Below, in pieces: positions 1-64,000 of a stretch of 64,000 nucleotides of DNA; the first letter of the stretch is position 1, and each line of letters opens with the position of its first letter. A program made the position numbers and the translations under genes. The stretch comes from an uncultured Rhodospirillales bacterium (GTDB taxonomy: Bacteria; Pseudomonadota; Alphaproteobacteria; Azospirillales; Azospirillaceae): contig CAIOBP010000254.1 of assembly GCA_903856295.1 (NCBI GenBank), positions 1-64,000 on the forward strand. Reading direction: 5' to 3'. Under the pieces are notes generated by a model. The model searched no databases, was not told where the DNA came from, and saw only the letters and a program-made list of their open reading frames with translations.

Positions 1-123
1 GAGGGCATCAACAGCTTGGTCCAGGCAGCCAAGGCCAAGGCACGGGGATACCGCTCTACCCGCAACCTGGCCGCGATAATCTACCTCGTCGCCGGAAAGC
101 TAGAACTCAAGCTACCCACGTGA
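1..123 (+). CDS. ISL3-family (IS204/IS1001/IS1096/IS1165) transposase, C-terminal fragment cut by window edge
   Basis: Frame 1 reads EGINSLVQAAKAKARGYRSTRNLAAIIYLVAGKLELKLPT*, resembling the C-terminus of ISL3-family transposases. Confidence 0.75.
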   Translation, partial: EGINSLVQAAKAKARGYRSTRNLAAIIYLVAGKLELKLPT

Positions 124-137
124 AACAGCGAAGAGCC
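121..137. mobile_element. Putative right terminal inverted repeat of the ISL3-type element
   Basis: tgaaacagcgaagagcc directly after the transposase stop; reverse complement GGCTCTTCGCTGTTTCA resembles ISL3-family ends (GGCTCTTCG-like, from memory). Confidence 0.55.
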
Positions 138-145
138 AATCATAT

Positions 146-1519
146 TTGATATCGACAATATTTATCGGCATGCTTTCCGCTTTGTTCTGCATTTCCGCAA
201 CGATGTCTGTCTTCAATCATCTCGGATACGACATTCTCGCCGTGAACACGGTGAACCAAAGCGTCATCTTTGAGCAACTGCTCTTCATGGTCGGCTGGAC
301 ACTGTCATTTTCCCTGTTGGTCAGCGAGCGGCTCTATGCGGAAAAGTCCGTCGCGGAACGTCGGTTCCGGGCGCTGGTGAATGGCGCGCCCGACGCCATC
401 CTGGTCTATGACGCGGATATCGGGCGCCTGGTCGACGCCAATTCCAGGGCGGAGGAACTCTTCGCGTGCCGCCGTCAGGAGTTGCTCAAGGAGGGGGCGC
501 AGCATTTTTATGCGCCAGAACAGTCTGACGGCACGCGCGCGTTCACCGACTTCGAGGACAATATCCGGCTCGCCCTCTCAGGGTCCGCCCGCTTGATCGA
601 GCATGAATTCGTCAATGGCGACGGCATGACGGTCTTCACGGAAGTCCGCCTGAGCCGTCTGCCCTCGGTTGGCGGCAATTTGATGCGCGTCAGTCTGCTG
701 GATATCAGTGACCGCAAGAAGGCGGAAGAAGAGATTCGCCGGCTCAATGCCAATCTTGAGCGACGGGTTATCGAGCGGACAGCCGAACTCACGGCCGCAA
801 ATCAGGAGTTGGAAAGTTTCGCCTTTGCGGTTTCCCATGATCTGCGGGCGCCCCTGCGGGCAATCAACGGCTATGCCGGGGTCTTGCTGGAGGACTATGG
901 CGATCGGCTTGAGAACGAGCCCCGGGACTTCCTCGATCACATCACCAACGCCAGCCGGAAGATGGGGGAACTGATCGACGGCATCCTGACCCTGTCCCGC
1001 TGCACGCGCGGAGACTTGCAGCGCAATCAAATCGACATATCGGCACTCGCGATCAGGCTGCTGGAAGAGTTGAAGCGCAGCGATCCGGAGCGAGCGCTCT
1101 CCTGGCAGGTCGAGCCGCACATGAGCGCCACCGGAGATGATCGGCTCATCGAGGCGGTCTTGGGCAATCTTCTAAACAATGCCTGGAAATACACCGGGAA
1201 AACCGCCCAGCCCGAGATTCGGGTGTTCTCAATCACCTGCGACGGCAAGCGCCGCTTCTGCGTCGCCGACAACGGCGCCGGCTTTGACATGGCCCACGCC
1301 GGACAGCTCTTCCAACCCTTCAAGCGCTTGCACCGGTCCGATGAGTACCCAGGCCTCGGGATTGGACTGGCCACCGCGCAACGCATCATTCGCCGCCATG
1401 GCGGCGACCTCCACGCCGAGGGCCGCGTCGGTTTCGGAGCGACGTTTTATTTCACGCTGCCGATCGACGGAGAGCCAACCCGGCCAGACCTTCCCGCCCC
1501 GTGGGGCGCCGTCATCTGA
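146..1519 (+). CDS. PAS-domain sensor histidine kinase, probably 5'-truncated
   Basis: PAS-like region (FRALVNGAPDAILVYDADIGRLVDANSRAEELF), H-box FAFAVSHDLRAPLRAINGY, N-box NLLNNAWKYT, G-boxes DNGAGFDM and GLGIGLATAQRII. Only a stub of the N-terminal TM region; start would be TTG. Confidence 0.85.
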   Translation: MISTIFIGMLSALFCISATMSVFNHLGYDILAVNTVNQSVIFEQLLFMVGWTLSFSLLVSERLYAEKSVAERRFRALVNGAPDAILVYDADIGRLVDANSRAEELFACRRQELLKEGAQHFYAPEQSDGTRAFTDFEDNIRLALSGSARLIEHEFVNGDGMTVFTEVRLSRLPSVGGNLMRVSLLDISDRKKAEEEIRRLNANLERRVIERTAELTAANQELESFAFAVSHDLRAPLRAINGYAGVLLEDYGDRLENEPRDFLDHITNASRKMGELIDGILTLSRCTRGDLQRNQIDISALAIRLLEELKRSDPERALSWQVEPHMSATGDDRLIEAVLGNLLNNAWKYTGKTAQPEIRVFSITCDGKRRFCVADNGAGFDMAHAGQLFQPFKRLHRSDEYPGLGIGLATAQRIIRRHGGDLHAEGRVGFGATFYFTLPIDGEPTRPDLPAPWGAVI

Positions 1520-1763
1520 GACCAAAGAGCCACTCGTAAAACGCACGGCAGCATCGCGCAAGTCATCGCGCCGGCAAAAGTCCTTGACCAGCCATTGTGC
1601 GGCGCAGTAGAGGTCGACGCAATAGGTTGGTTATTGGCATTCTCGATGGCACTTCTGACTCGATGGCGCGCCTGACTTCCCCGCCGTTTCAGCCGAGAAA
1701 CTTGCCGGATAGGGTGCTTGGCGCATAGCGAAGGAGCGCATAGCGGAAGGCTGCCAAGCCCTC

Positions 1764-3815
1764 TTGCTCCTTCTGGCGAGGATCGGTGGGATGCTCGGGT
1801 TCGTTTTGTGGGGTGTGCTCGCTGAGGGCCTGTTCGGTGTCGTCGCCGTTGCCGGTCGCAGGGTCACATCGATCGGCACGGTGATTTACGGCGGCTGTCT
1901 GGCGGTTTCGCTGTCGGTCGCTCTGACCGCGGTGCTGTTTCTGGTCCAGGGCGGCGCCCCGGCCAATGACGCGCTGATTCTGCCGATCGGGTTGCCCTGG
2001 CTGCATGCCCATTTCAGACTGGATGTTCTGTCGGCTTTCTTCCTGTTCGTCGTCGGGCTTGGCGGCGCCGCGGTCAGTCTTTTCGCGCTCGGACACAGTC
2101 GTCATCCAAACAAGCATTATCCGGACCCGACACGAATCCTGCCGTTCTATCCCTTGTTTCTGGCGGCGATGACGCTGGTTCTGGTCGCCGATGACGCATT
2201 CGTCTTTCTGTTCAGCTGGGAGTTCATGTCTCTCTCGTCCTGGCTGTTGGTGCTGGCCAACCATCGGGAAAAAGGCAACGCCGACGCCGCCTTCATTTAT
2301 CTGGTCATGGCCGGGATCGGGACGGTGGCGCTGCTGTTCGCCTTCGGCCTGCTGGCCGGAGTCGAGGGGCATTACGCCTTCTCCGCCATGCGCGGCGCCC
2401 CGCACACTGTGGCGCTGGCCACCGCCGTGCTGCTGCTGGCCCTGATCGGCGCCGGGGGCAAGGCCGGCATCGTGCCCCTGCACATCTGGCTGCCGCTGGC
2501 GCATCCCTCGGCGCCGAGCTGGGTTTCGGCCCTGATGAGCGGCGTCATGACCAAGGTCGCGGTCTATGGCTTCATCCGCCTGACCTTCGATCTGGTCGGC
2601 CCCGGACAATGGTGGTGGGGCGGTCTGGTCATGGCCATCGGCGGCGTCACCGCCGTGATGGGCGTGCTCAAGGCCCTGATGCAACATGATTTAAAGCGTC
2701 TGCTCGCCTATCACACCGTTGAGAACATCGGCATCATCTTCATCGCCCTCGGTCTGGCGCTGGCGTTTGGCGCCAATCACCGGCCGGCCTTGGCCGCCCT
2801 CGCCCTGACCGCGGCCCTGCTCCACGTCTTCAATCATTCGGTGTTCAAAAGCCTGCTGTTCATCGGCTCGGGCGCGGTGCTGTGGGCCACGGGCAACCGC
2901 AACATGGAGCGGCAGGGCGGGCTGATCCACCGCATGCCCGGAACGGCGCTGGCCTTCCTGCTCGGCTCGGCGGCGATTTCGGCGCTGCCGCCCCTGAACG
3001 GCTTCGTCTCCGAGTGGCTGCTGCTGCAAGGCCTGCTGTTCGGCCCGCAACTGCCGCAATGGCCGATGAAGATGGAAATTCCGATCGTCGCGGCGATGCT
3101 GGCGCTCTCGGCGGCGCTGGCGGCGACCTGTTTCGTCAAGGCCTTCGGCATCGTGTTTCTCGGCCGTCCGCGCACGCCGGAGGCGGCCCAGGCGCCCGAG
3201 ACCGATCGCTACAGCCTGACCGCGATGTTCTTCCTGGCCGGGCTGTGCGTGCTGGTCGGCATTCTGCCGGCGCCGATCCTCGACCTGATCGAACCGGCGG
3301 TCCGGCTGCTGAGCGGAGAAACCATGGCCGGCGCCGAAGGCACCAACTGGCTGTGGCTGGTCCCGGTCGATGCCGCACGCAGTTCCTACAGCGGCTTGGC
3401 CATGCTGGTGCTGACCGCTCTCGCCGCGGTCACGCTCAGCCTGCTCATCCGGCGCTATCTCAGTCATGGCGTGCGCCGCAGCGCGGCGTGGGATTGCGGG
3501 TTTCCCGACGACTCGCCATCAAGCCAGTACACGGCCAGCAGCTTCGCCCAGCCGATCCGGCGGGTTTTCGGCACCGCCCTGCTGGCGGCCCGCGAGGAGG
3601 TGACGATGCCGGAGCCCGGAGACACCTCGCCAGCCCGCTTCGAGGTCCGCCTCACCGACTATGCCTGGAACTGGTTTTATCGACCGCCGGGACGTCTGGT
3701 CCTGAGCCTGGCCGAGTGGACCAGCGTGATGCAGCGTCAATCGATCCGCCGCTATCTGGGCTTCATGTTTGCCACCTTGATCATTCTGCTGATGGTGGGC
3801 ATGTCATGGAACTGA
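1764..3815 (+). CDS. Hydrogenase-4 component B-like / NuoL-family antiporter-like subunit (Ehr-type complex)
   Basis: Multi-TM protein with proton_antipo_M signature (SWEFMSLSSWLLV, GGKAGIVPLHIWLPLAHPSAPSWVSALMSGVMTKVAVYG). ATG at 1791 is an alternative start. Confidence 0.85.
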   Translation: MLLLARIGGMLGFVLWGVLAEGLFGVVAVAGRRVTSIGTVIYGGCLAVSLSVALTAVLFLVQGGAPANDALILPIGLPWLHAHFRLDVLSAFFLFVVGLGGAAVSLFALGHSRHPNKHYPDPTRILPFYPLFLAAMTLVLVADDAFVFLFSWEFMSLSSWLLVLANHREKGNADAAFIYLVMAGIGTVALLFAFGLLAGVEGHYAFSAMRGAPHTVALATAVLLLALIGAGGKAGIVPLHIWLPLAHPSAPSWVSALMSGVMTKVAVYGFIRLTFDLVGPGQWWWGGLVMAIGGVTAVMGVLKALMQHDLKRLLAYHTVENIGIIFIALGLALAFGANHRPALAALALTAALLHVFNHSVFKSLLFIGSGAVLWATGNRNMERQGGLIHRMPGTALAFLLGSAAISALPPLNGFVSEWLLLQGLLFGPQLPQWPMKMEIPIVAAMLALSAALAATCFVKAFGIVFLGRPRTPEAAQAPETDRYSLTAMFFLAGLCVLVGILPAPILDLIEPAVRLLSGETMAGAEGTNWLWLVPVDAARSSYSGLAMLVLTALAAVTLSLLIRRYLSHGVRRSAAWDCGFPDDSPSSQYTASSFAQPIRRVFGTALLAAREEVTMPEPGDTSPARFEVRLTDYAWNWFYRPPGRLVLSLAEWTSVMQRQSIRRYLGFMFATLIILLMVGMSWN

Positions 3816-4762
3816 TCACCGAAGGGCTGATTCAGATCGCGCAGACGGCCTTGGTGCTGGCGCTCGCCCCTGGCCTCACCGGTCTGGTGCGCTGGGTAAA
3901 AGCCCGGCTGCTGCGGCGGCGCGGCACCCCGATCCTGCAAGTCTACAGCGATTTTGCCCGGCTGCTCCGCAAGAAGGTGGTGGTCGCGCACAATGCGTCC
4001 TGGCTGTTCCGGCTCGTGCCCTATCTGGTGTTCAACGCGGTGTGGACCGCGGCGTCGCTGGTGCCGACCTTTTCGACCCAGCTTTTGTTCGCCCCGGCCG
4101 CCGATTTGATCGCCCTGATCGCCCTGCTCAGCAGCGCTCGCTTCGGGCTGGCGCTGGGAGCGCTGGACATCGGCACCAGCTTCGGCGGTCTCGGCGCCAG
4201 CCGCGAGATGATGATCGCCTCGCTGGCCGAACCGGCGATGCTGATGATCGTCTTCACGGTGTCGCTGTTCGCCGGCACCACGCACTTGCCCGCCGTTGCC
4301 GAGTATATGTCGCAGCATCAGGCCTTCCTCCAGGTCTCGGTGCTCCTGGCGGCGATCGCCATGGTCATCGTCTCTTTGGCCGAGACCGCGCGCATTCCGG
4401 TCGACAACCCCGCGACCCACCTTGAGCTGACCATGGTCCACGAGGCGATGGTGCTCGAATATTCCGGCCGCCATCTGGCGCTGATCGAGGCCGCGGGATC
4501 GCTCAAGCTGGTGCTGTACCTGTCGCTGTTCTGCTGCCTGTTCGTGCCCTGGGGCATTGCTCATCAGGCGGCGACGCCGTTGGACATCCTGGCCGGCCTC
4601 GGCATCTGGGTGATCAAGCTGGCCGTGGGCGCGGTGCTGCTGGCGGTGCTGGAGACCTGTCTCGCCAAGATGCGTCTGTTCCGGCTCGCCGATCTGCTCG
4701 GCGGCGGCTTTCTGTTTGGTTTGCTGAGTGTGATTCTGATGTTCGTGTTCGGCAGTCTGTGA
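3806..4762 (+). CDS. NuoH/HycD/HyfC-like membrane subunit
   Basis: MELITEGLIQIAQTALVLALAPGLTGLVRWVKARLLRRRG...ETARIPVDNPATHLELTMVHEAMVLEYSG is typical of respiratory-chain subunit 1/HyfC. ATG at 3806 overlaps the preceding gene. Confidence 0.88.
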   Translation: MELITEGLIQIAQTALVLALAPGLTGLVRWVKARLLRRRGTPILQVYSDFARLLRKKVVVAHNASWLFRLVPYLVFNAVWTAASLVPTFSTQLLFAPAADLIALIALLSSARFGLALGALDIGTSFGGLGASREMMIASLAEPAMLMIVFTVSLFAGTTHLPAVAEYMSQHQAFLQVSVLLAAIAMVIVSLAETARIPVDNPATHLELTMVHEAMVLEYSGRHLALIEAAGSLKLVLYLSLFCCLFVPWGIAHQAATPLDILAGLGIWVIKLAVGAVLLAVLETCLAKMRLFRLADLLGGGFLFGLLSVILMFVFGSL

Positions 4763-4814
4763 GCCGAAGCGCGAACGCCGGGTTGATCGAACGCAGGTAT
4801 TGGGACAGACGGTC

Positions 4815-5489
4815 ATGGAGTTCAGCGATCCGAAGGTACAATTGCAAATCGCCTATCTGCTCGGCGGCAGCATGGTGGTGGTCAATTTCGCCCTTCTTTA
4901 CCAAAGCCGGATGTCATCGGTTATCAATGCCTTCGCAATTCACGCCACCATTCTTGGCTTGGCCGTGGCCTGGCAGGCGAATGTGCAAAACGCTCCCAAC
5001 CTCTACATCACGGCGGCCATCGCTCTGGTGTTCAAGGCGTTGGCACTGCCGGCGGCCCTGCATTACGTCGTGCGCAAACTGAACGTCCACCGCACCGTCG
5101 AAATGGTTTTCGGCACCGGCCTGACCATGATGGCCGGCGTCGCTCTGGTCGGATTGGCGGTGATGATCATGCAACCGGTCACCCAGCATTCGGGCGCCCT
5201 GGTGACCATCGACCTGATTTTCGCCATGGCCGTGCTGTTCCTCGGCGTCCTGATGATGATCACCCGGCGCAATGCCGTGACCCAGGTCATCGGCTTCATG
5301 GCCATGGAGAACGGCCTGATCCTGGCCGCCGTGGGCGTTCACGGCATGCCGCTGGTGGTCGAGATTTCGGTGGCGCTGGCGGTGCTGGTCGCCTTCATCG
5401 TCTTCGGCTTGTTCTTGTTCCGCATCCGGGAACGCTTCTATTCGCTGGACGTTCGCTATCTCGACCCCGACAGCAGGATCCCCCAATGA
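4815..5489 (+). CDS. HyfE-like (NuoK-like) membrane subunit
   Basis: MEFSDPKVQLQIAYLLGGSMVVVNFALLYQSR...RRNAVTQVIGFMAMENGLILAAVG; position between C- and F-like subunits. Confidence 0.82.
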   Translation: MEFSDPKVQLQIAYLLGGSMVVVNFALLYQSRMSSVINAFAIHATILGLAVAWQANVQNAPNLYITAAIALVFKALALPAALHYVVRKLNVHRTVEMVFGTGLTMMAGVALVGLAVMIMQPVTQHSGALVTIDLIFAMAVLFLGVLMMITRRNAVTQVIGFMAMENGLILAAVGVHGMPLVVEISVALAVLVAFIVFGLFLFRIRERFYSLDVRYLDPDSRIPQ

Positions 5490-6949
5490 TCGCCGCGTTC
5501 GACGCGACCTCGGTCAATCCGCTCTACCTCACCCTGGGTGTCCCGGCACTGTCCACGCTCGTGCTGTTTCTCCTGCCCGGGTACCGGCGGGCGGCGCGCT
5601 GCAATGTCCTGGCGTCTCTGGTGACCCTGCTGGCCTCCCTCGCGCTGCTCTGGAGCCGGCCGGCGCCGAACGATTACCTGTTCGTCGACGACTTCAACAT
5701 CTATCTGGTCCTGATCACCAACTTCGTCTGCCTGACCACCAGCGTGTTTTCGGTGAGCTACCTCACCCACGAGTTGGACATCGGCCGACTGCGGCGCCCC
5801 TACGCCCGCTTTTACCACGCCATGTTCCAGGGCATGGTCTTCGCCATGAATCTGGCGCTGGTCTCCAACTCCCTCGGCTTGATGTGGGTGGCGGTGGAAA
5901 CCGCGACCCTGGCCACCGTGGTCATCGTCGGGCTGTATCGGACCGAAGCCGCGATCAAGGCCTCGTGGAAGTATTTCATTCTGGCCAGCATGGGGATTTC
6001 CCTGGCGCTGTTCGGGACGACGCTGCTCTACTTCACCGCCCAGTCGGTGATCGGCAGCGGCAATGCCGCGCTGGCCTGGACGGTCCTGCGCGAGCGCGCC
6101 GCCGAGCTTGACCCCGCCGTGCTCAACATCACCTTCGTCTTCGTGCTGGTCGGCTATGGCACCAAGGCCGGCTTGGTGCCAATGCATGCGTGGCTGCCCG
6201 ACGCCCATTCCGAAGGCCCGACGCCGATCTCCGCCGTGCTGTCCGGCCTGCTGCTGAATCTCGGGCTCTATGCCCTGCTCCGCTTCAAGATGCTGATGGG
6301 CGCCAACGACCAGACGCTGGCTCCCGGGCCGCTGATGATGGGGCTGGGGCTGGCGTCGCTGCTGTTCGGGGCGCTGATGCTGTACGGACGCCGGGATATC
6401 AAGCGCCTGTTCGCCTATTCCTCGATCGAGCATATGGGGCTGATCACCTTCGCCTTCGGCTTGGGCGGGCCGCTGGCCAATCTCGCCGGCATCCTGCACA
6501 TGGTGCTGCACAGCCTGACCAAGTCGGCACTGTTCTTCACCATCGGCCACGTCGCCCAGGTCAAGGGCACCCAGGAGATCGCCGGCATCCGGGGGCTGAC
6601 CACCTCCCACCCGGTCCTCGGCTGGTGTCTGGTGCTCGGCGTGATCGCCATTGCCGGCCTGCCGCCGACCGGGCTGTTCATGAGCGAGTTCCTGCTGGTG
6701 TCGACCACCTTCGCCCGGGAACCGCTGCTGGCGGTGCCGCTGGTGCTCGGTTTGCTGATCGCCCTGGGCTGCCTCATTCAGCGCGTCCAGGCCATGGCGT
6801 TCGGGGAGCCCACGGGATCAGCCGAGCCCTTCAAGATTTCCGTGCTGCCGCCGCTGGCCGCCCACCTCGTTCTGGTCATCGTCGCGGGGCTGTACATCCC
6901 CGCGCCGCTGATGGCGTGGTTCCAGCACGTTGCCGCGCTGCTCGGGTGA
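5486..6949 (+). CDS. HyfF-like (NuoN/NuoM-like) antiporter-like subunit
   Basis: GYGTKAGLVPMHAWLPDAHSEGPTPISAVLSGLLLNLGLYALLRFK and RRDIKRLFAYSSIEHMGLI motifs. Confidence 0.87.
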   Translation: MIAAFDATSVNPLYLTLGVPALSTLVLFLLPGYRRAARCNVLASLVTLLASLALLWSRPAPNDYLFVDDFNIYLVLITNFVCLTTSVFSVSYLTHELDIGRLRRPYARFYHAMFQGMVFAMNLALVSNSLGLMWVAVETATLATVVIVGLYRTEAAIKASWKYFILASMGISLALFGTTLLYFTAQSVIGSGNAALAWTVLRERAAELDPAVLNITFVFVLVGYGTKAGLVPMHAWLPDAHSEGPTPISAVLSGLLLNLGLYALLRFKMLMGANDQTLAPGPLMMGLGLASLLFGALMLYGRRDIKRLFAYSSIEHMGLITFAFGLGGPLANLAGILHMVLHSLTKSALFFTIGHVAQVKGTQEIAGIRGLTTSHPVLGWCLVLGVIAIAGLPPTGLFMSEFLLVSTTFAREPLLAVPLVLGLLIALGCLIQRVQAMAFGEPTGSAEPFKISVLPPLAAHLVLVIVAGLYIPAPLMAWFQHVAALLG

Positions 6950-6965
6950 ATGGGAGAGCATCGTC

Positions 6966-8492
6966 ATGCCAGATCAACCCTCACGCCTGATCGCCTTTCT
7001 CGCGCGGCATGGTCGGTGCCAGCCGCAGCATCGGCCGTGGCCCCGCTATCAGCTGGAGCGCGAGGATTGGGTCCTGCTGGGTCACAGCCTCGCCAGCAAT
7101 GCCGATTGGCTGCTGATCGGGCTGTGGGCCGAGGGCGGCCCGCCCGTCGCGCGGGTCCACATGGCCCTCTTCGATGAAGAGGGCGGTTTGCCCGCCATTG
7201 CCAGCCTGGAGTGTCCGGAGAGCAGCTTTCCCTCGGTTGGCTGGGCGCGTCCCGGAGCCATCCGGCTGGAGCGGACCATTCGCGACCTTCACGGACTGAC
7301 GCCGCTGGATCCGGTCGACGACCGTCCCTGGCTCATACACGACCCCGCCCTTCCCTACCGGTTCTTGCCGGTCGAAGGCTATAACCTGCATCACATCCCG
7401 GTCGGCCCCGTTCACGCCGGCATCATCGAGCCCGGCCACTTCCGCTTCACCTGCGCCGGCGAAACCGTGGTCAGGCTGGAGGAGCGGCTCGGCTATGTCC
7501 ATAAGGGCATCGAACAGCTGCTGTGCGGCGCCTCCCTCGAACAGGCGGCCAGGATTGTCGGCAGGGTTTCCGGAGACAGCGCGGTGGCCTATGCCCTGGC
7601 TTTCGCCCGCGCGGTCGAGGCGGCGACGCAGACCGAAGCGCCGCCGCGCGCCCACCATATCCGGGCGCTGATGGCCGAGTTGGAACGCATCGCCAATCAC
7701 CTCGGCGATATCGGCGCCATCTGCAACGACGCCGCCTTCGCCTTCATGCATGCCCGCTGCGGCGAATTGCGCGAGGATGTGCTGCGGACCGCCGAAGCCT
7801 GCTTCGGCCATCGCCTGATGATGGATTGCGTCGTCCCGGGCGGCGTCGCCGCCGATATCACCGAGGACAAGGCGGCGCGGGTCTCGGCCCTGGTGGCCAA
7901 GTTGCATCTCCAGACCAAGCGGCTGGCGAAGGTCTATGACCAGGAAGCGTCGCTCCAGGACCGCACCGTCGGCACCGGCGCCCTGTCTTCACGGCTCGCG
8001 CACCGGTTCGCGGCCGGCGGCTTCATCGGCAGAGCCTCCTCCCGCACGTTCGACGCCCGGGTTCAGCCCGGCTACGCACCGTATGACCAGATGGAATTCG
8101 GCGTTCCCATGCTGACCGAGGGCGATGTCAATGCCCGCGTGCTGCTGCGCTTTCATGAAATCGAGTCCAGCCTCAGCCTGATCGAACGCCTGATCGCGTC
8201 GCTGCCCGCGGGGCCGGTGCTGTGCCCACTCACGGCGACTGGCGCCCCGACCGGCGCCCCGACCGGCAACGAAGAGCGTGAAGGGGTGGCGCTGGTCGAA
8301 GGCTTTCGCGGCGACGTGCTGGTCTGGTTGCGGCTGGCGGCGGATGGCAAAACCGTGCGGCGCTGTCATCCGCGCGACCCGTCCTGGTTCCAGTGGCCGT
8401 TGCTGGAGGCCGCGATCAACGGCAACATCGTTCCCGATTTTCCGTTGTGCAACAAGTCGTTCAATTGCTCCTACGCCGGCCACGATCTCTAG
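6966..8492 (+). CDS. HyfG/HycE/NuoD-like large subunit lacking [NiFe] cysteine motifs (Ehr-type)
   Basis: NuoC-like N-terminus, NuoD-like C-terminal part (VRLEERLGYVHKGIEQLL, ELERIANHLGDIGAICND). The L1 position reads GRVSGDSAVAYA, and the C-terminus is IVPDFPLCNKSFNCSYAGHDL with no DPCxxC. Confidence 0.82.
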   Translation: MPDQPSRLIAFLARHGRCQPQHRPWPRYQLEREDWVLLGHSLASNADWLLIGLWAEGGPPVARVHMALFDEEGGLPAIASLECPESSFPSVGWARPGAIRLERTIRDLHGLTPLDPVDDRPWLIHDPALPYRFLPVEGYNLHHIPVGPVHAGIIEPGHFRFTCAGETVVRLEERLGYVHKGIEQLLCGASLEQAARIVGRVSGDSAVAYALAFARAVEAATQTEAPPRAHHIRALMAELERIANHLGDIGAICNDAAFAFMHARCGELREDVLRTAEACFGHRLMMDCVVPGGVAADITEDKAARVSALVAKLHLQTKRLAKVYDQEASLQDRTVGTGALSSRLAHRFAAGGFIGRASSRTFDARVQPGYAPYDQMEFGVPMLTEGDVNARVLLRFHEIESSLSLIERLIASLPAGPVLCPLTATGAPTGAPTGNEEREGVALVEGFRGDVLVWLRLAADGKTVRRCHPRDPSWFQWPLLEAAINGNIVPDFPLCNKSFNCSYAGHDL

Positions 8493-8577
8493 GGCGGGTC
8501 GCGAGGGGGGCTTCCCCCCGAAGCGTGATCCGCTCCCGCTGAAGGCGCTCCAGGCCCGTCACTGAAAGGCTGACCCG

Positions 8578-9096
8578 ATGTTCCGTTTTCTGGCCCGTGC
8601 CGTGTTGAGCCGATCGCTGGCCGAACCGCCCCCGCCCGTGCTCGAGGAGGATGTCCAGGCTCTGGCCCGGCGCGTCACTGAGGTCGCGCGGGACCGGCTC
8701 GGCCGGGGCCTGACCATCAGGGCCGTCGACGCCGGCTCCTGCAACGGCTGCGAGCTGGAAATTCACGCCCTGAACAATGTCTACAACGATCTGGAGCGGT
8801 TCGGACTGCACTTCACCGCCTCGCCGCGTCATGCCGATGTCTTGCTGGTCACCGGCCCGGTGACGGTGAACATGCGCGAAGCTCTCGAACGGACCTGGAC
8901 AGCCACCCCCGATCCGAAATGGGTCGTCGCGGTCGGAGCGTGCGGCCTCGATGGCGGTGTGTTCCGGGGCGGAACCGGAGTAGTCGGCGGGATTGACGCC
9001 GTCATTCCGGTCGATCTCCACATCCCCGGGTGTCCGCCGTCACCAACCCGGCTGCTCCAAGGGCTGCTGGCGCTGCTCGAGGTCGTTAAAGCCTGA
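8578..9096 (+). CDS. HyfI/HycG/NuoB-like small subunit
   Basis: Four Fe-S ligand Cys retained: SCNGCELEIHAL, GACGLDGG, PGCPPSPTRLLQGLLALL. Confidence 0.88.
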   Translation: MFRFLARAVLSRSLAEPPPPVLEEDVQALARRVTEVARDRLGRGLTIRAVDAGSCNGCELEIHALNNVYNDLERFGLHFTASPRHADVLLVTGPVTVNMREALERTWTATPDPKWVVAVGACGLDGGVFRGGTGVVGGIDAVIPVDLHIPGCPPSPTRLLQGLLALLEVVKA

Positions 9097-9119
9097 GGCT
9101 CAGAGCCCGCGCGTGGTCA

Positions 9120-10040
9120 TCAGGCGAGACCCTCCAGAAAGCCCTGTGATGGGGCGAAGAACATGGCGCCCGTTACAGGGCGGGTAAAGTCCAGCAAGTG
9201 ATCGTAGGTGCCATCGGCATCACTCATCACCATGCGCTCAAGCATCCGGCGAAAGGGTGCGGGGCTCTTGCCATACGAAACAAAATACAGCCCATGCTCA
9301 TCGGTGGTCCCGTAAGGGAGGCTGTGCCTGAGAATCTCCAGCTCCTGCCCATCGTCCTCGATCACCACCCTGGCAATATGAGCGGTTGCCGGCTTTATTT
9401 CATCGTCCAGTTCGATATCGTCAGCCTTGGTTCGGCCAATGATCCGCTCTTGTTCGTCAAGGCCGAGCCCCTCCCAGTGTCGGAGGTTATGAACGTAGCG
9501 CTGAATGTTGACGTAGCTGCCGCCGGAAAAGGCCGGGTCCTCGGACGCAACCACAGCAACCTCGGCCCGTTCCGCGCCCTGCGGGTTTTCAGTACCGTCG
9601 ACAAACCCCGACAAATCGCGCCCCTTGAGATACTTGAACCCGTGGATTTCTTCGACCAGCCTGACCGCGTCACCAAGACGGCGCCGAATCTCACGCGCCA
9701 GAGCAAAATTGACGTCGTGGCGATCCGAGCGGATATGCAGGAACACGTCTGCGTCAGTGGCGGGAGCGTGCCGGTGGCCATCGACCAAAGCCTGAAATGG
9801 CACAAGCTCCGCCGGCCGATCGGGGCCACAGAGCGTATCCCAGATGACAGCGCCGATTCCGGCCGAACTGACCAGTAAGGGCGCCTGCAGATCGGCGGCG
9901 AACTGCGTCGTCAGCTTCGGCAATGCCGCGATGGACTTCCGCACACGCGCCGCATCTTCTGGACCATTGTTCACGGACAGCGTGATGAAAAGACCGAAAT
10001 CAGAGCCCTCGGCGCAGACGCCCGTTTGGGGAGTGCTCAT
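9120..10040 (-). CDS. DyP-type peroxidase
   Basis: GxxDG signature GFVDGTENPQG; ...SFRRMLERM-type C-terminus and GSYVNIQRYVHNL. Start MSTPQTG chosen; ORF extends to 10064. Confidence 0.88.
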   Translation of the reverse strand: MSTPQTGVCAEGSDFGLFITLSVNNGPEDAARVRKSIAALPKLTTQFAADLQAPLLVSSAGIGAVIWDTLCGPDRPAELVPFQALVDGHRHAPATDADVFLHIRSDRHDVNFALAREIRRRLGDAVRLVEEIHGFKYLKGRDLSGFVDGTENPQGAERAEVAVVASEDPAFSGGSYVNIQRYVHNLRHWEGLGLDEQERIIGRTKADDIELDDEIKPATAHIARVVIEDDGQELEILRHSLPYGTTDEHGLYFVSYGKSPAPFRRMLERMVMSDADGTYDHLLDFTRPVTGAMFFAPSQGFLEGLA

Positions 10041-10146
10041 GACATGCTCCAGCGTAAGTTTCAATGCCGCACCGCAGCTGTTTAACCAACGAGCGCGCCC
10101 CTGACAACTCCCCCGAGGGCCAACCGTGCGCCGGTTGCGGCCGCAT

Positions 10147-10482
10147 TCATGCCCCCTGACGAAGCTTGGCCCAACCGGCTTGAAGAGAGGCGAGATGGAG
10201 CAAGAGTCTATCGGCGCCGTGACGGGTCAGCGTCTCGCCGCCGCGCGCAATCACAAGGGCATTCACCAGCGCCGCGAACTTCAGGCGAACGCCGGCTTCA
10301 GTGGTTGGCACCGCGTTCGCAAAGACGTCATCGGCGTGAATGAGCGCGCTATTGCATGTGTCGGCATCGGCGCAGTCGCCGCGCTTCAATGCGTGCTCCA
10401 GAGCTTCGTCGGCCCGGTCGAAGGCAAGCCGTGCCGCAACCACAGGATCAGACACGGTGGAAACTTCTGTCGATTTTGTCAT
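10147..10482 (-). CDS. Hypothetical protein
   Basis: Start MTKSTEVSTVSDPVVAARLAFDRADEALEHALKRGDCADADTC...; coherent amphipathic helical composition. Confidence 0.5.
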   Translation of the reverse strand: MTKSTEVSTVSDPVVAARLAFDRADEALEHALKRGDCADADTCNSALIHADDVFANAVPTTEAGVRLKFAALVNALVIARGGETLTRHGADRLLLHLASLQAGWAKLRQGA

Positions 10483-10559
10483 GGAAACGCCGGTCCATGC
10501 GAAACCGGGCCGCCGCCGTTGCGGCCCCGGTGCGCGGCTGGTCAAACCCGCTGAGTTAT

Positions 10560-10645
10560 TGGTGGAAGGGGGAGGATTCGAACCTCCGTACTCCTAAGAG
10601 GGCAGATTTACAGTCTGCTGCCATTAACCACTCGGCCACCCTTCC
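10560..10645 (-). tRNA. tRNA-Tyr (GTA anticodon), class II with long variable arm
   Basis: Reverse complement GGAAGGGTGGCCGAGTGG...GACTGTAAATCTGC...GGAGGTTCGAATCCTCCCCCTTCCACCA; acceptor GGAAGGG/CCCTTCC, anticodon GTA, encoded CCA. Confidence 0.97.
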
Positions 10646-10789
10646 ACGAGGTCCGCCGTAGCATCCCGCGTTGGCGAGGGAATATGGCGGTTTTCTCATC
10701 GCTGTCAACAACAGATACCGGCGCAGCGTGACAAATCGCGCCCCGCCGCCGTTGGCGTTTACCGCCGCAGGCGATCCGGCCGGCCGGGC

Positions 10790-12067
10790 CTATTGCAGCA
10801 GCCCGACCACGGCGCCGCTCAGGCAGGTGGCGATGGTGCCGGCCAGAATGGACTTGCCCCCCAGTTGGACGATTTCGGCCCTGCGCTCCGGGACCATCGA
10901 GCCCAGCCCGCCGATCACGATGCCGAGGCTGCCGAAATTGGCGAAGCCGCACAGGGCGTAGGTCACGATCAGGCGCGAATGGGGCGACAGGGCCGCTTCG
11001 GGCAGGGCGGCCAGATCAAGATAGGCGACGAACTCGTTGAGCACCGTCTTGCTGCCCATCAGCTGGCCCGCGGTTGCCGCCTCGCTCCAGGGCACGCCGA
11101 TCGCCCACATCACCGGCGCGAACAGCGCTCCCAGCAGCCCCTGCAACGTCACCGGCGCCGCGCCCACTCCCGAAACCAGGGCGGCGAGCCCCATATTGAC
11201 CAGGGTGACCAGCGCCACCAGCACCAGCAGCATGGCAACGATGTTGACCAGCAAACCGACGCCGTCGTTGGTACCCTTGACGATGGCGTCCAGCGCGCTG
11301 GACGGGCGCGACTCGCCGTCCAGGACAAAGCGGTCGCCGCCCGCCGCGCCGCCGCCCGCCGCCGCACCGGACGAAAACGGCACCATCAATGCGGCGACGG
11401 CCAGCGCCGCCGGGGTGCTGATCAGCGAGGCGATCAGAATGTTGCCCAGGGCGTTGGGAATCACCGATCCAAGGATGGTGCTGTAGAGCGCCATCATGGT
11501 GCCGGCGACTCCGGCCATGCCACAGGTCATCATGGCGAACAGTTCGCCGCGACTCATGCGCTCGAGGTAGGGGCGTACCAGCAGCGGCGCCTCGATCATG
11601 CCGACAAAGACATGCGCGGCGGCGGCAAAGCCCAGGGCGCCGCCGATGCCCAGGGTGCCGCGCAGCAAAACCGCGAAGCCGGCGACGACTCGTTGCAAAA
11701 TCCCCCAATGGAACAGCAGCGAGGCGACGGCGGAGATGGTCAGAACCAGCGGCAGCGCCCGAAACGCCAGAATGAAGGCGCCACCGGGCCGGATTTCGGC
11801 GAACGGCAGCGGCGCACCGCCGAGATAACCAAAAACGAAGCCGGTACCGGCGTCGGTCGCCTTCTGAAAGGCCTCTACCCCGTCATTGAGCAGCAGAAAC
11901 AGGCCGGCAACCCCCGGAATCTTCAGCAGCAGCACGGCCAGCGCCAGTTGCAGGCCGACTCCGGCCCCCACCGTCCGCCAGCAGACGCCCCAGCGGCTCT
12001 CGCTCACCAGCCACGCCAGCACCAGCAGGCCCGCGAATCCGATCAGCCCCTGAAGCGCCAGCCCCAC
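10790..12067 (-). CDS. Concentrative nucleoside transporter (CNT/NupC family)
   Basis: GVEAFQKATDAGTGFVFGYLGG, AAHVFVGMIEAPLLVRPYLERMSRGELFAMMTCGMAGVAGTMMALY and FANFGSLGIVIGGLGSMVPERR are CNT-family motifs. Confidence 0.93.
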   Translation of the reverse strand: MGLALQGLIGFAGLLVLAWLVSESRWGVCWRTVGAGVGLQLALAVLLLKIPGVAGLFLLLNDGVEAFQKATDAGTGFVFGYLGGAPLPFAEIRPGGAFILAFRALPLVLTISAVASLLFHWGILQRVVAGFAVLLRGTLGIGGALGFAAAAHVFVGMIEAPLLVRPYLERMSRGELFAMMTCGMAGVAGTMMALYSTILGSVIPNALGNILIASLISTPAALAVAALMVPFSSGAAAGGGAAGGDRFVLDGESRPSSALDAIVKGTNDGVGLLVNIVAMLLVLVALVTLVNMGLAALVSGVGAAPVTLQGLLGALFAPVMWAIGVPWSEAATAGQLMGSKTVLNEFVAYLDLAALPEAALSPHSRLIVTYALCGFANFGSLGIVIGGLGSMVPERRAEIVQLGGKSILAGTIATCLSGAVVGLLQ

Positions 12068-12538
12068 CTAGCAAGCCAGCCTGTAGCTCTCGAACTCGAA
12101 GGGCGAACGCTCCTTGCACAGCCGCTCCCCGAGGAACGCGCCGAGCTGCATGTCGGTGACCATGATGTGGGCCACGAACCAGTTCAGAACGAATCGGGCC
12201 AGATCCTCCACCCGGGCATCGCCGATCGACAAGCCAAGATCAAGCTGACGCAGGCGCGCGATAAACTGGGCATGCTGAGTCATATGACTACTAAGCTCGG
12301 GGTAGTCATACGTCGCCATCAACTCTTCTTCATGCTCGAAATGGTAATCGGCATATGCGAACAGGTCCCGCAGCACCCGGTCCGCAATGGTATACTCGGT
12401 CGGAGTATCCCGCGCTTCGATGAGTTGATTGAGAACACCGATCAGGAGCTGATGCTCGTCATCGATCGATGCCACCCCGACACTCAAATTCGAGCGCCAT
12501 TCGAGCTTTCGCAGTTCCTTGTTCGCGCTGACAGCCAC
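12068..12538 (-). CDS. Bacteriohemerythrin
   Basis: Hemerythrin ligand pattern: DDEHQLLIGVLNQL, YHFEHEEELM, HMTQHAQF, HIMVTDMQLG. Confidence 0.92.
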   Translation of the reverse strand: MAVSANKELRKLEWRSNLSVGVASIDDEHQLLIGVLNQLIEARDTPTEYTIADRVLRDLFAYADYHFEHEEELMATYDYPELSSHMTQHAQFIARLRQLDLGLSIGDARVEDLARFVLNWFVAHIMVTDMQLGAFLGERLCKERSPFEFESYRLAC

Positions 12539-12745
12539 GTGGTTGCCCCTCCCTGTACGGCTTAGTCTCGAACGCCCGAAAGCGCCCTGCCAGCCTTGTT
12601 TTGTTGCTTGCGCGCGGACCTTTCGGGGCGGACACCCCCCAAAGCCAACACGATCGCGGAACTATAGTAGCTGATTTTGCGGCCGTGGCAACAAGTTCAC
12701 GAAACCCTGGGGGAATCGGGTGAAGGATTTTTCTGCGCCTGAAAG

Positions 12746-12880
12746 TCGTTATGGCCGGGCTTGACCCGGCCATCCACGCGGCGCCACCGTCCCAGCGCGC
12801 CCGAAATAGCTGCAAACGCACAGCGTTAGCGGCAGCGTCGCCGCGTGGAGACGCGGGTCAGGCCCGCGCATGACGGCGTT
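12746..12880. repeat. Intergenic palindromic repeat, copy 1 (about 135 bp, two hairpin arms in inverted orientation)
   Basis: cgttATGGCCGGGCTTGACCCGGCCATccacgcgg ... ccgcgtggagacGCGGGTCAGGCCCGCgcatgacggcgttta; second copy at 39195. Confidence 0.85.
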
Positions 12881-12897
12881 TATGTGGCAAAGGCCCT

Positions 12898-15225
12898 TCA
12901 GTCGGCCTTGCTGACAAACCCCTCCAGGACTTTCTTGATCCCGGCGAAATCGAAATCGATCTCCAGTTTGTCGCCATCCACCTCCGTGACCGTGCCGGCG
13001 CCGAATTTCTGGTGAAAGACCCGGCTCCCGACCGAATAGCGGCTCGGACGGGTGACGACTCCGATTCGCCGCGCCTGCCCATCCAGCACCGGCGGCCGCG
13101 ACTGCGGCGGGCGGGAAAACGACGAGGACGCGGCGCTTTCCCGGAAACCACCGTAGCCGCCGCCGAAGCCGCCGCTGGAAAAGCCGGCCGCGGCCGGCGC
13201 GGGGCTGTCGCTGACGACATTCCGCTCGGGCAGTTCCATCAGGAAGCGCGACGGCAGGGTGTCGACCCAGGTCGAGTAGATGCGCCGCCGATGGGCCGAA
13301 CAGACCACGGCCTTGCGACGGGCGCGGGTCAGGCCGACATAGGCCAGCCGGCGCTCCTCTTCCAGCCCGGCCTGTCCGTGCTCGTCGAGCGCGCGCTTGT
13401 TGGGAAACAGCCCCTCCTCCCAGCCGGGCAGGAACACGAGATCGAACTCCAGCCCCTTGGCGCCGTGGAGGGTCATGATGCTGACCTTGTCCTCGCCGCC
13501 GCCCTGATTGGCCTCCATCACCAGCGCCACATGCTCGAGGAACCCCTGCAAGGCCTCGAAATCCCCCATGGCGCCGACCAGTTCCTTGAGGTTGTCGAGC
13601 CGGCCCGGCGCCTCGGGAGTTTTGTCTTCCTTCCACATTCGGGTGTAGCCGGATTCGTCGAGCACCATGCGCGCGAGGTCGGTGTGGGGAATCCGCCGGG
13701 CCAGGTCGCGCCAGCGTTCGAAATCCTGCAACAGGGCGCGTAGGGCCTGACGCGGCTTGGGTTTCAGCTCGGCGGTCTCGGTCAGCGCCCAGGCGGCGGT
13801 GGTCATCGGCAGGTCGCGGGCGCGGCCGAGCTGATTGATCGATTGCAGCGCCGCCGGTCCGATGCCGCGCTTGGGCAGGTTGATGATGCGCTCGAAGGCC
13901 AGATCGTCGGCGGGTTGGACGATCACCCGGAAATAGGCCATGGCGTCGCGGATTTCCTGGCGCTCGTAGAAACGCGGCCCGCCGATCACCCGGTAGGGCA
14001 AGCCCAGGGTCATGAAGCGCTCTTCGAATTCGCGGGTCTGGGCGCCGGTTCGCACCAGCACCGCCATCTCTCCCAGCGGCGTGCCCTTGCGCTGGGCGCT
14101 CTCGATCTCCTCGCCGACCCAGCGCGCCTCCTCGATGCTGTCCCACAGCGCGCTCACCCGCACCTTCTCGCCATCGCCGGCCGCGGTCCACAGGGTCTTG
14201 CCCAGACGCGAGCGGTTGTTGGCGATCAGCCCGCCGGCCGCGGCCAGGATATGACCGGTCGAGCGGTAATTCTCCTCCAGCCGGATCACGCTCGCGCCGG
14301 GGAAGTCGGTCTCGAAGCGCAGGATGTTGCCGATCTCGGCGCCGCGCCAGCCATAGATCGACTGGTCCTCGTCGCCGACGCAGCAGATGTTGCGGTGGCC
14401 CTGGGCGAGCAGGCGCAGCCAGAGATATTGCGAGACGTTGGTGTCCTGATACTCGTCGACCAGAATATAGCGGAAGCGCCGGTGATACTCGGCCAGCACA
14501 TCGGGATGGTTCTGGAAGATGGTCAGGATGTGCAGCAGCAAATCGCCGAAATCGCAGGCGTTGAGCGTTTTCAGCCGCTGCTGGTATTCGGCGTAGAGCG
14601 TGAGCGCCCTGCCCCCGACCGCTGCCGCCGCCTCACCGCCGCCGCCCTTGGAGGTGGAGACGCGCTCCGGCGTCACCCCCCGGTCTTTCCAGCGTTCGAT
14701 GATCCCCAGCACCTGACGGGGCGGGAATTTCTTGATGTCGACATGCGCGGCTTCGAGCAGCTGCTTGATCAGCCGCAGCTGATCGTCCGTGTCGAGAATC
14801 GTGAAGTTGGAGCTGAGCCCGACCAGTTCGGCGTGCTTGCGCAGCATCCGCGCCGCCAGCGCGTGAAAGGTGCCGAGCCACCAGCCTTCGACGCCCTCGC
14901 CGAGCAGCGCCGCCACCCGTTCGCGCATCTCATGGGCGGCCTTGTTGGTGAAGGTCACCGCCAGCACCTGAAACGGCGAGGCCCGGCGGGTCATCAGCAA
15001 ATGGGCCAGCCGGGTGGTCAGCACCCGGGTCTTGCCGGTGCCCGCCCCGGCCAGCAGCAGCACCGGCCCGTCCAGCGCCTCGACCGCCTGCCGCTGCACC
15101 GGGTTGAGCCCCTCGAGGTGCCGGGACGAATAGGGATACGGATCGGCCGGCACGAACGCCGCCTCGGGCGCGCTCAGCGGATCGTCGGACCAGAGAGCAT
15201 CGGGGGAAAACGGATCGGACATCAT
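12898..15225 (-). CDS. uvrD: UvrD/PcrA-type ATP-dependent DNA helicase
   Basis: LNPVQRQAVEALDGPVLLLAGAGTGKTRVLTTRLAHLL, VDEYQDTNVSQYLWLRLLA, GDEDQSIYGWRGAEIGNIL, LMTLHGAKGLEFDLVFLPG-type motifs. Confidence 0.95.
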   Translation of the reverse strand: MMSDPFSPDALWSDDPLSAPEAAFVPADPYPYSSRHLEGLNPVQRQAVEALDGPVLLLAGAGTGKTRVLTTRLAHLLMTRRASPFQVLAVTFTNKAAHEMRERVAALLGEGVEGWWLGTFHALAARMLRKHAELVGLSSNFTILDTDDQLRLIKQLLEAAHVDIKKFPPRQVLGIIERWKDRGVTPERVSTSKGGGGEAAAAVGGRALTLYAEYQQRLKTLNACDFGDLLLHILTIFQNHPDVLAEYHRRFRYILVDEYQDTNVSQYLWLRLLAQGHRNICCVGDEDQSIYGWRGAEIGNILRFETDFPGASVIRLEENYRSTGHILAAAGGLIANNRSRLGKTLWTAAGDGEKVRVSALWDSIEEARWVGEEIESAQRKGTPLGEMAVLVRTGAQTREFEERFMTLGLPYRVIGGPRFYERQEIRDAMAYFRVIVQPADDLAFERIINLPKRGIGPAALQSINQLGRARDLPMTTAAWALTETAELKPKPRQALRALLQDFERWRDLARRIPHTDLARMVLDESGYTRMWKEDKTPEAPGRLDNLKELVGAMGDFEALQGFLEHVALVMEANQGGGEDKVSIMTLHGAKGLEFDLVFLPGWEEGLFPNKRALDEHGQAGLEEERRLAYVGLTRARRKAVVCSAHRRRIYSTWVDTLPSRFLMELPERNVVSDSPAPAAAGFSSGGFGGGYGGFRESAASSSFSRPPQSRPPVLDGQARRIGVVTRPSRYSVGSRVFHQKFGAGTVTEVDGDKLEIDFDFAGIKKVLEGFVSKAD

Positions 15226-15259
15226 GGGGCCGGATCATATAGCACGATGCCCGGCCGCG

Positions 15260-16033
15260 TCACCCCAGCACGTGATAGCCGCCATCGATGAAGGCGACCA
15301 GGCCGTTGAGGCTCTTGGCGGCGTCGGAGGCCAGGAAGGCGGCGTAGGAACCGACGTCGTCGATGGTGATCAGCCGGTCCGAGGGGGCCTTTTCGGCGGT
15401 CCGGTGCAGCAGTTCGTCGAAGCGGTCGATGCCCGAGGCGGCGCGGGTGGCCAGCGGTCCCGGCGACAGGGCGTGGACCCGGATGCCCTTGGGGCCGAGT
15501 TCGGCCGCCATGTAACGGGTGACGGCTTCCAGCGCCGCCTTCACCGGTCCCATCAGATTGTAATGCTCGACCACCTTTTCCGAGCCGTAGAACGATACGG
15601 TTTGCAGGCAGCCGCCCTGGGTCATCAGCGGTTCGGCCAGCTTGGCCACCCGGACGAAGGAATGGCAGGAGACGTCCATGGCCAGGGTAAAGCCATCACG
15701 CGAGCAATCGACGACCCGGGCGTGCAAATCCTCCTTGGGCGCGAAGGCGATCGAGTGCAGCACGAAATCGATCCGGCCCCAGCTGGCGCGGATCGCCTCG
15801 AACACCGCCTCGAGCTGGCCCGGTTCGCGAACGTCGCAGGGCAGCAGCAGCGAAGCCCCGAGAACCTCGGCCAACGGCGCCACATGGGGCTCGGCCTTCT
15901 CGTTGAGGTAGGTGACGGCCAGCTCCGCCCCCAGCGCCTTGAAGGCGGCGGCGCAGCCATAGGCGATGGAATGGCGGTTGGCGATGCCGATCACCAGCCC
16001 CTTTTTGCCCTCAAGCGAAATCAACGACGACAT
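15260..16033 (-). CDS. fabI: Enoyl-ACP reductase (FabI-type SDR)
   Basis: GLVIGIANRHSIAYGCAAAFKALGAELAVTY, SFYGSEKVVEHYNLMGPVKAALEAVTRYMAAELGPKGIRVHALSPGP. Confidence 0.87.
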   Translation of the reverse strand: MSSLISLEGKKGLVIGIANRHSIAYGCAAAFKALGAELAVTYLNEKAEPHVAPLAEVLGASLLLPCDVREPGQLEAVFEAIRASWGRIDFVLHSIAFAPKEDLHARVVDCSRDGFTLAMDVSCHSFVRVAKLAEPLMTQGGCLQTVSFYGSEKVVEHYNLMGPVKAALEAVTRYMAAELGPKGIRVHALSPGPLATRAASGIDRFDELLHRTAEKAPSDRLITIDDVGSYAAFLASDAAKSLNGLVAFIDGGYHVLG

Positions 16034-16107
16034 GGACGGCCTCTTTTCCGGCTGTTGCTGCGATGCAGCGTATAGCGGCGTTGAACCTGTTCCACCACTG
16101 CAAATTT

Positions 16108-16827
16108 CTAGAGGCTCCCCAGATAGGCCGCGACCACCGCCGGATCGTGAGCGATGTCGGTGGCCGGCCCCGAGAGCACGACCCGGCCGCTTTCCAGCAC
16201 ATAGGCGTGATCGGCGATTTCCAGCGCCGCTTCGGCGTTCTGTTCGACCAGCAGGATGGTGCGGCCCTCGCGCTTGAGGTCGGCGATGATCGCGAAAATC
16301 TCCTCGACCAGCATCGGCGCCAGCCCCATGCTCGGCTCATCGAGCAGCAGCAGGCGCGGTTCGGCCATCAGGGCGCGGCCCATGGCCACCATTTGCTGCT
16401 CGCCGCCCGACAACAGGCCGGCGGCCTGCCCCAGCCGGTCGCGCAGCCGGGGGAAGCGCTCCAGCACCGCCTCGCGGCGGCGGCTCAGTTCGGCGCCCTC
16501 GGGCAGCAGGAAGGCGCCCAGCCGCAAATTCTCGGCGACGCTCAAACTGGCGAACAATTGCCGGCCCTCGGGAACCTGGACGATGCCGGCGGCGGCGACC
16601 CGGTGGGGCGCTTTGTGCGAAATCTCCCGGCCCTCGAAGCGAATGGCGCCGGCGCGCGGCCGGAGCAATCCGGAAATGCCGCGCAGGATCGTGGTTTTGC
16701 CGGCACCGTTGGCGCCGATCAGGCAGACCACCGAGCCCCCGGCCACCACGAGATCGACGCCCTTGACCGCCAGGGTATGGCCATAAGCCAGTTCCAGCCC
16801 GGAGAGTTCGAGCAGCGGCGCACTCAT
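16108..16827 (-). CDS. livF: Branched-chain amino acid ABC transporter ATP-binding protein LivF
   Basis: MSAPLLELSGLELAYG..., Walker A GANGAGKTTIL, LSGGEQQMVAMGRALMAEPRLLLLDEPSMGLAPMLVEEIF. Confidence 0.93.
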   Translation of the reverse strand: MSAPLLELSGLELAYGHTLAVKGVDLVVAGGSVVCLIGANGAGKTTILRGISGLLRPRAGAIRFEGREISHKAPHRVAAAGIVQVPEGRQLFASLSVAENLRLGAFLLPEGAELSRRREAVLERFPRLRDRLGQAAGLLSGGEQQMVAMGRALMAEPRLLLLDEPSMGLAPMLVEEIFAIIADLKREGRTILLVEQNAEAALEIADHAYVLESGRVVLSGPATDIAHDPAVVAAYLGSL

Positions 16828-17738
16828 GGCTTGGCTCCGCGCGCCGCCAGCCGGGCCGCCGCCTTTTTGCCGAGATAGGCCTCGATCACCGCCGGGTCGG
16901 TCCGCACCTCGGCCGGCGCCCCCCCGGCGATGCGGCGGCCGAAATTGAGCACCGTCAACTGGTCGCACAACTCCATGACGAAGCCCATGTCGTGTTCGAC
17001 CAGCAGCAGCGTCACCCCGCGCTCGCGCACCCGGCGCAGCAAGCGGGCGAGATCGGCGGTCTCATGGGGATTCATGCCGGCGGCGGGCTCGTCGAGCAGC
17101 ATCAGCCGGGGGCGGGAGGCCAGACCGCGCGCGATTTCCAGCCGCCGCTGCTCGCCATAGGCGAGATCGCCGGCGCGCTCGCCGGCCCGCCCGGCCAGCC
17201 CGACGAACTCCAGCAACTCCAGCGCCTCGACGGCCACCGCCCGCTCCTCGGCCCGGTAGCGCGGCAGGTCGAACAGGCAGTGCCAGACCGGCGCGCTCAG
17301 CCGGGCGTGCGCCCCCGCCGCCACGGTTTCCAGCACGCTCATATCCTCGAACATCCGGATGTTTTGAAAGGTGCGGGCGATGCCCAGCCCGGCGCGGGCA
17401 TGAACCGGCAGGCGCACGATCTCCCGGCCGCCGAACACGATCGCGCCCTCGTCCGCCGGCACCAGTCCGGAAATCAGGTTGAACAGGGTGGTCTTGCCGG
17501 CGCCGTTGGGGCCGATCAGCCCGTGCACCGTCCCCTCCTCCACCGCGAAGCCGACCCCGGCCACCGCCACCAGCCCCCGGAAGTGCTTGCTCAGCCCCGA
17601 CACCCGCAGCAGCGCGCCCCTGCTTTCCGTCTGCTCGCTCATATCTCCCGGTCGCTCGCTCACGTTTCCCAGTCGCCCACTCAGCCCTTCCGGTCGCTCG
17701 CTCATATCTCCCGGTCGCTCGCTCATGGCGCCCTCCAC
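16824..17738 (-). CDS. livG: Branched-chain amino acid ABC transporter ATP-binding protein LivG with heptapeptide-repeat N-terminal extension
   Basis: GPNGAGKTTLFNLISGL, ARTFQNIRMFEDMSVLE, EQRRLEIARGLASRPRLMLLDEPAAGMNP. Core start may be MSEQ at 17642. Confidence 0.93.
   Translation of the reverse strand: MEGAMSERPGDMSERPEGLSGRLGNVSERPGDMSEQTESRGALLRVSGLSKHFRGLVAVAGVGFAVEEGTVHGLIGPNGAGKTTLFNLISGLVPADEGAIVFGGREIVRLPVHARAGLGIARTFQNIRMFEDMSVLETVAAGAHARLSAPVWHCLFDLPRYRAEERAVAVEALELLEFVGLAGRAGERAGDLAYGEQRRLEIARGLASRPRLMLLDEPAAGMNPHETADLARLLRRVRERGVTLLLVEHDMGFVMELCDQLTVLNFGRRIAGGAPAEVRTDPAVIEAYLGKKAAARLAARGAKP
17640..17726. repeat. About 4 x 21-bp imperfect tandem repeat at the livG 5' end
   Basis: Encodes MSERPGD-MSERPEG-LSGRLGN-VSERPGD-MSEQ; DNA unit ctcatatctcccggtcgctcg with variants. 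Confidence 0.85.
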
Positions 17739-17809
17739 GGGTGGACTTGGGGCGCGAACTGGATTAATCTTGTCGACGGAACCGCTTCGTTGTCCATCGG
17801 AACGCCATC

Positions 17810-18040
17810 ATGACCGCGATTGCCCTGATCAAGCTTCAGAAGGCCGGGTTCTCCCAGGATCAGGTCGAGGCGCTGGCCGAATATCTCGACACCCAGGCCG
17901 CGACCAAGGCCGACATCGCGATGCTGGAACTGAAGCTCGCCGAGGCCAAGACCGAGCTGATCAAATGGGTGGTCGGGGTCGCCTTCGGACAGGCGATGCT
18001 GCTGGCCATCGCCAAGATGTTCGGCGCCGGGCATTCTTGA
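17810..18040 (+). CDS. Small coiled-coil membrane protein, DUF1640-like
   Basis: MTAIALIKLQKAGFSQDQVEALAEYLDTQAATKADIAMLELKLAEAKTELIKWVVGVAFGQAMLLAIAKMFGAGHS; helix with ATKADI motif followed by a C-terminal TM. Confidence 0.7.
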   Translation: MTAIALIKLQKAGFSQDQVEALAEYLDTQAATKADIAMLELKLAEAKTELIKWVVGVAFGQAMLLAIAKMFGAGHS

Positions 18041-18048
18041 TCGCCCAC

Positions 18049-18897
18049 TCATGGCGCCCCTCCCAGCCGTTTCATCCGCCAGGGCAGCAGGCCGCGCGGC
18101 AGGAACAGCACCACCAGCACGATGATCAGGCCGTTGAAGACGCCACGGAAATCGTGGAGCGGCCGCAGCAGTTCGGGCAGGGCGGTCAGCACCAGGGCGC
18201 CGATCACCGGTCCGAGCGGCGAGCCGGTGCCGCCGAGAATGGCGAAGCTCAGGATGGTCACGGCGTTTTCGAAGGCATATTCGTTGGGGCTGATGAAGGT
18301 CGAGGAGTGCGCCGACAGCGCCCCGGCCAGCCCGGCCAGCGCCGCCGAGGCCAGCAGCGCCCCCAGATGGTAGGCCGGGAGATTGATCCCGATCACCGCG
18401 GCGGCGGTCTGGTCGGAGCGCATCGCCTCCATCGCCCGGCCGAAACGCGAGCGTCCGACCAGGAAACAGCCGGCCAGCGCCGCACCCAGCAACGCCAGAA
18501 TCATCCAGCTGTCGGTGCGGTCGCGAATGCCGCTCAGCCCCAGCGCGCCGCCGGTGATCTCGGCATTGACGTAGACCACCCGCAGCACCTCGCCCAAACC
18601 GATGGTGGCGATGGCCAGATAGACCCCGGTCAGACGCAGGGTCGGCAGGCCGATCAGAGCGGCGGCCAGCGCTGGCACCAGCGCCGAGCCGGCCAGCACC
18701 AGCGCGAAGGGCAGTCCGGTGTGCAGCGACAGCAGCGCGCCGGTATAGGCCCCCAGCCCCATGAACGCCGCCTGGCCGAGCGATAATTGCCCGACCGCCA
18801 GCACCACATACATCGAGAGCGCCAGCAGGCCGTTGATGCCCAGCGAATGGATCAGGGTCTGGTAGGTCCAGAGGACATCGTCGAGCCACACCGGCAT
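18049..18897 (-). CDS. livM: Branched-chain amino acid ABC transporter permease LivM
   Basis: LALSMYVVLAVGQLSLGQAAFMGLGAYTGALL and TGVYLAIATIGLGEVLRVV typical of LivM. Confidence 0.92.
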   Translation of the reverse strand: MPVWLDDVLWTYQTLIHSLGINGLLALSMYVVLAVGQLSLGQAAFMGLGAYTGALLSLHTGLPFALVLAGSALVPALAAALIGLPTLRLTGVYLAIATIGLGEVLRVVYVNAEITGGALGLSGIRDRTDSWMILALLGAALAGCFLVGRSRFGRAMEAMRSDQTAAAVIGINLPAYHLGALLASAALAGLAGALSAHSSTFISPNEYAFENAVTILSFAILGGTGSPLGPVIGALVLTALPELLRPLHDFRGVFNGLIIVLVVLFLPRGLLPWRMKRLGGAP

Positions 18898-18901
18898 GGG
18901 G

Positions 18902-19783
18902 TCAGGCCCTCGTGACGCGGGCGCGGCCGAGCAGGCCGCTGGGTTTCAGCCACAGCACCAGCACCATCAGGGTGAAGGCGACGCCGTCCTTGACCATGGA
19001 ATCGATGTAGCCCGCCGCCATCACCTCGGCGACCCCGAGCAGCAGGCCGGCGGCCACCGCGCCCCGGACATCGCCCAGCCCGCCGATGATGATCACCGCG
19101 AAGCCGCGCAGCATCATGAATTCGCCCATGTAGGGCTGAATGGCGTTCTGGTTGAGCCCGATCAGCACCCCGGCGGCCCCGGCCAGCAGACCCGAGAGCA
19201 GCGAGGCCAGCATTTCGGTGCGTGGCACGTTGATGGCCATCAGCCGGGCGGCGTCCTCGTTTTCGGCGACGGCGCGCAGGGCCAGACCGAGCCGGGTCCG
19301 GCTCAGCAGCAGCCACAGCCCGATGACCATGATCGCGGTGGTGACCACGATCAGGATTTGCGCCGCCCCCAGCCGGACCTCGCCGAAGGTCAGCGCCGCG
19401 CCCGGCAGGGTGCCGATGGGAAAACGCCGGATTTCCGTGCCCAGCCCCATCGAGAGCAGCGAGTAGAGCAGCAGCACCGCCCCCAGCGTCACCATCAGCG
19501 AGGACAGCTCGGGCGCCCGCGCCCGGCGCAGCGGCGTCAACAGCGCGGTGTCGATGATCACCGCCAGCACCCCGGCGGCCAGCATGCCCAGCGGCAACGC
19601 CAGCCAGATCGACAGCCCCAGCGTCCGGCAGGCCGCCAGCGCCACCAGCGCCCCGGCGGTGAAGTAAAAGCCATAGGTCAGGTTCAGCACCTTCAGAACC
19701 CCGAACATCAGGGTGAAGCCAAGTGCGAACAACGCATAGGTGGCACCAAGGACCAGGCCATTGGCAAGCTGCTGGGCGAACAT
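18902..19783 (-). CDS. livH: Branched-chain amino acid ABC transporter permease LivH
   Basis: MFAQQLANGLVLGATYALFALGFTLMFGVLKVLNLTYGFYF...LRAVAENEDAARLMAINV typical of LivH. Confidence 0.92.
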   Translation of the reverse strand: MFAQQLANGLVLGATYALFALGFTLMFGVLKVLNLTYGFYFTAGALVALAACRTLGLSIWLALPLGMLAAGVLAVIIDTALLTPLRRARAPELSSLMVTLGAVLLLYSLLSMGLGTEIRRFPIGTLPGAALTFGEVRLGAAQILIVVTTAIMVIGLWLLLSRTRLGLALRAVAENEDAARLMAINVPRTEMLASLLSGLLAGAAGVLIGLNQNAIQPYMGEFMMLRGFAVIIIGGLGDVRGAVAAGLLLGVAEVMAAGYIDSMVKDGVAFTLMVLVLWLKPSGLLGRARVTRA

Positions 19784-20092
19784 ACTTCGGAGAGTACGCA
19801 AATGAACGGCCAACGGCAAGCCGGGCGATTGGCGCGATCTCCCCGATCCGGACCATCGCGCCTCCCGCACAACCGCCGGACGCCGTCGGTGCGGGATCCG
19901 GACGCCGTCGGCGCGGGATAAGGTGACCGATAGTAATCGCACCGACCCGGGGAGATATTTTGCTAAAATTATAGATATCGGGTGTTCGGTCATGGCACTT
20001 GACCTGGGTTTGGCTTTTTATTAACCTAAATCTGCCCAGGATGGTCGCCGGAACATGCCGAGCCAACACCATCGGGGAACGGAGGTTGAAAC

Positions 20093-21259
20093 GTGATAGT
20101 GCTGCCCGACGGTTCGCTGGCTTTCCCGTGGCAGTTCAGCTTCTGGCAACTCGGCCGTACGCCGATCGCCGAAAGCACCATGTTCACCGAGTGGTACGAC
20201 CTCTGGCTGTCCGCCTTTCTGCCGGTCCGCCCGCCGCCGCCCCGCGAGCGCTTGGCCGGCAGCCTGATCGGCCAGTGCCTGGGCGATGCCCTGGGGTTCG
20301 TGGTCGATGGTCATTCCTGCGAGGTCTGCCAGGAATATGTCGAGGAAATCCTGCTGACCGACAAGGCCGGCACCATCGGCCGCTCGCCCCACCCTTTCGG
20401 CCAATATACCGATGACTCCCAGCTCGTGCGCGAGCTGATGGAAAGCTACATCGCCTGTCGCGGCTTCGATGCCGGGGACTACAGCCGCCGCATCGCCGCC
20501 CTGTTCAGCGAACAGCGGGTGGTCGGGCGCGGTCGGGCCACCACCGAGGCCGCCGCCCGGTTGGCCCGGGGCGTGCACTGGACCCGCTCGGGCGTTCCCG
20601 CTCCCTATGCCGGCAACGGCGCCGCCACCCGCGCCGCGCCGATCGGCTGGATGTATTCCCGCAGCGACGAGGATCTGGTGCGGGCGGCGCGCGATCAGGC
20701 CCGGATCACCCATACCGACCCGCGGGCGGTGGCCGGTTCGGTCGCGATCGCCGGGGCCGTCGGCATCGCCCTGCGCACCATGCCGGGAACCCTCAAGGCC
20801 GACCGCCTGATCGAACGGCTGGCGCGCTGGGTCAAGCCGGTCGACGCCGGGTTCGCCACCGAGATCGACCGCCTGCACACACTGCGCCTGCGCGACCCCG
20901 AGGATGCCTTGTGGCTGATCAGCCGCACCGGCCTCCGGTCGGGAGAGAATGAAGCCGCCGGCCGCTGGCCCGCCGCCGAGGGCACCATCTCGCCCTTCGT
21001 CATTCCCAGCGTGCTGTGGAGCCTGTACAGCTTCCTGCGCTCGCCCGACGATTACATGGGGGCGATCTGCATCGCGATTTCCGGGGGCGGCGACGCCGAC
21101 ACCACCGCCGCCATGACCGGCGCCATCAGCGGCGCCTATCTCGGGCTGGAGGCGATCCCGCGGCCGCTGGCCGAACGCCTGGAGGATTGCGGCACCTGGG
21201 ACTTCCGCTCCCTGCTGTCGCTGGCCGATGACTTTTACGGCGTGCTGACCCGAACTTAA
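20093..21259 (+). CDS. ADP-ribosylglycohydrolase (ARH/DraG-fold) family protein
   Basis: RLAGSLIGQCLGDALGFVVDG, GQYTDDSQLVREL, AISGGGDADTTAAMTGAISGAYLG: metal-binding motifs of the family. Confidence 0.88.
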   Translation: MIVLPDGSLAFPWQFSFWQLGRTPIAESTMFTEWYDLWLSAFLPVRPPPPRERLAGSLIGQCLGDALGFVVDGHSCEVCQEYVEEILLTDKAGTIGRSPHPFGQYTDDSQLVRELMESYIACRGFDAGDYSRRIAALFSEQRVVGRGRATTEAAARLARGVHWTRSGVPAPYAGNGAATRAAPIGWMYSRSDEDLVRAARDQARITHTDPRAVAGSVAIAGAVGIALRTMPGTLKADRLIERLARWVKPVDAGFATEIDRLHTLRLRDPEDALWLISRTGLRSGENEAAGRWPAAEGTISPFVIPSVLWSLYSFLRSPDDYMGAICIAISGGGDADTTAAMTGAISGAYLGLEAIPRPLAERLEDCGTWDFRSLLSLADDFYGVLTRT

Positions 21260-21332
21260 GGTTACCAAAGACTCCCGGCCTGTGGCGGGGTCAAAGGCCG
21301 GCGCCCTTTGATGCCTTGCTGCGCCCTACGCC

Positions 21333-21722
21333 TCAGCTCCGCCCCCCGCGCTGCAAGGCCGCCAGAAACGGCGTCGCATAACGGGACTTCTTCTTTTTCT
21401 TGCCGTCGGCCGGGGCCTCCCCGCTCAGGCTCGAGGCGATCGATTTCAGCGACACCTTGGTCCGCTCGGCGCTGGCGTTCTGCTGGGCGATGGCGATGGC
21501 ATCCTTGCTGATCGCCAGCTTGACCTCGGGCTCGATGTCGTCGAAGGCGATTTTGGCCAGCGAAAACAGCCGATAAGACGGTGACTCAAGGTACTGGCGC
21601 AAGACGCGCACCGAGGTCGCCAACTCGCTCGCCTCTTTTTCCGGCTGCGCCTCGATGGCCTGAATCAACAGATTGACCGCATCCCGGTCATGCTCATCAA
21701 GCTCTTGAATCGATATCGCCAT
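21333..21722 (-). CDS. Hypothetical protein, similar to the ORF at 57675
   Basis: VLRQYLESPSYRLFSLAKIAFDDIEPEVKLAISKDAIAIAQ aligns by eye with ALRQVLASRSRPAFDFASRAFSTLDPEVKRQVAVDATAKAR. Confidence 0.65.
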   Translation of the reverse strand: MAISIQELDEHDRDAVNLLIQAIEAQPEKEASELATSVRVLRQYLESPSYRLFSLAKIAFDDIEPEVKLAISKDAIAIAQQNASAERTKVSLKSIASSLSGEAPADGKKKKKSRYATPFLAALQRGGRS

Positions 21723-21745
21723 GATGCCTCGTCACCGCTGGAGCC

Positions 21746-22231
21746 TCAATCCCTGAAATTAAGGTACTGCAAGGGTTGTTCAATGTTTAGCTCCTTAATC
21801 AAACGAATGGTAGCCTGAAGATCGTCGATCTTCTTGGCGGTGACCCGCAATTCGTCGCCCTGGATCGCCACCTGGACCTTGGACTTGCTGTCCTTGACCG
21901 CCTTGACGATCTGCTTGGCCAGATCCTTGTCGATGCCCTGGCGGATGGTCACCTCCTGGCGCACGCTGTTGCCCGCCGCCTTCTCCACCTTGCCGAACTC
22001 GAGGGCGCCGACGTCGAGTTTGCGCCGGGTCAGATGGACCCGCAGCAACTCATGCATCTGTTTCAACTTCAGATCGTCATCGGCCAGAATCGTGACGATA
22101 GTCTCGGCCCGTTCGATCGAACATTTGGCGCCCTTGAAATCGAAGCGCTGGCCGACCTCGCGGCGCACACCATCGAGGGCATTATCGACTTCGTGAACAT
22201 CGGTCTTGGAAACGACATCAAAGGACGGCAT
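21746..22231 (-). CDS. yajQ: YajQ family (nucleotide/c-di-GMP-binding) protein
   Basis: MPSFDVVSKTDVHEVDNALDGVRREVGQRFDFKG...DELRVTAKKIDDLQATIRLIKELNIEQPLQYLNFRD. Confidence 0.95.
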   Translation of the reverse strand: MPSFDVVSKTDVHEVDNALDGVRREVGQRFDFKGAKCSIERAETIVTILADDDLKLKQMHELLRVHLTRRKLDVGALEFGKVEKAAGNSVRQEVTIRQGIDKDLAKQIVKAVKDSKSKVQVAIQGDELRVTAKKIDDLQATIRLIKELNIEQPLQYLNFRD

Positions 22232-22350
22232 GATCCGGCTCCGTTACGGTCTTGCTGTGATCGGGGCTTGGGCCGGTATTACAGCACGCCCACCCACCCA
22301 TGGTACCGGAACTCGCGCTCCAGCGCCATCAACTCGGAGGAACTTCGCGC

Positions 22351-22797
22351 ATGCCTTACCTGGATCGGGCCGGCTTCATCGGCCTGCTGAACTCGCTGGG
22401 CGCCGAGAACGAAACCGAAGTGCTGGCCGCCGCCCGGGAAATCCAGCGCCGCCTCGAGGCCGCCGAGACCGCATGGCCGGACCTGTTGACCCCCCCGCCC
22501 GAGGATGGCGAAGAGTCCGGGGCCGGGGGCGGCGGTTTCGAAATCCGGGATCCGGGCCGCGAGCCCCGGCCCGCCCTGCCCGGTTTGCCGCCGCTGTCGG
22601 AGCGGCTGACCGTGATCTATGCGGAAGAGCTGAACCTGATCGAGTCCCTGCTGCGGCGCAGCAATCTCAGCCCCGAGACCCGGCAGGAACTCACCGCGAT
22701 GCGCGCCGACATCGCCGAGGACGACTTCGCCGACATGGATCGCACCTATCTGCGCGATCTGGCCGCCCGCCTCAACGCCCGCGACCGCGAGGATTGA
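22351..22797 (+). CDS. Hypothetical protein
   Basis: MPYLDRAGFIGLLNSLGAENETEVLAAAREIQRRLEAAE...; ggagg ribosome-binding site upstream of ATG. Confidence 0.6.
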   Translation: MPYLDRAGFIGLLNSLGAENETEVLAAAREIQRRLEAAETAWPDLLTPPPEDGEESGAGGGGFEIRDPGREPRPALPGLPPLSERLTVIYAEELNLIESLLRRSNLSPETRQELTAMRADIAEDDFADMDRTYLRDLAARLNARDRED

Positions 22798-22800
22798 GCC

Positions 22801-23205
22801 CTACAGCACCATGTGCCGGGCGCGGGCGCCGCGCTCGATCGCGGTGGAGACCAGACTGTCCAGCCCGAGCTTGTCGCGCAGCATTTCCAGCAGGCGCAAC
22901 TCCTCCAGGCTGGCGTCGTGATCGGATGCCACGATATCGCAGCCGACGGCATAGGCGGTTTCATAGAGCTTGAGCGGCAACCGGGCCTTGATCACCTCGA
23001 GAGCCTTGTCGAGCCCGCGCGGATCGGCGAGCATTTTCAAGCACTCCTCGGTCATCTCGGGCAGCCGGTGAAAATCGAAGCCCTTGAACACCGGCAGATA
23101 CCGCACGTTCTCGCCAATGGTGTTCAACTCGTCGTCACTCATGTTGCCGTCGGAAGCCGATAGCAAAACCATGGTGTAAATCAAGGCGCTGTGATGGTCG
23201 ACCAT
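22801..23205 (-). CDS. TerB-family protein
   Basis: MVDHHSALIYTMVLLSASDGNMSDDELNTIGENV...LYETAYAVGCDIVASDHDASLEELRLLEMLRDKLGLD; TerB-like acidic helical pattern. Confidence 0.75.
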   Translation of the reverse strand: MVDHHSALIYTMVLLSASDGNMSDDELNTIGENVRYLPVFKGFDFHRLPEMTEECLKMLADPRGLDKALEVIKARLPLKLYETAYAVGCDIVASDHDASLEELRLLEMLRDKLGLDSLVSTAIERGARARHMVL

Positions 23206-23407
23206 TGCTTTCTTTCCCCACCCGTCGGTTTCCCCCGACATCTCCGGAAGCATGACGCCCGCCGGAGCCAAAGGTCAAGGATGACGGGTCTTCGGCATGA
23301 AGGAATGGTGACATCTGACAGGGGCGCCGGTAGCGTTCCGATGATGATCGTGAGCTTCGCCGCGCCATCATCAGTGTTTCACCACAAATAAAGATCGGGC
23401 CATCGTC

Positions 23408-24562
23408 ATGCACTGTCTGATGATCGACTTGACCGACGCCCCCGGCGCCTGGGGCAAGGTCATGCTCGCGGACATGGCGAAAGCGCTGTCGCGCCAGGGC
23501 GTGGCCGTGACCGCGGCCCTCGACGCCGCATCGGCGCAAACCGCGATCCCGGCGTTCCTCGCGGCGCTGGAGCCGGAGCAGCGCTTTCTGCTGATCGACG
23601 GCAACTGCCGCGCCAACAAGATGATCCGCGATCCGCGCGCCCTGCGCTTTTCGTTCATGGTCGATCACCCGGCCTATCACATTGCCAACTTTGTCCAGGC
23701 CAGCACGGCGATGCTGCTGGGGTTCGTCGATGAAAGCCACCTGGAGGCCGCCGACCGCTTCGGATTGCCCTTTCCCAAGCTGTTCTTTCCCCATGCCGGG
23801 CCGGAGCCGGACAGTGCCCCCGAGCCGATCCGCGACCGGCCGATCGACCTCCTGATCAGCGCCAGTCTCGAGGACCCGCTCTCGGACGCGGCCTGGCGGG
23901 CGGCCAACCCCGGTGTGCCCGAGATCGTGGCCAGCGCACTGCTCGACGCCGCGGACCAGCTCTCGACGACGCTGACCACCTGCCTAGCCGCCTGGGACGA
24001 CGCCTGCCGGCGCCGGGGCTTCGACCACCGCGCGGCGCTCACGATCGCCACCCTGTGCCAGATCATCGCGACCATCGAGCGGATCGCCAGCGCCCGGCGC
24101 CGCCAGCACGTGCTGGCGGGCTTGCCCGAGGCCCTCGCGATTCACGTGGTGACGCCCAAGCTCCCCGCCTATCTCGCGGGGCACCCCGGGCTGGTCAGCC
24201 ATGGCCCGGCGCCGTTTTCCACGGTCATCGGCCTGATGAAGCACAGCAAAATCCTGGTGAACTGTCTGGCGAAGTACAGTCGGGGCTCGCACGAGCGTAT
24301 CTGGTACGCCATGGCCGCCGGATGCGTCGTCGCCACCGACCAAAGCCGGTTCCTGGAGCGCGATTTCAGCCATCGCTACAATATCCTGTTTCTGCCCTGG
24401 GGGCCGGACCAGCAGGCCTTTCGCCATGATCTGGTCAATCTGGTGCGCAATTCGTCACAACTCACCGCGATTCACTATGCCGCCATGCCGATTTACGCAC
24501 GCCACCACAGCTGGGACCAGCGGGTGGAACCGCTGGTCGCGCTGCTGCGGCAGGCGTCATGA
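23408..24562 (+). CDS. Glycosyltransferase-like protein (GT-B fold, CgeB-like C-terminus)
   Basis: C-terminal HERIWYAMAAGCVVATDQSRFLERDFSHRYNILFLPWGPD resembles GT1/GT4-like nucleotide-sugar region. Confidence 0.5.
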   Translation: MHCLMIDLTDAPGAWGKVMLADMAKALSRQGVAVTAALDAASAQTAIPAFLAALEPEQRFLLIDGNCRANKMIRDPRALRFSFMVDHPAYHIANFVQASTAMLLGFVDESHLEAADRFGLPFPKLFFPHAGPEPDSAPEPIRDRPIDLLISASLEDPLSDAAWRAANPGVPEIVASALLDAADQLSTTLTTCLAAWDDACRRRGFDHRAALTIATLCQIIATIERIASARRRQHVLAGLPEALAIHVVTPKLPAYLAGHPGLVSHGPAPFSTVIGLMKHSKILVNCLAKYSRGSHERIWYAMAAGCVVATDQSRFLERDFSHRYNILFLPWGPDQQAFRHDLVNLVRNSSQLTAIHYAAMPIYARHHSWDQRVEPLVALLRQAS

Positions 24563-24650
24563 CACACGGAACATCGCCCGGAACACCAGATGTGCGCCCG
24601 GCCAAAATGTGCTATTTCAACGGTGACGGTGACGAGCAGGAGAACGGACC

Positions 24651-24953
24651 ATGAGTGTCAGACAGAGTGCGTACCTTCTCGCCCTCGGCCTCTCGCTTGG
24701 GGCCTGCGCGGCCGGCGCTCCCGGCGGACAGGGCGGCGTCGACGCCAGCTGGGACCGTCCGGCCCCGGCGCTCACCCCCTCGCAAAGCGCCCTGAGGCGC
24801 AACCAGGACAGAGCCAGAGCCTGGAGGCAGGACGGCGAAGACACCGCTTCGCCCGGCACCGAACGCCAACCGGGGCAGGCGCCGACGGAGGCCTTGTCGC
24901 CGGACGCCTTGAAGATGCTCCAGGATCAGGCCCGGTTCTGGATGAAGCCGTAG
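24651..24953 (+). CDS. Small putative lipoprotein
   Basis: MSVRQSAYLLALGLSLGACAAGAPGG: signal peptide with lipobox LGAC. Confidence 0.6.
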   Translation: MSVRQSAYLLALGLSLGACAAGAPGGQGGVDASWDRPAPALTPSQSALRRNQDRARAWRQDGEDTASPGTERQPGQAPTEALSPDALKMLQDQARFWMKP

Positions 24954-25076
24954 CCCCCGCCAGCGCCGAAACGCCCCCGCGTGAAATGTTCCAGAGTGTG
25001 ATCCCCCGCACTGTCCGGCTCGACACGGCCTGATACAGTGAAGATACGGAATCCTCAGAGATGAACGGACACGACC

Positions 25077-25223
25077 GTGACACAGCTGCCGCCGCCACCA
25101 TGGGCCATCAAAGGCTATGAAGAGGCCGATCGCTCGGGCTTCGAGCGGAGCATGCTGTTGGGCTCGGCCATTGGTGTCCTGAGCGCCATCCTGATCTTTT
25201 GTATCTATTACGGCCTTCAGTAA
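25077..25223 (+). CDS. 48-aa single-pass membrane protein (GTG start)
   Basis: MTQLPPPPWAIKGYEEADRSGFERSMLLGSAIGVLSAILIFCIYYGLQ; read directly, below the ORF-track length cutoff. Confidence 0.5.
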   Translation: MTQLPPPPWAIKGYEEADRSGFERSMLLGSAIGVLSAILIFCIYYGLQ

Positions 25224-25265
25224 CGCCGCTGACGTTTTGTTTAGAAATACTACCGCGCGCCGTCC

Positions 25266-26663
25266 TCAATCGTCGTTGCCCAAGCCGCGCGTTCCCCGCA
25301 GATCCGCGCCATCGGTCTTGACGCCGCTCATCATCGCGCCGGTAAAGTCGGCGTCGCGCAAATCCGCCGAGGTCAGGTCGACATCCCGCAGTTTCGCCTG
25401 ACCGAAATTGGCCTTGACCATCTGAGCATGCTGAAAACTGGCGCCGACCATGGTGACGCCGATCAAGCGGGCATATTCCAGACTGGTCGACCAGCGATGC
25501 CCGTTGGCGCCCATGACATGAATCGGGCCGCCGCGGCACTGGCTGAGATCGGCGTGAACCAGCGTCGCGCGCATCAGATTGGCGCCGCGCAAATCGGCTC
25601 CGGTCAGCTTGGCCTCGCGCAAATCGGCGAATTGCATGCGCGCCATGGTCAGGATGCAGCCGGACAGGTTGGCCCCCTTGAGAATCACCCCCTCCAGATC
25701 GGCCGCCGCGAGGTTGACGCCGGTCAGGTCCTGGCCGGTCAGATCGACCGAGGTGAAATCCGCCCGGTGCCCCTCCTTGCCGGCGGAGTTGATCCAGGCC
25801 AGATGCGCGGACAATATCTGACCGAGTTCGGCCTCCAGGGACTCGAGACGGCGCGGCAGCTTGGCGCCCTTGGTGTCGGCATTCATCAGACTGCCGAAAT
25901 CGAACATCGCGCCGGACAGATCCGCGCTGTCGAGCTTGGTCCGATTGAGAATCGCCGAGGTCAGGATGGCGCCGCGGAAAATAGCGCCGGTGAAATTGGT
26001 CTCGGTCAGGTCGGCGCCTTCAAGATTGGCGCCGGTCAGGTTCGAGTGCGAGAGATCAGCGCGCATCAATTTGACATTGCGCAGAATGGTGTCGGTCAGA
26101 TCGGTTTGAACAATGAAGGCATTGGAGATTTTGGACGAGGTCAGGTCGGCCGCCGTCAACTTGGCCAGCGAGCCGTCGGTGGCGTTCTTATCATAGCTTA
26201 CCGCCTTCAGCGCCCCGCTCTTGCCCGGCTTCATCATCATGCCGTCGCGCAGGTCGGCATCCATGATATGGGCGTCGCTCAGGTCGGCGCCGCGAAAGCA
26301 GGCGCCGCGCAAATCGGCGCGACACAGGTTGGCGCCGACCATGTTGGCCTCGCGCAGGTCGGTGGCGAACAGGCTGGCGCAGGCGAATTTGGTGCCTTGC
26401 AGGCGCGCCCGGAACAGGCGGGCGCCGTTGAGTTCGGCATTGGTGAGATCGCGGCCGGACAAGTCCAGGTAGGTCAGATCGCACAGGCTGAGGTTGGCGC
26501 GGGCGCCCCCGTTAAGGCAACTCAGAAACCGGACGTGCCGTTTGCATATTTCATCGAGTTCCTGCTGGGCCAGCCGTCGCAATCCGAAGGTCGGATCACC
26601 CTCGGCCGCCGTATCGGGCGCGATGTCCCGCTTCTGTGTCTGATCGTCGCTGGCTGTTGGCAT
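25266..26663 (-). CDS. Pentapeptide-repeat protein
   Basis: Dense A(D/N)LXX repeats: CDLTYLDLSGRDLTNAELNGARLFRARLQG..., ADLTETNFTGAIFRGAILTSAILNRTKLDSADLSGA, etc. Confidence 0.9.
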   Translation of the reverse strand: MPTASDDQTQKRDIAPDTAAEGDPTFGLRRLAQQELDEICKRHVRFLSCLNGGARANLSLCDLTYLDLSGRDLTNAELNGARLFRARLQGTKFACASLFATDLREANMVGANLCRADLRGACFRGADLSDAHIMDADLRDGMMMKPGKSGALKAVSYDKNATDGSLAKLTAADLTSSKISNAFIVQTDLTDTILRNVKLMRADLSHSNLTGANLEGADLTETNFTGAIFRGAILTSAILNRTKLDSADLSGAMFDFGSLMNADTKGAKLPRRLESLEAELGQILSAHLAWINSAGKEGHRADFTSVDLTGQDLTGVNLAAADLEGVILKGANLSGCILTMARMQFADLREAKLTGADLRGANLMRATLVHADLSQCRGGPIHVMGANGHRWSTSLEYARLIGVTMVGASFQHAQMVKANFGQAKLRDVDLTSADLRDADFTGAMMSGVKTDGADLRGTRGLGNDD

Positions 26664-26891
26664 CGAAATCCTATCCGGCCTCATGGCCGACACTGACGCA
26701 AACAATGATACTCCGGAACAGTCCGATTCCCATGAAAATCAATAATTCAACCTGAGCCTGAAAAAAAGGCGGCAACGGCGGCAATCGATCCGACTGTGCG
26801 GCACCGGCCGGAAATTCACATTCCCCGCGCCGGCGGCTCACGAGCTGCTTGACGCGCCGCGCCGGTTGGGGCATATCACGGCGTCCCTGTG

Positions 26892-26967
26892 GCGGTGGTA
26901 GCTCAGTTGGTAGAGCTCTCGGTTGTGGTCCGAGTGGTCGTGGGTTCGAGTCCCATCCATCGCCCCA
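26892..26967 (+). tRNA. tRNA-His (GTG anticodon)
   Basis: GCGGTGGTAGCTCAGTTGGTAGAGCTCTCGGTTGTGGTCCGAGTGGTCGTGGGTTCGAGTCCCATCCATCGCCCCA; acceptor GCGGTGG/CCATCGC, G at -1 opposite C73, encoded CCA. Confidence 0.97.
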
Positions 26968-27036
26968 TTCTCCCCGTCTGCGCCGTCGTGCCCGCCAGCC
27001 CTGGCGGACGCGCGCGTCCTTGAGGTTTTTCCCGTC

Positions 27037-28128
27037 ATGACCGCTCCGGTTCCGCGCCCCGGAATTCTCGAGATCGCCCCCTATATCGGCGGCGAGGCCA
27101 GTTCGGAAGGGGTGAGCCGGTTGATCCGGCTGGCCTCCAACGAGGGCGCGCTCGGCCCGAGCCCGCGCGCCGCCGCCGCCTATCAGGCGCTGGCCGGCGA
27201 ACTGCACCGCTATCCCGATGGCGGTTCCTCGGCGCTGACCGCGGCGCTGGCCCGTCATCACGGGCTGGAAGCGGCGCAGATCGTGCTCGGCGCCGGCTCG
27301 GACGAGCTGCTGAGCCTGGTCACCCGCGCCTATGCCGGGCCGGGCGACGAGGTGCTCTATCCCGCCCACGGTTTCCTGATGTATCCGATCGCCGCCCGCA
27401 CCGTCGGCGCGACCCCGGTAACCGCGCCGGAAACCAAGCTCACCGCCAATGTCGACGCGCTGCTGGCGGCGGTGACGCCGCGCACCCGCATCGTCTTTCT
27501 GGCCAATCCCAACAACCCGACCGGCAGCTACATCCCCGCCGCCGAACTGAAACGCCTGCATGCCGGACTGCCCGGCACCGTCGTGCTGGTGATCGACGCC
27601 GCCTATGCCGAGTTCGTCACCCAGGCCGATTACAGCGCCGGCGAGGAACTGGTGCGCAGCGCGAATAACCTCGTGATGGCCCGCACCTTCTCCAAGCTCT
27701 ATGCCCTGGCGGCGCTGCGTCTGGGCTGGGCCTATTGTTCGCCCGAGATCGCCGGAGTGCTGCACCGGGTGCGCGGCCCCTTCAACGTCAATGCCGCCGC
27801 CCAGGCCGCCGGCATCGCCGCCCTGGAAGACACCGCGTTTCTCGAATCCGCGCGCCGGCACAACGAGGTTTGCCGGGAGTGGTTCGCGGCGCGCCTGACC
27901 GCGCTTGGCCTGACCGTCCATCCCAGCGCCGGCAACTTCGTACTGGTCGACTTCAGCGCCTGGGGCGAGGCCGAGACGGTGCGACTCCACCTCAAGGCGC
28001 GCGGCATCCTGGTCCGCCAGATGGGCGTCTACAAGCTGCCCCACTGCCTGCGCATCACCATCGGCCGCACCGACGAAATGCACGAGGTCGCCGAAGCCCT
28101 GGCCGCTTATCGCGAAGGCCGGTCATAA
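27037..28128 (+). CDS. hisC: Histidinol-phosphate aminotransferase
   Basis: IRLASNEGALGPSP, FLANPNNPTGSYIP, ARTFSKLYALAALRLGW (PLP lysine motif), LRITIGRTDEM. Confidence 0.92.
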   Translation: MTAPVPRPGILEIAPYIGGEASSEGVSRLIRLASNEGALGPSPRAAAAYQALAGELHRYPDGGSSALTAALARHHGLEAAQIVLGAGSDELLSLVTRAYAGPGDEVLYPAHGFLMYPIAARTVGATPVTAPETKLTANVDALLAAVTPRTRIVFLANPNNPTGSYIPAAELKRLHAGLPGTVVLVIDAAYAEFVTQADYSAGEELVRSANNLVMARTFSKLYALAALRLGWAYCSPEIAGVLHRVRGPFNVNAAAQAAGIAALEDTAFLESARRHNEVCREWFAARLTALGLTVHPSAGNFVLVDFSAWGEAETVRLHLKARGILVRQMGVYKLPHCLRITIGRTDEMHEVAEALAAYREGRS

Positions 28129-28234
28129 CGGAGGAGCGCTCTCCCCCGACATCGGCCTCGCCCCATCCTTGACACGCCCCCCTCTTCCGGTGTGTGGTTG
28201 CCGCCTGTTTGTTCACGGGGTTTTTTGATCAGCC

Positions 28235-30055
28235 ATGCATCCCTATCGCACCCATACCTGCGGCGCCCTGCGCCTTGACGATGCCGGCAAGACCGTTCGC
28301 CTGTCGGGCTGGATTCACCGCAAGCGCGACCACGGCAATTTGCTGTTCATCGATCTGCGCGATCATTACGGCCTGACCCAGATCGTCGCCGACATCGAGC
28401 AGCCGGGCTTCAAGACCCTGGAGGGGTTGCGCCTCGAGTCCGTGATCATCGTCACCGGCAAGGTGGTGGCGCGCACCGCCGAGACCATCAACGACAAGCT
28501 GCCCACCGGCCGCATCGAGGTGGTGGCCGGCGAGGTCAAGGTCGAGAGCATCGCCGATCAGCTGCCGCTTCAGGTCAACAGCGACACCGACGCCGGGGAG
28601 GAAGCCCGGCTGCGTTACCGCTTCCTCGATTTGCGCCGCGACAAGATGCATCGCAACATCATGCTACGCAGTCAGGTGATTTCCTCGATCCGCCGCCGGA
28701 TGATCGAGCAGAATTTCGTCGAGTTCCAGACCCCGATCCTGACCGCCTCCAGCCCCGAGGGCGCGCGCGACTTCCTGGTGCCCAGCCGCAATCATCCCGG
28801 CACCTTCTACGCGCTGCCCCAGGCGCCCCAGCAGTTCAAGCAGCTGCTGATGATGGCCGGCTTCGACCGCTATTTCCAGATCGCGCCCTGTTTCCGCGAC
28901 GAGGACAGCCGGGCCGACCGCTCGCCCGGCGAGTTCTACCAGCTCGATTTCGAGATGGCCTTCGTGACTCAGGAGGATGTCTTCGCGGCCATCGAGCCGG
29001 TGCTCCATGGCGTCTTCGAAGAGTTCGGCTCCTTCCGCCGCGAGACCCACCCGGCGATCACGCCGCCGGCCTTCCCGCGCATCACCTTCGCCGACTCGAT
29101 GCTGAAATACGGCTCCGACAAGCCGGATTTGCGCAATCCGCTGGTGATCTGCGATGTCACCGAGGTGTTCAAGCGCGCGGACGTCGAGTTCCGCGCCTTT
29201 CGCGGCATCATCGACAAGGGCGGGGTGGTGCGCGGCATCCGCGCGCCCAAGGTCTCGGACCGGCCGCGCAGCTTCTTCGACAAGCTCAACGACTGGGCGC
29301 GCGAGCTGGGCGCGCCGGGCTTGGGCTACATCACCTTCGAGGCGGCGGGCGGCAAGGGGCCGATCGCCAAGTTCGTGCCCGCCGAGGCCCAGGCGGCGCT
29401 GCGTGAGTTGGCCGGGTTGGAGAACGGCGATTCGATCTTCTTCGTCTGCGATCAGGTTGGCGCCGCCAACAAGCTGGCCGGTCAGGCGCGGATGAAGATC
29501 GCCACCGAGATGGACATTTGCGAGAAGAACGCCTTCCGCTTCTGCTGGATCACCGATTTCCCGATGTTCGAGCTGAACGAGGAAACCGGCCGGGTCGATT
29601 TCAGCCACAACCCGTTCTCGATGCCCCAGGGCGGACTCAAGGCCCTGGAAACCCAGGACCCGCTGACCATCAACGCCTATCAGTACGATATCGTCTGCAA
29701 TGGCGTCGAACTCTCGTCGGGCGCCATCCGCAATCACCTGCCCGAGGTGATGTACAAGGCCTTCGCCCTCGCCGGCTATGCCCCCGAGGTGCTGGAAGAC
29801 AAGTTCGGCGGCATGCTCTCGGCCTTCAAGCTCGGCGCGCCGCCCCACGGCGGCTCCGCCCCCGGCATCGACCGCATCGTCATGCTGCTCGCCGACGAGC
29901 CGAACATCCGTGAAGTCATCTGCTTCCCGCTCAACCAGCAGGCGCAAGATTTGATGATGCAGGCGCCGTCCCCGACCACGCCGGAGCGGCTGAAGGAACT
30001 GCACATCAAGCTCGACCTGCCAAAGCCGAAGGTGGCGGTGAAGCCGGCGGGGTGA
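28235..30055 (+). CDS. aspS: Aspartyl-tRNA synthetase
   Basis: [89 protein letters not shown]. Confidence 0.97.
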
Positions 30056-30105
30056 GAGGGGGCGCGCCGCTCGACAAAACCAGCGGGGCTTGCCATATTC
30101 AGGTC

Positions 30106-30294
30106 ATGACTGAGTCTGCTCGCCCATTGCCTCACTTGGACGACGAGGAGGACGAACTCGCCGCTCTTGCCGTCGCCGTCGGCGAGGCGAGGGCGGACCC
30201 TCGTTCCGTGCCTCATGAAGACATGCGGCTGTGGCTGCTGGAACTGGCGGCCGGCAACTTCGACGCCCCGCCGCCGGAGCCCCGTTCGCTGTGA
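30106..30294 (+). CDS. Putative antitoxin of a type II TA pair
   Basis: Small acidic protein MTESARPLPHLDDEEDELAALAVAVGEARADPRSVPHEDMRLWLLELAAGNFDAPPPEPRSL immediately upstream of a ParE-like gene. Confidence 0.7.
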   Translation: MTESARPLPHLDDEEDELAALAVAVGEARADPRSVPHEDMRLWLLELAAGNFDAPPPEPRSL

Positions 30295-30309
30295 CGGTGA
30301 CATGGCGAG

Positions 30310-30579
30310 GTGACGGTGACCTGGCGAGCCGCGGCTCGGGCGGACATCATCCGCATCGTTCGCTATATCGCCGAGGAGAATTCCGTTGCGGCCCGGCAAG
30401 TGGCCCGCGAACTCGCGCTTGCCGGCGACAGCCTGACGGTTTTTCCCCGACGTGGACGCCGGGGCCGGATACCCGGCACCCGTGAGTTGGTCGCGGTGCG
30501 GCCTTATATCATCGTCTACGAAATAGATGGAGACGCCGTAACCATCCTGCGCGTATGGCATGGGGCGCAGGATCGCTGA
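30310..30579 (+). CDS. ParE/RelE-family toxin
   Basis: VTWRAAARADIIRIVRYIAEENSVAARQVARELALAGDSLTVFPRRGRRGRIPGTRELVAVRPYIIVYEIDGDAVTILRVWHGAQDR. Confidence 0.88.
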   Translation: MTVTWRAAARADIIRIVRYIAEENSVAARQVARELALAGDSLTVFPRRGRRGRIPGTRELVAVRPYIIVYEIDGDAVTILRVWHGAQDR

Positions 30580-30608
30580 GACTGTCGAAGAGGACGCGCA
30601 GCGCCCCC

Positions 30609-30830
30609 TCAACCAGACCGGGTGATCGACTTGATCAGACCGCGCGGGTTGCCGGACATTTCGGCGATTTTGTTGTCCTGGGCTTCGAAGAAGCAGCGGG
30701 CGATATTGTCGTTGTCGGGGCCGGTGAGGTCGGCGCTGGGGATTTTGCGGTTCGAGGTCCGGCGGCCGTCTTCATAAACGATGTCGAACAGCACGAAGGC
30801 GCTCTCGGTCACTTGTTTCTTACGAGCCAT
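30609..30830 (-). CDS. Conserved-looking small protein
   Basis: MARKKQVTESAFVLFDIVYEDGRRTSNRKIPSADLTGPDNDNIARCFFEAQDNKIAEMSGNPRGLIKSITRSG. Confidence 0.7.
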   Translation of the reverse strand: MARKKQVTESAFVLFDIVYEDGRRTSNRKIPSADLTGPDNDNIARCFFEAQDNKIAEMSGNPRGLIKSITRSG

Positions 30831-30990
30831 TGGTCTCTCCCTGCTCCGGGGTTGCCAGATCGCCGTCCTCGGCCGGTTGCTCGGCCTTCGGGGCGTCTTC
30901 CTGTTTGCGCGCCAGTTTTTCCTGCTTCTTTTGTTCCTTGGCGCGGGCGCGGACGACGCGTTGCTGATTGTAGTTGGGCTTGAAGGCCAT
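30820..30990 (-). CDS. 56-aa basic small protein overlapping the next gene by 11 bp
   Basis: Reverse strand MAFKPNYNQQRVVRARAKEQKKQEKLARKQEDAPKAEQPAEDGDLATPEQGETNGS*; below ORF-track cutoff. Confidence 0.65.
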   Translation of the reverse strand: MAFKPNYNQQRVVRARAKEQKKQEKLARKQEDAPKAEQPAEDGDLATPEQGETNGS

Positions 30991-31030
30991 GGGCACTCTC
31001 CTGCGGCTACCGTGCGGTCACGGCATAGAA

Positions 31031-31056
31031 AAGGGCACCAGACAACTGGTGCCCTT
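31031..31056 (-). terminator. Rho-independent terminator downstream of csp gene
   Basis: Perfect 10-bp stem AAGGGCACCA/TGGTGCCCTT with 6-nt loop; on the minus strand followed by TTCT. Confidence 0.75.
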
Positions 31057-31080
31057 TCGACAACCCTGGAACCCCGAGGC

Positions 31081-31290
31081 TTAGGCGGCCTTCAGATTTT
31101 CCGCGGAGGTCTTGCCGCGCTTGGGATCGCGCTGCTCTTCGTAGGAGATTTTCTGGCCTTCGACCAGACCACGCAGGCCGGCGCGCTCGACCGCAGAGAC
31201 GTGAACGAAAACGTCCGCGCCGCCATTATCGGGCTGAATGAAGCCGAAGCCCTTGGTGGTGTTAAACCATTTCACAGTACCGATCGCCAT
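31081..31290 (-). CDS. Cold-shock protein
   Basis: [54 protein letters not shown]1/RNP2 motifs. Confidence 0.97.
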
Positions 31291-31494
31291 GTGTCATTTC
31301 CTTGGCACCAAAAGAACATTGCCCGCCACGACCCGTGACGAGCACCAATCAATAAGGAGAGACTGCGGGACGGCAACCGGAGACGGCGGCGACAGGCTAG
31401 AATCACCCGAGAAATCAGACCGCCATTAGATAGAGAGCCGCGGCCAAGCGCAAGCACTTTACCGGCCCCGGGCCAGGCAATCTGCTGCCCGCAA

Positions 31495-31905
31495 TCAACA
31501 TGGCTGGCGCTGAAGCGACGGGCTGGCCTGATACGATTGGTAGGATTTCTCCTCGACCAGCGCCGATCCGAGCAACCGGTTGATCTCGCGCTTGATCTCG
31601 GCGCGCCGGTCATTGGTGTGATAGACCTCGCGGGCCAACTGGATGAACCGGGCGCCGAAATCCTGGCGCCGCTCGCACTCGCGGATGGCGTCCTCGATCT
31701 CCCACAACAGGCCGTTGATGTCGCGCAATTCCATGGCGCACGCGGTCAAGGCCGGCAGGGAAACCCGGTCGCGCACGGCCGACAGCTCGAGCAATTCGCG
31801 CGTCACATTGGCCCGGCGCCCGGCATCCTCGAGCCGCGCCTGCTTGATCTCCAGAATGGTAATCTTGTCGATCAACTCGCCCCAAGACACCGGCACCATC
31901 GGCAT
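31495..31905 (-). CDS. DUF6165-like protein
   Basis: VPVSWGELIDKITILEIKQARLEDAGRRANVTRELLEL...FIQLAREVYHTNDRRAEIKREINRLLGSALVEEKSY. Start uncertain (ORF to 31980). Confidence 0.65.
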   Translation of the reverse strand: MPMVPVSWGELIDKITILEIKQARLEDAGRRANVTRELLELSAVRDRVSLPALTACAMELRDINGLLWEIEDAIRECERRQDFGARFIQLAREVYHTNDRRAEIKREINRLLGSALVEEKSYQSYQASPSLQRQPC

Positions 31906-32115
31906 GGCCTCCGGACCCGTCGAGGATGGCCGCTCCTGGTCGCCCGATTTTCCGTCCACGCCCCGCCCCCATCCCCGCATGCCGGACCCGGAGGCCCGCG
32001 CCTGCCGTCATTTCGCCCTGTTCTTCGAAGCTTATTCAGTATAGCCATGATATTCAAGAGCCGCCGCCGGTGATACCGATGACGAGCACCGCCTCTCTTG
32101 TCCGGAGTTGTTGCC

Positions 32116-33603
32116 ATGAGCGATCCGAGTCCTGTTGACGCCTTGATAGCCTCCGGTCGCGCGGCCATGGAGTCGGGACAGCTGGATACGGCAATTGAAC
32201 AGTACAGGCAGGTCTTGCGCGCCGAGCCCGGCAGAACCGACGCCCTGGCCAATCTGGGCAATGCGCTCCAGGCCCAGGGGAACTTCAGCGAGGCGATTTC
32301 CTACTATGCCAAGGCGATCCGGAGCAATGACGCGCTACCGGAACTCTTCAACAATTTCGGCGTCGCGCTCATGGGGTTGGGCCGGGTCGATGACGCCATC
32401 CAAAAGTATCGGCAGGCCCTGTCGATCCGGCCCGACTATCCCGAGGCGCTGACCAACATCGGCAATGCTTTACAAGTCCAGGGAAACCTCACGGACTCCC
32501 TGGCCATGCTTGAGCGGGCCCTGCTGATTGACCCAAACTATCCGGAGGGCCACTTCAACGAGGCCATAACCCGGCTCCGCATGGGCGACCTCGAGACCGG
32601 TTGGCGGAAATATGAGTGGCGCTGGAAGATGAAGGGCGTGAAAGCGCACAATCATCCCCAGCCGCCCTGGGATGGCGCATCCCTTGAGGGCAAGACCATT
32701 TTCATCCACTGGGAACAAGGTCTCGGCGACAGCCTCCAGTTCATTCGCTATGTTCGTCTGGTCAAACTGATGGGTGCGAAGGTTGTCGTGCTGTGCCAGA
32801 AGAATCTCGCCCGCTTATTCACAAGTGTTGACGGCATCGATGTGCTGGTCGCCGACGGGGTCAAAGGCGAAGGCGCTAAAATTCCCCATTGTGATTACAA
32901 GGTGCCGCTCTTGAGCCTGCCAATGCTGTTCAAGACGACACTGTCGACGATTCCCGCCGACGTTCCCTACCTGCACCCGGAGCCGGATCTGACGGCGGCC
33001 TGGGGCCGCAGGGTGTCGGCCCTCCCGGGCTTGAAGGTCGGCCTGTGCTGGGCGGCCGGGGATTTCCGCAAGACCGGCCCCCGCTTCAACGAACTGGACC
33101 GCAGCATTCGCCTGACTCAGTTCGCCCCCCTGGCCGATGTCCCCGGCGTCACCTTTGTCAGTCTGCAAAAGGGCTATTCAGCGGAGCAGGCGGCCAACGC
33201 TCCGCCCGGCCTGCCCCTGACCGACTGGGCGACCGAGATGGGGGATTTTTCCAATCCGGCGGCGCTGATGGCGAACACGGCGGCGCTGGTGGCAAATCTG
33301 GACCTGATCATCAGCGTCGACACCTCGATCGCCCACCTCGCCGGCGCGCTGGGCCGGCCGGTTTGGTTGCTGTTGCGCCGCGCCGGCCAGTGGCGCTGGC
33401 TGGCAGGCCGGGAGGATTGCCCCTGGTACCCGACCATGCGCGTCTTCAACCAGTCCAAACCGGGGGACTGGACCCCGGTGATCGCCACGGTCAGAGACGC
33501 GCTGACGAGCCTGTCAGAGCACCGAGCCGCTCCGCTTACGGTCAGAACGCCGCGAGTCTGCGAATGCCATGACGAAGCCGGGCATGAGCCTGGGCCAAGC
33601 TGA
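32116..33603 (+). CDS. TPR-repeat protein with GT9-like glycosyltransferase C-terminus
   Basis: TPR units (ALANLGNALQAQGNFSEAISYYAKAI etc.) and C-terminal LDLIISVDTSIAHLAGALGRPVWLLLRRAGQWRWL. ORF can start at 32098. Confidence 0.85.
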   Translation: MSDPSPVDALIASGRAAMESGQLDTAIEQYRQVLRAEPGRTDALANLGNALQAQGNFSEAISYYAKAIRSNDALPELFNNFGVALMGLGRVDDAIQKYRQALSIRPDYPEALTNIGNALQVQGNLTDSLAMLERALLIDPNYPEGHFNEAITRLRMGDLETGWRKYEWRWKMKGVKAHNHPQPPWDGASLEGKTIFIHWEQGLGDSLQFIRYVRLVKLMGAKVVVLCQKNLARLFTSVDGIDVLVADGVKGEGAKIPHCDYKVPLLSLPMLFKTTLSTIPADVPYLHPEPDLTAAWGRRVSALPGLKVGLCWAAGDFRKTGPRFNELDRSIRLTQFAPLADVPGVTFVSLQKGYSAEQAANAPPGLPLTDWATEMGDFSNPAALMANTAALVANLDLIISVDTSIAHLAGALGRPVWLLLRRAGQWRWLAGREDCPWYPTMRVFNQSKPGDWTPVIATVRDALTSLSEHRAAPLTVRTPRVCECHDEAGHEPGPS

Positions 33604-33964
33604 TGATGTTCTCAAGGTCCTCGTGCGAGAACCCGAGTATCTGGGCGATATTATCAAGAACACGCTTCTCGTCGACACAGATTATGGTATCACTGCTGGC
33701 CAAACGCGCCAACTCGACCATGACAATCACGCGAGATTCTCTGGTGGTGAAAATGGTCGGCAGCGTCCGAATATCAATGCTCGCAGCAGACGGCTCCGTG
33801 TCAATCCCCAACTCCTCCGCCGCCTCGCGAATAATACTGGCCTCCATCGGAGCAACGGCCCGATCCAACCTGGAGAGCATCTGAACAAGTTCGAGGAAGC
33901 TGTGTTTCTGCTGATGATCCAGCTTATACAATAACATGGACTGTCTCATGCGCTGGTGAGTCAA
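33542..33964 (-). CDS. TerB-like protein
   Basis: LLYKLDHQQKHSFLELVQMLSRLDRAVAPMEASIIREAAEELGID; TerB-like helical pattern. Convergent overlap with the preceding CDS. Confidence 0.55.
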   Translation of the reverse strand: MTHQRMRQSMLLYKLDHQQKHSFLELVQMLSRLDRAVAPMEASIIREAAEELGIDTEPSAASIDIRTLPTIFTTRESRVIVMVELARLASSDTIICVDEKRVLDNIAQILGFSHEDLENIISLAQAHARLRHGIRRLAAF

Positions 33965-34216
33965 TCTGCCGGCGGGCCCTGCATCGTCGCACCGGAGCGC
34001 AGGCTAGCACGAGCCGATGTCACAATCACGGGCCAAGCCCGCGTGGCGAATGCGCGCAGGTCCGCCTGGAAAGCCGCCAAACCATGCCCGCCCCCGGCAG
34101 CGATAAAGCACTGGCCAAAGACTCGCACTCAAGTAAGATTACGGAAGCATGCGGAACTTGGCGTCGCCTGGACGGCGCGCCGGGGCCGGGACGGGATGGC
34201 GCCAAACGTGAAGGGG

Positions 34217-34624
34217 ATGACGATCGTGATGTCACTGAACTGGCAGATCGACGAGGCAATCAAGGCGCATTGCGCCTGGGGGCAACGCCTGATCAGCGTC
34301 ATTCATACCGGGGAGTTCGATCCCGGTTTCGACAGCGCGGCCCGGGACGACGCCTGCGCTTTCGGCAAGTGGCTCTACGGCCCCTCAATTCCCCCGGCGG
34401 CCAAGGCGCTGCCGGGCTATCAGGAGGTCGTGGATATTCATGCGAAGTTTCATGGACTGGCCGCGCAAATCGTCGCGCTGATCAAGACCGGGCAAAAGGC
34501 CGAGGCGCTCAACCGCCTGAGCATCACATCGGACTACTCAACGGCGTCGATCTCCCTGACCCTCGCCCTGAGGGAGTGGCAGGCCGACGCGCTGAAGCCC
34601 AATGACGGCGCACCGGCCAAATAA
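34217..34624 (+). CDS. Stand-alone CZB (chemoreceptor zinc-binding) domain protein
   Basis: MTIVMSLNWQIDEAIKAHCAWGQRLISVI...ACAFGKWLYGPSIPP...VVDIHAKFHGLAAQIV: H...CxFGKWLYG...HxxFH zinc-ligand pattern. Confidence 0.82.
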   Translation: MTIVMSLNWQIDEAIKAHCAWGQRLISVIHTGEFDPGFDSAARDDACAFGKWLYGPSIPPAAKALPGYQEVVDIHAKFHGLAAQIVALIKTGQKAEALNRLSITSDYSTASISLTLALREWQADALKPNDGAPAK

Positions 34625-34678
34625 ACGCCATGGCGGGCCGGCGCCAGCCGCGAGGCGGCCGGCTCAATAGCGCAAGAC

Positions 34679-36388
34679 CTACTCTTCCTCGGAGGCCTGA
34701 TTGACCTTATAGAGCTGGAAGTGCGGCCCCTGGTACACCAGCTTCATCAGGTCCGGCGCGAGATTGTCCCGGTTGTCCGTGTAAAGGACATAGACATACT
34801 CGAACTGCTCGGTCCAGCGATCCCAGTAGTGATCGGGCGCCGCCGAGCGGTCCTGGTTGGCAGCGGCGACCAGCTGGCTCACGGTCGGCGGGTCGCCATC
34901 CAGGGTGTCGACCCGGTCGCGGTACTTCTGCTTTACCGAGAGCACCTGCTTGCCGGGAACGCTGAAGGCGGTGGACACCAGACTGGAACGCTCCAGCATC
35001 GCGATACAGGCGGCGTGGCTGAGCGGGGCGTTGAGAGCATCGCTGCCGCTCGGCTCGTCGGCGTTGGCCACCAGCACCGTGCTCCCCGGCTCGATCATGC
35101 CCACCGACAGGCGAAAGTCGCTGTAGGTGTGGTCAAGCTGCTGCCAAACCAGAAAAACGCTGGCAAAGCGGGCGCAAGCGATCCCCAGCACGAACACATA
35201 GAGGAAGTAGCGGGCCCAGCGGTGACTGTCCCGGAAGTCGACGAAGCCGATCAGCATGAACACCAGCGCGATCGGCAAACGCTGGTCGGCAACCCAGGAG
35301 CTGAAGAACTGGCGCGGCATGGCCATGAACACCGCGATGCCAAGAGCCAGCAGGTACCAGCCGACCGGATGCAGCGAAATCATCCGCGTCCGCGCCGCCC
35401 AGATCGTGCCGCCGATCACCAGCGTCGCCAGCGACAGGTCGAACAGGTCGGAATAGTTCTGGAAGATGTAGTACAGCCCGTCGAGCTTGCCGGTGGACTC
35501 CCAGAAATTATCCGAAGCCAGCCCCATGGTCGGACTGACCAGCATCAGCGGCAGCACCGGCAAAAACGGCAAGCCGAACGACAGCACATCGACGATCACG
35601 CGCTTGCGCGTCGGCCGGCGCCCCCCCAGGTGCTCCTGGCGCAGAATCCAGCCCTCGTAGCACATCAGGCCCATGCCATAGACGCCGACGTCGAACAAAT
35701 GGCAGAAGAACAGGATCAGCACGGTCACGAACGACGCCGTGGTCCGCATCCACGCGGTCTTTTCGCGCAGCATGATCCAGGCCGCCAGCCCCCACAGCGC
35801 CACGCCCAGCCCGAACAGATAGTTCATGAACCCGAACAACATGATATTGTTGTAGAGGAACAGGAAGCCGACCAGGGGCCACGCCGACCAGCGCCGGTAA
35901 ATCGCGTAATGCAGGGCGAAGCAGCCGCTGACCTGCACCGCCATCACCAGCACGACAAAGGTCTGGCCGGCGAGATAGATGTTCACGTGCCGGGCGATGA
36001 CCGGAACGATCAGATCCATGACCAGATTCGGGATCACGGCCCATTGCACGCCGTAGAATTTGCTCAGCAGCGGATCATTGTCGAGGTTGGTGAGGACGTA
36101 CATCCTGGCCAGATGGTTGATGTAGTCCGCGAGCGGCGGCACCTGCACCGAAAACACCGGGGTCACGGCCGCGACCACCAAGGTCAGCAGCACCGGAACC
36201 AACAAGCGCGACGTCGAGAACGGCGGAGCCAGCGTTTCGGTCCGTACCAAGCCTGGTTTCATGAAACCCATCCCTCGAGCCAGCGATGCCAGAACCACGT
36301 CCGTCAACCCGAAACAAAACGCCCAGCGACCGCCGCAACGACGCGAAGGGGGGGCAGGCTTGATCTGGCGATGGTCACGGGATTTCAT
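34679..36388 (-). CDS. Polytopic membrane protein of unknown function
   Basis: About 10 or more hydrophobic segments with conserved-looking VQVPPLADYINHLARMYVLTNL after TM1. Start MKPGLVRTE at about 36261 is also possible. Confidence 0.75.
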   Translation of the reverse strand: MKSRDHRQIKPAPPSRRCGGRWAFCFGLTDVVLASLARGMGFMKPGLVRTETLAPPFSTSRLLVPVLLTLVVAAVTPVFSVQVPPLADYINHLARMYVLTNLDNDPLLSKFYGVQWAVIPNLVMDLIVPVIARHVNIYLAGQTFVVLVMAVQVSGCFALHYAIYRRWSAWPLVGFLFLYNNIMLFGFMNYLFGLGVALWGLAAWIMLREKTAWMRTTASFVTVLILFFCHLFDVGVYGMGLMCYEGWILRQEHLGGRRPTRKRVIVDVLSFGLPFLPVLPLMLVSPTMGLASDNFWESTGKLDGLYYIFQNYSDLFDLSLATLVIGGTIWAARTRMISLHPVGWYLLALGIAVFMAMPRQFFSSWVADQRLPIALVFMLIGFVDFRDSHRWARYFLYVFVLGIACARFASVFLVWQQLDHTYSDFRLSVGMIEPGSTVLVANADEPSGSDALNAPLSHAACIAMLERSSLVSTAFSVPGKQVLSVKQKYRDRVDTLDGDPPTVSQLVAAANQDRSAAPDHYWDRWTEQFEYVYVLYTDNRDNLAPDLMKLVYQGPHFQLYKVNQASEEE

Positions 36389-36939
36389 GGAGAATTATCC
36401 GGGACGTCTTACCAAAACCGGCAACTGCGGCCTCGCTCAACGGAACTTGATAGTCGGCAACTGAAACGGTGCTTCGGCTAGAGTGACCCCGGCCCCGGGC
36501 CGGATGGCGGGGATAATGTGACCGACTCGGAGCGATGTCAAGGTGCCGGGTGCCCGCGGGGCACGGGAGCGGGCATTTGCCGCATCAAAAGGTGCGCATG
36601 TGGCGCGAAGAGCGCTCGGAGGCCCGGGATGCGGCGGCGGAGACTGTCGGCGCATCCGGACTCAAGACTGGCCGCTCTCTCTGGACTTGCTGTTACTTTT
36701 TCCCTTCGCATTTCGCCTTGGGATAGCTGGTCCATGCCATCCAGACGTCGAAGGCCCACCGGGAAGTTCTCACTACGTCCTTGATCATTGCTGCTGGCTC
36801 CATTGAACACACGCCGGACTCAGCTCTCGCTTCCATCCAAGCCGGCGGGTGGTGAGGGTGCCACAGCCGCCCCCGCTCCGCAAGGCTTCGTGAGGCGACT
36901 CTGGGATGCGCGACCGCGGGCCGCGCGAGTCGCGCCGAA

Positions 36940-37509
36940 CTACTCGAGTCGCTCGTTGGGATAGATGCCCCAGACTTCGGAGCGCTTCAGCCAGCCGCGA
37001 TAGTCGCCGGCATCGACCTCGCACCAGTCGTCGCGGCAGCGCAGGAGCTTGGCGACCACCCCCGGTTCGGCCCGGGCGACCGGACGCCCGGTGGTTTGCG
37101 GGTCGCGCCTGAGGGTGCGGATTTCGCCGCGGATCATCACCGAGCGCTTGGCCGTGAGCATGCCCTGCATGACCCAGCCCTCGGCGCCCTCGCTGTCGCG
37201 GATGCGGCGCCAGGTGTCGAACTCGGCGGTCACCTCCACCGGCATGTTCCGGCGGGAAAACACCCACTGAATCGGGTACTGCACCGAGGGGCCGCTGCGG
37301 GCGTTGACCTCGTTCGAGCGGATGGCCACATAGCGCGGCACCGGCAAGCCGCTGGTCTTGATCGCACTGGCGTTCGGAGCCTGGGACGCGGCGGCCGCGG
37401 GCTCTTCCGGCGCGTCGGCGTCCTCGGCCAGAACCGGGAGGGCAAAGGCGAGGCAGCAGGCCACAAGCACAACGGTAAGCGGGTGGCGTACTCCGGGGGC
37501 CATGGGCAC
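36940..37509 (-). CDS. Periplasmic SH3-domain protein
   Basis: Signal peptide VVLVACCLAFALPVLAED, then bacterial SH3 motifs NEVNARSGPSVQYPIQWVF, GAEGWVMQGML, CRDDWCEVDAGDYRGWLKRSEVWGIYP. Confidence 0.85.
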   Translation of the reverse strand: MPMAPGVRHPLTVVLVACCLAFALPVLAEDADAPEEPAAAASQAPNASAIKTSGLPVPRYVAIRSNEVNARSGPSVQYPIQWVFSRRNMPVEVTAEFDTWRRIRDSEGAEGWVMQGMLTAKRSVMIRGEIRTLRRDPQTTGRPVARAEPGVVAKLLRCRDDWCEVDAGDYRGWLKRSEVWGIYPNERLE

Positions 37510-37855
37510 TCGTCAAGGTCAGGGCGGGGCGATGCGCCCCATATTTAAAGGCCGGGAGACCGCCGGGGTCAAGGCCGTTGGTTGGTTGCGTGTGTTACGG
37601 CGGCGGAAATCGCGGCGGAAACGGACATCCTCGCACGCCGAAGGGCCTGGAACGCCGAAGGAAAAGTGCGCGAAGCCCCGCCAGCCACCCCCCCGCTCGC
37701 CACAAAAGCGGTTGGTATGAGATTCTTTTGCTCCGCGACGCATCCTGACCCGGGAGCGCATTTTTGCGCAATTTGCTTACCCCGAAGCATGTGCGTCTGG
37801 ACAAAAGCTCCGGCCGCGAGTATGGCATTGGCACGTCATTGCAGAGGGCCGGCAT

Positions 37856-38845
37856 ATGCCTGATAAGAAGAAACCCGTGGTCGTCGTCACTCGGAAACTG
37901 CCGGATGTCATCGAGACCCGGATGATGGAGCTGTTCGATACCAGGCTCAATCAGGACGACACGCCGATGAGCCAGCTTCAGCTCATCGAGGCGGTCAAGA
38001 CCGCCGACGTGCTGGTCCCCACCGTCACCGACCGGGTCGACGCGCGCGTGCTGTCCCAGGCCGGGCCGAACCTGCGCCTGATCGCCTCATTCGGCACCGG
38101 TGTCGACCACATCGACCTCAAAACCGCGCGCCAGCGCGGCATCACGGTGACCAACACGCCGGGCGTGCTCACCGACGACACCGCCGACATGGCCATGACC
38201 CTGATCCTGGCGGTGTCCCGCCGGGTCGCCGAGGGCGAGCGGCTGGTGCGTTCGGGCGAGTGGAAAGGCTGGGGGCCGACCACCATGCTCGGCAGCCGCC
38301 TATGGGGCAAGCGACTCGGCATCATCGGGCTCGGGCGGATCGGTCAGGCCCTGGCCCGGCGCGCCCGCGGCTTCGGGCTGTCGATCCACTATCACAACCG
38401 CCGCCGCGTCCACCTGGACATCGAATCCGAGCTTGAGGCGACCTACTGGGAAAGCCTCGACCAGATGCTGATGCGCATGGACATCGTCTCGGTCAACTGC
38501 CCGCACACCCCGGGGACCTTCCATCTGCTGTCGGCGCGCCGCCTGCAACTGCTGCGTCCCCACTCGGTGGTGGTCAACACCTCGCGCGGCGAGATCATCG
38601 ACGAGAACGCCCTCACCCGCATGCTGGAACGCGGCGAACTGGCCGGCGCCGGTCTCGACGTCTTCGAGCATGAGCCGGCGGTCAATCCCAAGCTGCTCGC
38701 CCTCGACAACGTCGTGCTGCTGCCGCACATGGGCTCGGCGACCATCGAAGGCCGCATCGACATGGGCGAGAAGGTCATCATCAACATCAAGACCTTCTGC
38801 GACGGCCACGCCCCGCCGGACCGGGTGCTGGAAGCGATGCTCTGA
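37856..38845 (+). CDS. D-2-hydroxyacid (glyoxylate/hydroxypyruvate-type) dehydrogenase
   Basis: NAD-binding motif GKRLGIIGLGRIGQALARRARGFGLSIHYHNRRRV; NTSRGEIIDENALTRMLERGELAGAGLDVFEHEP. Confidence 0.93.
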   Translation: MPDKKKPVVVVTRKLPDVIETRMMELFDTRLNQDDTPMSQLQLIEAVKTADVLVPTVTDRVDARVLSQAGPNLRLIASFGTGVDHIDLKTARQRGITVTNTPGVLTDDTADMAMTLILAVSRRVAEGERLVRSGEWKGWGPTTMLGSRLWGKRLGIIGLGRIGQALARRARGFGLSIHYHNRRRVHLDIESELEATYWESLDQMLMRMDIVSVNCPHTPGTFHLLSARRLQLLRPHSVVVNTSRGEIIDENALTRMLERGELAGAGLDVFEHEPAVNPKLLALDNVVLLPHMGSATIEGRIDMGEKVIINIKTFCDGHAPPDRVLEAML

Positions 38846-38881
38846 TCCCTTCGATTTCAGTCACTTTCCGGGTATAGCCAC

Positions 38882-39076
38882 ATGCCGAAAATCACCGTCT
38901 ACAAAGTCAAGAAATGGGACGTTTCGACGGATGAGTTTCGAGTGTCGTGCCGAATGGCGAGTGAAAAAGGAGCCGCAGCAATGGGGGGCGAAATCCTGCA
39001 TGATACTGCGGTTGAGATAGATGCTTCCCAGCTTGAGCACGGCGAAGAATGGACGAAGCCCAACTTCACACCATGA
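38882..39076 (+). CDS. 64-aa hypothetical protein
   Basis: MPKITVYKVKKWDVSTDEFRVSCRMASEKGAAAMGGEILHDTAVEIDASQLEHGEEWTKPNFTP; followed by a terminator-like hairpin. Confidence 0.6.
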   Translation: MPKITVYKVKKWDVSTDEFRVSCRMASEKGAAAMGGEILHDTAVEIDASQLEHGEEWTKPNFTP

Positions 39077-39106
39077 CAACTCTGTGCATTCAGGACAATA
39101 GTTAAG

Positions 39107-39134
39107 AAAGGGGGCCGCTTACACGGCCCCCTTT
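39107..39134 (+). terminator. Terminator-like hairpin
   Basis: AAAGGGGGCCG cttaca CGGCCCCCTTT. Confidence 0.7.
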
Positions 39135-39194
39135 CGATTCAGTGCCCAAAAGACCAGAGCGGTTACCGATTAAGTTGCATCACACCACTCTATC

Positions 39195-39333
39195 CGTCAT
39201 GGCCGGGCTTGACCCGGCCATCCACGCGGTGACACCGTCCCGATGCGCCCGAGATGGGTGATAATTTACAACTTTCGCGGCAACGTCGCCGCGTGGATGC
39301 GCGGGTCAAGCCCGCGCATGACGGCGTTTATAT
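39195..39333. repeat. Intergenic palindromic repeat, copy 2
   Basis: ccgtcATGGCCGGGCTTGACCCGGCCATccacgcgg ... cgcgtggATGCGCGGGTCAAGCCCGCGCATgacggcgttta. Confidence 0.88.
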
Positions 39334-39363
39334 GACAAAAGTCATTCACCCGAAAGCCAAACC

Positions 39364-39846
39364 TTACAACGCCGCCAGCACCGCTTCGGCGCTGGAGACT
39401 TCGAACGAGCCCGGCTTGTCGACCGCCAGCCACGTGATGGTGCCGTCCTCGACGATCATGGCATAGCGCTGGCTGCGAATGCCGAGATTGAAGGCGGTGG
39501 CGTCGAACTCCAAGCCGAGAGCGCGGGTGATGGCGCCGTTGCCATCGGGCAGCATGAACACGGCGTCGCCGGCCTTCTGTTCGGCTCCCCAGCTCTTCAT
39601 CACGAACGGGTCGTTGACCGACAGACAGACGATCTCGGCCACGCCCTTGGCCTTCAGCTCGGCGGCCTTCTCGATGAAACCGGGCAGGTGCTTGGCCGAA
39701 CAGGTCGGGGTGTAGGCACCGGGCAGCGCGAACAGCGCCACCTTTTTGCCCTTGAAGACATCACCGGTGGAAAGTTCCTGCATGCCGTCGGCCGTCAGGT
39801 GCTTCACGGTGACGGACGGGAAAACGCTGCCTACCTCGACTGCCAT
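39364..39846 (-). CDS. Peroxiredoxin, PRX5/AhpE-like
   Basis: FALPGAYTPTCSAKHLPGFIEKAAELKAKGVAEIVCLSVNDPFVMKSWG. Confidence 0.93.
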   Translation of the reverse strand: MAVEVGSVFPSVTVKHLTADGMQELSTGDVFKGKKVALFALPGAYTPTCSAKHLPGFIEKAAELKAKGVAEIVCLSVNDPFVMKSWGAEQKAGDAVFMLPDGNGAITRALGLEFDATAFNLGIRSQRYAMIVEDGTITWLAVDKPGSFEVSSAEAVLAAL

Positions 39847-39870
39847 ACCTCAACTCCTTCTGCTGCGGAT

Positions 39871-39935
39871 CCGGTTGATGGCCGGTTGATGGCCGGTTGA
39901 TGGCCGGTTGATGGCCGGTTGATGGCCGGTTGATG
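39871..39935. repeat. 11-bp tandem repeat CCGGTTGATGG x ~6
   Basis: ccggttgatgg repeated at 39871, 39882, 39893, 39904, 39915, 39926 (last partial). Confidence 0.97.
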
Positions 39936-40016
39936 AAAGGCCCCGACCATAGCATGGCGGCCTTTTGACGCGCCGCACAAAAGTCGGGGCTTCTCCAGAA
40001 GTGTGGGCCGTCGCGG

Positions 40017-42041
40017 TCAGGGTCCAGCCTTGCCGGCGGCTTTTTTCAGCCCTGCCAGCACGGCCTCGGCGCTGAGCAGTTCGGGCAGCGGCAGGCCGTC
40101 GGGCGCGCCGGGGCCGTAGAGGACGTTGAAGGGCACGCCGTAGCGGCCGAACCCGGCCAGATAGCGCGAGATCGCCTCGTCGGGGCGGGTCCAGTCGGCG
40201 CGCATGGTCACCACGGCGCCGGACGGATCGTTCAGGCGTCCGGCGACCTCGGGACGGTCGAGCACCAGGCGTTTGTTGGCGAGGCAGGTCAGGCACCATT
40301 CGGCGGTGACGTCGACCAGCACGGTGTGACCGGCGGCAACCTCGGCCTTGACCTGGGCAAGGTCGAAGGGACGCCAGCGCGCCGTTTCGGCCTGGGAGGC
40401 GGCGGGGGCGGAGAAATGCAGCGACACCGCCAGCAGCCAGCCCAGCCACAGCGCGGTGCCGGCCAGCGCGCAGCCGAGCACCCGCCGGAGGGTGAGCATC
40501 CAGCGTCCGGGCCGGGGCAGCGCGGTGGCGAGGCCGGGCGCGGCGGCAACCAACAGGTAGGGCAGTGCGAGACCAAGACCGAGGGTCAGGAACACCGCGA
40601 GGATTTCCAACGGCCCGCGCGCCAGGGCGAAGCCGACCGCGGTCCCGAGAAACGGCGCCGAGCACGGGGTGGCCAGCAGGGTCGCGAAGACTCCGGTGAA
40701 AAACGGCCCGGCCAGCCGGCCGCCGCCATCGCCGCGCTCGGCCAGGACGGCGAGAACGCGGGGCAGCGGAATTTCGAACACGCCCCAGAGATTGGCGGCG
40801 AAGCCGGCGACCACCAGGGCCATGAGCCCGAGAAACACGGGCTGCTGGAACTGAATGCCCCAGCCGGCGGCGGCGCCGGTGGCCTTCAGGGCGATCATCG
40901 CCAAGGCCAGGGCCAGGAACGAGGCGACGATACCGGCGGCCGAGGCCAGGAAGCCGGCGCGCACCGCCCGCGCCGAGCCGCCGCCATGACCGACCACCGC
41001 CAGCAGCTTCAGGGACAGCACCGGCAGCACGCAGGGCATGAGGTTGAGGATCAGCCCCCCGAGCAGGGCGAGGCCGAGCATCGGCCAGAGCGCCGGGCCA
41101 TCGGGCGCGGCGGCGGCCACGACGGCACGCGCTTCCAGGCTGCGCGGCCCGTCGACCAGGGTCGCGGTCAGCGTCCGCCCGGCGAGATCGGCAACCCGCG
41201 CCGCCCCGGCCGGCGGCGGCAGCATGGCGAGACGGGCGGTCAGCCGGCGCTTGCCAAGCTCGAAGCGCATCTCGGGCGGCCGGAACGCCTGCCCCGGTTC
41301 CCCCTCGAGAAAAATATCGGGCGCGAGGAAGGGCTCGCGCGCCTCGGCCACCACCTCCACCGCCGGCCCCTCGGCCCCGGAGGCGTCGCGCAGGGCGACC
41401 AGCGAGAGACCGGCGGCCGCGCCGTCTCCGGGCACCTTGTTCACCGCCTCGGCAATCAGCCCGGCTTCCACGGCATGGGCCGCCGGACCGGCCGGCACCG
41501 TCAGGGCGAGATCGAAATGGGCGGGCACGCAGATATCGTGGCACACCAGCAGCTCGACCGCCGCCTTGAGATCGAGTTTGTCTCCCGGCTTGGTCAGCCG
41601 GGCGGTGAGCGGCAGCACCAACTCGCCCTCATAACCGAAGGTCTCGAGACCGAACAGGCTGAAGCGGGCCGGCGCCGGCCAGGCGATCTCGGCACCGGCC
41701 AGATTGACCGAATCGGCCCAGTCGATGCGCGGCGGCAGACCGGCGTCTCCGGGCGAACGCCAATAGGTCTTCCAGCCCGGCCACAACCGCACCTGGAGCC
41801 CGAGTGCCACCGTGGCGCCGGTACCGGTGGCATCGACGGCGCTGACCAGCCGGGCCTCGACCATCTCGGCCCGCCCCCACGACGACGCGGCGGCGGCGGC
41901 GGCGCGGGGCAGCAGCGCCGTCAGAACGGCGATCAGCGCCACGAAGACCAGCGCGGCGCGGCGCGGGCGGTCCGGCCGAAGAGTCAGACAATCGACACAA
42001 AGGCCTAGCACTCCGGAGACAGTCAACGTGGTCACGGTCAT
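40017..42041 (-). CDS. ScsB/DsbD-like thiol:disulfide interchange protein
   Basis: CHDICVPAHFDL, LMPCVLPVLSLKLL, ATPCSAPFLGTAVGFAL, DVTAEWCLTCLANKRLVL (thioredoxin-like CxxC). Confidence 0.9.
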   Translation of the reverse strand: MTVTTLTVSGVLGLCVDCLTLRPDRPRRAALVFVALIAVLTALLPRAAAAAASSWGRAEMVEARLVSAVDATGTGATVALGLQVRLWPGWKTYWRSPGDAGLPPRIDWADSVNLAGAEIAWPAPARFSLFGLETFGYEGELVLPLTARLTKPGDKLDLKAAVELLVCHDICVPAHFDLALTVPAGPAAHAVEAGLIAEAVNKVPGDGAAAGLSLVALRDASGAEGPAVEVVAEAREPFLAPDIFLEGEPGQAFRPPEMRFELGKRRLTARLAMLPPPAGAARVADLAGRTLTATLVDGPRSLEARAVVAAAAPDGPALWPMLGLALLGGLILNLMPCVLPVLSLKLLAVVGHGGGSARAVRAGFLASAAGIVASFLALALAMIALKATGAAAGWGIQFQQPVFLGLMALVVAGFAANLWGVFEIPLPRVLAVLAERGDGGGRLAGPFFTGVFATLLATPCSAPFLGTAVGFALARGPLEILAVFLTLGLGLALPYLLVAAAPGLATALPRPGRWMLTLRRVLGCALAGTALWLGWLLAVSLHFSAPAASQAETARWRPFDLAQVKAEVAAGHTVLVDVTAEWCLTCLANKRLVLDRPEVAGRLNDPSGAVVTMRADWTRPDEAISRYLAGFGRYGVPFNVLYGPGAPDGLPLPELLSAEAVLAGLKKAAGKAGP

Positions 42042-42204
42042 TTTGTCCTGGAGGGGTTAAATTGGCCGGCTGCGGCCACGATATATGGGTGGAAAAATCA
42101 GCCCGGCGGTGCCAAACTCATTCTATGGCTTCGAGCGGATGTTTTACAGCTGAGCGAACGTCTTTACACCTGGGGACGGCTCCCCGAACAATGGATAACC
42201 GGGC

Positions 42205-42780
42205 ATGCCTCGCGCAATGAAAATGCCGCAGTATCTGACAGGCCAATTGCTGATCGCAATGCCGGCCATGCCGGACGCGCGGTTTCAGCGCGCGGTGGTC
42301 TATGTCTGCGCCCATAACGCCGAGGGAGCGATGGGGCTGGTGATCAACCGCCTGTTTGGCTCGATCACCTTCGCCAGCCTGCTGGAACAGCTCGAAATCC
42401 ACCCCACGGGCCTGATCTCGGACCGGCGGGTCCACTATGGCGGCCCGGTCGAAAGCGGGCGGGGGCTGGTGCTGCACTCCACCGACTTCATCCGTGAAGG
42501 CACCATGATGGTCGACGACGATGTGGCGCTGACCGCGACCATCGACATTCTGCGCGCCATCGCCGAAGGCCGGGGACCCCGGCACAGCCTGCTCGCCCTG
42601 GGCTATGCCGGCTGGGGTCCCGGACAGCTCGACGCCGAGATGCAGGCCAATGGCTGGCTGACCGTCGACTCCGACGAGCATCTGATGTTCGACGCCGATC
42701 TCGAGACCAAGTGGGAACGCGCCATCGCCAAGATCGGGGTCAGATTGCCGATGCTCTCGGGTGAAGCCGGACACGCCTGA
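42205..42780 (+). CDS. YqgE/AlgH family protein
   Basis: YLTGQLLIAMPAMPDARFQRAVVYVCAHNAEGAMGLVINRL...GYAGWGPGQLDAEMQANGWL. Confidence 0.95.
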   Translation: MPRAMKMPQYLTGQLLIAMPAMPDARFQRAVVYVCAHNAEGAMGLVINRLFGSITFASLLEQLEIHPTGLISDRRVHYGGPVESGRGLVLHSTDFIREGTMMVDDDVALTATIDILRAIAEGRGPRHSLLALGYAGWGPGQLDAEMQANGWLTVDSDEHLMFDADLETKWERAIAKIGVRLPMLSGEAGHA

Positions 42781-42928
42781 GGCGCTCCCCACCGCCCCCG
42801 GCGGAAAAATCCGGTCGCGGCCGCTCGTGAACTTCGGTGCTTGTGAAATAACATCGGGCTAGGCTATGCTGTGGCCAAGCAACGCGGGCTCGATGTTCTT
42901 CAACTCTTGACGGTTCAGGGCCACGATA

Positions 42929-43450
42929 ATGGCGGGTCATGGGGAAAGCCAGAGTGAAAGTGCGGATGAGTCGGGTGAAGACCTACCGCGCAAGAAGTTC
43001 AGCGGCAAGAAACTGGTCTTGTTCGTGGTCCTGCCTCTGGTCCTGCTGTTGGTGGCCGGCGCCGGGCTGTACTTCAGTGGCATTCTGAACAAAAAGGAGG
43101 AAAAGCCGGTCGAGGCGCCCAAGCCGGAAGAAAAGGAAAGCGCGATCCCGATTTTCTACGACGTTCCGGAAATGCTGATCAACCTCAACACCACCGGACG
43201 CCGACCTACATTTCTTAAGATTGTGATCAGCCTGCAAATTGCCCGCGAGATTGATCGGCCGGAACTTGATCGCATCATGCCGCGCATTATCGATAACTTC
43301 CAAGTATACCTTAGAGAATTGCGACTGGAAGATCTGCGCGGATCAGCCGGCATGTACCGCCTGCGCGAGGAGCTGCTGACCCGGGTGGTCGCAGCGGCCC
43401 AGCCGGTGCGAATCAAGGACGTTTTGTTCAAGGAAATGCTGATCCAATGA
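42929..43450 (+). CDS. fliL: Flagellar basal body-associated protein FliL
   Basis: Single TM (KKLVLFVVLPLVLLLVAGAGLYFSG) then FYDVPEMLINLNTTGRRPTFLKIVISLQIAREID; followed by fliM. Confidence 0.92.
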   Translation: MAGHGESQSESADESGEDLPRKKFSGKKLVLFVVLPLVLLLVAGAGLYFSGILNKKEEKPVEAPKPEEKESAIPIFYDVPEMLINLNTTGRRPTFLKIVISLQIAREIDRPELDRIMPRIIDNFQVYLRELRLEDLRGSAGMYRLREELLTRVVAAAQPVRIKDVLFKEMLIQ

Positions 43451-43505
43451 AGTTCCGGTCGTCATGAGAGTCCAGTGGCGTGGCGAGTAGGGTGGAGGCC
43501 GGGCC

Positions 43506-44570
43506 ATGGCTGAAATGAGCGAAGAGGAGCGGCTGGCCGCGGAATGGGCGGCGCTGGCCGAGGATGGCGGCGGCGGCGGGGACGACGGCGGCGGCGGCGG
43601 CTCTACCCGCGTGCTCAATCAGGATGAAATCGACAGCCTGCTCGGCTTCGACCAGGACGCCGGTGGCGACGGCGAAAACTCCGGCATCATGGCGCTGGTC
43701 AACAGCGCGCTCGTCAATTACGAGCGCCTGCCGATGCTCGAGGTGGTGTTCGACCGCCTGGTGCGCATGATGTCGACCTCGTTGCGTAACTTCACGTCGG
43801 ATAACGTCGAAGTCAGCCTCGATCAGATTTCATCGGTACGCTTCGGCGACTACCTCAATTCGATTCCGCTGCCGGCGATGCTCTCGGTGTTCAAGGCCGA
43901 GGAGTGGGACAATTTCGGTCTGCTGGTGGTGGATTCGGCGCTGATCTACTCGATCGTCGACGTGCTGCTCGGCGGCCGGCGCGGCACGGCGGCGATGCGC
44001 ATCGAAGGCCGGCCCTACACCACCATCGAGCGCAATCTGGTCGAGCGCATGGTCCATGTCGTGCTGTCGGACCTCTCCGCCTCGTTCGACCCGCTGTCGC
44101 CGGTGACCTTCCGCTTCGACCGGCTGGAAACCAATCCGCGCTTCGCCACCATCGCCCGTCCGGCCAACGCCGCGGTGCTGGTCAAACTGCGCATCGACAT
44201 GGAGGATCGCGGCGGCCGCTTGGAGCTGATGATCCCCTACGCCACCCTGGAGCCGGTGCGCGAGTTGCTGCTCCAGATGTTCATGGGTGAAAAGTTCGGC
44301 CGGGATTCGATCTGGGAAACCCACTTGGCCTCGGAATTGCTTGTCACCGATGTCGATCTGCTGGCGGTGCTCGACGAGATGACGGTGACCTTGCACGAGG
44401 TGCTGGAGTGGAAAGTCGGCAGCCGCATTCTGCTCAACGCGCTGCCCGACGGCACCATCGAACTCCGGTGCGGCGAGGTGCCGCTGTTTCAGGGTCGCAT
44501 GGGTCGCAAGGGCGGCTACATCGCCGTGCGGATTGACAAGGAACTCCCGAAACAGGAGACCGCTCACTAA
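43506..44570 (+). CDS. fliM: Flagellar motor switch protein FliM
   Basis: VLNQDEIDSLLGF N-terminal motif and LPMLEVVFDRLVRMMSTSLRNFTSDNVEVSLDQISSVRFGDYLNSIPLPAMLSVF. Confidence 0.97.
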   Translation: MAEMSEEERLAAEWAALAEDGGGGGDDGGGGGSTRVLNQDEIDSLLGFDQDAGGDGENSGIMALVNSALVNYERLPMLEVVFDRLVRMMSTSLRNFTSDNVEVSLDQISSVRFGDYLNSIPLPAMLSVFKAEEWDNFGLLVVDSALIYSIVDVLLGGRRGTAAMRIEGRPYTTIERNLVERMVHVVLSDLSASFDPLSPVTFRFDRLETNPRFATIARPANAAVLVKLRIDMEDRGGRLELMIPYATLEPVRELLLQMFMGEKFGRDSIWETHLASELLVTDVDLLAVLDEMTVTLHEVLEWKVGSRILLNALPDGTIELRCGEVPLFQGRMGRKGGYIAVRIDKELPKQETAH

Positions 44571-45457
44571 TGTCGGCGACCGTATCCCTGATCCTGGACG
44601 CGCTGATTGGCGGCCTGCTGGTCGCAACCATCGTCTATGCCATCCAGCTCAATCGCCAGTTGATCCATCTGCGCGAAAGCCGGGGAGAGATGGAAGGATT
44701 GATCCGCAGCTTCAACGAGGCCACCACCCGCGCCGAAACCGGCATCAAGACCATGCGCCGGGCCGCCACCGAGACCGGCGAAGGCCTGCAGAAATCCATC
44801 GAGCGCGCCCAGGCGTTGCGCGACGAGCTACAATTTTTGGTTGAGGCCGCCGATTCGCTGGCCCGCCGCTTGGCCGAGGCGCCGAATCAGGCCAAGGGCG
44901 GGCTGTCCCATGCCGCGCCACCGCCGCCGCCGCGCCGTCCGCAGCCGCCCGCCCCGGAGACCAGCGACTCACCGCGCGCCCGCGCCCAGGAGCTGCTGCG
45001 CGGCTTCGGCAACGAGCTGTCGCGCGCTCAGCCCACCGAGCCCGCCCATGGCCACGCGCCGGAGCCGCCGCAACGGGGCCGGGGCGCGCTGTCCCGCTCC
45101 GAGCCGCCGGCCCCGCGCGGCGGGCGTGGCGCCGACACCGAGGACGGCCAGGAGTTGCCGCGCGGTCGCGGCGTCCTGACCCGGGGCGATGGCGCGGGAT
45201 CACCGAGCGCCCGCCTGTCGGATCTGCTCGACACCAGTCAGGATTTGCCGCGTGGCCGGGGCATTCTTACCCGGGGCGACGCTTTCCGTGCCGAGCCCGC
45301 CCCCCCCCGCTCCGAACTGGCGCGGACCGAGCTGGCACGGGCGGAACCCGCCGGCCGCACCGAGCGGCGCGCCATCGAACCGGCCCGGCGCGACAGCGGC
45401 GAAGGGCTGTCACGGGCCGAACGGGAGTTGTTGCAAGCCATCGAGAGCCGGCGCTGA
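44570..45457 (+). CDS. DUF6468-like flagellar-cluster protein
   Basis: MSATVSLILDALIGGLLVATIVYAIQLNRQLIHLRESRGEMEGLIRSFNEATTRAETGIKTMRR; overlaps the fliM stop. Confidence 0.75.
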   Translation: MSATVSLILDALIGGLLVATIVYAIQLNRQLIHLRESRGEMEGLIRSFNEATTRAETGIKTMRRAATETGEGLQKSIERAQALRDELQFLVEAADSLARRLAEAPNQAKGGLSHAAPPPPPRRPQPPAPETSDSPRARAQELLRGFGNELSRAQPTEPAHGHAPEPPQRGRGALSRSEPPAPRGGRGADTEDGQELPRGRGVLTRGDGAGSPSARLSDLLDTSQDLPRGRGILTRGDAFRAEPAPPRSELARTELARAEPAGRTERRAIEPARRDSGEGLSRAERELLQAIESRR

Positions 45458-45597
45458 CCGCCGGGATGAGAGCAGAGCGCACAGGGCGGGGCTCACTCCG
45501 GAGTGGGTATCCGCTCCAGCACAATCCGCTCCAGCACGACAAGACGAAGCCTGATTCGGTTCCCTATCATCGCTTCATGCTCTAACGGGACACGGCC

Positions 45598-46740
45598 ATG
45601 GTCGACAAACCACTGGGACAGAGCACCGGCACCGGCAGCGGCGGGCAAGCGCGCCAGCCCTCGCGGTCGTCTTTGAGCGCCGAGGAGCGCAGCACCCTGG
45701 CGCGCAACATTTTCGCCCAGCTCAAGGACCCCCCCAAGGACACCGCCGGAGCGGCCGCCCCGGGACCGGCCAGACCCCCGATGCCGGCGGCGGTGCCGCC
45801 CGCCACCATCGGCGGCATCCGAGTGGTCGGCCCCGCCGCCCAGGCTCAAGCTCAAGCACGGGCGCACGCCCAGGCCCAGGCTCATGGGCAGGCGCCGGCC
45901 AGACCCCAGCCCCGCGCCGCCGAGGCCAGACCGGCGGCGCCCCGTCCGCCGACCCGCCCGTCGGTCCGTCCGCCCGCGGCTCCGGGCTTGATGGCCCGAT
46001 TGCTGCGCTGGCGCCCGCGCGTCCGCCTGCTGCCGGTCACGATCTTCCTGCTGGTGCTGATGCTCGGCGTGCGCGTCGGCGATAGCTGGCGGGTGCTGAC
46101 CCGTGGCGGCAGCATGCCCGATGTCTCGGCCGTGGTCGCCCAGACCCCGCCCGGGCCGGGCGGCAAGGAGGGCGGCAAGGAGCCTGGAAAGGAAGGCGGC
46201 AAGGAGCCCGGCAAGGAAGCGGGCAAGGACGCCGCCAAAGACCCGGAAAAAGCGGCCAAAGATGCCGAGCGGGCGGCCAAGGAAGCCGAAACCTCGGCCA
46301 TGCTGCTCGGCCGCGAGGCCAAGCCCGACACCATCGATCTGGAACTGGTCAAGCACCTGACCGAACGCCGCGAGGCGCTGGAACGGCGCGGCCGGGCCAT
46401 GGATCAGCGCGAGGCGCTGGCGGTGGTGGTGGAAAAGCGCCTGGACCAGAAGATGAATGAACTTCAGGTGGTGCGTCAGGAAATCCAGAATCTGCTGAAG
46501 CAGGTCGACGACAAGCAGCGCGCCCAGATCGAAAGTCTGGTCCGCATCTACGAGAACATGAAGCCCAAAGAGGCCGCCCGCATCTTCGAGGCGCTGGAGA
46601 TGCCGGTGCTGATGGAGGTGGTCGAGCGCATGAAGGAGGCCCGCACCGCGCCGGTGCTGGCGGCGATGGACCCGATCAAGGCCAAGGACCTGACGACCGC
46701 GCTGGCCGAGCGTCGCCGCGTCCCGGCGGTGCCTCAATGA
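45598..46740 (+). CDS. MotE-like (MgtE N-domain-like) flagellar motor chaperone
   Basis: Coiled coil then LVRIYENMKPKEAARIFEALEMPVLMEVVERMKEARTAPVLAAMDPIKAKDLTTALAERR. Confidence 0.82.
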   Translation: MVDKPLGQSTGTGSGGQARQPSRSSLSAEERSTLARNIFAQLKDPPKDTAGAAAPGPARPPMPAAVPPATIGGIRVVGPAAQAQAQARAHAQAQAHGQAPARPQPRAAEARPAAPRPPTRPSVRPPAAPGLMARLLRWRPRVRLLPVTIFLLVLMLGVRVGDSWRVLTRGGSMPDVSAVVAQTPPGPGGKEGGKEPGKEGGKEPGKEAGKDAAKDPEKAAKDAERAAKEAETSAMLLGREAKPDTIDLELVKHLTERREALERRGRAMDQREALAVVVEKRLDQKMNELQVVRQEIQNLLKQVDDKQRAQIESLVRIYENMKPKEAARIFEALEMPVLMEVVERMKEARTAPVLAAMDPIKAKDLTTALAERRRVPAVPQ

Positions 46741-46900
46741 GCGCGCGCGGCCGGACAGCGCCGTAACGGCCTGATTCAGGGTGGATTCGCGTCATGGAAG
46801 CCGAGATTTCCCCGCGTTCCCGCTCTGGCCATTTCGTTTTGAACGGTGTTATGGTGCGCCAGCGAAACGGCGGCTGGCCGCGGACGCGAACGGGAGACCC

Positions 46901-47581
46901 ATGGCGAACTTTTCCACCGGTTTTGGCGCCGACAAAAGTCTGAGGGGACGGCTCGATCAGGCCAGGATCGAGGCGATGACCCCGCTCAGCCAGGAAGAGG
47001 TCGGCGCGATCGTCCATCAGGTGCTGGCCTCGATGAGCGGCGACGTCTCGGCCTCCGACATCAAGCTCTACAAAGAGCTGGAAGAGCTGGCGCGCTACAT
47101 CCACCACGCCCGCTCGGAAATCGCCGCGATCCGGCCCCAGGACATTCGCGAAAGTCATATCCCGACCGCCACCGACGAGCTGGACGCCGTGATCGGCGCC
47201 ACCGAGGCCGCGACCAACACCATCATGGACACCTGCGACACCATCAGCGGGCTGGCCGGCAAGCTCGATCCCGAGCATGGCGCCGTGCTGATCGACTGCG
47301 TGACCCGGGTCTTCGAAGCCTGCAACTTCCAGGACATTACCGGCCAGCGCATCAGCAAGGTGGTGAAGACCCTCAAGACCATCGAGGGCAAGGTCGACGC
47401 CCTGATCCTGGCCTTCGGCGAACAGGCCGGCCATTCGGACATGGTCGTCCCCCCCGTCGAGGAGCCGGCGGCGGACGGGTGGAACGTCGATGCCGATCTC
47501 AAGCTGCTGCATGGTCCGTCCCTGCCCGGCGCCGCCATCGATCAGGACGAGATCGACCGGCTGCTGGCTTCCTTCGATTAG
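46901..47581 (+). CDS. cheZ: CheZ-like protein phosphatase
   Basis: ELEELARYIHHARSEIAAI...ACNFQDITGQRISKVVKTLKTIEGKVDALILAFG: CheZ active-site motif QDITGQRI. Confidence 0.9.
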   Translation: MANFSTGFGADKSLRGRLDQARIEAMTPLSQEEVGAIVHQVLASMSGDVSASDIKLYKELEELARYIHHARSEIAAIRPQDIRESHIPTATDELDAVIGATEAATNTIMDTCDTISGLAGKLDPEHGAVLIDCVTRVFEACNFQDITGQRISKVVKTLKTIEGKVDALILAFGEQAGHSDMVVPPVEEPAADGWNVDADLKLLHGPSLPGAAIDQDEIDRLLASFD

Positions 47582-47599
47582 GCCGGACGAGGAGGGGCC

Positions 47600-48274
47600 A
47601 TGGCATCGCCCGGCACACCGGTCGCGTCTTCGGGCAACGCCACAATCCTGGTCTACCTGTCGCTGTTCCTGCTGCTGCTGGTTTTCTTCATCATGCTGGT
47701 CGCCCACTCGACACCGCGCGATTACCGGGTGCGCGCGGTGCTCGACAGCGTCAATCACAGCTTCGCCAAGCCCCCGCCCGGCGCCACCGACCTTTCGCCC
47801 GGCCAAGGCACTCCGGCCCTGGTCGCGCTGGCCGGATTGAAGCAGTTGGGCGAGTTGTTCGAGACCGAACTGGCCATCGTCAAGGTCGAAAAAAGCCTGC
47901 CGGGACGGGTGCTGGTCGCCGCCACCGACACCGACGAGCTGTTCGAGGAAGGCACCTCCCTCATTCGCCGCGAACGCGTCGGCCTGCTCAGCCGCGTCGC
48001 CCGCGAACTCGGCGCGCGCGGCGGCGCGCGCTTCGAGGTCGATTTCCTGATCGCGGTCGGTTCGGAGCCGGCGGGCAAGCGCCGCTTCGGCGACCCGGTG
48101 GCCCAGGCGGCGGCCATCGGCCGGGCGCTGGTCACCAACGGCGCCCCGACCGAGGCGGTTTCGGTCGGCATCGAGCCCGGCGAGGCCGGCAGCGCCCGCT
48201 TTCTCTTCAGCGTCCGCATGGCCGGCGAGCCGCGCCGGACCGGAATCGGAGGTGGCCGTGCCACCCCGCCCTGA
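47600..48274 (+). CDS. MotB-like/OmpA-like protein lacking the TM aspartate
   Basis: TM NATILVYLSLFLLLLVFFIMLVAHS then a degenerate OmpA-like region (DELFEEGTSLIRRERVGLLSRVARELG...AIGRALVTNGAPTEAVSV). Confidence 0.65.
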   Translation: MASPGTPVASSGNATILVYLSLFLLLLVFFIMLVAHSTPRDYRVRAVLDSVNHSFAKPPPGATDLSPGQGTPALVALAGLKQLGELFETELAIVKVEKSLPGRVLVAATDTDELFEEGTSLIRRERVGLLSRVARELGARGGARFEVDFLIAVGSEPAGKRRFGDPVAQAAAIGRALVTNGAPTEAVSVGIEPGEAGSARFLFSVRMAGEPRRTGIGGGRATPP

Positions 48275-49208
48275 CAGCACGCGGCCGGGCGGCTCCGGCG
48301 TGATCCGTGTCGGCACCCTGCGGGCCGTACCGTCTTACCCTGCCGGCACCTTGAGGGCCGCATCGTCTTACCCTGCCGACACCTTGCGGGCCGTACCATC
48401 TTGCCCTGCCGGCACCTTGAGGGCCGCATCGTCTTACCCTGTCGGCACCTTGAGGGCCGCATCGTCTTACCCTGTCGGCACCTTGAGGGCCGCACCGTCC
48501 TACCCTGCCGGCACCTTGAGGGCCGGCATGAGCGGCGGCAACGCGCGCGCGGGCACCCACGCGGCGGCGGCCAAGAGCATCTGGCTGATCAGTTTCACCG
48601 ATCTCATGTGCCTGATGCTGGCTTTCTTCGTGCTCGCCTTCTCGATGTCGGAGCCGCTGCGCGAACGCTGGCCGGCGCTGGCCTCGTCGTTTTCGGCGCG
48701 GCAGATCGAGGGCAAGTCGGGGGCGGTGTTCAATATCTCGATGCTTGATCCCCGCTCGCCGATCAATCTCGACTATCTCGGCTCCCTGCTGGGCAGCCAG
48801 TTTTCTCACGATCCCGACCTGAAGACGGTCGAGGCGGCGCGCCTGGACGACCGGGTGGTGATCGGCCTCCCCGACAGCCTGCTGTTCGAGCCCGGACAGG
48901 CGGCGTTCAGCGAACGGGGGCGGCAGGCGCTGTTTCTGCTGGGCGGCGTGCTCGGCCGCATCTCCAACCGGATCGAGGTGCTGGGCCATGTCGAGGGCGA
49001 GCACCTGCCGGCCGAGCATGAACGCGATCCCTGGGAGTTGTCGCTGTCGCGGGCGGTGGCGGTCGGCACGGCGCTGCATCAGGCCGGCTACCCGCGCCAT
49101 CTGGCGGTGCGCGCCATCGGAGCCGCCGCCGCACCCGCTCTCGAGCCGTCCGCCCGGCGCAGCCACCTGATCGACGTCGTGGTCCGCGACCTTGAGGAAG
49201 GGAGCTGA
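48258..49208 (+). CDS. MotB-like stator protein with 11-aa-repeat N-terminal extension
   Basis: WLISFTDLMCLMLAFFVLAFSMSEPLRE (Asp in TM), OmpA-like C-terminus (NRIEVLGHVEGEHLP...ELSLSRAVAVGTALHQAGYP). GTG at 48258 follows a GGAGG; alternative ATG at 48528. Confidence 0.8.
   Translation: MPPRPDSTRPGGSGVIRVGTLRAVPSYPAGTLRAASSYPADTLRAVPSCPAGTLRAASSYPVGTLRAASSYPVGTLRAAPSYPAGTLRAGMSGGNARAGTHAAAAKSIWLISFTDLMCLMLAFFVLAFSMSEPLRERWPALASSFSARQIEGKSGAVFNISMLDPRSPINLDYLGSLLGSQFSHDPDLKTVEAARLDDRVVIGLPDSLLFEPGQAAFSERGRQALFLLGGVLGRISNRIEVLGHVEGEHLPAEHERDPWELSLSRAVAVGTALHQAGYPRHLAVRAIGAAAAPALEPSARRSHLIDVVVRDLEEGS
48315..48527. repeat. 33-bp tandem repeat, about 6.5 copies
   Basis: Unit like ACCTTGAGGGCCGCATCGTCTTACCCTGTCGGC; translated TLRAVPSYPAG TLRAASSYPAD TLRAVPSCPAG TLRAASSYPVG TLRAASSYPVG TLRAAPSYPAG TLRAG. 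Confidence 0.95.
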
Positions 49209-49209
49209 G

Positions 49210-52200
49210 ATGGCCGGACGCGGACTGCCGATGCTCCTGCTCGGCGCGGCGCTGCTGCTGGCGACGCTGCCCCCGGCTGCCCTCGCGGCGGCGAAGGTGC
49301 CCCCGGCCGCCCCCACGGCGACGAAAGTACCGATGCGCGCCGCCGATCATGGCGACTACGCCCGCGTGGTCTTCGACTGGCCCAAGGCCAACGCCCAATA
49401 CACCGCCGCGATCGCCGACGGCCGGCTGGTCGTGACCTTCACCGAGCCGCTGGACGCCGCGCCCAGGCAGGTCTCCGACCGTCTCGCCACCTGGTTCACC
49501 GGCGCCAGCCTGGAGCAGGACGGCCGGGTCGTCGCCTTCGCGCTCAAGCGTCCGATCAAGCTCCAGCACGAGGGCCGCAGCGGCAACTCGATTTATCTCG
49601 ACATCGCCGAAGACAAGACCGCGCCGCCGATCCCCCAGACGCCGCCGCCACCGCAACAACCGCAGCCGCAACCCCAGCCGCAGACACCCCCGCCGCCCCA
49701 GCCCCCGCCTGCGCCGCAACCGCCACCCCAGGCGCAACCGCAGCAGCAGCCGGCACCGCCGCCGCAACCCGCCCCGGCCGCGCCCGCCCCCGAGTCGCGA
49801 ACGCTCAAACGCGATCTGCCGCCGCCCGAGCCCCAGATCATTCCCGCCGCGCCACAGCCGGCCAAGGCGATGCCGCCCGGCGTCTCCTCAGCCTCGCCGG
49901 TGCTGGTGTTCGATCCCGGCCAACCGGCCTCGGCGGCGGTTTATATCCGCTCCGACCAGATGTACCTGATTTTCGACCGGCCGATGGCCATCGGCGCTGG
50001 CGCCGTCGTCGGCAATGCCGGCAACCTGATCGGGCCGGTTCAGCCGGTGCTGGTCAGTGGCGGCAGCGCCTTCCGGGTCGGCATCCGGCCCTGGCTGCGG
50101 CCGGCGGTCGAGCATGAGGGCACGGTGTGGCGGGTGGTGTTCGTGCCCAAGCTCCAGCCGGCCCGCCTCGAGCTGCCGGTGCAGCCCCAGCCCGACTTTC
50201 CCCTTGGCGGACGGGTGCTGGTTCACGCCCCGGACGCGCCGGCGGTGGTCGAGCTGTCCGATCCCGAGATCGGCGACCGCCTGCTGGTGGTGCCGCTGCC
50301 GGCGGCGGTCCAGGCGGTCTCGAAGGCCACCCGCTTCGCCGAGGCCGAGTTTCTGTCGGCGCTCCAGGGCGTCGTGGTCCGGCCCCACGGCGACGGCGTC
50401 GCGGCCCGGCTGGTGCGCGAGGGCATCGAAATCACGGCGGCCGGCGGTTTGCACCTGTCGCCGAGCGCCGACGTAGCGCTGATCCGGAACCGCAGCGGCG
50501 CGGAAGGCGGCGACGCCATTCTCAACGCCCTCGCCGGCACCAGCGAAATCCGTCAGGTCGAGGCCGACAAAACAGCGCAGTCGAGCGCCGATTTCCGGCT
50601 GTTCGACCTCACCGGCTGGCAGCGCGGCGCCCGTCAGGACTTCACCGCCAACCGCCAGTCCCTGATGCAGCTGATCGCCAACGCCCTGCCCAAGGAGCGC
50701 AACCGCACCCGGCTGGAGCTGTCGCGCTTCTATTTCGCCCACGGCTTCAATCAGGAGGCGCTCGGTGTGCTCAACGTGCTGGTCGCCGATCAGCCCGACG
50801 TTCAGGGCTGGCCCGAGTTCCGGGCGCTGCGCGGCGCGGCCCGGGTCGCGGCCGGACAAACCAAGGACGGCCTGGAGGATTTTTCCACCCCCAGCCTCGA
50901 CAACAACCGCGAGGCGATGCTGTGGCGGGCCTCGGCCCTGTTGACGCTGCGGCAGAATTTGTCCAAGGCCGCGCACGATTTCGCGCTCGCCGACGACATT
51001 CTGGCCAGTTATCCTGACCCCTATTTCAGGCGCATGACCCTGGCGGCGGTCGACACGCGCATCCAGACCGGCGATTTCCGCGAGGCCGACCGCTTGCTCA
51101 AGCGGTTGATCCGCCGGGCCGGCCCCGGCTCCGACGAACAGCCGGCGATGGAGTTCTACCGGGGCGAAATCTACCGCCTCAACAACAAGGTCGATGAGGC
51201 GCTCAAGCACCTCCGGGTCGCCGAGAATGGCGACGACCGCTTTTTCCGCGCCCGCGCCGGCCTGTCGCGGGTCAACCTCGAGGTGCAGGAAAAGCGCATT
51301 TCCGCCGCCACCGCCTCGGACCGGCTGTCGCGCCTGCGCTTCGGCTGGCGGGGCGACGAACTGGAACTCGACATCGTCCAGCGTCACGGTGAAATGCAAT
51401 GGGCGGCCGGCGAATACGCCGACGGCCTCAACACCCTGCGCGAGGCGGCGAGCTATTTCCCCGAGAGCCCGCGCTCGGCCGAAATCACCCAGTCGATGAC
51501 CCGGATGTTCGGCGGACTGTACAAGGACGGCGCCGCCAAGCTGGCGCCCCTGAAGGCGATCGAACTCTACGACCAGTTCCGCGAGCTGACCCCGATCGGC
51601 ACCGCGGGCGACGAGGTGATCCGCCAGCTCGCCGAACGGCTGGTCGAGGTCGACCTGCTCGGCCGGGCCTCCGAACTGCTCCAGCATCAGGTCGACTACC
51701 GGTTGAACGGCCTCGAGAAAAACCGGGTCGCGACGCGCCTCGCCTCCATCCGCCTGCTCGACACCAAGCCGGACTTGGCGCTGAAGGCGCTCGACAGCAG
51801 CGAGATGAGCGAAGCCCCGCCGCCGATCCAGGAGGACCGCAAGCTGCTGAGGGCGCGGGCGCTGGCCGAACTCAAGCGCAGTCACGAAGCGCTCGGGCTG
51901 CTGGAGGGCGACGATTCGCAGCCCGCCGACCTGCTGCGGGTGGATATCGCCTGGCGCGACCAGCGCTGGGACGAAGCCGCCATCGCCCTCGAAAAGGTAA
52001 TCGGCGAACCGCCGCCGCCCGGCACCCCGCTCGACAAGACTCAGGCCGTCCTGGTGCTCAACCGCGCCATCGCCCTGTCACTCGCCGGCGACGGCGCCCA
52101 TCTCGACGCCCTGCGCAGCGGTTTCGGCGCCGCGATGGCCGCGACCGAGGAGGCCCACGCCTTCGCCGTGCTGACCCGGCCCGACCAGGGCGCCGGCCAG

Positions 52201-52308
52201 ATCGATTTCGCCTCGATCAAGTCCCGGGTCTCGGAGGTCGACGTCTTCCAGAACTTCCTCAGGGACTTCCACAAAAGCGGTCCGGCGGCGCCCCCCCCGG
52301 CCAAGTGA
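49210..52308 (+). CDS. Large secreted TPR-rich protein with Pro/Gln-rich linker
   Basis: Signal peptide MAGRGLPMLLLGAALLLATLPPAALA, AMIN-like N-terminal region, PQTPPPPQQPQPQPQPQTPPPPQPPP linker, then TPR-like helices (RFYFAHGFNQEALGVLNVLVADQPDVQG). Confidence 0.8.
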   Translation: MAGRGLPMLLLGAALLLATLPPAALAAAKVPPAAPTATKVPMRAADHGDYARVVFDWPKANAQYTAAIADGRLVVTFTEPLDAAPRQVSDRLATWFTGASLEQDGRVVAFALKRPIKLQHEGRSGNSIYLDIAEDKTAPPIPQTPPPPQQPQPQPQPQTPPPPQPPPAPQPPPQAQPQQQPAPPPQPAPAAPAPESRTLKRDLPPPEPQIIPAAPQPAKAMPPGVSSASPVLVFDPGQPASAAVYIRSDQMYLIFDRPMAIGAGAVVGNAGNLIGPVQPVLVSGGSAFRVGIRPWLRPAVEHEGTVWRVVFVPKLQPARLELPVQPQPDFPLGGRVLVHAPDAPAVVELSDPEIGDRLLVVPLPAAVQAVSKATRFAEAEFLSALQGVVVRPHGDGVAARLVREGIEITAAGGLHLSPSADVALIRNRSGAEGGDAILNALAGTSEIRQVEADKTAQSSADFRLFDLTGWQRGARQDFTANRQSLMQLIANALPKERNRTRLELSRFYFAHGFNQEALGVLNVLVADQPDVQGWPEFRALRGAARVAAGQTKDGLEDFSTPSLDNNREAMLWRASALLTLRQNLSKAAHDFALADDILASYPDPYFRRMTLAAVDTRIQTGDFREADRLLKRLIRRAGPGSDEQPAMEFYRGEIYRLNNKVDEALKHLRVAENGDDRFFRARAGLSRVNLEVQEKRISAATASDRLSRLRFGWRGDELELDIVQRHGEMQWAAGEYADGLNTLREAASYFPESPRSAEITQSMTRMFGGLYKDGAAKLAPLKAIELYDQFRELTPIGTAGDEVIRQLAERLVEVDLLGRASELLQHQVDYRLNGLEKNRVATRLASIRLLDTKPDLALKALDSSEMSEAPPPIQEDRKLLRARALAELKRSHEALGLLEGDDSQPADLLRVDIAWRDQRWDEAAIALEKVIGEPPPPGTPLDKTQAVLVLNRAIALSLAGDGAHLDALRSGFGAAMAATEEAHAFAVLTRPDQGAGQIDFASIKSRVSEVDVFQNFLRDFHKSGPAAPPPAK

Positions 52309-52333
52309 TGCCGCCCGGTATTACTCGCCGGTA

Positions 52334-53125
52334 TTACTCGTAGGTGCCGAAACTCTTGGCCAGCGAGCCCGCGACCAGATACCAGCCATCGACGATCACG
52401 AAGAAGATGATCTTGAACGGCATGGCCACCATGGTCGGCGGCAGCATCATCATGCCCATGGCCATCAAAATCGCGCCAACCACCATGTCGATGATCAGGA
52501 AAGGCAGGAACAGCAGGAAGCCGATCTCGAAGGCGCGCTTGATTTCCGAAATCATGAAGGCCGGAACCACCACCTGGAGCGGCAGCGCCGCGCGCTCCGA
52601 GACCGGCGGCGTTTTCGACAGCTCCATGAACAGCTGAATATCGTGGTCGGAGGTTTGCCGGATCATGAAGGCGTGCAGCGGCTTCACCGTGCGCTTGAAG
52701 GCTTCGACCTCGTCGATTTCCTCGGCGATCAGCGGCTTGATGCCCTCGGCGTAGCAGCGCTCGAACACCGGCTGCATGATGAAGAAGGTCAGGAACAGCG
52801 ACAGGCTGATCAGCACGGTGTTCGGCGGCACCTGCTGAATGCCCATGGCGGTGCGCAGGAACGACAGCACGATGATGATCCGGGTGAAGCAGGTGACCAT
52901 GATCAGCAGCGACGGCGCCAGCGACAGCACCGTCAGCAGCGCCAGCAGCTGGAGCACGCGCCCGGTCATCGAGCCGCCCTCGCCGCCGAGGTTGAGCGAA
53001 AAGTTCTGGGCCAGCGCGCTCTCGGGCCAGAGCAGCCCGACCAGCGCCAGCCCGGCGACCGCGAGGAAAAGAGAGAGCGGAAGCGCGAGGATGGCGGGCG
53101 GCACGCGGCGCGGCGAACGGGTCAT
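52334..53125 (-). CDS. fliP: Flagellar biosynthetic protein FliP
   Basis: LLALLTVLSLAPSLLIMVTCFTRIIIVLSFLRTAMGIQQVPPNTVLISLSLFLTFFIMQPV...PFLIIDMVVGAILMAMGMMMLPP. Confidence 0.97.
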   Translation of the reverse strand: MTRSPRRVPPAILALPLSLFLAVAGLALVGLLWPESALAQNFSLNLGGEGGSMTGRVLQLLALLTVLSLAPSLLIMVTCFTRIIIVLSFLRTAMGIQQVPPNTVLISLSLFLTFFIMQPVFERCYAEGIKPLIAEEIDEVEAFKRTVKPLHAFMIRQTSDHDIQLFMELSKTPPVSERAALPLQVVVPAFMISEIKRAFEIGFLLFLPFLIIDMVVGAILMAMGMMMLPPTMVAMPFKIIFFVIVDGWYLVAGSLAKSFGTYE

Positions 53126-53463
53126 GGCTTGGCCTCGGGAGTCGGTGCCGGCGGCGATGGCGGCACGATGCCGGATTCTATCACCAGATCCTGGGTGGCG
53201 CCCAGCAGCAGCAAATGCTCGACGCCATCGCGCCGGATCAGCACCAGCCGGCGCCGGACATCGAGCGGCCTGATTTCAACTACCGCGAGGCGCTGGGAAC
53301 GGCCGGAGCCGGCCGGCAACAGCGCCCCCGGCAGCGCGCCTTTGCCGGCCAGCCAGCGCAGCAGCCAGCCGATGGCCAGAATCAGGGCGAGCACGGCGAC
53401 CAGCGCCACCGAGAAGCGCAGCAGGGTTTCGAGGGTGAGATCGGGCGGCGGGCTGGCGGTCAT
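53122..53463 (-). CDS. fliO: FliO-like flagellar biosynthetic protein
   Basis: TM plus SQRLAVVEIRPLDVRRRLVLIRRDGVEHLLLLGATQDLVIESGI, upstream of fliP. Confidence 0.88.
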   Translation of the reverse strand: MTASPPPDLTLETLLRFSVALVAVLALILAIGWLLRWLAGKGALPGALLPAGSGRSQRLAVVEIRPLDVRRRLVLIRRDGVEHLLLLGATQDLVIESGIVPPSPPAPTPEAKP

Positions 53464-53472
53464 GGCGCGTCC

Positions 53473-53847
53473 TCACGACCCCCGGCGGTGAAATGGCGAG
53501 GCGCCATACGCTTCGCTGACCCGGCGCGGCGGAGCGCTGGGCGGCGGCGGCTTCGGGGCATGGCGTTTCAGGGCATCCTCCAGCCGCTCCAGACCCTGGG
53601 CCAGGGCTTGCAGCGGCGCCATCAGACGCGGCGACAGCGCGTCGCCGGCCCGGCTCCGTTCGACCGCGGCATGAATGGCGCGCATCCGCGCGTCGAGTCC
53701 GTCCAGCAGCACGGTCTGGCCGCTCTCGAGGCGGCCCTGGGCAGCGGCGACGCTGGCGATCGCATCCTCGATGGCGCGGCCGATCGCGTCCACCCCGACC
53801 GGCGGCTCGGAACTGTCGGGCCCGAGGGCCGGACTCTCAGTCACCAT
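53473..53847 (-). CDS. Hypothetical flagellar-cluster protein
   Basis: Start MVTESPALGPDSSEPPVGVDAIGRAIEDAIASVAAAQGRLESG...; between FlhX-like and FliO genes on the same strand. Confidence 0.55.
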   Translation of the reverse strand: MVTESPALGPDSSEPPVGVDAIGRAIEDAIASVAAAQGRLESGQTVLLDGLDARMRAIHAAVERSRAGDALSPRLMAPLQALAQGLERLEDALKRHAPKPPPPSAPPRRVSEAYGASPFHRRGS

Positions 53848-54151
53848 GCCCCTCCCCGCCCCCGGCCGCTCCATTGGCCTGATAGACCCGGGCCAGAATC
53901 TCCGCCACCGCCACCAGGGCCTCGATGGGAATTTCCGAATCGACATCCACCGCCGCCAGCATCTGGGCGAGATCGGCATCCTCGCGCACCTTGACGCCAT
54001 TGGCGAAGGCCAGCTCCAGAATCTGCTCGGCCACCGTGCCCCGGCCGGTGGCCACCACCCGCGGCAGCGCCGATTTGCCCGGTTGATACTCCAGCGCCAC
54101 CGCGACCGGACGCCCGGCCCGGCGGGACGGCGGCGACGGCGGCGGGCTCAC
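53837..54151 (-). CDS. FlhB C-terminal-domain homologue (FlhX-like)
   Basis: RAGRPVAVALEYQPGKSALPRVVATGRGTVAEQILELAFANGVKVREDADLAQMLAAVDVDSEIPIEALVAVAEILARVYQAN resembles the FlhB/EscU cytoplasmic domain without the TM part. Confidence 0.85.
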   Translation of the reverse strand: MSPPPSPPSRRAGRPVAVALEYQPGKSALPRVVATGRGTVAEQILELAFANGVKVREDADLAQMLAAVDVDSEIPIEALVAVAEILARVYQANGAAGGGEGHGD

Positions 54152-54160
54152 GGCCGGCCG

Positions 54161-54754
54161 TTAATGATGAACGCGCGTGGTGCGCGGCGGCCCCAGCGGC
54201 GCCGAGCCGATCGGGCCATAACTGCTCGCGGCGCTCGGCCGCTGGCCGGCGGTGGCCGGAGTGTGAATCGGCGCGATCACCAGATCGATCTCGGTGCCTT
54301 TGCTGTCGTCCCGCTTGGGCGTCAAGCGCAGCGTGGCCACCCGGTTACCCCGGGTATAGGAAATCGAGGTCCGGCGCGACCGGACGATGCCGGTCTCGAT
54401 CCAGCCGTTCTTGGGCATTTCGGCCCGGTAGAACTGAGTGATCTGAATCACCGTGTAAGGCGCCTCCAGAAACACCTGCCCCGACCAATCCTCGTCGTCG
54501 CCGATGATCACGGTATCGGCCAACACCACCTTGGACTGAGCCGGTACCGGCAACTGCGGCACCTTCAGCACGTCCGGCGGCATAAGATCGATCTCTTCCT
54601 TTTCCTTGGTGTCGTTGTTGAACTCGGTGTGCTGCGAGTTCAAGGACCGGCCCTGAGTGCTGCTGGTGACGCACCCCGCGACCAGGGTCGCGACCAGCAG
54701 CAGCCCCACAATGCGGTGAAGCCGTCCGGCTTCCCGGCACATCGATTTATCCAT
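54161..54754 (-). CDS. Putative lipoprotein
   Basis: GRLHRIVGLLLVATLVAGCVTSSTQG: lipobox VAGC. Confidence 0.7.
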   Translation of the reverse strand: MDKSMCREAGRLHRIVGLLLVATLVAGCVTSSTQGRSLNSQHTEFNNDTKEKEEIDLMPPDVLKVPQLPVPAQSKVVLADTVIIGDDEDWSGQVFLEAPYTVIQITQFYRAEMPKNGWIETGIVRSRRTSISYTRGNRVATLRLTPKRDDSKGTEIDLVIAPIHTPATAGQRPSAASSYGPIGSAPLGPPRTTRVHH

Positions 54755-54984
54755 GGATCGACCCGTCCCCTTCCAGCGCCGCGCCCTGGCGGCGGCGATG
54801 CAACCACCGGCATTTGAAGGAATTCCCCCCCGCTTGGCAAGCCATACCATCCGCGCGATCCGGGTTTGGTGCGCGGTGCCGGGGACACAGGACCGGCAAC
54901 AATCGTGTCGATCGGGCTTTCCCGCCTTGCCGGGCGGGTATGCCAGCCGGTACGGTCGACTCCGGATCATGGGTGCGGGCCGTT

Positions 54985-57516
54985 ATGCAGAATGTCAGTG
55001 TCGTGCTCTTCGGGATGGCAGGGCTGCTGGCTCTGGTGAGCCTGCTGCCGCCATTGGCGACTCGGCTCAACGTGCCCTACACGGTGCTGCTGGCGGTGGT
55101 CGGCACGGCGCTGGGCGTGCTCATCCGCTTCTCCCGCTTTTTCGACCATTTCGGCATGGCCGGCGAGTTTCTCCGGGTCCTCGGCAGCATTCACCTCAGC
55201 GCCGAGGCGTTCCAGGTGGTGTTCTTGCCGGCCCTGCTGTTCGAGGCGGCGCTCAGCATCGACGTCCGCCGGCTGCTCGAGGACATCGCGCCGATTCTGA
55301 TGCTGGCGGTGGTGGCGGTGCTGGTCTCCACGGTGGCGGTGGGCTACGCGGTGGCGCCCTTCACCGATGTGCCGCTGGTCGGCTGCCTGATGCTGGGCGC
55401 GATTCTGGCCACCACCGACCCCACGGCGGTGATCGGCATTTTCCGCGATCTCGGCGCGCCCCGGCGCCTGAGCTTGCTGGTTGCCGGCGAGAGCCTGCTC
55501 AACGACGCCGCCGCCATCGTGCTGTTCACCCTGCTGCTGGCCATGCTGACCGGCGAACAGGAGCCCTCGGTGCTGGGCGCCACCCTGGGCTTCCTGCGCA
55601 GTTTCCTCGGCGCGATGGTGGTCGGCTACGGCATGGGCCGGCTGTTCTGCCATCTGACGCCGATGCTGCGCGATCTGCCGCTGTCGGAGGTCTCGCTCAC
55701 CGTCGCCTTCGCCTACCTGACTTACATCCTGGCCGATCACTATCTGGGCTTTTCCGGGGTGGTGGCGGTGGTGGTCAACGCACTGGTCGTGGGCTCGATC
55801 GGCCGGACCCGCATCTCGCCCGCGACCTGGGGCGACCTGGAACTGACCTGGCGCCAGCTCGGATTCTGGGCCAGCTCGATGATCTTCCTGCTCGCGGCCA
55901 TGCTGGTGCCGCAAAACCTCTCGATGGTCAGCGTCCACGACGCGATTCTGCTCGGCGTGGTGATGGCGGCGGCGCTGGCGGCGCGGGCGCTGGTGCTGTT
56001 CGCGCTGCTGCCGCTGCTCTCGGCGCTCAAGCTGGCCCAGCACATTTCGGTTCGCCATGGCGCGGTGATCTTGTGGGGCGGGCTGCGCGGCGCGCTGTCG
56101 CTGACCCTGGCGCTGGCGGTGACCGAAAGCCCCGATGTCGAGCCCTACATTCAGCGCTTCGTCGCGGTGCTGGCGCCGGGCTATGTGCTGCTGACCCTGT
56201 TCATTCACGGCACCACCCTGCGCGGGCTGATTCATCTGTTGCGGCTGGACCGGCTGTCCCCGGCCGAACTGGCTATGCGCAACCGGGCGCTGGCGCTGGC
56301 GCTGGCCAGCGTCGCCGAGAAGGTCGAGGCGATGTCGCGGGAGTTCCGCATCGACCCCGACGTCACCAAGCGCACCGTCAACCAATATGTCGAGCGCCAG
56401 GAGGAGGCGGAACGGCAACTGGCCCAGGCCCACGGGCTGAGCGAGGACGACCGGCTTTACATCGGGCTGGTGATCCTGATCAACCGCGAGGAGGAGCTGT
56501 ATCTCCAGAACTTCAAGGCCGGGATCATCTCGCGTCCGGTGGTCGAGGCGCTGACCGACCGCACCGGCTGGCTGCTCGAAGGCGTGCGCGCCAAACGCCG
56601 GGCCGGCTACGAACAGGCGGCGCGGGAGGCGCTGGGTTTCACCCGCCACATGCTGTGGGCGATGCGCCTGCAACGGCGGCTCAATCTGCGCGGGCCGCTG
56701 GCGCGGCGCCTGTCGCTGCGCTTCGAGGCGCTGCTGATCAACCGCGCGGTGCTGCTGAGCCTGGAGGATTTGAACCGGCGGATGCTGGCCCATCTGCTCG
56801 GCGAGACGGCGGCGGCGGCCCTGGCCGCGACCCTGGAGCATCGGCGCGGACTGGTCGATCAGGCCCTGACCGCGCTCAAGGTCCGCTATCCCGACTACGC
56901 GCCGGTGGTCGAGTTCCAGTATCTCAAGCGCGCCGCCCTGCGCATGGAGGAAACCGAGTGCGCCTTGATGTACGAGGAATCGATCATCAGCCAGGAAATC
57001 CTCACCGATCTCAAGCGTGACATCAAACGGCGCTGGCGCGCGGTCGAGCAGTCCCCGCGTCTGGATCTCGGCCTGCACCTGCCCGATCTGATCGCCCGGG
57101 TGCCGATTTTCGCCGGCCTGCCCGAGGACCGGCTGACCGGGATCGCCCGCCTGCTCGCCCCCCGTCTGGCGCTGCCCGATGAAGTCCTGGTCCACTATGG
57201 CGATCGCGGCGACTCGATGTATTTCATCGCCACTGGACAGGTCGAGGTGAAAGTGCCCGGACTCGGCGGGGCGATCGTGCTCGGAACCGGCGATTTCTTC
57301 GGTGAAATGGCGCTGCTGACCGGCGAGCCCCGCGGCGCCGACGTGCGCTCACTCGGCTATTGCCACCTGTTGGAGCTGATCGCCCCCGACTTTCGCCGTT
57401 TGATCGATCAGGATGAGGATACCCGCCGTCATATCATGTCGGTGGCGGCCGAGCGCCGGGTTGCCGCCGGCCTGTTGCCCGATGCCAGGGTCGAGGCGAG
57501 CGAGCCGGTTGCGTAA
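54985..57516 (+). CDS. Cation:proton antiporter (NhaP/NHE-type, CPA1) with C-terminal cyclic-nucleotide-binding domain
   Basis: GESLLNDAAAIVLFTLLL, ILATTDPTAVIGIFRDLGAPRRLSLLVAGE, WGGLRGALSLTLALAV; C-terminal CNBD VHYGDRGDSMYFIATGQVEVKVPG...GDFFGEMALLTGEPRGADVRS. Confidence 0.92.
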   Translation: MQNVSVVLFGMAGLLALVSLLPPLATRLNVPYTVLLAVVGTALGVLIRFSRFFDHFGMAGEFLRVLGSIHLSAEAFQVVFLPALLFEAALSIDVRRLLEDIAPILMLAVVAVLVSTVAVGYAVAPFTDVPLVGCLMLGAILATTDPTAVIGIFRDLGAPRRLSLLVAGESLLNDAAAIVLFTLLLAMLTGEQEPSVLGATLGFLRSFLGAMVVGYGMGRLFCHLTPMLRDLPLSEVSLTVAFAYLTYILADHYLGFSGVVAVVVNALVVGSIGRTRISPATWGDLELTWRQLGFWASSMIFLLAAMLVPQNLSMVSVHDAILLGVVMAAALAARALVLFALLPLLSALKLAQHISVRHGAVILWGGLRGALSLTLALAVTESPDVEPYIQRFVAVLAPGYVLLTLFIHGTTLRGLIHLLRLDRLSPAELAMRNRALALALASVAEKVEAMSREFRIDPDVTKRTVNQYVERQEEAERQLAQAHGLSEDDRLYIGLVILINREEELYLQNFKAGIISRPVVEALTDRTGWLLEGVRAKRRAGYEQAAREALGFTRHMLWAMRLQRRLNLRGPLARRLSLRFEALLINRAVLLSLEDLNRRMLAHLLGETAAAALAATLEHRRGLVDQALTALKVRYPDYAPVVEFQYLKRAALRMEETECALMYEESIISQEILTDLKRDIKRRWRAVEQSPRLDLGLHLPDLIARVPIFAGLPEDRLTGIARLLAPRLALPDEVLVHYGDRGDSMYFIATGQVEVKVPGLGGAIVLGTGDFFGEMALLTGEPRGADVRSLGYCHLLELIAPDFRRLIDQDEDTRRHIMSVAAERRVAAGLLPDARVEASEPVA

Positions 57517-57674
57517 AAGCCGTCCGCTCCCGCGCAAGCTGCCCGTGACAGAGCCTGAGAGGATCGCTATAGTCCGCCCGCGATCGTTCGCTTCGGGCGC
57601 TGTGCCGGGTTCCGGCGAAAGGCCGGGAGTGTCGGGTCATCGAAAGTCCGACCGGAATCCTGTGGAATCACGCC

Positions 57675-58061
57675 ATGGCGCAGCCGCTACCCCTCGACGA
57701 TCCACGCACGCTTCAGGCGATCGGGATTCTCGCCGATGCGCTGGACGATGTTTCCGGCGCCGGGGTGCTGGACACGGTGCTGGTGTCGAAGGCGCTGCGG
57801 CAGGTCTTGGCCTCCAGGTCGCGCCCGGCGTTCGATTTCGCCTCCCGCGCCTTTTCCACCCTTGATCCCGAGGTCAAGCGTCAGGTCGCCGTCGACGCCA
57901 CCGCCAAGGCGCGTGCGCAAGTAGCGCGGGGTCTCGTCGAACCCGCGCTGCCGATCGGCATCCGCAAGGCCGCCACCGCCGTTCCCGCCCCCTCCGGCAT
58001 CCTGGGCGCCCTCAACAACCGCGGCCGCCCGCCCCGCCGCCCGGCCGGCGACGACCGGTAA
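57675..58061 (+). CDS. Hypothetical protein, similar to the ORF at 21333
   Basis: LVSKALRQVLASRSRPAFDFASRAFSTLDPEVKRQVAVDATAKAR shared pattern. Confidence 0.65.
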   Translation: MAQPLPLDDPRTLQAIGILADALDDVSGAGVLDTVLVSKALRQVLASRSRPAFDFASRAFSTLDPEVKRQVAVDATAKARAQVARGLVEPALPIGIRKAATAVPAPSGILGALNNRGRPPRRPAGDDR

Positions 58062-58126
58062 CGGTTTCCAAAGGCCGCCGGCCTTTGCTGGGTCCAGGGC
58101 AACGCCCTGGCCTGCTTTTGGCGCGC

Positions 58127-58780
58127 TCAGCTCGCTTCCACCAACTCCCGCGCCAGCCCCTCAGGCTTGAGGTTCCAGAAGCGAACGCGGAAGGCGCCCG
58201 GCGCGCCCGAGATCAGGCTGATGTGGCCGGTTTTCATGACATAGCCCGGCAGGTCGGACCGGCTCACCCCGAGCAGGCGCGGAAAAAAGCGCAGAATGCC
58301 GTTGCTGCTGATCACCAACAGCTTCTCGGCCGGACCGGCGGTCGCGATGACATCGCCGATGAAGCCCCGGATGTTCGCGAAGATTTCCGATTCGGTGCTG
58401 CCCCAACCGGCATCGGCCGGAAAGATATCATGCTTGCTCCAGCCTTCGACCTGGGCGGCGCCGCCGGGCAGGGCCTCGATTTCTTCGGTGGTCTTGCCGG
58501 CCCAGGCGCCGTAATGCACCTCGTCGAGCCGGCGGTCGACGGTGGGGGTGCGCCAGCGCCGCTGCACGTCGCCCATAGCCTCGGCGAAGCCCCGGGTGCG
58601 CGCCAGCGAGGCGGTGAACACCCGGTCGGGCACCAGCCCGGTGCGGAGCAGCGCGGCGCCGAACTCCCGCGCCTGTTGCAGGCCCTTGTCGACCAGCGGC
58701 AGGTCGCTTTCGCGGCCGACCCAGACCACCGTGTCGTCGGGGCCGAAGGTGTTGCCGTGGCGGCCGAAGATGATGTCCAT
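58127..58780 (-). CDS. Histidine phosphatase superfamily protein
   Basis: MDIIFGRHGNTFGPDDTVVWVGRESDLPLVDKGLQQAREFG (RHGNT), LDEVHYGAWAGKTTEEI. Confidence 0.88.
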   Translation of the reverse strand: MDIIFGRHGNTFGPDDTVVWVGRESDLPLVDKGLQQAREFGAALLRTGLVPDRVFTASLARTRGFAEAMGDVQRRWRTPTVDRRLDEVHYGAWAGKTTEEIEALPGGAAQVEGWSKHDIFPADAGWGSTESEIFANIRGFIGDVIATAGPAEKLLVISSNGILRFFPRLLGVSRSDLPGYVMKTGHISLISGAPGAFRVRFWNLKPEGLARELVEAS

Positions 58781-59595
58781 CAGCGGGACTCCGAACTGTC
58801 TTGGGGCAACGGCACCAGTTCGCCGTCGCGCGCGATCAGGGTTTCGACCATGACGGCATCCTCGGGGCTGTCGACCGACCAATGGGTGCGCCCGCGATAA
58901 TCGGTGAGCACGACTCGGATGGGAATGCCGTTTTCCAGCGCCCGCAATTGCTCCAGCCCCTCGGTCTTTTCCAGCGGCGTCGGCGCCAGGGTGGCCAGCC
59001 GGTCGAGGGTGGCGACGCTGTAGCCGTACAGGCCGATATGGCGGTAAACCGGCGGCGGCTTGGCGGGATCGCGCTCGCGCAGCGAGGGAATGATGGTCTT
59101 GGAAAAGTACAGCGCGTTCATAAAACGGTCGAACACCACCAGGGTACCGCTGAACGGCGTGGTTTCCTTGGATTTGCGCAACTCTTCCAGTTCGTCCCAG
59201 CCGAGATGCACCGCCGGGGTCACCAGCTGCAAGGCCGGGTCGGCGTGGAAGGCATCGACCAGCCCCTGAAGCACCCAAGGCGGCGTCAGCACAGCGTCGC
59301 CCTGGAAATTGATCACGGCGTCGGGCGGGTCGGCCAGGGTGCGTACCGCCTGATGGGTGCGCACCGTGCCGTTCTCGCACTCGGGCGCAGTCATGATGAC
59401 GCTGGCGCCGAACTCCCGCGCATGCCCGGCCACCCGTTCGTCGTCGGTGGCGACATAGACTCGGGAGACTCCGGTGACGGCGCGGGCGATCAGCCACACC
59501 CGGTGCAGCAGCGAGGCGCCCCGGATCGCGGCCATCGGCTTGCCGGGAAAACGCCTGGAGCCGTAACGCGCCGGAATGACGATGGCGATATCCAA
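58780..59595 (-). CDS. KdsB-like CMP-Kdo synthetase (nucleotidyltransferase)
   Basis: LDIAIVIPARYGSRRFPGKPMAAIRGASLLHRVW, VYVATDDERVAGHAREFGASVIMTAPECENGTVRTHQAV, INFQGDAVLTPP. TTG start assumed. Confidence 0.87.
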   Translation of the reverse strand: MDIAIVIPARYGSRRFPGKPMAAIRGASLLHRVWLIARAVTGVSRVYVATDDERVAGHAREFGASVIMTAPECENGTVRTHQAVRTLADPPDAVINFQGDAVLTPPWVLQGLVDAFHADPALQLVTPAVHLGWDELEELRKSKETTPFSGTLVVFDRFMNALYFSKTIIPSLRERDPAKPPPVYRHIGLYGYSVATLDRLATLAPTPLEKTEGLEQLRALENGIPIRVVLTDYRGRTHWSVDSPEDAVMVETLIARDGELVPLPQDSSESR

Positions 59596-59741
59596 GGACA
59601 GACCCTCCCGGTTCGATTTTCCGCCCCGTTGTACCCCGGTCCGGACGATCAATACAACGATCGGACGCGGCGGCACTTGTGGCGGCGGCGGCTTGCCGCT
59701 ATCCCTCTTGACGGAAGCCCGGCCCCCGGCCGGGCAGACCC

Positions 59742-60782
59742 ATGACAACGGGGCGCCCTGTGTCCATCGGTTCGATCTCCTCGAAATTGCCGCTGGTTTT
59801 GTCCTACACCCGGTTGGCCCACGACCAGCACAAGGCCGGCGGCCTGCTGGGCAGCGCCCGTCTGGTGCGCGGCGCCAAGTTTCTCGGCCGCGCGCTGGTC
59901 TGGTGGCGCGACACCACCCGCTGGCTGGAACTGCTGGAAACCCTGCCGCTGGCGGGAATTCCGCCGGTGGTGCGCAAGGAGATGGCGGAAAAGATCCACC
60001 GCCCCTACGCCCGGCTCAATCTCGGCACCGCCGGACGCACGGCGCTGCTGGTCAGCCACTACAGTATTCTGTCCGCGGCGCTGCCCGGCCCGGTGCTCAA
60101 CGCCCTGGTCTCGGGCGCGGAACTGCCGCTGGCGCGGCTTCAGGGCCGGCGCAATCCAGAGGATCGCTACACCATCCACCTGACCCGCCACCGGCGCTTC
60201 CACCAGCAGGGCGAGGCGGTGATCGTGTTCTGGGACGAGTCGCTGAAATGGGCGCTGTCGACCCTGTGCATCAATCTGCGGATCGATGCCGATGGCCGGC
60301 GGGTGCTGTTCATCAGCGGCTTGCAGGGACCGTCGCAACCGATCGGCAAGACCGAGATCGTCCACACCACCCGCACCCTGGACGGCCTCAGGCCCAAGCG
60401 CGCGGTGCTGGAGGCGACCTATGCCCTGGCGCGCTGGCTGAAGATCGACGCCATCGTGGCCATCAGCAAGGCCAACCACATGTCCACCGGCCTGGGCCGG
60501 CGCTGGCGCGACATTCGCGCCGAATACGACGAGTTCTGGGCCGAATTCGAGGCGGTGCTCCAGGATGACGGCGATTTCCGGATGCCCGACGCCCTGCCCC
60601 AGCGCGATGTCAGCGACGTGCCGGCCAAGCGCCGCAAGGACTGGCTGAACCGCAACGCCCGCCTGGAAGCGATCACCAGCGACGTCACCGCCGCCCTCGA
60701 GGCCCTGGCGGCGGGCGGAGCGCTGCCGGAAGCGCCGAGCGCCGCCCAACCCGCCGAGGATGGCGAACCGACCGAGGATTAG
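59742..60782 (+). CDS. VirK/YbjX (DUF535) family protein
   Basis: HRPYARLNLGTAGRTALLVSHYSIL...LFISGLQGPSQPIGKTEIVHTTRTLDGLRPKRAVLEATYALARWLKIDAIVAISKANHM. Confidence 0.85.
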   Translation: MTTGRPVSIGSISSKLPLVLSYTRLAHDQHKAGGLLGSARLVRGAKFLGRALVWWRDTTRWLELLETLPLAGIPPVVRKEMAEKIHRPYARLNLGTAGRTALLVSHYSILSAALPGPVLNALVSGAELPLARLQGRRNPEDRYTIHLTRHRRFHQQGEAVIVFWDESLKWALSTLCINLRIDADGRRVLFISGLQGPSQPIGKTEIVHTTRTLDGLRPKRAVLEATYALARWLKIDAIVAISKANHMSTGLGRRWRDIRAEYDEFWAEFEAVLQDDGDFRMPDALPQRDVSDVPAKRRKDWLNRNARLEAITSDVTAALEALAAGGALPEAPSAAQPAEDGEPTED

Positions 60783-60889
60783 AGCACGATCGCGAAGAGG
60801 TGGAATCGCCTCGAAGCGTGAATCGCGCTCTAACTATAGAGCACGATCGCGAAGAGGTGGAATCGCCCCGAAGCGTGAATCACACTCTA
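60780..60889. repeat. Two tandem copies of a ~52-bp palindromic intergenic repeat
   Basis: agagcacgatcgcgaagaggtggaatcgcctcgaagcgtgaatcgcgctctaa at 60781 and agagcacgatcgcgaagaggtggaatcgccccgaagcgtgaatcacactctaa at 60838. Confidence 0.95.
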
Positions 60890-62460
60890 AAGTTCTCGGA
60901 CCGCCACAGCGCCAGCGCCTTGTCCTCGGCGCCCGCGCCCTCGGCGATCAGCAGGTCGGGACGGCACAGGTTGAAGGGCGGCGCCAGCAGATTGACCGGC
61001 CGCCAACCGCCCAACTCGCCCTCTTCGTTGGTCGCGGCGCTGGCGGTCGAGATCGCGATGTAGCGGCATCCGGCGCCCTTGAGGGCGCGCAGAGCCTGCC
61101 GGATCTCGTCATTCGGATAATGGCTCAGGACATCCCGGCACAGCAGCAGATCGCAGGCCGGCAGAGCATCCGAGAGAATATCGGCAACCTGGAACAGGTG
61201 GTTCTTGCGGTGTGCGAAGGTCTTGAGGTTGCTGGCGATCAATCCCGGCACGATGTCGAAGCCGATATAGAGCCCGAGCGCGCCGGAAATCTGCGACAGC
61301 CAGTTGACATCGCCGCAGCCGGCATCGCACAGCGACCGAATATTCAAGATATCAAATATCCCCGGCAACTGTCCGCGCAGATGCCGGGTTTCCGCGAGCG
61401 TCGAACCGGAACCGCTCGAGGTCTCCAGGCTGCCCCAGCCAGTGCCGCTGTAAATGTCCTTGAATATCCGGGTCTGCGCCGATTCCGTCTGCGGCCAGGG
61501 AAACTTCCCCAGCCGGGCGCGGGGCGCGATGGTCCGCGTCCGGAAGGTAACGCCGCAGAAATCCTCGTAGTCCTCCAGGCTGCGCCGGGTGCCGAAGCCA
61601 TATGAGTCGAGGTCCTTGATCGCCTCTTCGTCCGCGCTCGGCTCGGTGCCGAACAGGTGCTTGACCCTGGCCTTCGACCGGGCATCCATCAGGTCCCAGC
61701 CGACCGGGTGCGGATCGGACCAGTGGCGCGTGCGGTTGGTTCCAGTATAATCGTGATAGATCAGCACCTTGCCCGGATGGAACAGGTCCCAGCCCCAGGT
61801 CCAGAGCCGTGCCGAGAGGCTGATTTCCTCACCCCAAAAATAGATGTTCGGATCGTATGGCACATCCCCGATGATCTCGGCGCGCGCGAAGATATACCCG
61901 CCGGCGACGAACGCCGCCGGAATCGGCGTGTCGATCCGGTCAACGCCATCCAGCGTCCGCGATCCGAAGATCAGAATCCCGGCGTCGTCGAATTCCTTTG
62001 CTGTGATGACGATCGAATGCGTGGTGTCGTCGAGATCATGCGGAGGGGTATAGGCCGAGGGATAGGTCGACAAAACCGGACGATCCGACGGGCAAGCCTG
62101 AAGGATCGAGATCAACTCGCGATCCCAGCCCGGCGCGAAGCGCATATGGCTATCGATCTGAAGGGTGTAAGTCTCGCCCCGGTACAGCTGCTGTGCCTGA
62201 TGCCGTGCCCAGCACACACCAAGACTGTCGGCGGCATCGATGAAGACTTCCCTGATCTGCCGCTCGCGGGTGCGGATCACCAGACAATCATCATCCTCAC
62301 CCCGGACGAGCTGCCAGACCACGCCGACAAAAATGGCATCCGGATTGGCGGCCTGCTCGAACAGATCCCGGATCGTCCACTGGCACTCGATATCGCGATA
62401 GGCCGCGATGCTGACAAATATCGTTGGCGTCCCAGCCGGTTCACCCAACGCGTCCTCCAT
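60880..62460 (-). CDS. GlcNAc-transferase-domain (PF11397-like) protein fused to a SAM-dependent methyltransferase domain
   Basis: N-term TIFVSIAAYRDIECQWTIRDLFEQAANPDAIFVGVVWQ and CWARHQAQQLYRGETYTLQIDSHMRFAPGWD; C-term SLCDAGCGDVNWLSQISGALGLYIGFDIVPGLI...CDLLLCRDVLSHYP. Confidence 0.82.
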   Translation of the reverse strand: MEDALGEPAGTPTIFVSIAAYRDIECQWTIRDLFEQAANPDAIFVGVVWQLVRGEDDDCLVIRTRERQIREVFIDAADSLGVCWARHQAQQLYRGETYTLQIDSHMRFAPGWDRELISILQACPSDRPVLSTYPSAYTPPHDLDDTTHSIVITAKEFDDAGILIFGSRTLDGVDRIDTPIPAAFVAGGYIFARAEIIGDVPYDPNIYFWGEEISLSARLWTWGWDLFHPGKVLIYHDYTGTNRTRHWSDPHPVGWDLMDARSKARVKHLFGTEPSADEEAIKDLDSYGFGTRRSLEDYEDFCGVTFRTRTIAPRARLGKFPWPQTESAQTRIFKDIYSGTGWGSLETSSGSGSTLAETRHLRGQLPGIFDILNIRSLCDAGCGDVNWLSQISGALGLYIGFDIVPGLIASNLKTFAHRKNHLFQVADILSDALPACDLLLCRDVLSHYPNDEIRQALRALKGAGCRYIAISTASAATNEEGELGGWRPVNLLAPPFNLCRPDLLIAEGAGAEDKALALWRSENFRV

Positions 62461-63853
62461 CCTTGTCCGCTTGCGCGCGGCGCTGCTCCCGACGGTCGAG
62501 CGTGTTGCCGGGCTGGCCGGTGATCCGGCCGCGACAGGCCGGCGCGCCGCAGGAGCAATCGAACGGTTCCATCCGCTCGTTGCTGAAACAGCGGTAGTCG
62601 AGGGTCAACTCCTCACCGGCGGCGATCGCCCTGAGCGCGATCACGTCCAGGCCGGCGAAGGCGGTGTTCGGGGCGCAGGAATGATTCTGCGGCGCCCAGC
62701 CCTCCGGCGCCTCGTCCCACAGCACGAAGAGTTCGTCGGCCAGCGGATAGGCGTAGCGGCGAAAGACCTCCTGCTGCTCGGCGCTCCAGTTCCGCTCGAC
62801 ATGGCGGCGGGTGACGAGGCGCTGCGGCCGCTCCTCGCCACGAAACACGACTTCGCCGGCGGCAATCCCGCGGCTGGCGCGCAGGCCGTAGCCGCTGGCC
62901 GCCGAGCGGGCCACCACATAGGGCTTGGCCGCCCGGCGGTGCCGCGCCAAGCCCTCGGCGATGATATGGCGCAGGAAGCCATCCGGCCCCAGGCCCTCGT
63001 GAGCCAGACAATAATCGGCGGCGCTGTAGGACCCGGCCGGATGCAGCACGGAACAGGCGAAATCGGCACCGCTGAACCAGGGCGTCCCGTCGTCCGCGAC
63101 CCGAAAATCCATGCGGCAGTAGCCGACGCCGCCGCAGACCTCGAAGATCGCCTCGGCCGCCGCGCGCAGACGCCCGGCCAGCGGCTCGGCGCGACAGGGC
63201 AGATTGCGCCCCTCCAGCTCGTTGGGCACCAGCGCCCGCCCCTGCCCCGGACGTCCCGGTTCCGCCAAAACCAGCACGGAGAACGCCCGGCCGGGGATGT
63301 GACGCTCGATCACGATGTCGTCGCACTCCGGCGCCAGCCGCCCGACCCCGGCCACCACCTCGGCCAGAGTCCGGCACGGCGACGCCGGATCCACCGCCGG
63401 AGGACCGCCGGCATGGCCCGGCGTGACGACCAGGGGAAAGCCCAACCCCGCCACCGCATCCGCGAGCGCGCCGGGATCCGGGGCGGGGCCGGTCACCACC
63501 GCGAAGTCGGGCGTGGCCACGCCGGCATAGGTGGCGCACAGCTTCATCAGCGCCGGGCCCGGATCGTAGAGCCGCGCCACCGTCCCGGTATGGGGCAGCC
63601 CCAGCCGGGTGAGGGCGTCGATGACGTCGACCGAGGGGAGGTCCCAATCCAGGCAGCCGGCGCAGAGATTGACGAAGATGTCGAACCCCTCCCGGCGCAA
63701 CGTCCTGAGCTGCGCATGCACCGTGACCTTGCGCAGCAAGACATGGACCAACTGGTCGTCGGGCAGCAGGGCGGTCAGGTCGCGCGGCGGCTCATCCCGG
63801 CCCGGAGCGCGCGTCGAAACACTGTCGTCGGGCTGAAGAACGCAAATTTTCAT
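62441..63853 (-). CDS. ATP-grasp-like (D-Ala-D-Ala ligase-like) domain fused to a SET domain
   Basis: N-term MKICVLQPDDS...DIFVNLCAGCLDWDLPSVDVIDALTRLGLPHTG...GYCRMDFRVADDGTPWFSGADF; C-term VARSAASGYGLRASRGIAAGEVVF, NHSCAPNTAFAGLDVIALRAIAAGEELTLDY, post-SET FDCSCGAPACRG. Confidence 0.83.
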   Translation of the reverse strand: MKICVLQPDDSVSTRAPGRDEPPRDLTALLPDDQLVHVLLRKVTVHAQLRTLRREGFDIFVNLCAGCLDWDLPSVDVIDALTRLGLPHTGTVARLYDPGPALMKLCATYAGVATPDFAVVTGPAPDPGALADAVAGLGFPLVVTPGHAGGPPAVDPASPCRTLAEVVAGVGRLAPECDDIVIERHIPGRAFSVLVLAEPGRPGQGRALVPNELEGRNLPCRAEPLAGRLRAAAEAIFEVCGGVGYCRMDFRVADDGTPWFSGADFACSVLHPAGSYSAADYCLAHEGLGPDGFLRHIIAEGLARHRRAAKPYVVARSAASGYGLRASRGIAAGEVVFRGEERPQRLVTRRHVERNWSAEQQEVFRRYAYPLADELFVLWDEAPEGWAPQNHSCAPNTAFAGLDVIALRAIAAGEELTLDYRCFSNERMEPFDCSCGAPACRGRITGQPGNTLDRREQRRAQADKDGGRVG

Positions 63854-63894
63854 GCCCCCTCCCGATCACCGCCAGTTTGGACACGCTGAGCCGG

Positions 63895-64000
63895 CTACCC
63901 CCTCGCCTGCCCGCCATCCCTCCGCGGCGCCGCCCGCTCCTGGTCGGCCATCGCCTCGTCTTCCTCGTTGGCGACCGACAACTCGAACGCGCGGGCCAGA
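63895..64000 (-). CDS. C-terminal fragment of an unidentified protein (cut by window edge)
   Basis: Minus-strand frame reads LARAFELSVANEEDEAMADQERAAPRRDGGQARG*. Confidence 0.5.
   Translation of the reverse strand, partial: LARAFELSVANEEDEAMADQERAAPRRDGGQARG

Follow-up and report, generated by a model that had tools for sequence, protein, structure and literature searches.

Possible remnant of a SET and Ddl-type ATP-grasp gene cassette in an alphaproteobacterial draft genome

Gene content of the locus

The window analyzed here comprises positions 1-64000 of contig C254 (76,539 bases), which belongs to a 4.0 Mb alphaproteobacterial draft genome, a class to which its relatives and its DUF2155 and GapR genes point. 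An earlier note on this stretch proposed that two fusion genes at its right end, P0001 and P0002, and a third co-oriented gene entering from the edge formed an undescribed modification system, and advised reading past position 64000. The contig could be followed to 76,539, and a SET gene and a DUF2155 gene were found upstream. The minus-strand transcription order is DUF2155 gene, stand-alone SET gene, P0001 and P0002, with the following features:

64512-64922 of the contig, minus strand: DUF2155 gene, upstream of the edge SET gene
63895 to ~64434, minus strand: edge gene, a stand-alone SET methyltransferase of about 180 aa (PF00856, 33.7 bits); 63895..64000, its C-terminal end, lies in the window
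62441..63853, minus strand: P0001, ATP-grasp-SET fusion, 470 aa, from its open reading frame and domains
62954..63853, minus strand: Ddl-type ATP-grasp half of P0001, probably catalytically dead, from motif losses
62513..62932, minus strand: SET domain of P0001 with post-SET cysteines, intact (PF00856)
62441..62460, minus strand: 20-bp overlap of the P0001 stop region and the P0002 start
60880..62460, minus strand: P0002, glycosyltransferase-methyltransferase fusion, 526 aa, from its open reading frame and domains
61486-62436, minus strand: GT60-like glycosyltransferase of P0002 (PF11397)
60901-61467, minus strand: class I methyltransferase of P0002 (domain match)

The same-strand overlap of 20 bp reported for the two fusion genes is exactly that of positions 62441-62460, and the reading frames of both are open. 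The edge gene also proved real, and it encodes a SET protein whose SET domain lay outside the view of the earlier note. In P0001, the ATP-grasp match is of the D-Ala-D-Ala ligase type and weak (PF07478, 23.6 bits, just below the 24-bit cut-off), and the SET match reaches 40 bits (PF00856). The homology and the gene order kept across other genomes are far above chance.

Just downstream of P0002, a 26-bp core occurs in two exact copies 57 bp apart (60782-60807 and 60839-60864). A similar stretch (83%) was located at C78:6998-7043, and the core is possibly a dispersed intergenic repeat.

Decay of the ligase half of P0001

P0001 was compared column by column with eight other fusions, counting invariant columns. 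Of the 101 otherwise invariant columns in the ATP-grasp half, 26 were altered only in P0001 and three only in its closest relative, that of locus L031 (binomial p = 1.5e-5), six of the counted columns lying within a 19-aa deletion that represents one event. The corresponding figures for the 36 columns of the SET half were one and one. The losses include the phosphate-binding Lys and the Gly/Ser loop (K144T, D150G, S151P and G153A, all invariant in the eight other fusions), a 19-aa segment absent after residue 212 (near 63217) that aligns with the omega-loop region of Ddl, and the metal ligands, where an acidic residue became Gly and N264D occurred in WFSGAD, with SGAD in place of IDAN/LELN. 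Against TIGR01205, P0001 scored 17.9 bits versus 45 for the L031 fusion and 78 for that of locus L026. With these ATP-grasp catalytic residues gone, the ligase activity attributed to P0001 by the earlier note is not supported: its ligase half is probably dead, to judge from its motifs. The SET half retains NHSCxPN, the catalytic Tyr and the post-SET Cys cluster under normal constraint, and the best reading is that P0001 persists as a SET methyltransferase.

The dN/dS ratio was 0.31 over the ATP-grasp half, near the 0.25 of the SET half. As both values are below 1, the ATP-grasp half may be kept as a structural platform. Its recruitment to serve the SET domain without catalysis, as a platform for binding or regulation, would also fit the preserved frame and the Ddl fold still predicted by the structural model (Foldseek 9.3e-16), yet residues invariant elsewhere have been lost at an accelerated pace and model confidence is low in the glycine-rich loop (residues 149-156), which speaks against it. 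We consider this recruitment a tentative proposal, somewhat short of an even chance, which is compatible with the explanation favoured below.

Synonymous divergence between P0001 (62441-63853) and L031:6001-7455 was about 0.6. For the neighbouring SET gene, the ABC gene of contig C52 and P0002, each against its counterpart in G429, the genome of L031, the values were 1.15-1.47, about twice that of P0001, hinting at different gene histories.

A conserved cassette in other genomes

A scan with P0001 brought up ten relatives of full length, from Bacteroidota, Gemmatimonadota and Alphaproteobacteria. In the order that includes L026, 39 of the 299 genomes sampled carried the fusion (about 13%), whereas among 395 sampled alphaproteobacteria it was found only in the window genome; its distribution is thus patchy. 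Twenty loci were fetched from fusion carriers in the L026 order, and adjacency was counted after setting aside loci cut off at the fusion, which left 29. In 28 of them, from several phyla, the neighbour of the fusion is a Ddl-type ATP-grasp gene; 23 also have a stand-alone SET gene and with it the full trio, usually ordered SET, ATP-grasp, fusion. The closest relative, L031 (71-72%), shows the order SET, ABC, ATP-grasp, ATP-grasp, fusion, with genes that overlap or nearly abut. The idea that ATP-grasp with SET marks an undescribed system was supported by the SET/ATP-grasp/fusion cassette; the clustering of fusion neighbourhoods proposed in the earlier note gave Ddl-type ATP-grasp and SET genes as partners, never P0002.

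The partner ligase has the predicted fold of Ddl (AlphaFold pLDDT 85; Foldseek 2.5e-20 to DdlB), and the partners and intact fusions possess Ddl-type ATP-grasp motifs together with this fold. A lone ABC membrane domain (PF13748) was matched in 12 loci. Full MsbA-like ABC transporters were restricted to two alphaproteobacterial cassettes, Bacteroidota having at most the PF13748 membrane domain. No conserved target gene was found beside the cassette across the loci examined.

Two further observations concern the neighbouring genes. PF13748-only genes devoid of an ATPase domain lie after or near the fusion, for example at L103:6618-7553, L098:4006-4977 and L024:7578-8468, and in two Bacteroidota loci (L096:7532-8812 and L097:7602-8882) a kynureninase-type gene takes the usual place of the stand-alone SET gene.

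An anti-phage defence system was rejected because the core proteins had no PADLOC match: SET, ATP-grasp, fusion and P0002 all failed to match its defence models, and only the ABC transporter gave matches, which were of the ATPase type. No paper describing ATP-grasp with SET in such an arrangement was found in the literature covered, which did not extend to bioRxiv preprints and most subscription journals. The combination of SET, Ddl-type ATP-grasp and ATP-grasp-SET fusion is apparently an undescribed conserved one, made of enzyme families that are each known.

The stand-alone SET protein

In the edge SET gene, the NHSCxPN motif, the catalytic Tyr and the post-SET cysteines are all intact. The best solved relative of its product is BurB (2.5e-16), followed by a histone methyltransferase (1.4e-6). 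Similarity to BurB suggests a small-molecule methyltransferase of the BurB type, although it leaves the choice between small molecule and protein lysine undecided, as histone-type SET enzymes match too. The polar tail of the edge protein comprises its last ~25 residues, and the role of substrate or partner once offered for it was rejected since the tail is unconserved, being absent from the closest orthologue, in L031.

Paralogues in the window genome

A second ATP-grasp-SET fusion is encoded on contig C103 (L034:9409-11067, 552 aa), and its state is the converse of that of P0001. Its ligase half is intact and its SET half is destroyed, NHSC having changed to NHAG and the catalytic Tyr to Phe, with the post-SET cysteines gone. 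This protein carries a C-terminal GapR-like DNA-binding domain; elsewhere in the genome, a canonical GapR is encoded on C208 and a second divergent copy on C195. Contig C52 encodes a fusion-type ligase that stands alone, next to an ABC exporter with 68% identity to the ABC protein of the L031 cassette. Directly upstream of this exporter there are overlapping genes of JmjC/cupin_8 type and of the LicD family (L035:4387-5897).

Only fusion-type paralogues were recovered among the ATP-grasp matches of the window genome, the partner-type Ddl ligase not being found. Since the C103 and C52 paralogues occur without a partner-type copy, the cassette appears to be dispersed in this genome, with the two functions of the fusion enzyme now divided among separate, complementary copies. 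A caveat is that the assembly is a draft with modest contamination (0.6%), but the paralogues lie on separate contigs of similar G+C (0.64-0.65). A deletion scar between the SET gene and P0001 was also considered: BLASTN of this short interval against L031 gave only chance-level short matches, with no convincing ABC or ATP-grasp remnant, and the scar is unsupported.

A proposed pathway

Enzymes of the Ddl type activate a carboxylate as an acyl phosphate and then couple it to an amine, and SET enzymes transfer a methyl group from SAM to an amine or, in the case of BurB, to a thioether. Combined with the exporter-type genes, this chemistry makes a peptide or amide that is small, methylated and exported the favoured product. 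We estimate a probability of roughly 0.5 that the cassette makes a small methylated peptide, exported in some lineages, and that the window locus is its remnant. The locus would then derive from a horizontally spread biosynthetic cassette whose intact form comprises, in tight order, a stand-alone SET gene, a Ddl-like ATP-grasp ligase, sometimes two, and the ATP-grasp-SET fusion; an ABC exporter often accompanies them, or else a lone membrane domain of the ABC type. The ligases would turn a carboxylate into its acyl phosphate and join it to an amine, so that a short peptide is made without the ribosome, or else an amide. With SAM as donor, the SET domains would methylate an amine or thioether, either in a building block or in the product, and the transporter would export the product. 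In the window genome the fusion would have been partitioned, P0001 keeping only SET chemistry, the C103 protein retaining the ligase with a dead SET domain and a GapR domain, and C52 providing a stand-alone ligase beside the exporter. The broader proposition of an undescribed, widely transferred pathway in which SET domains methylate a non-ribosomal peptide, and whose fusion was split here into half-dead paralogues, one of them with GapR, is put forward as a possibility that falls a little below even odds.

The same genes could instead modify proteins, with the ATP-grasp ligases adding amino acids to a protein in the manner of RimK/TTL and the SET domains methylating the added or nearby lysines. 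The cassette SETs match lysine methyltransferases of the MLL/SET1 type and keep the canonical NHSCxPN and Tyr, the GapR fusion on C103 suggests that one paralogue acts on the nucleoid, and the eukaryotic TTLL12 combines TTL-like and SET-like domains (PMC3520985). However, the ATP-grasps are of the Ddl type, not RimK/TTL, by both sequence and fold, no histone enzyme is as close to the solo SET as BurB, which acts on a small molecule, and the cassette comes with exporter-type genes but has no conserved target gene beside it. We therefore hold protein modification to be a real but less likely rival, at perhaps half the weight given to the exported methylated peptide.

Were the peptide pathway real, its importance would lie in the SET chemistry. 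SET domains are usually regarded as protein lysine methyltransferases, and BurB, which acts on a free amino acid, is a recent exception. An operon pairing SET with peptide-forming ligases would offer a second testable setting for small-molecule SET chemistry, and the cassette a possible new class of natural products. The window genome would add a case in which one bifunctional enzyme has come apart into paralogues with a single, complementary function each.

P0002 and its relation to P0001

Residues 9-325 of P0002 correspond to a PF11397 GlcNAc transferase (273 bits) and residues 332-520 to a class I methyltransferase. Its DxH motif reads QIDSH. P0002 is a GT60-like glycosyltransferase-methyltransferase and is probably directed to Thr.

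No P0002 homologue was found in any of the 30 other fusion loci. In 40 genomes searched, PF11397 occurred only in the window genome; in the 395-genome sample, the glycosyltransferase and methyltransferase domains occur separately in seven other alphaproteobacteria, and the ATP-grasp-SET fusion was absent from the carriers of the glycosyltransferase domain, a class sample of equal size having shown it only in the window genome. No viral contig with P0002 was found among those searched, and phage and plasmid matches cover single domains only. A single homologue of full length was found, 46% identical; it belongs to G429, where it lies on a different contig from the L031 cassette and about 50 bp behind a Thr-rich protein that has RTX-like motifs and repeats of TVTETAT. 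The GC3 of P0002 is 0.79 versus 0.86 for P0001. P0002 was consequently rejected as a cassette member, on its absence from the fusion loci and the disjoint carriers among the sampled alphaproteobacteria. Because it is missing from those loci, P0001 and P0002 are not co-conserved, the very outcome that the earlier note had named as counting against a functional unit, with G429, which has both, as the exception. The best reading of P0002 is that of an unrelated gene that arrived later, downstream of P0001; within the proposed pathway, it would have landed there as a separate gene.

That the two fusions are one four-activity toolkit decorating the tail of the edge protein, as first proposed, is very improbable: the 20-bp overlap on a common strand and the sharing of G429 by the closest P0001 homologue and the only full-length P0002 homologue are outweighed by the 0/30 count, the separate contig and Thr-rich neighbour in G429, the GC3 difference, the probably dead ligase and the unconserved tail.

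Bacterial PF11397 genes were seen near Thr-rich or Thr-Pro repeat proteins in 4 of 12 loci examined:

L062:1-1429: PF11397 gene near a Thr-rich/Thr-Pro repeat protein
L135:2600-3937, minus strand: PF11397 gene near a Thr-rich/Thr-Pro repeat protein
L114:9304-10212: PF11397 gene near a Thr-rich/Thr-Pro repeat protein
L118:4693-5811: PF11397 gene whose neighbour was chosen by its TP pattern

The Thr criterion was 10 Thr in 30 residues, reached by none of 33 control loci, and L118 is also below it. Such Thr-rich neighbours are possible acceptor substrates.

Comparison with known systems

The intact cassette ligases share with DdlA and DdlB the fold, the ATP-binding Lys loop, an omega-loop KxY-like segment and the E-x-N metal site. 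They differ from them in being fused or adjacent to SET and in a remodelled acceptor-site region, so their substrates are probably not D-Ala, and they score far under the curated Ddl cut-offs. BacD and other dipeptide-forming ATP-grasp ligases may carry out a like chemistry; they match the partner ligase weakly (5e-4), BacD is not its nearest fold and bacilysin genes were not seen around it.

Among solved structures, the stand-alone SET protein is closest to BurB, the SET-domain methionine S-methyltransferase of the DMSP/bur pathway (PDB 9l4t), and the alignment spans most of its length, including HSC, Tyr and the post-SET cysteines. BurB has LHSC whereas the cassette SETs have NHSC, and its context is the DMSP pathway, not an ATP-grasp cassette (PMC12542666). 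It methylates free methionine (PMC12542666), so SET activity on amino acids has a precedent.

Concerning P0002, the DxH motif is stated for GT27 and GT60 (PMC7185993), and in Trypanosoma cruzi the Thr residues of mucin-like proteins receive alpha-GlcNAc from GT60 enzymes (PMC9472816). P0002 has PF11397 and DxH in common with the GT60 polypeptide GlcNAc transferases T. cruzi TcOGNT and Skp1 GnT; unlike these, it is bacterial and is fused to a class I methyltransferase.
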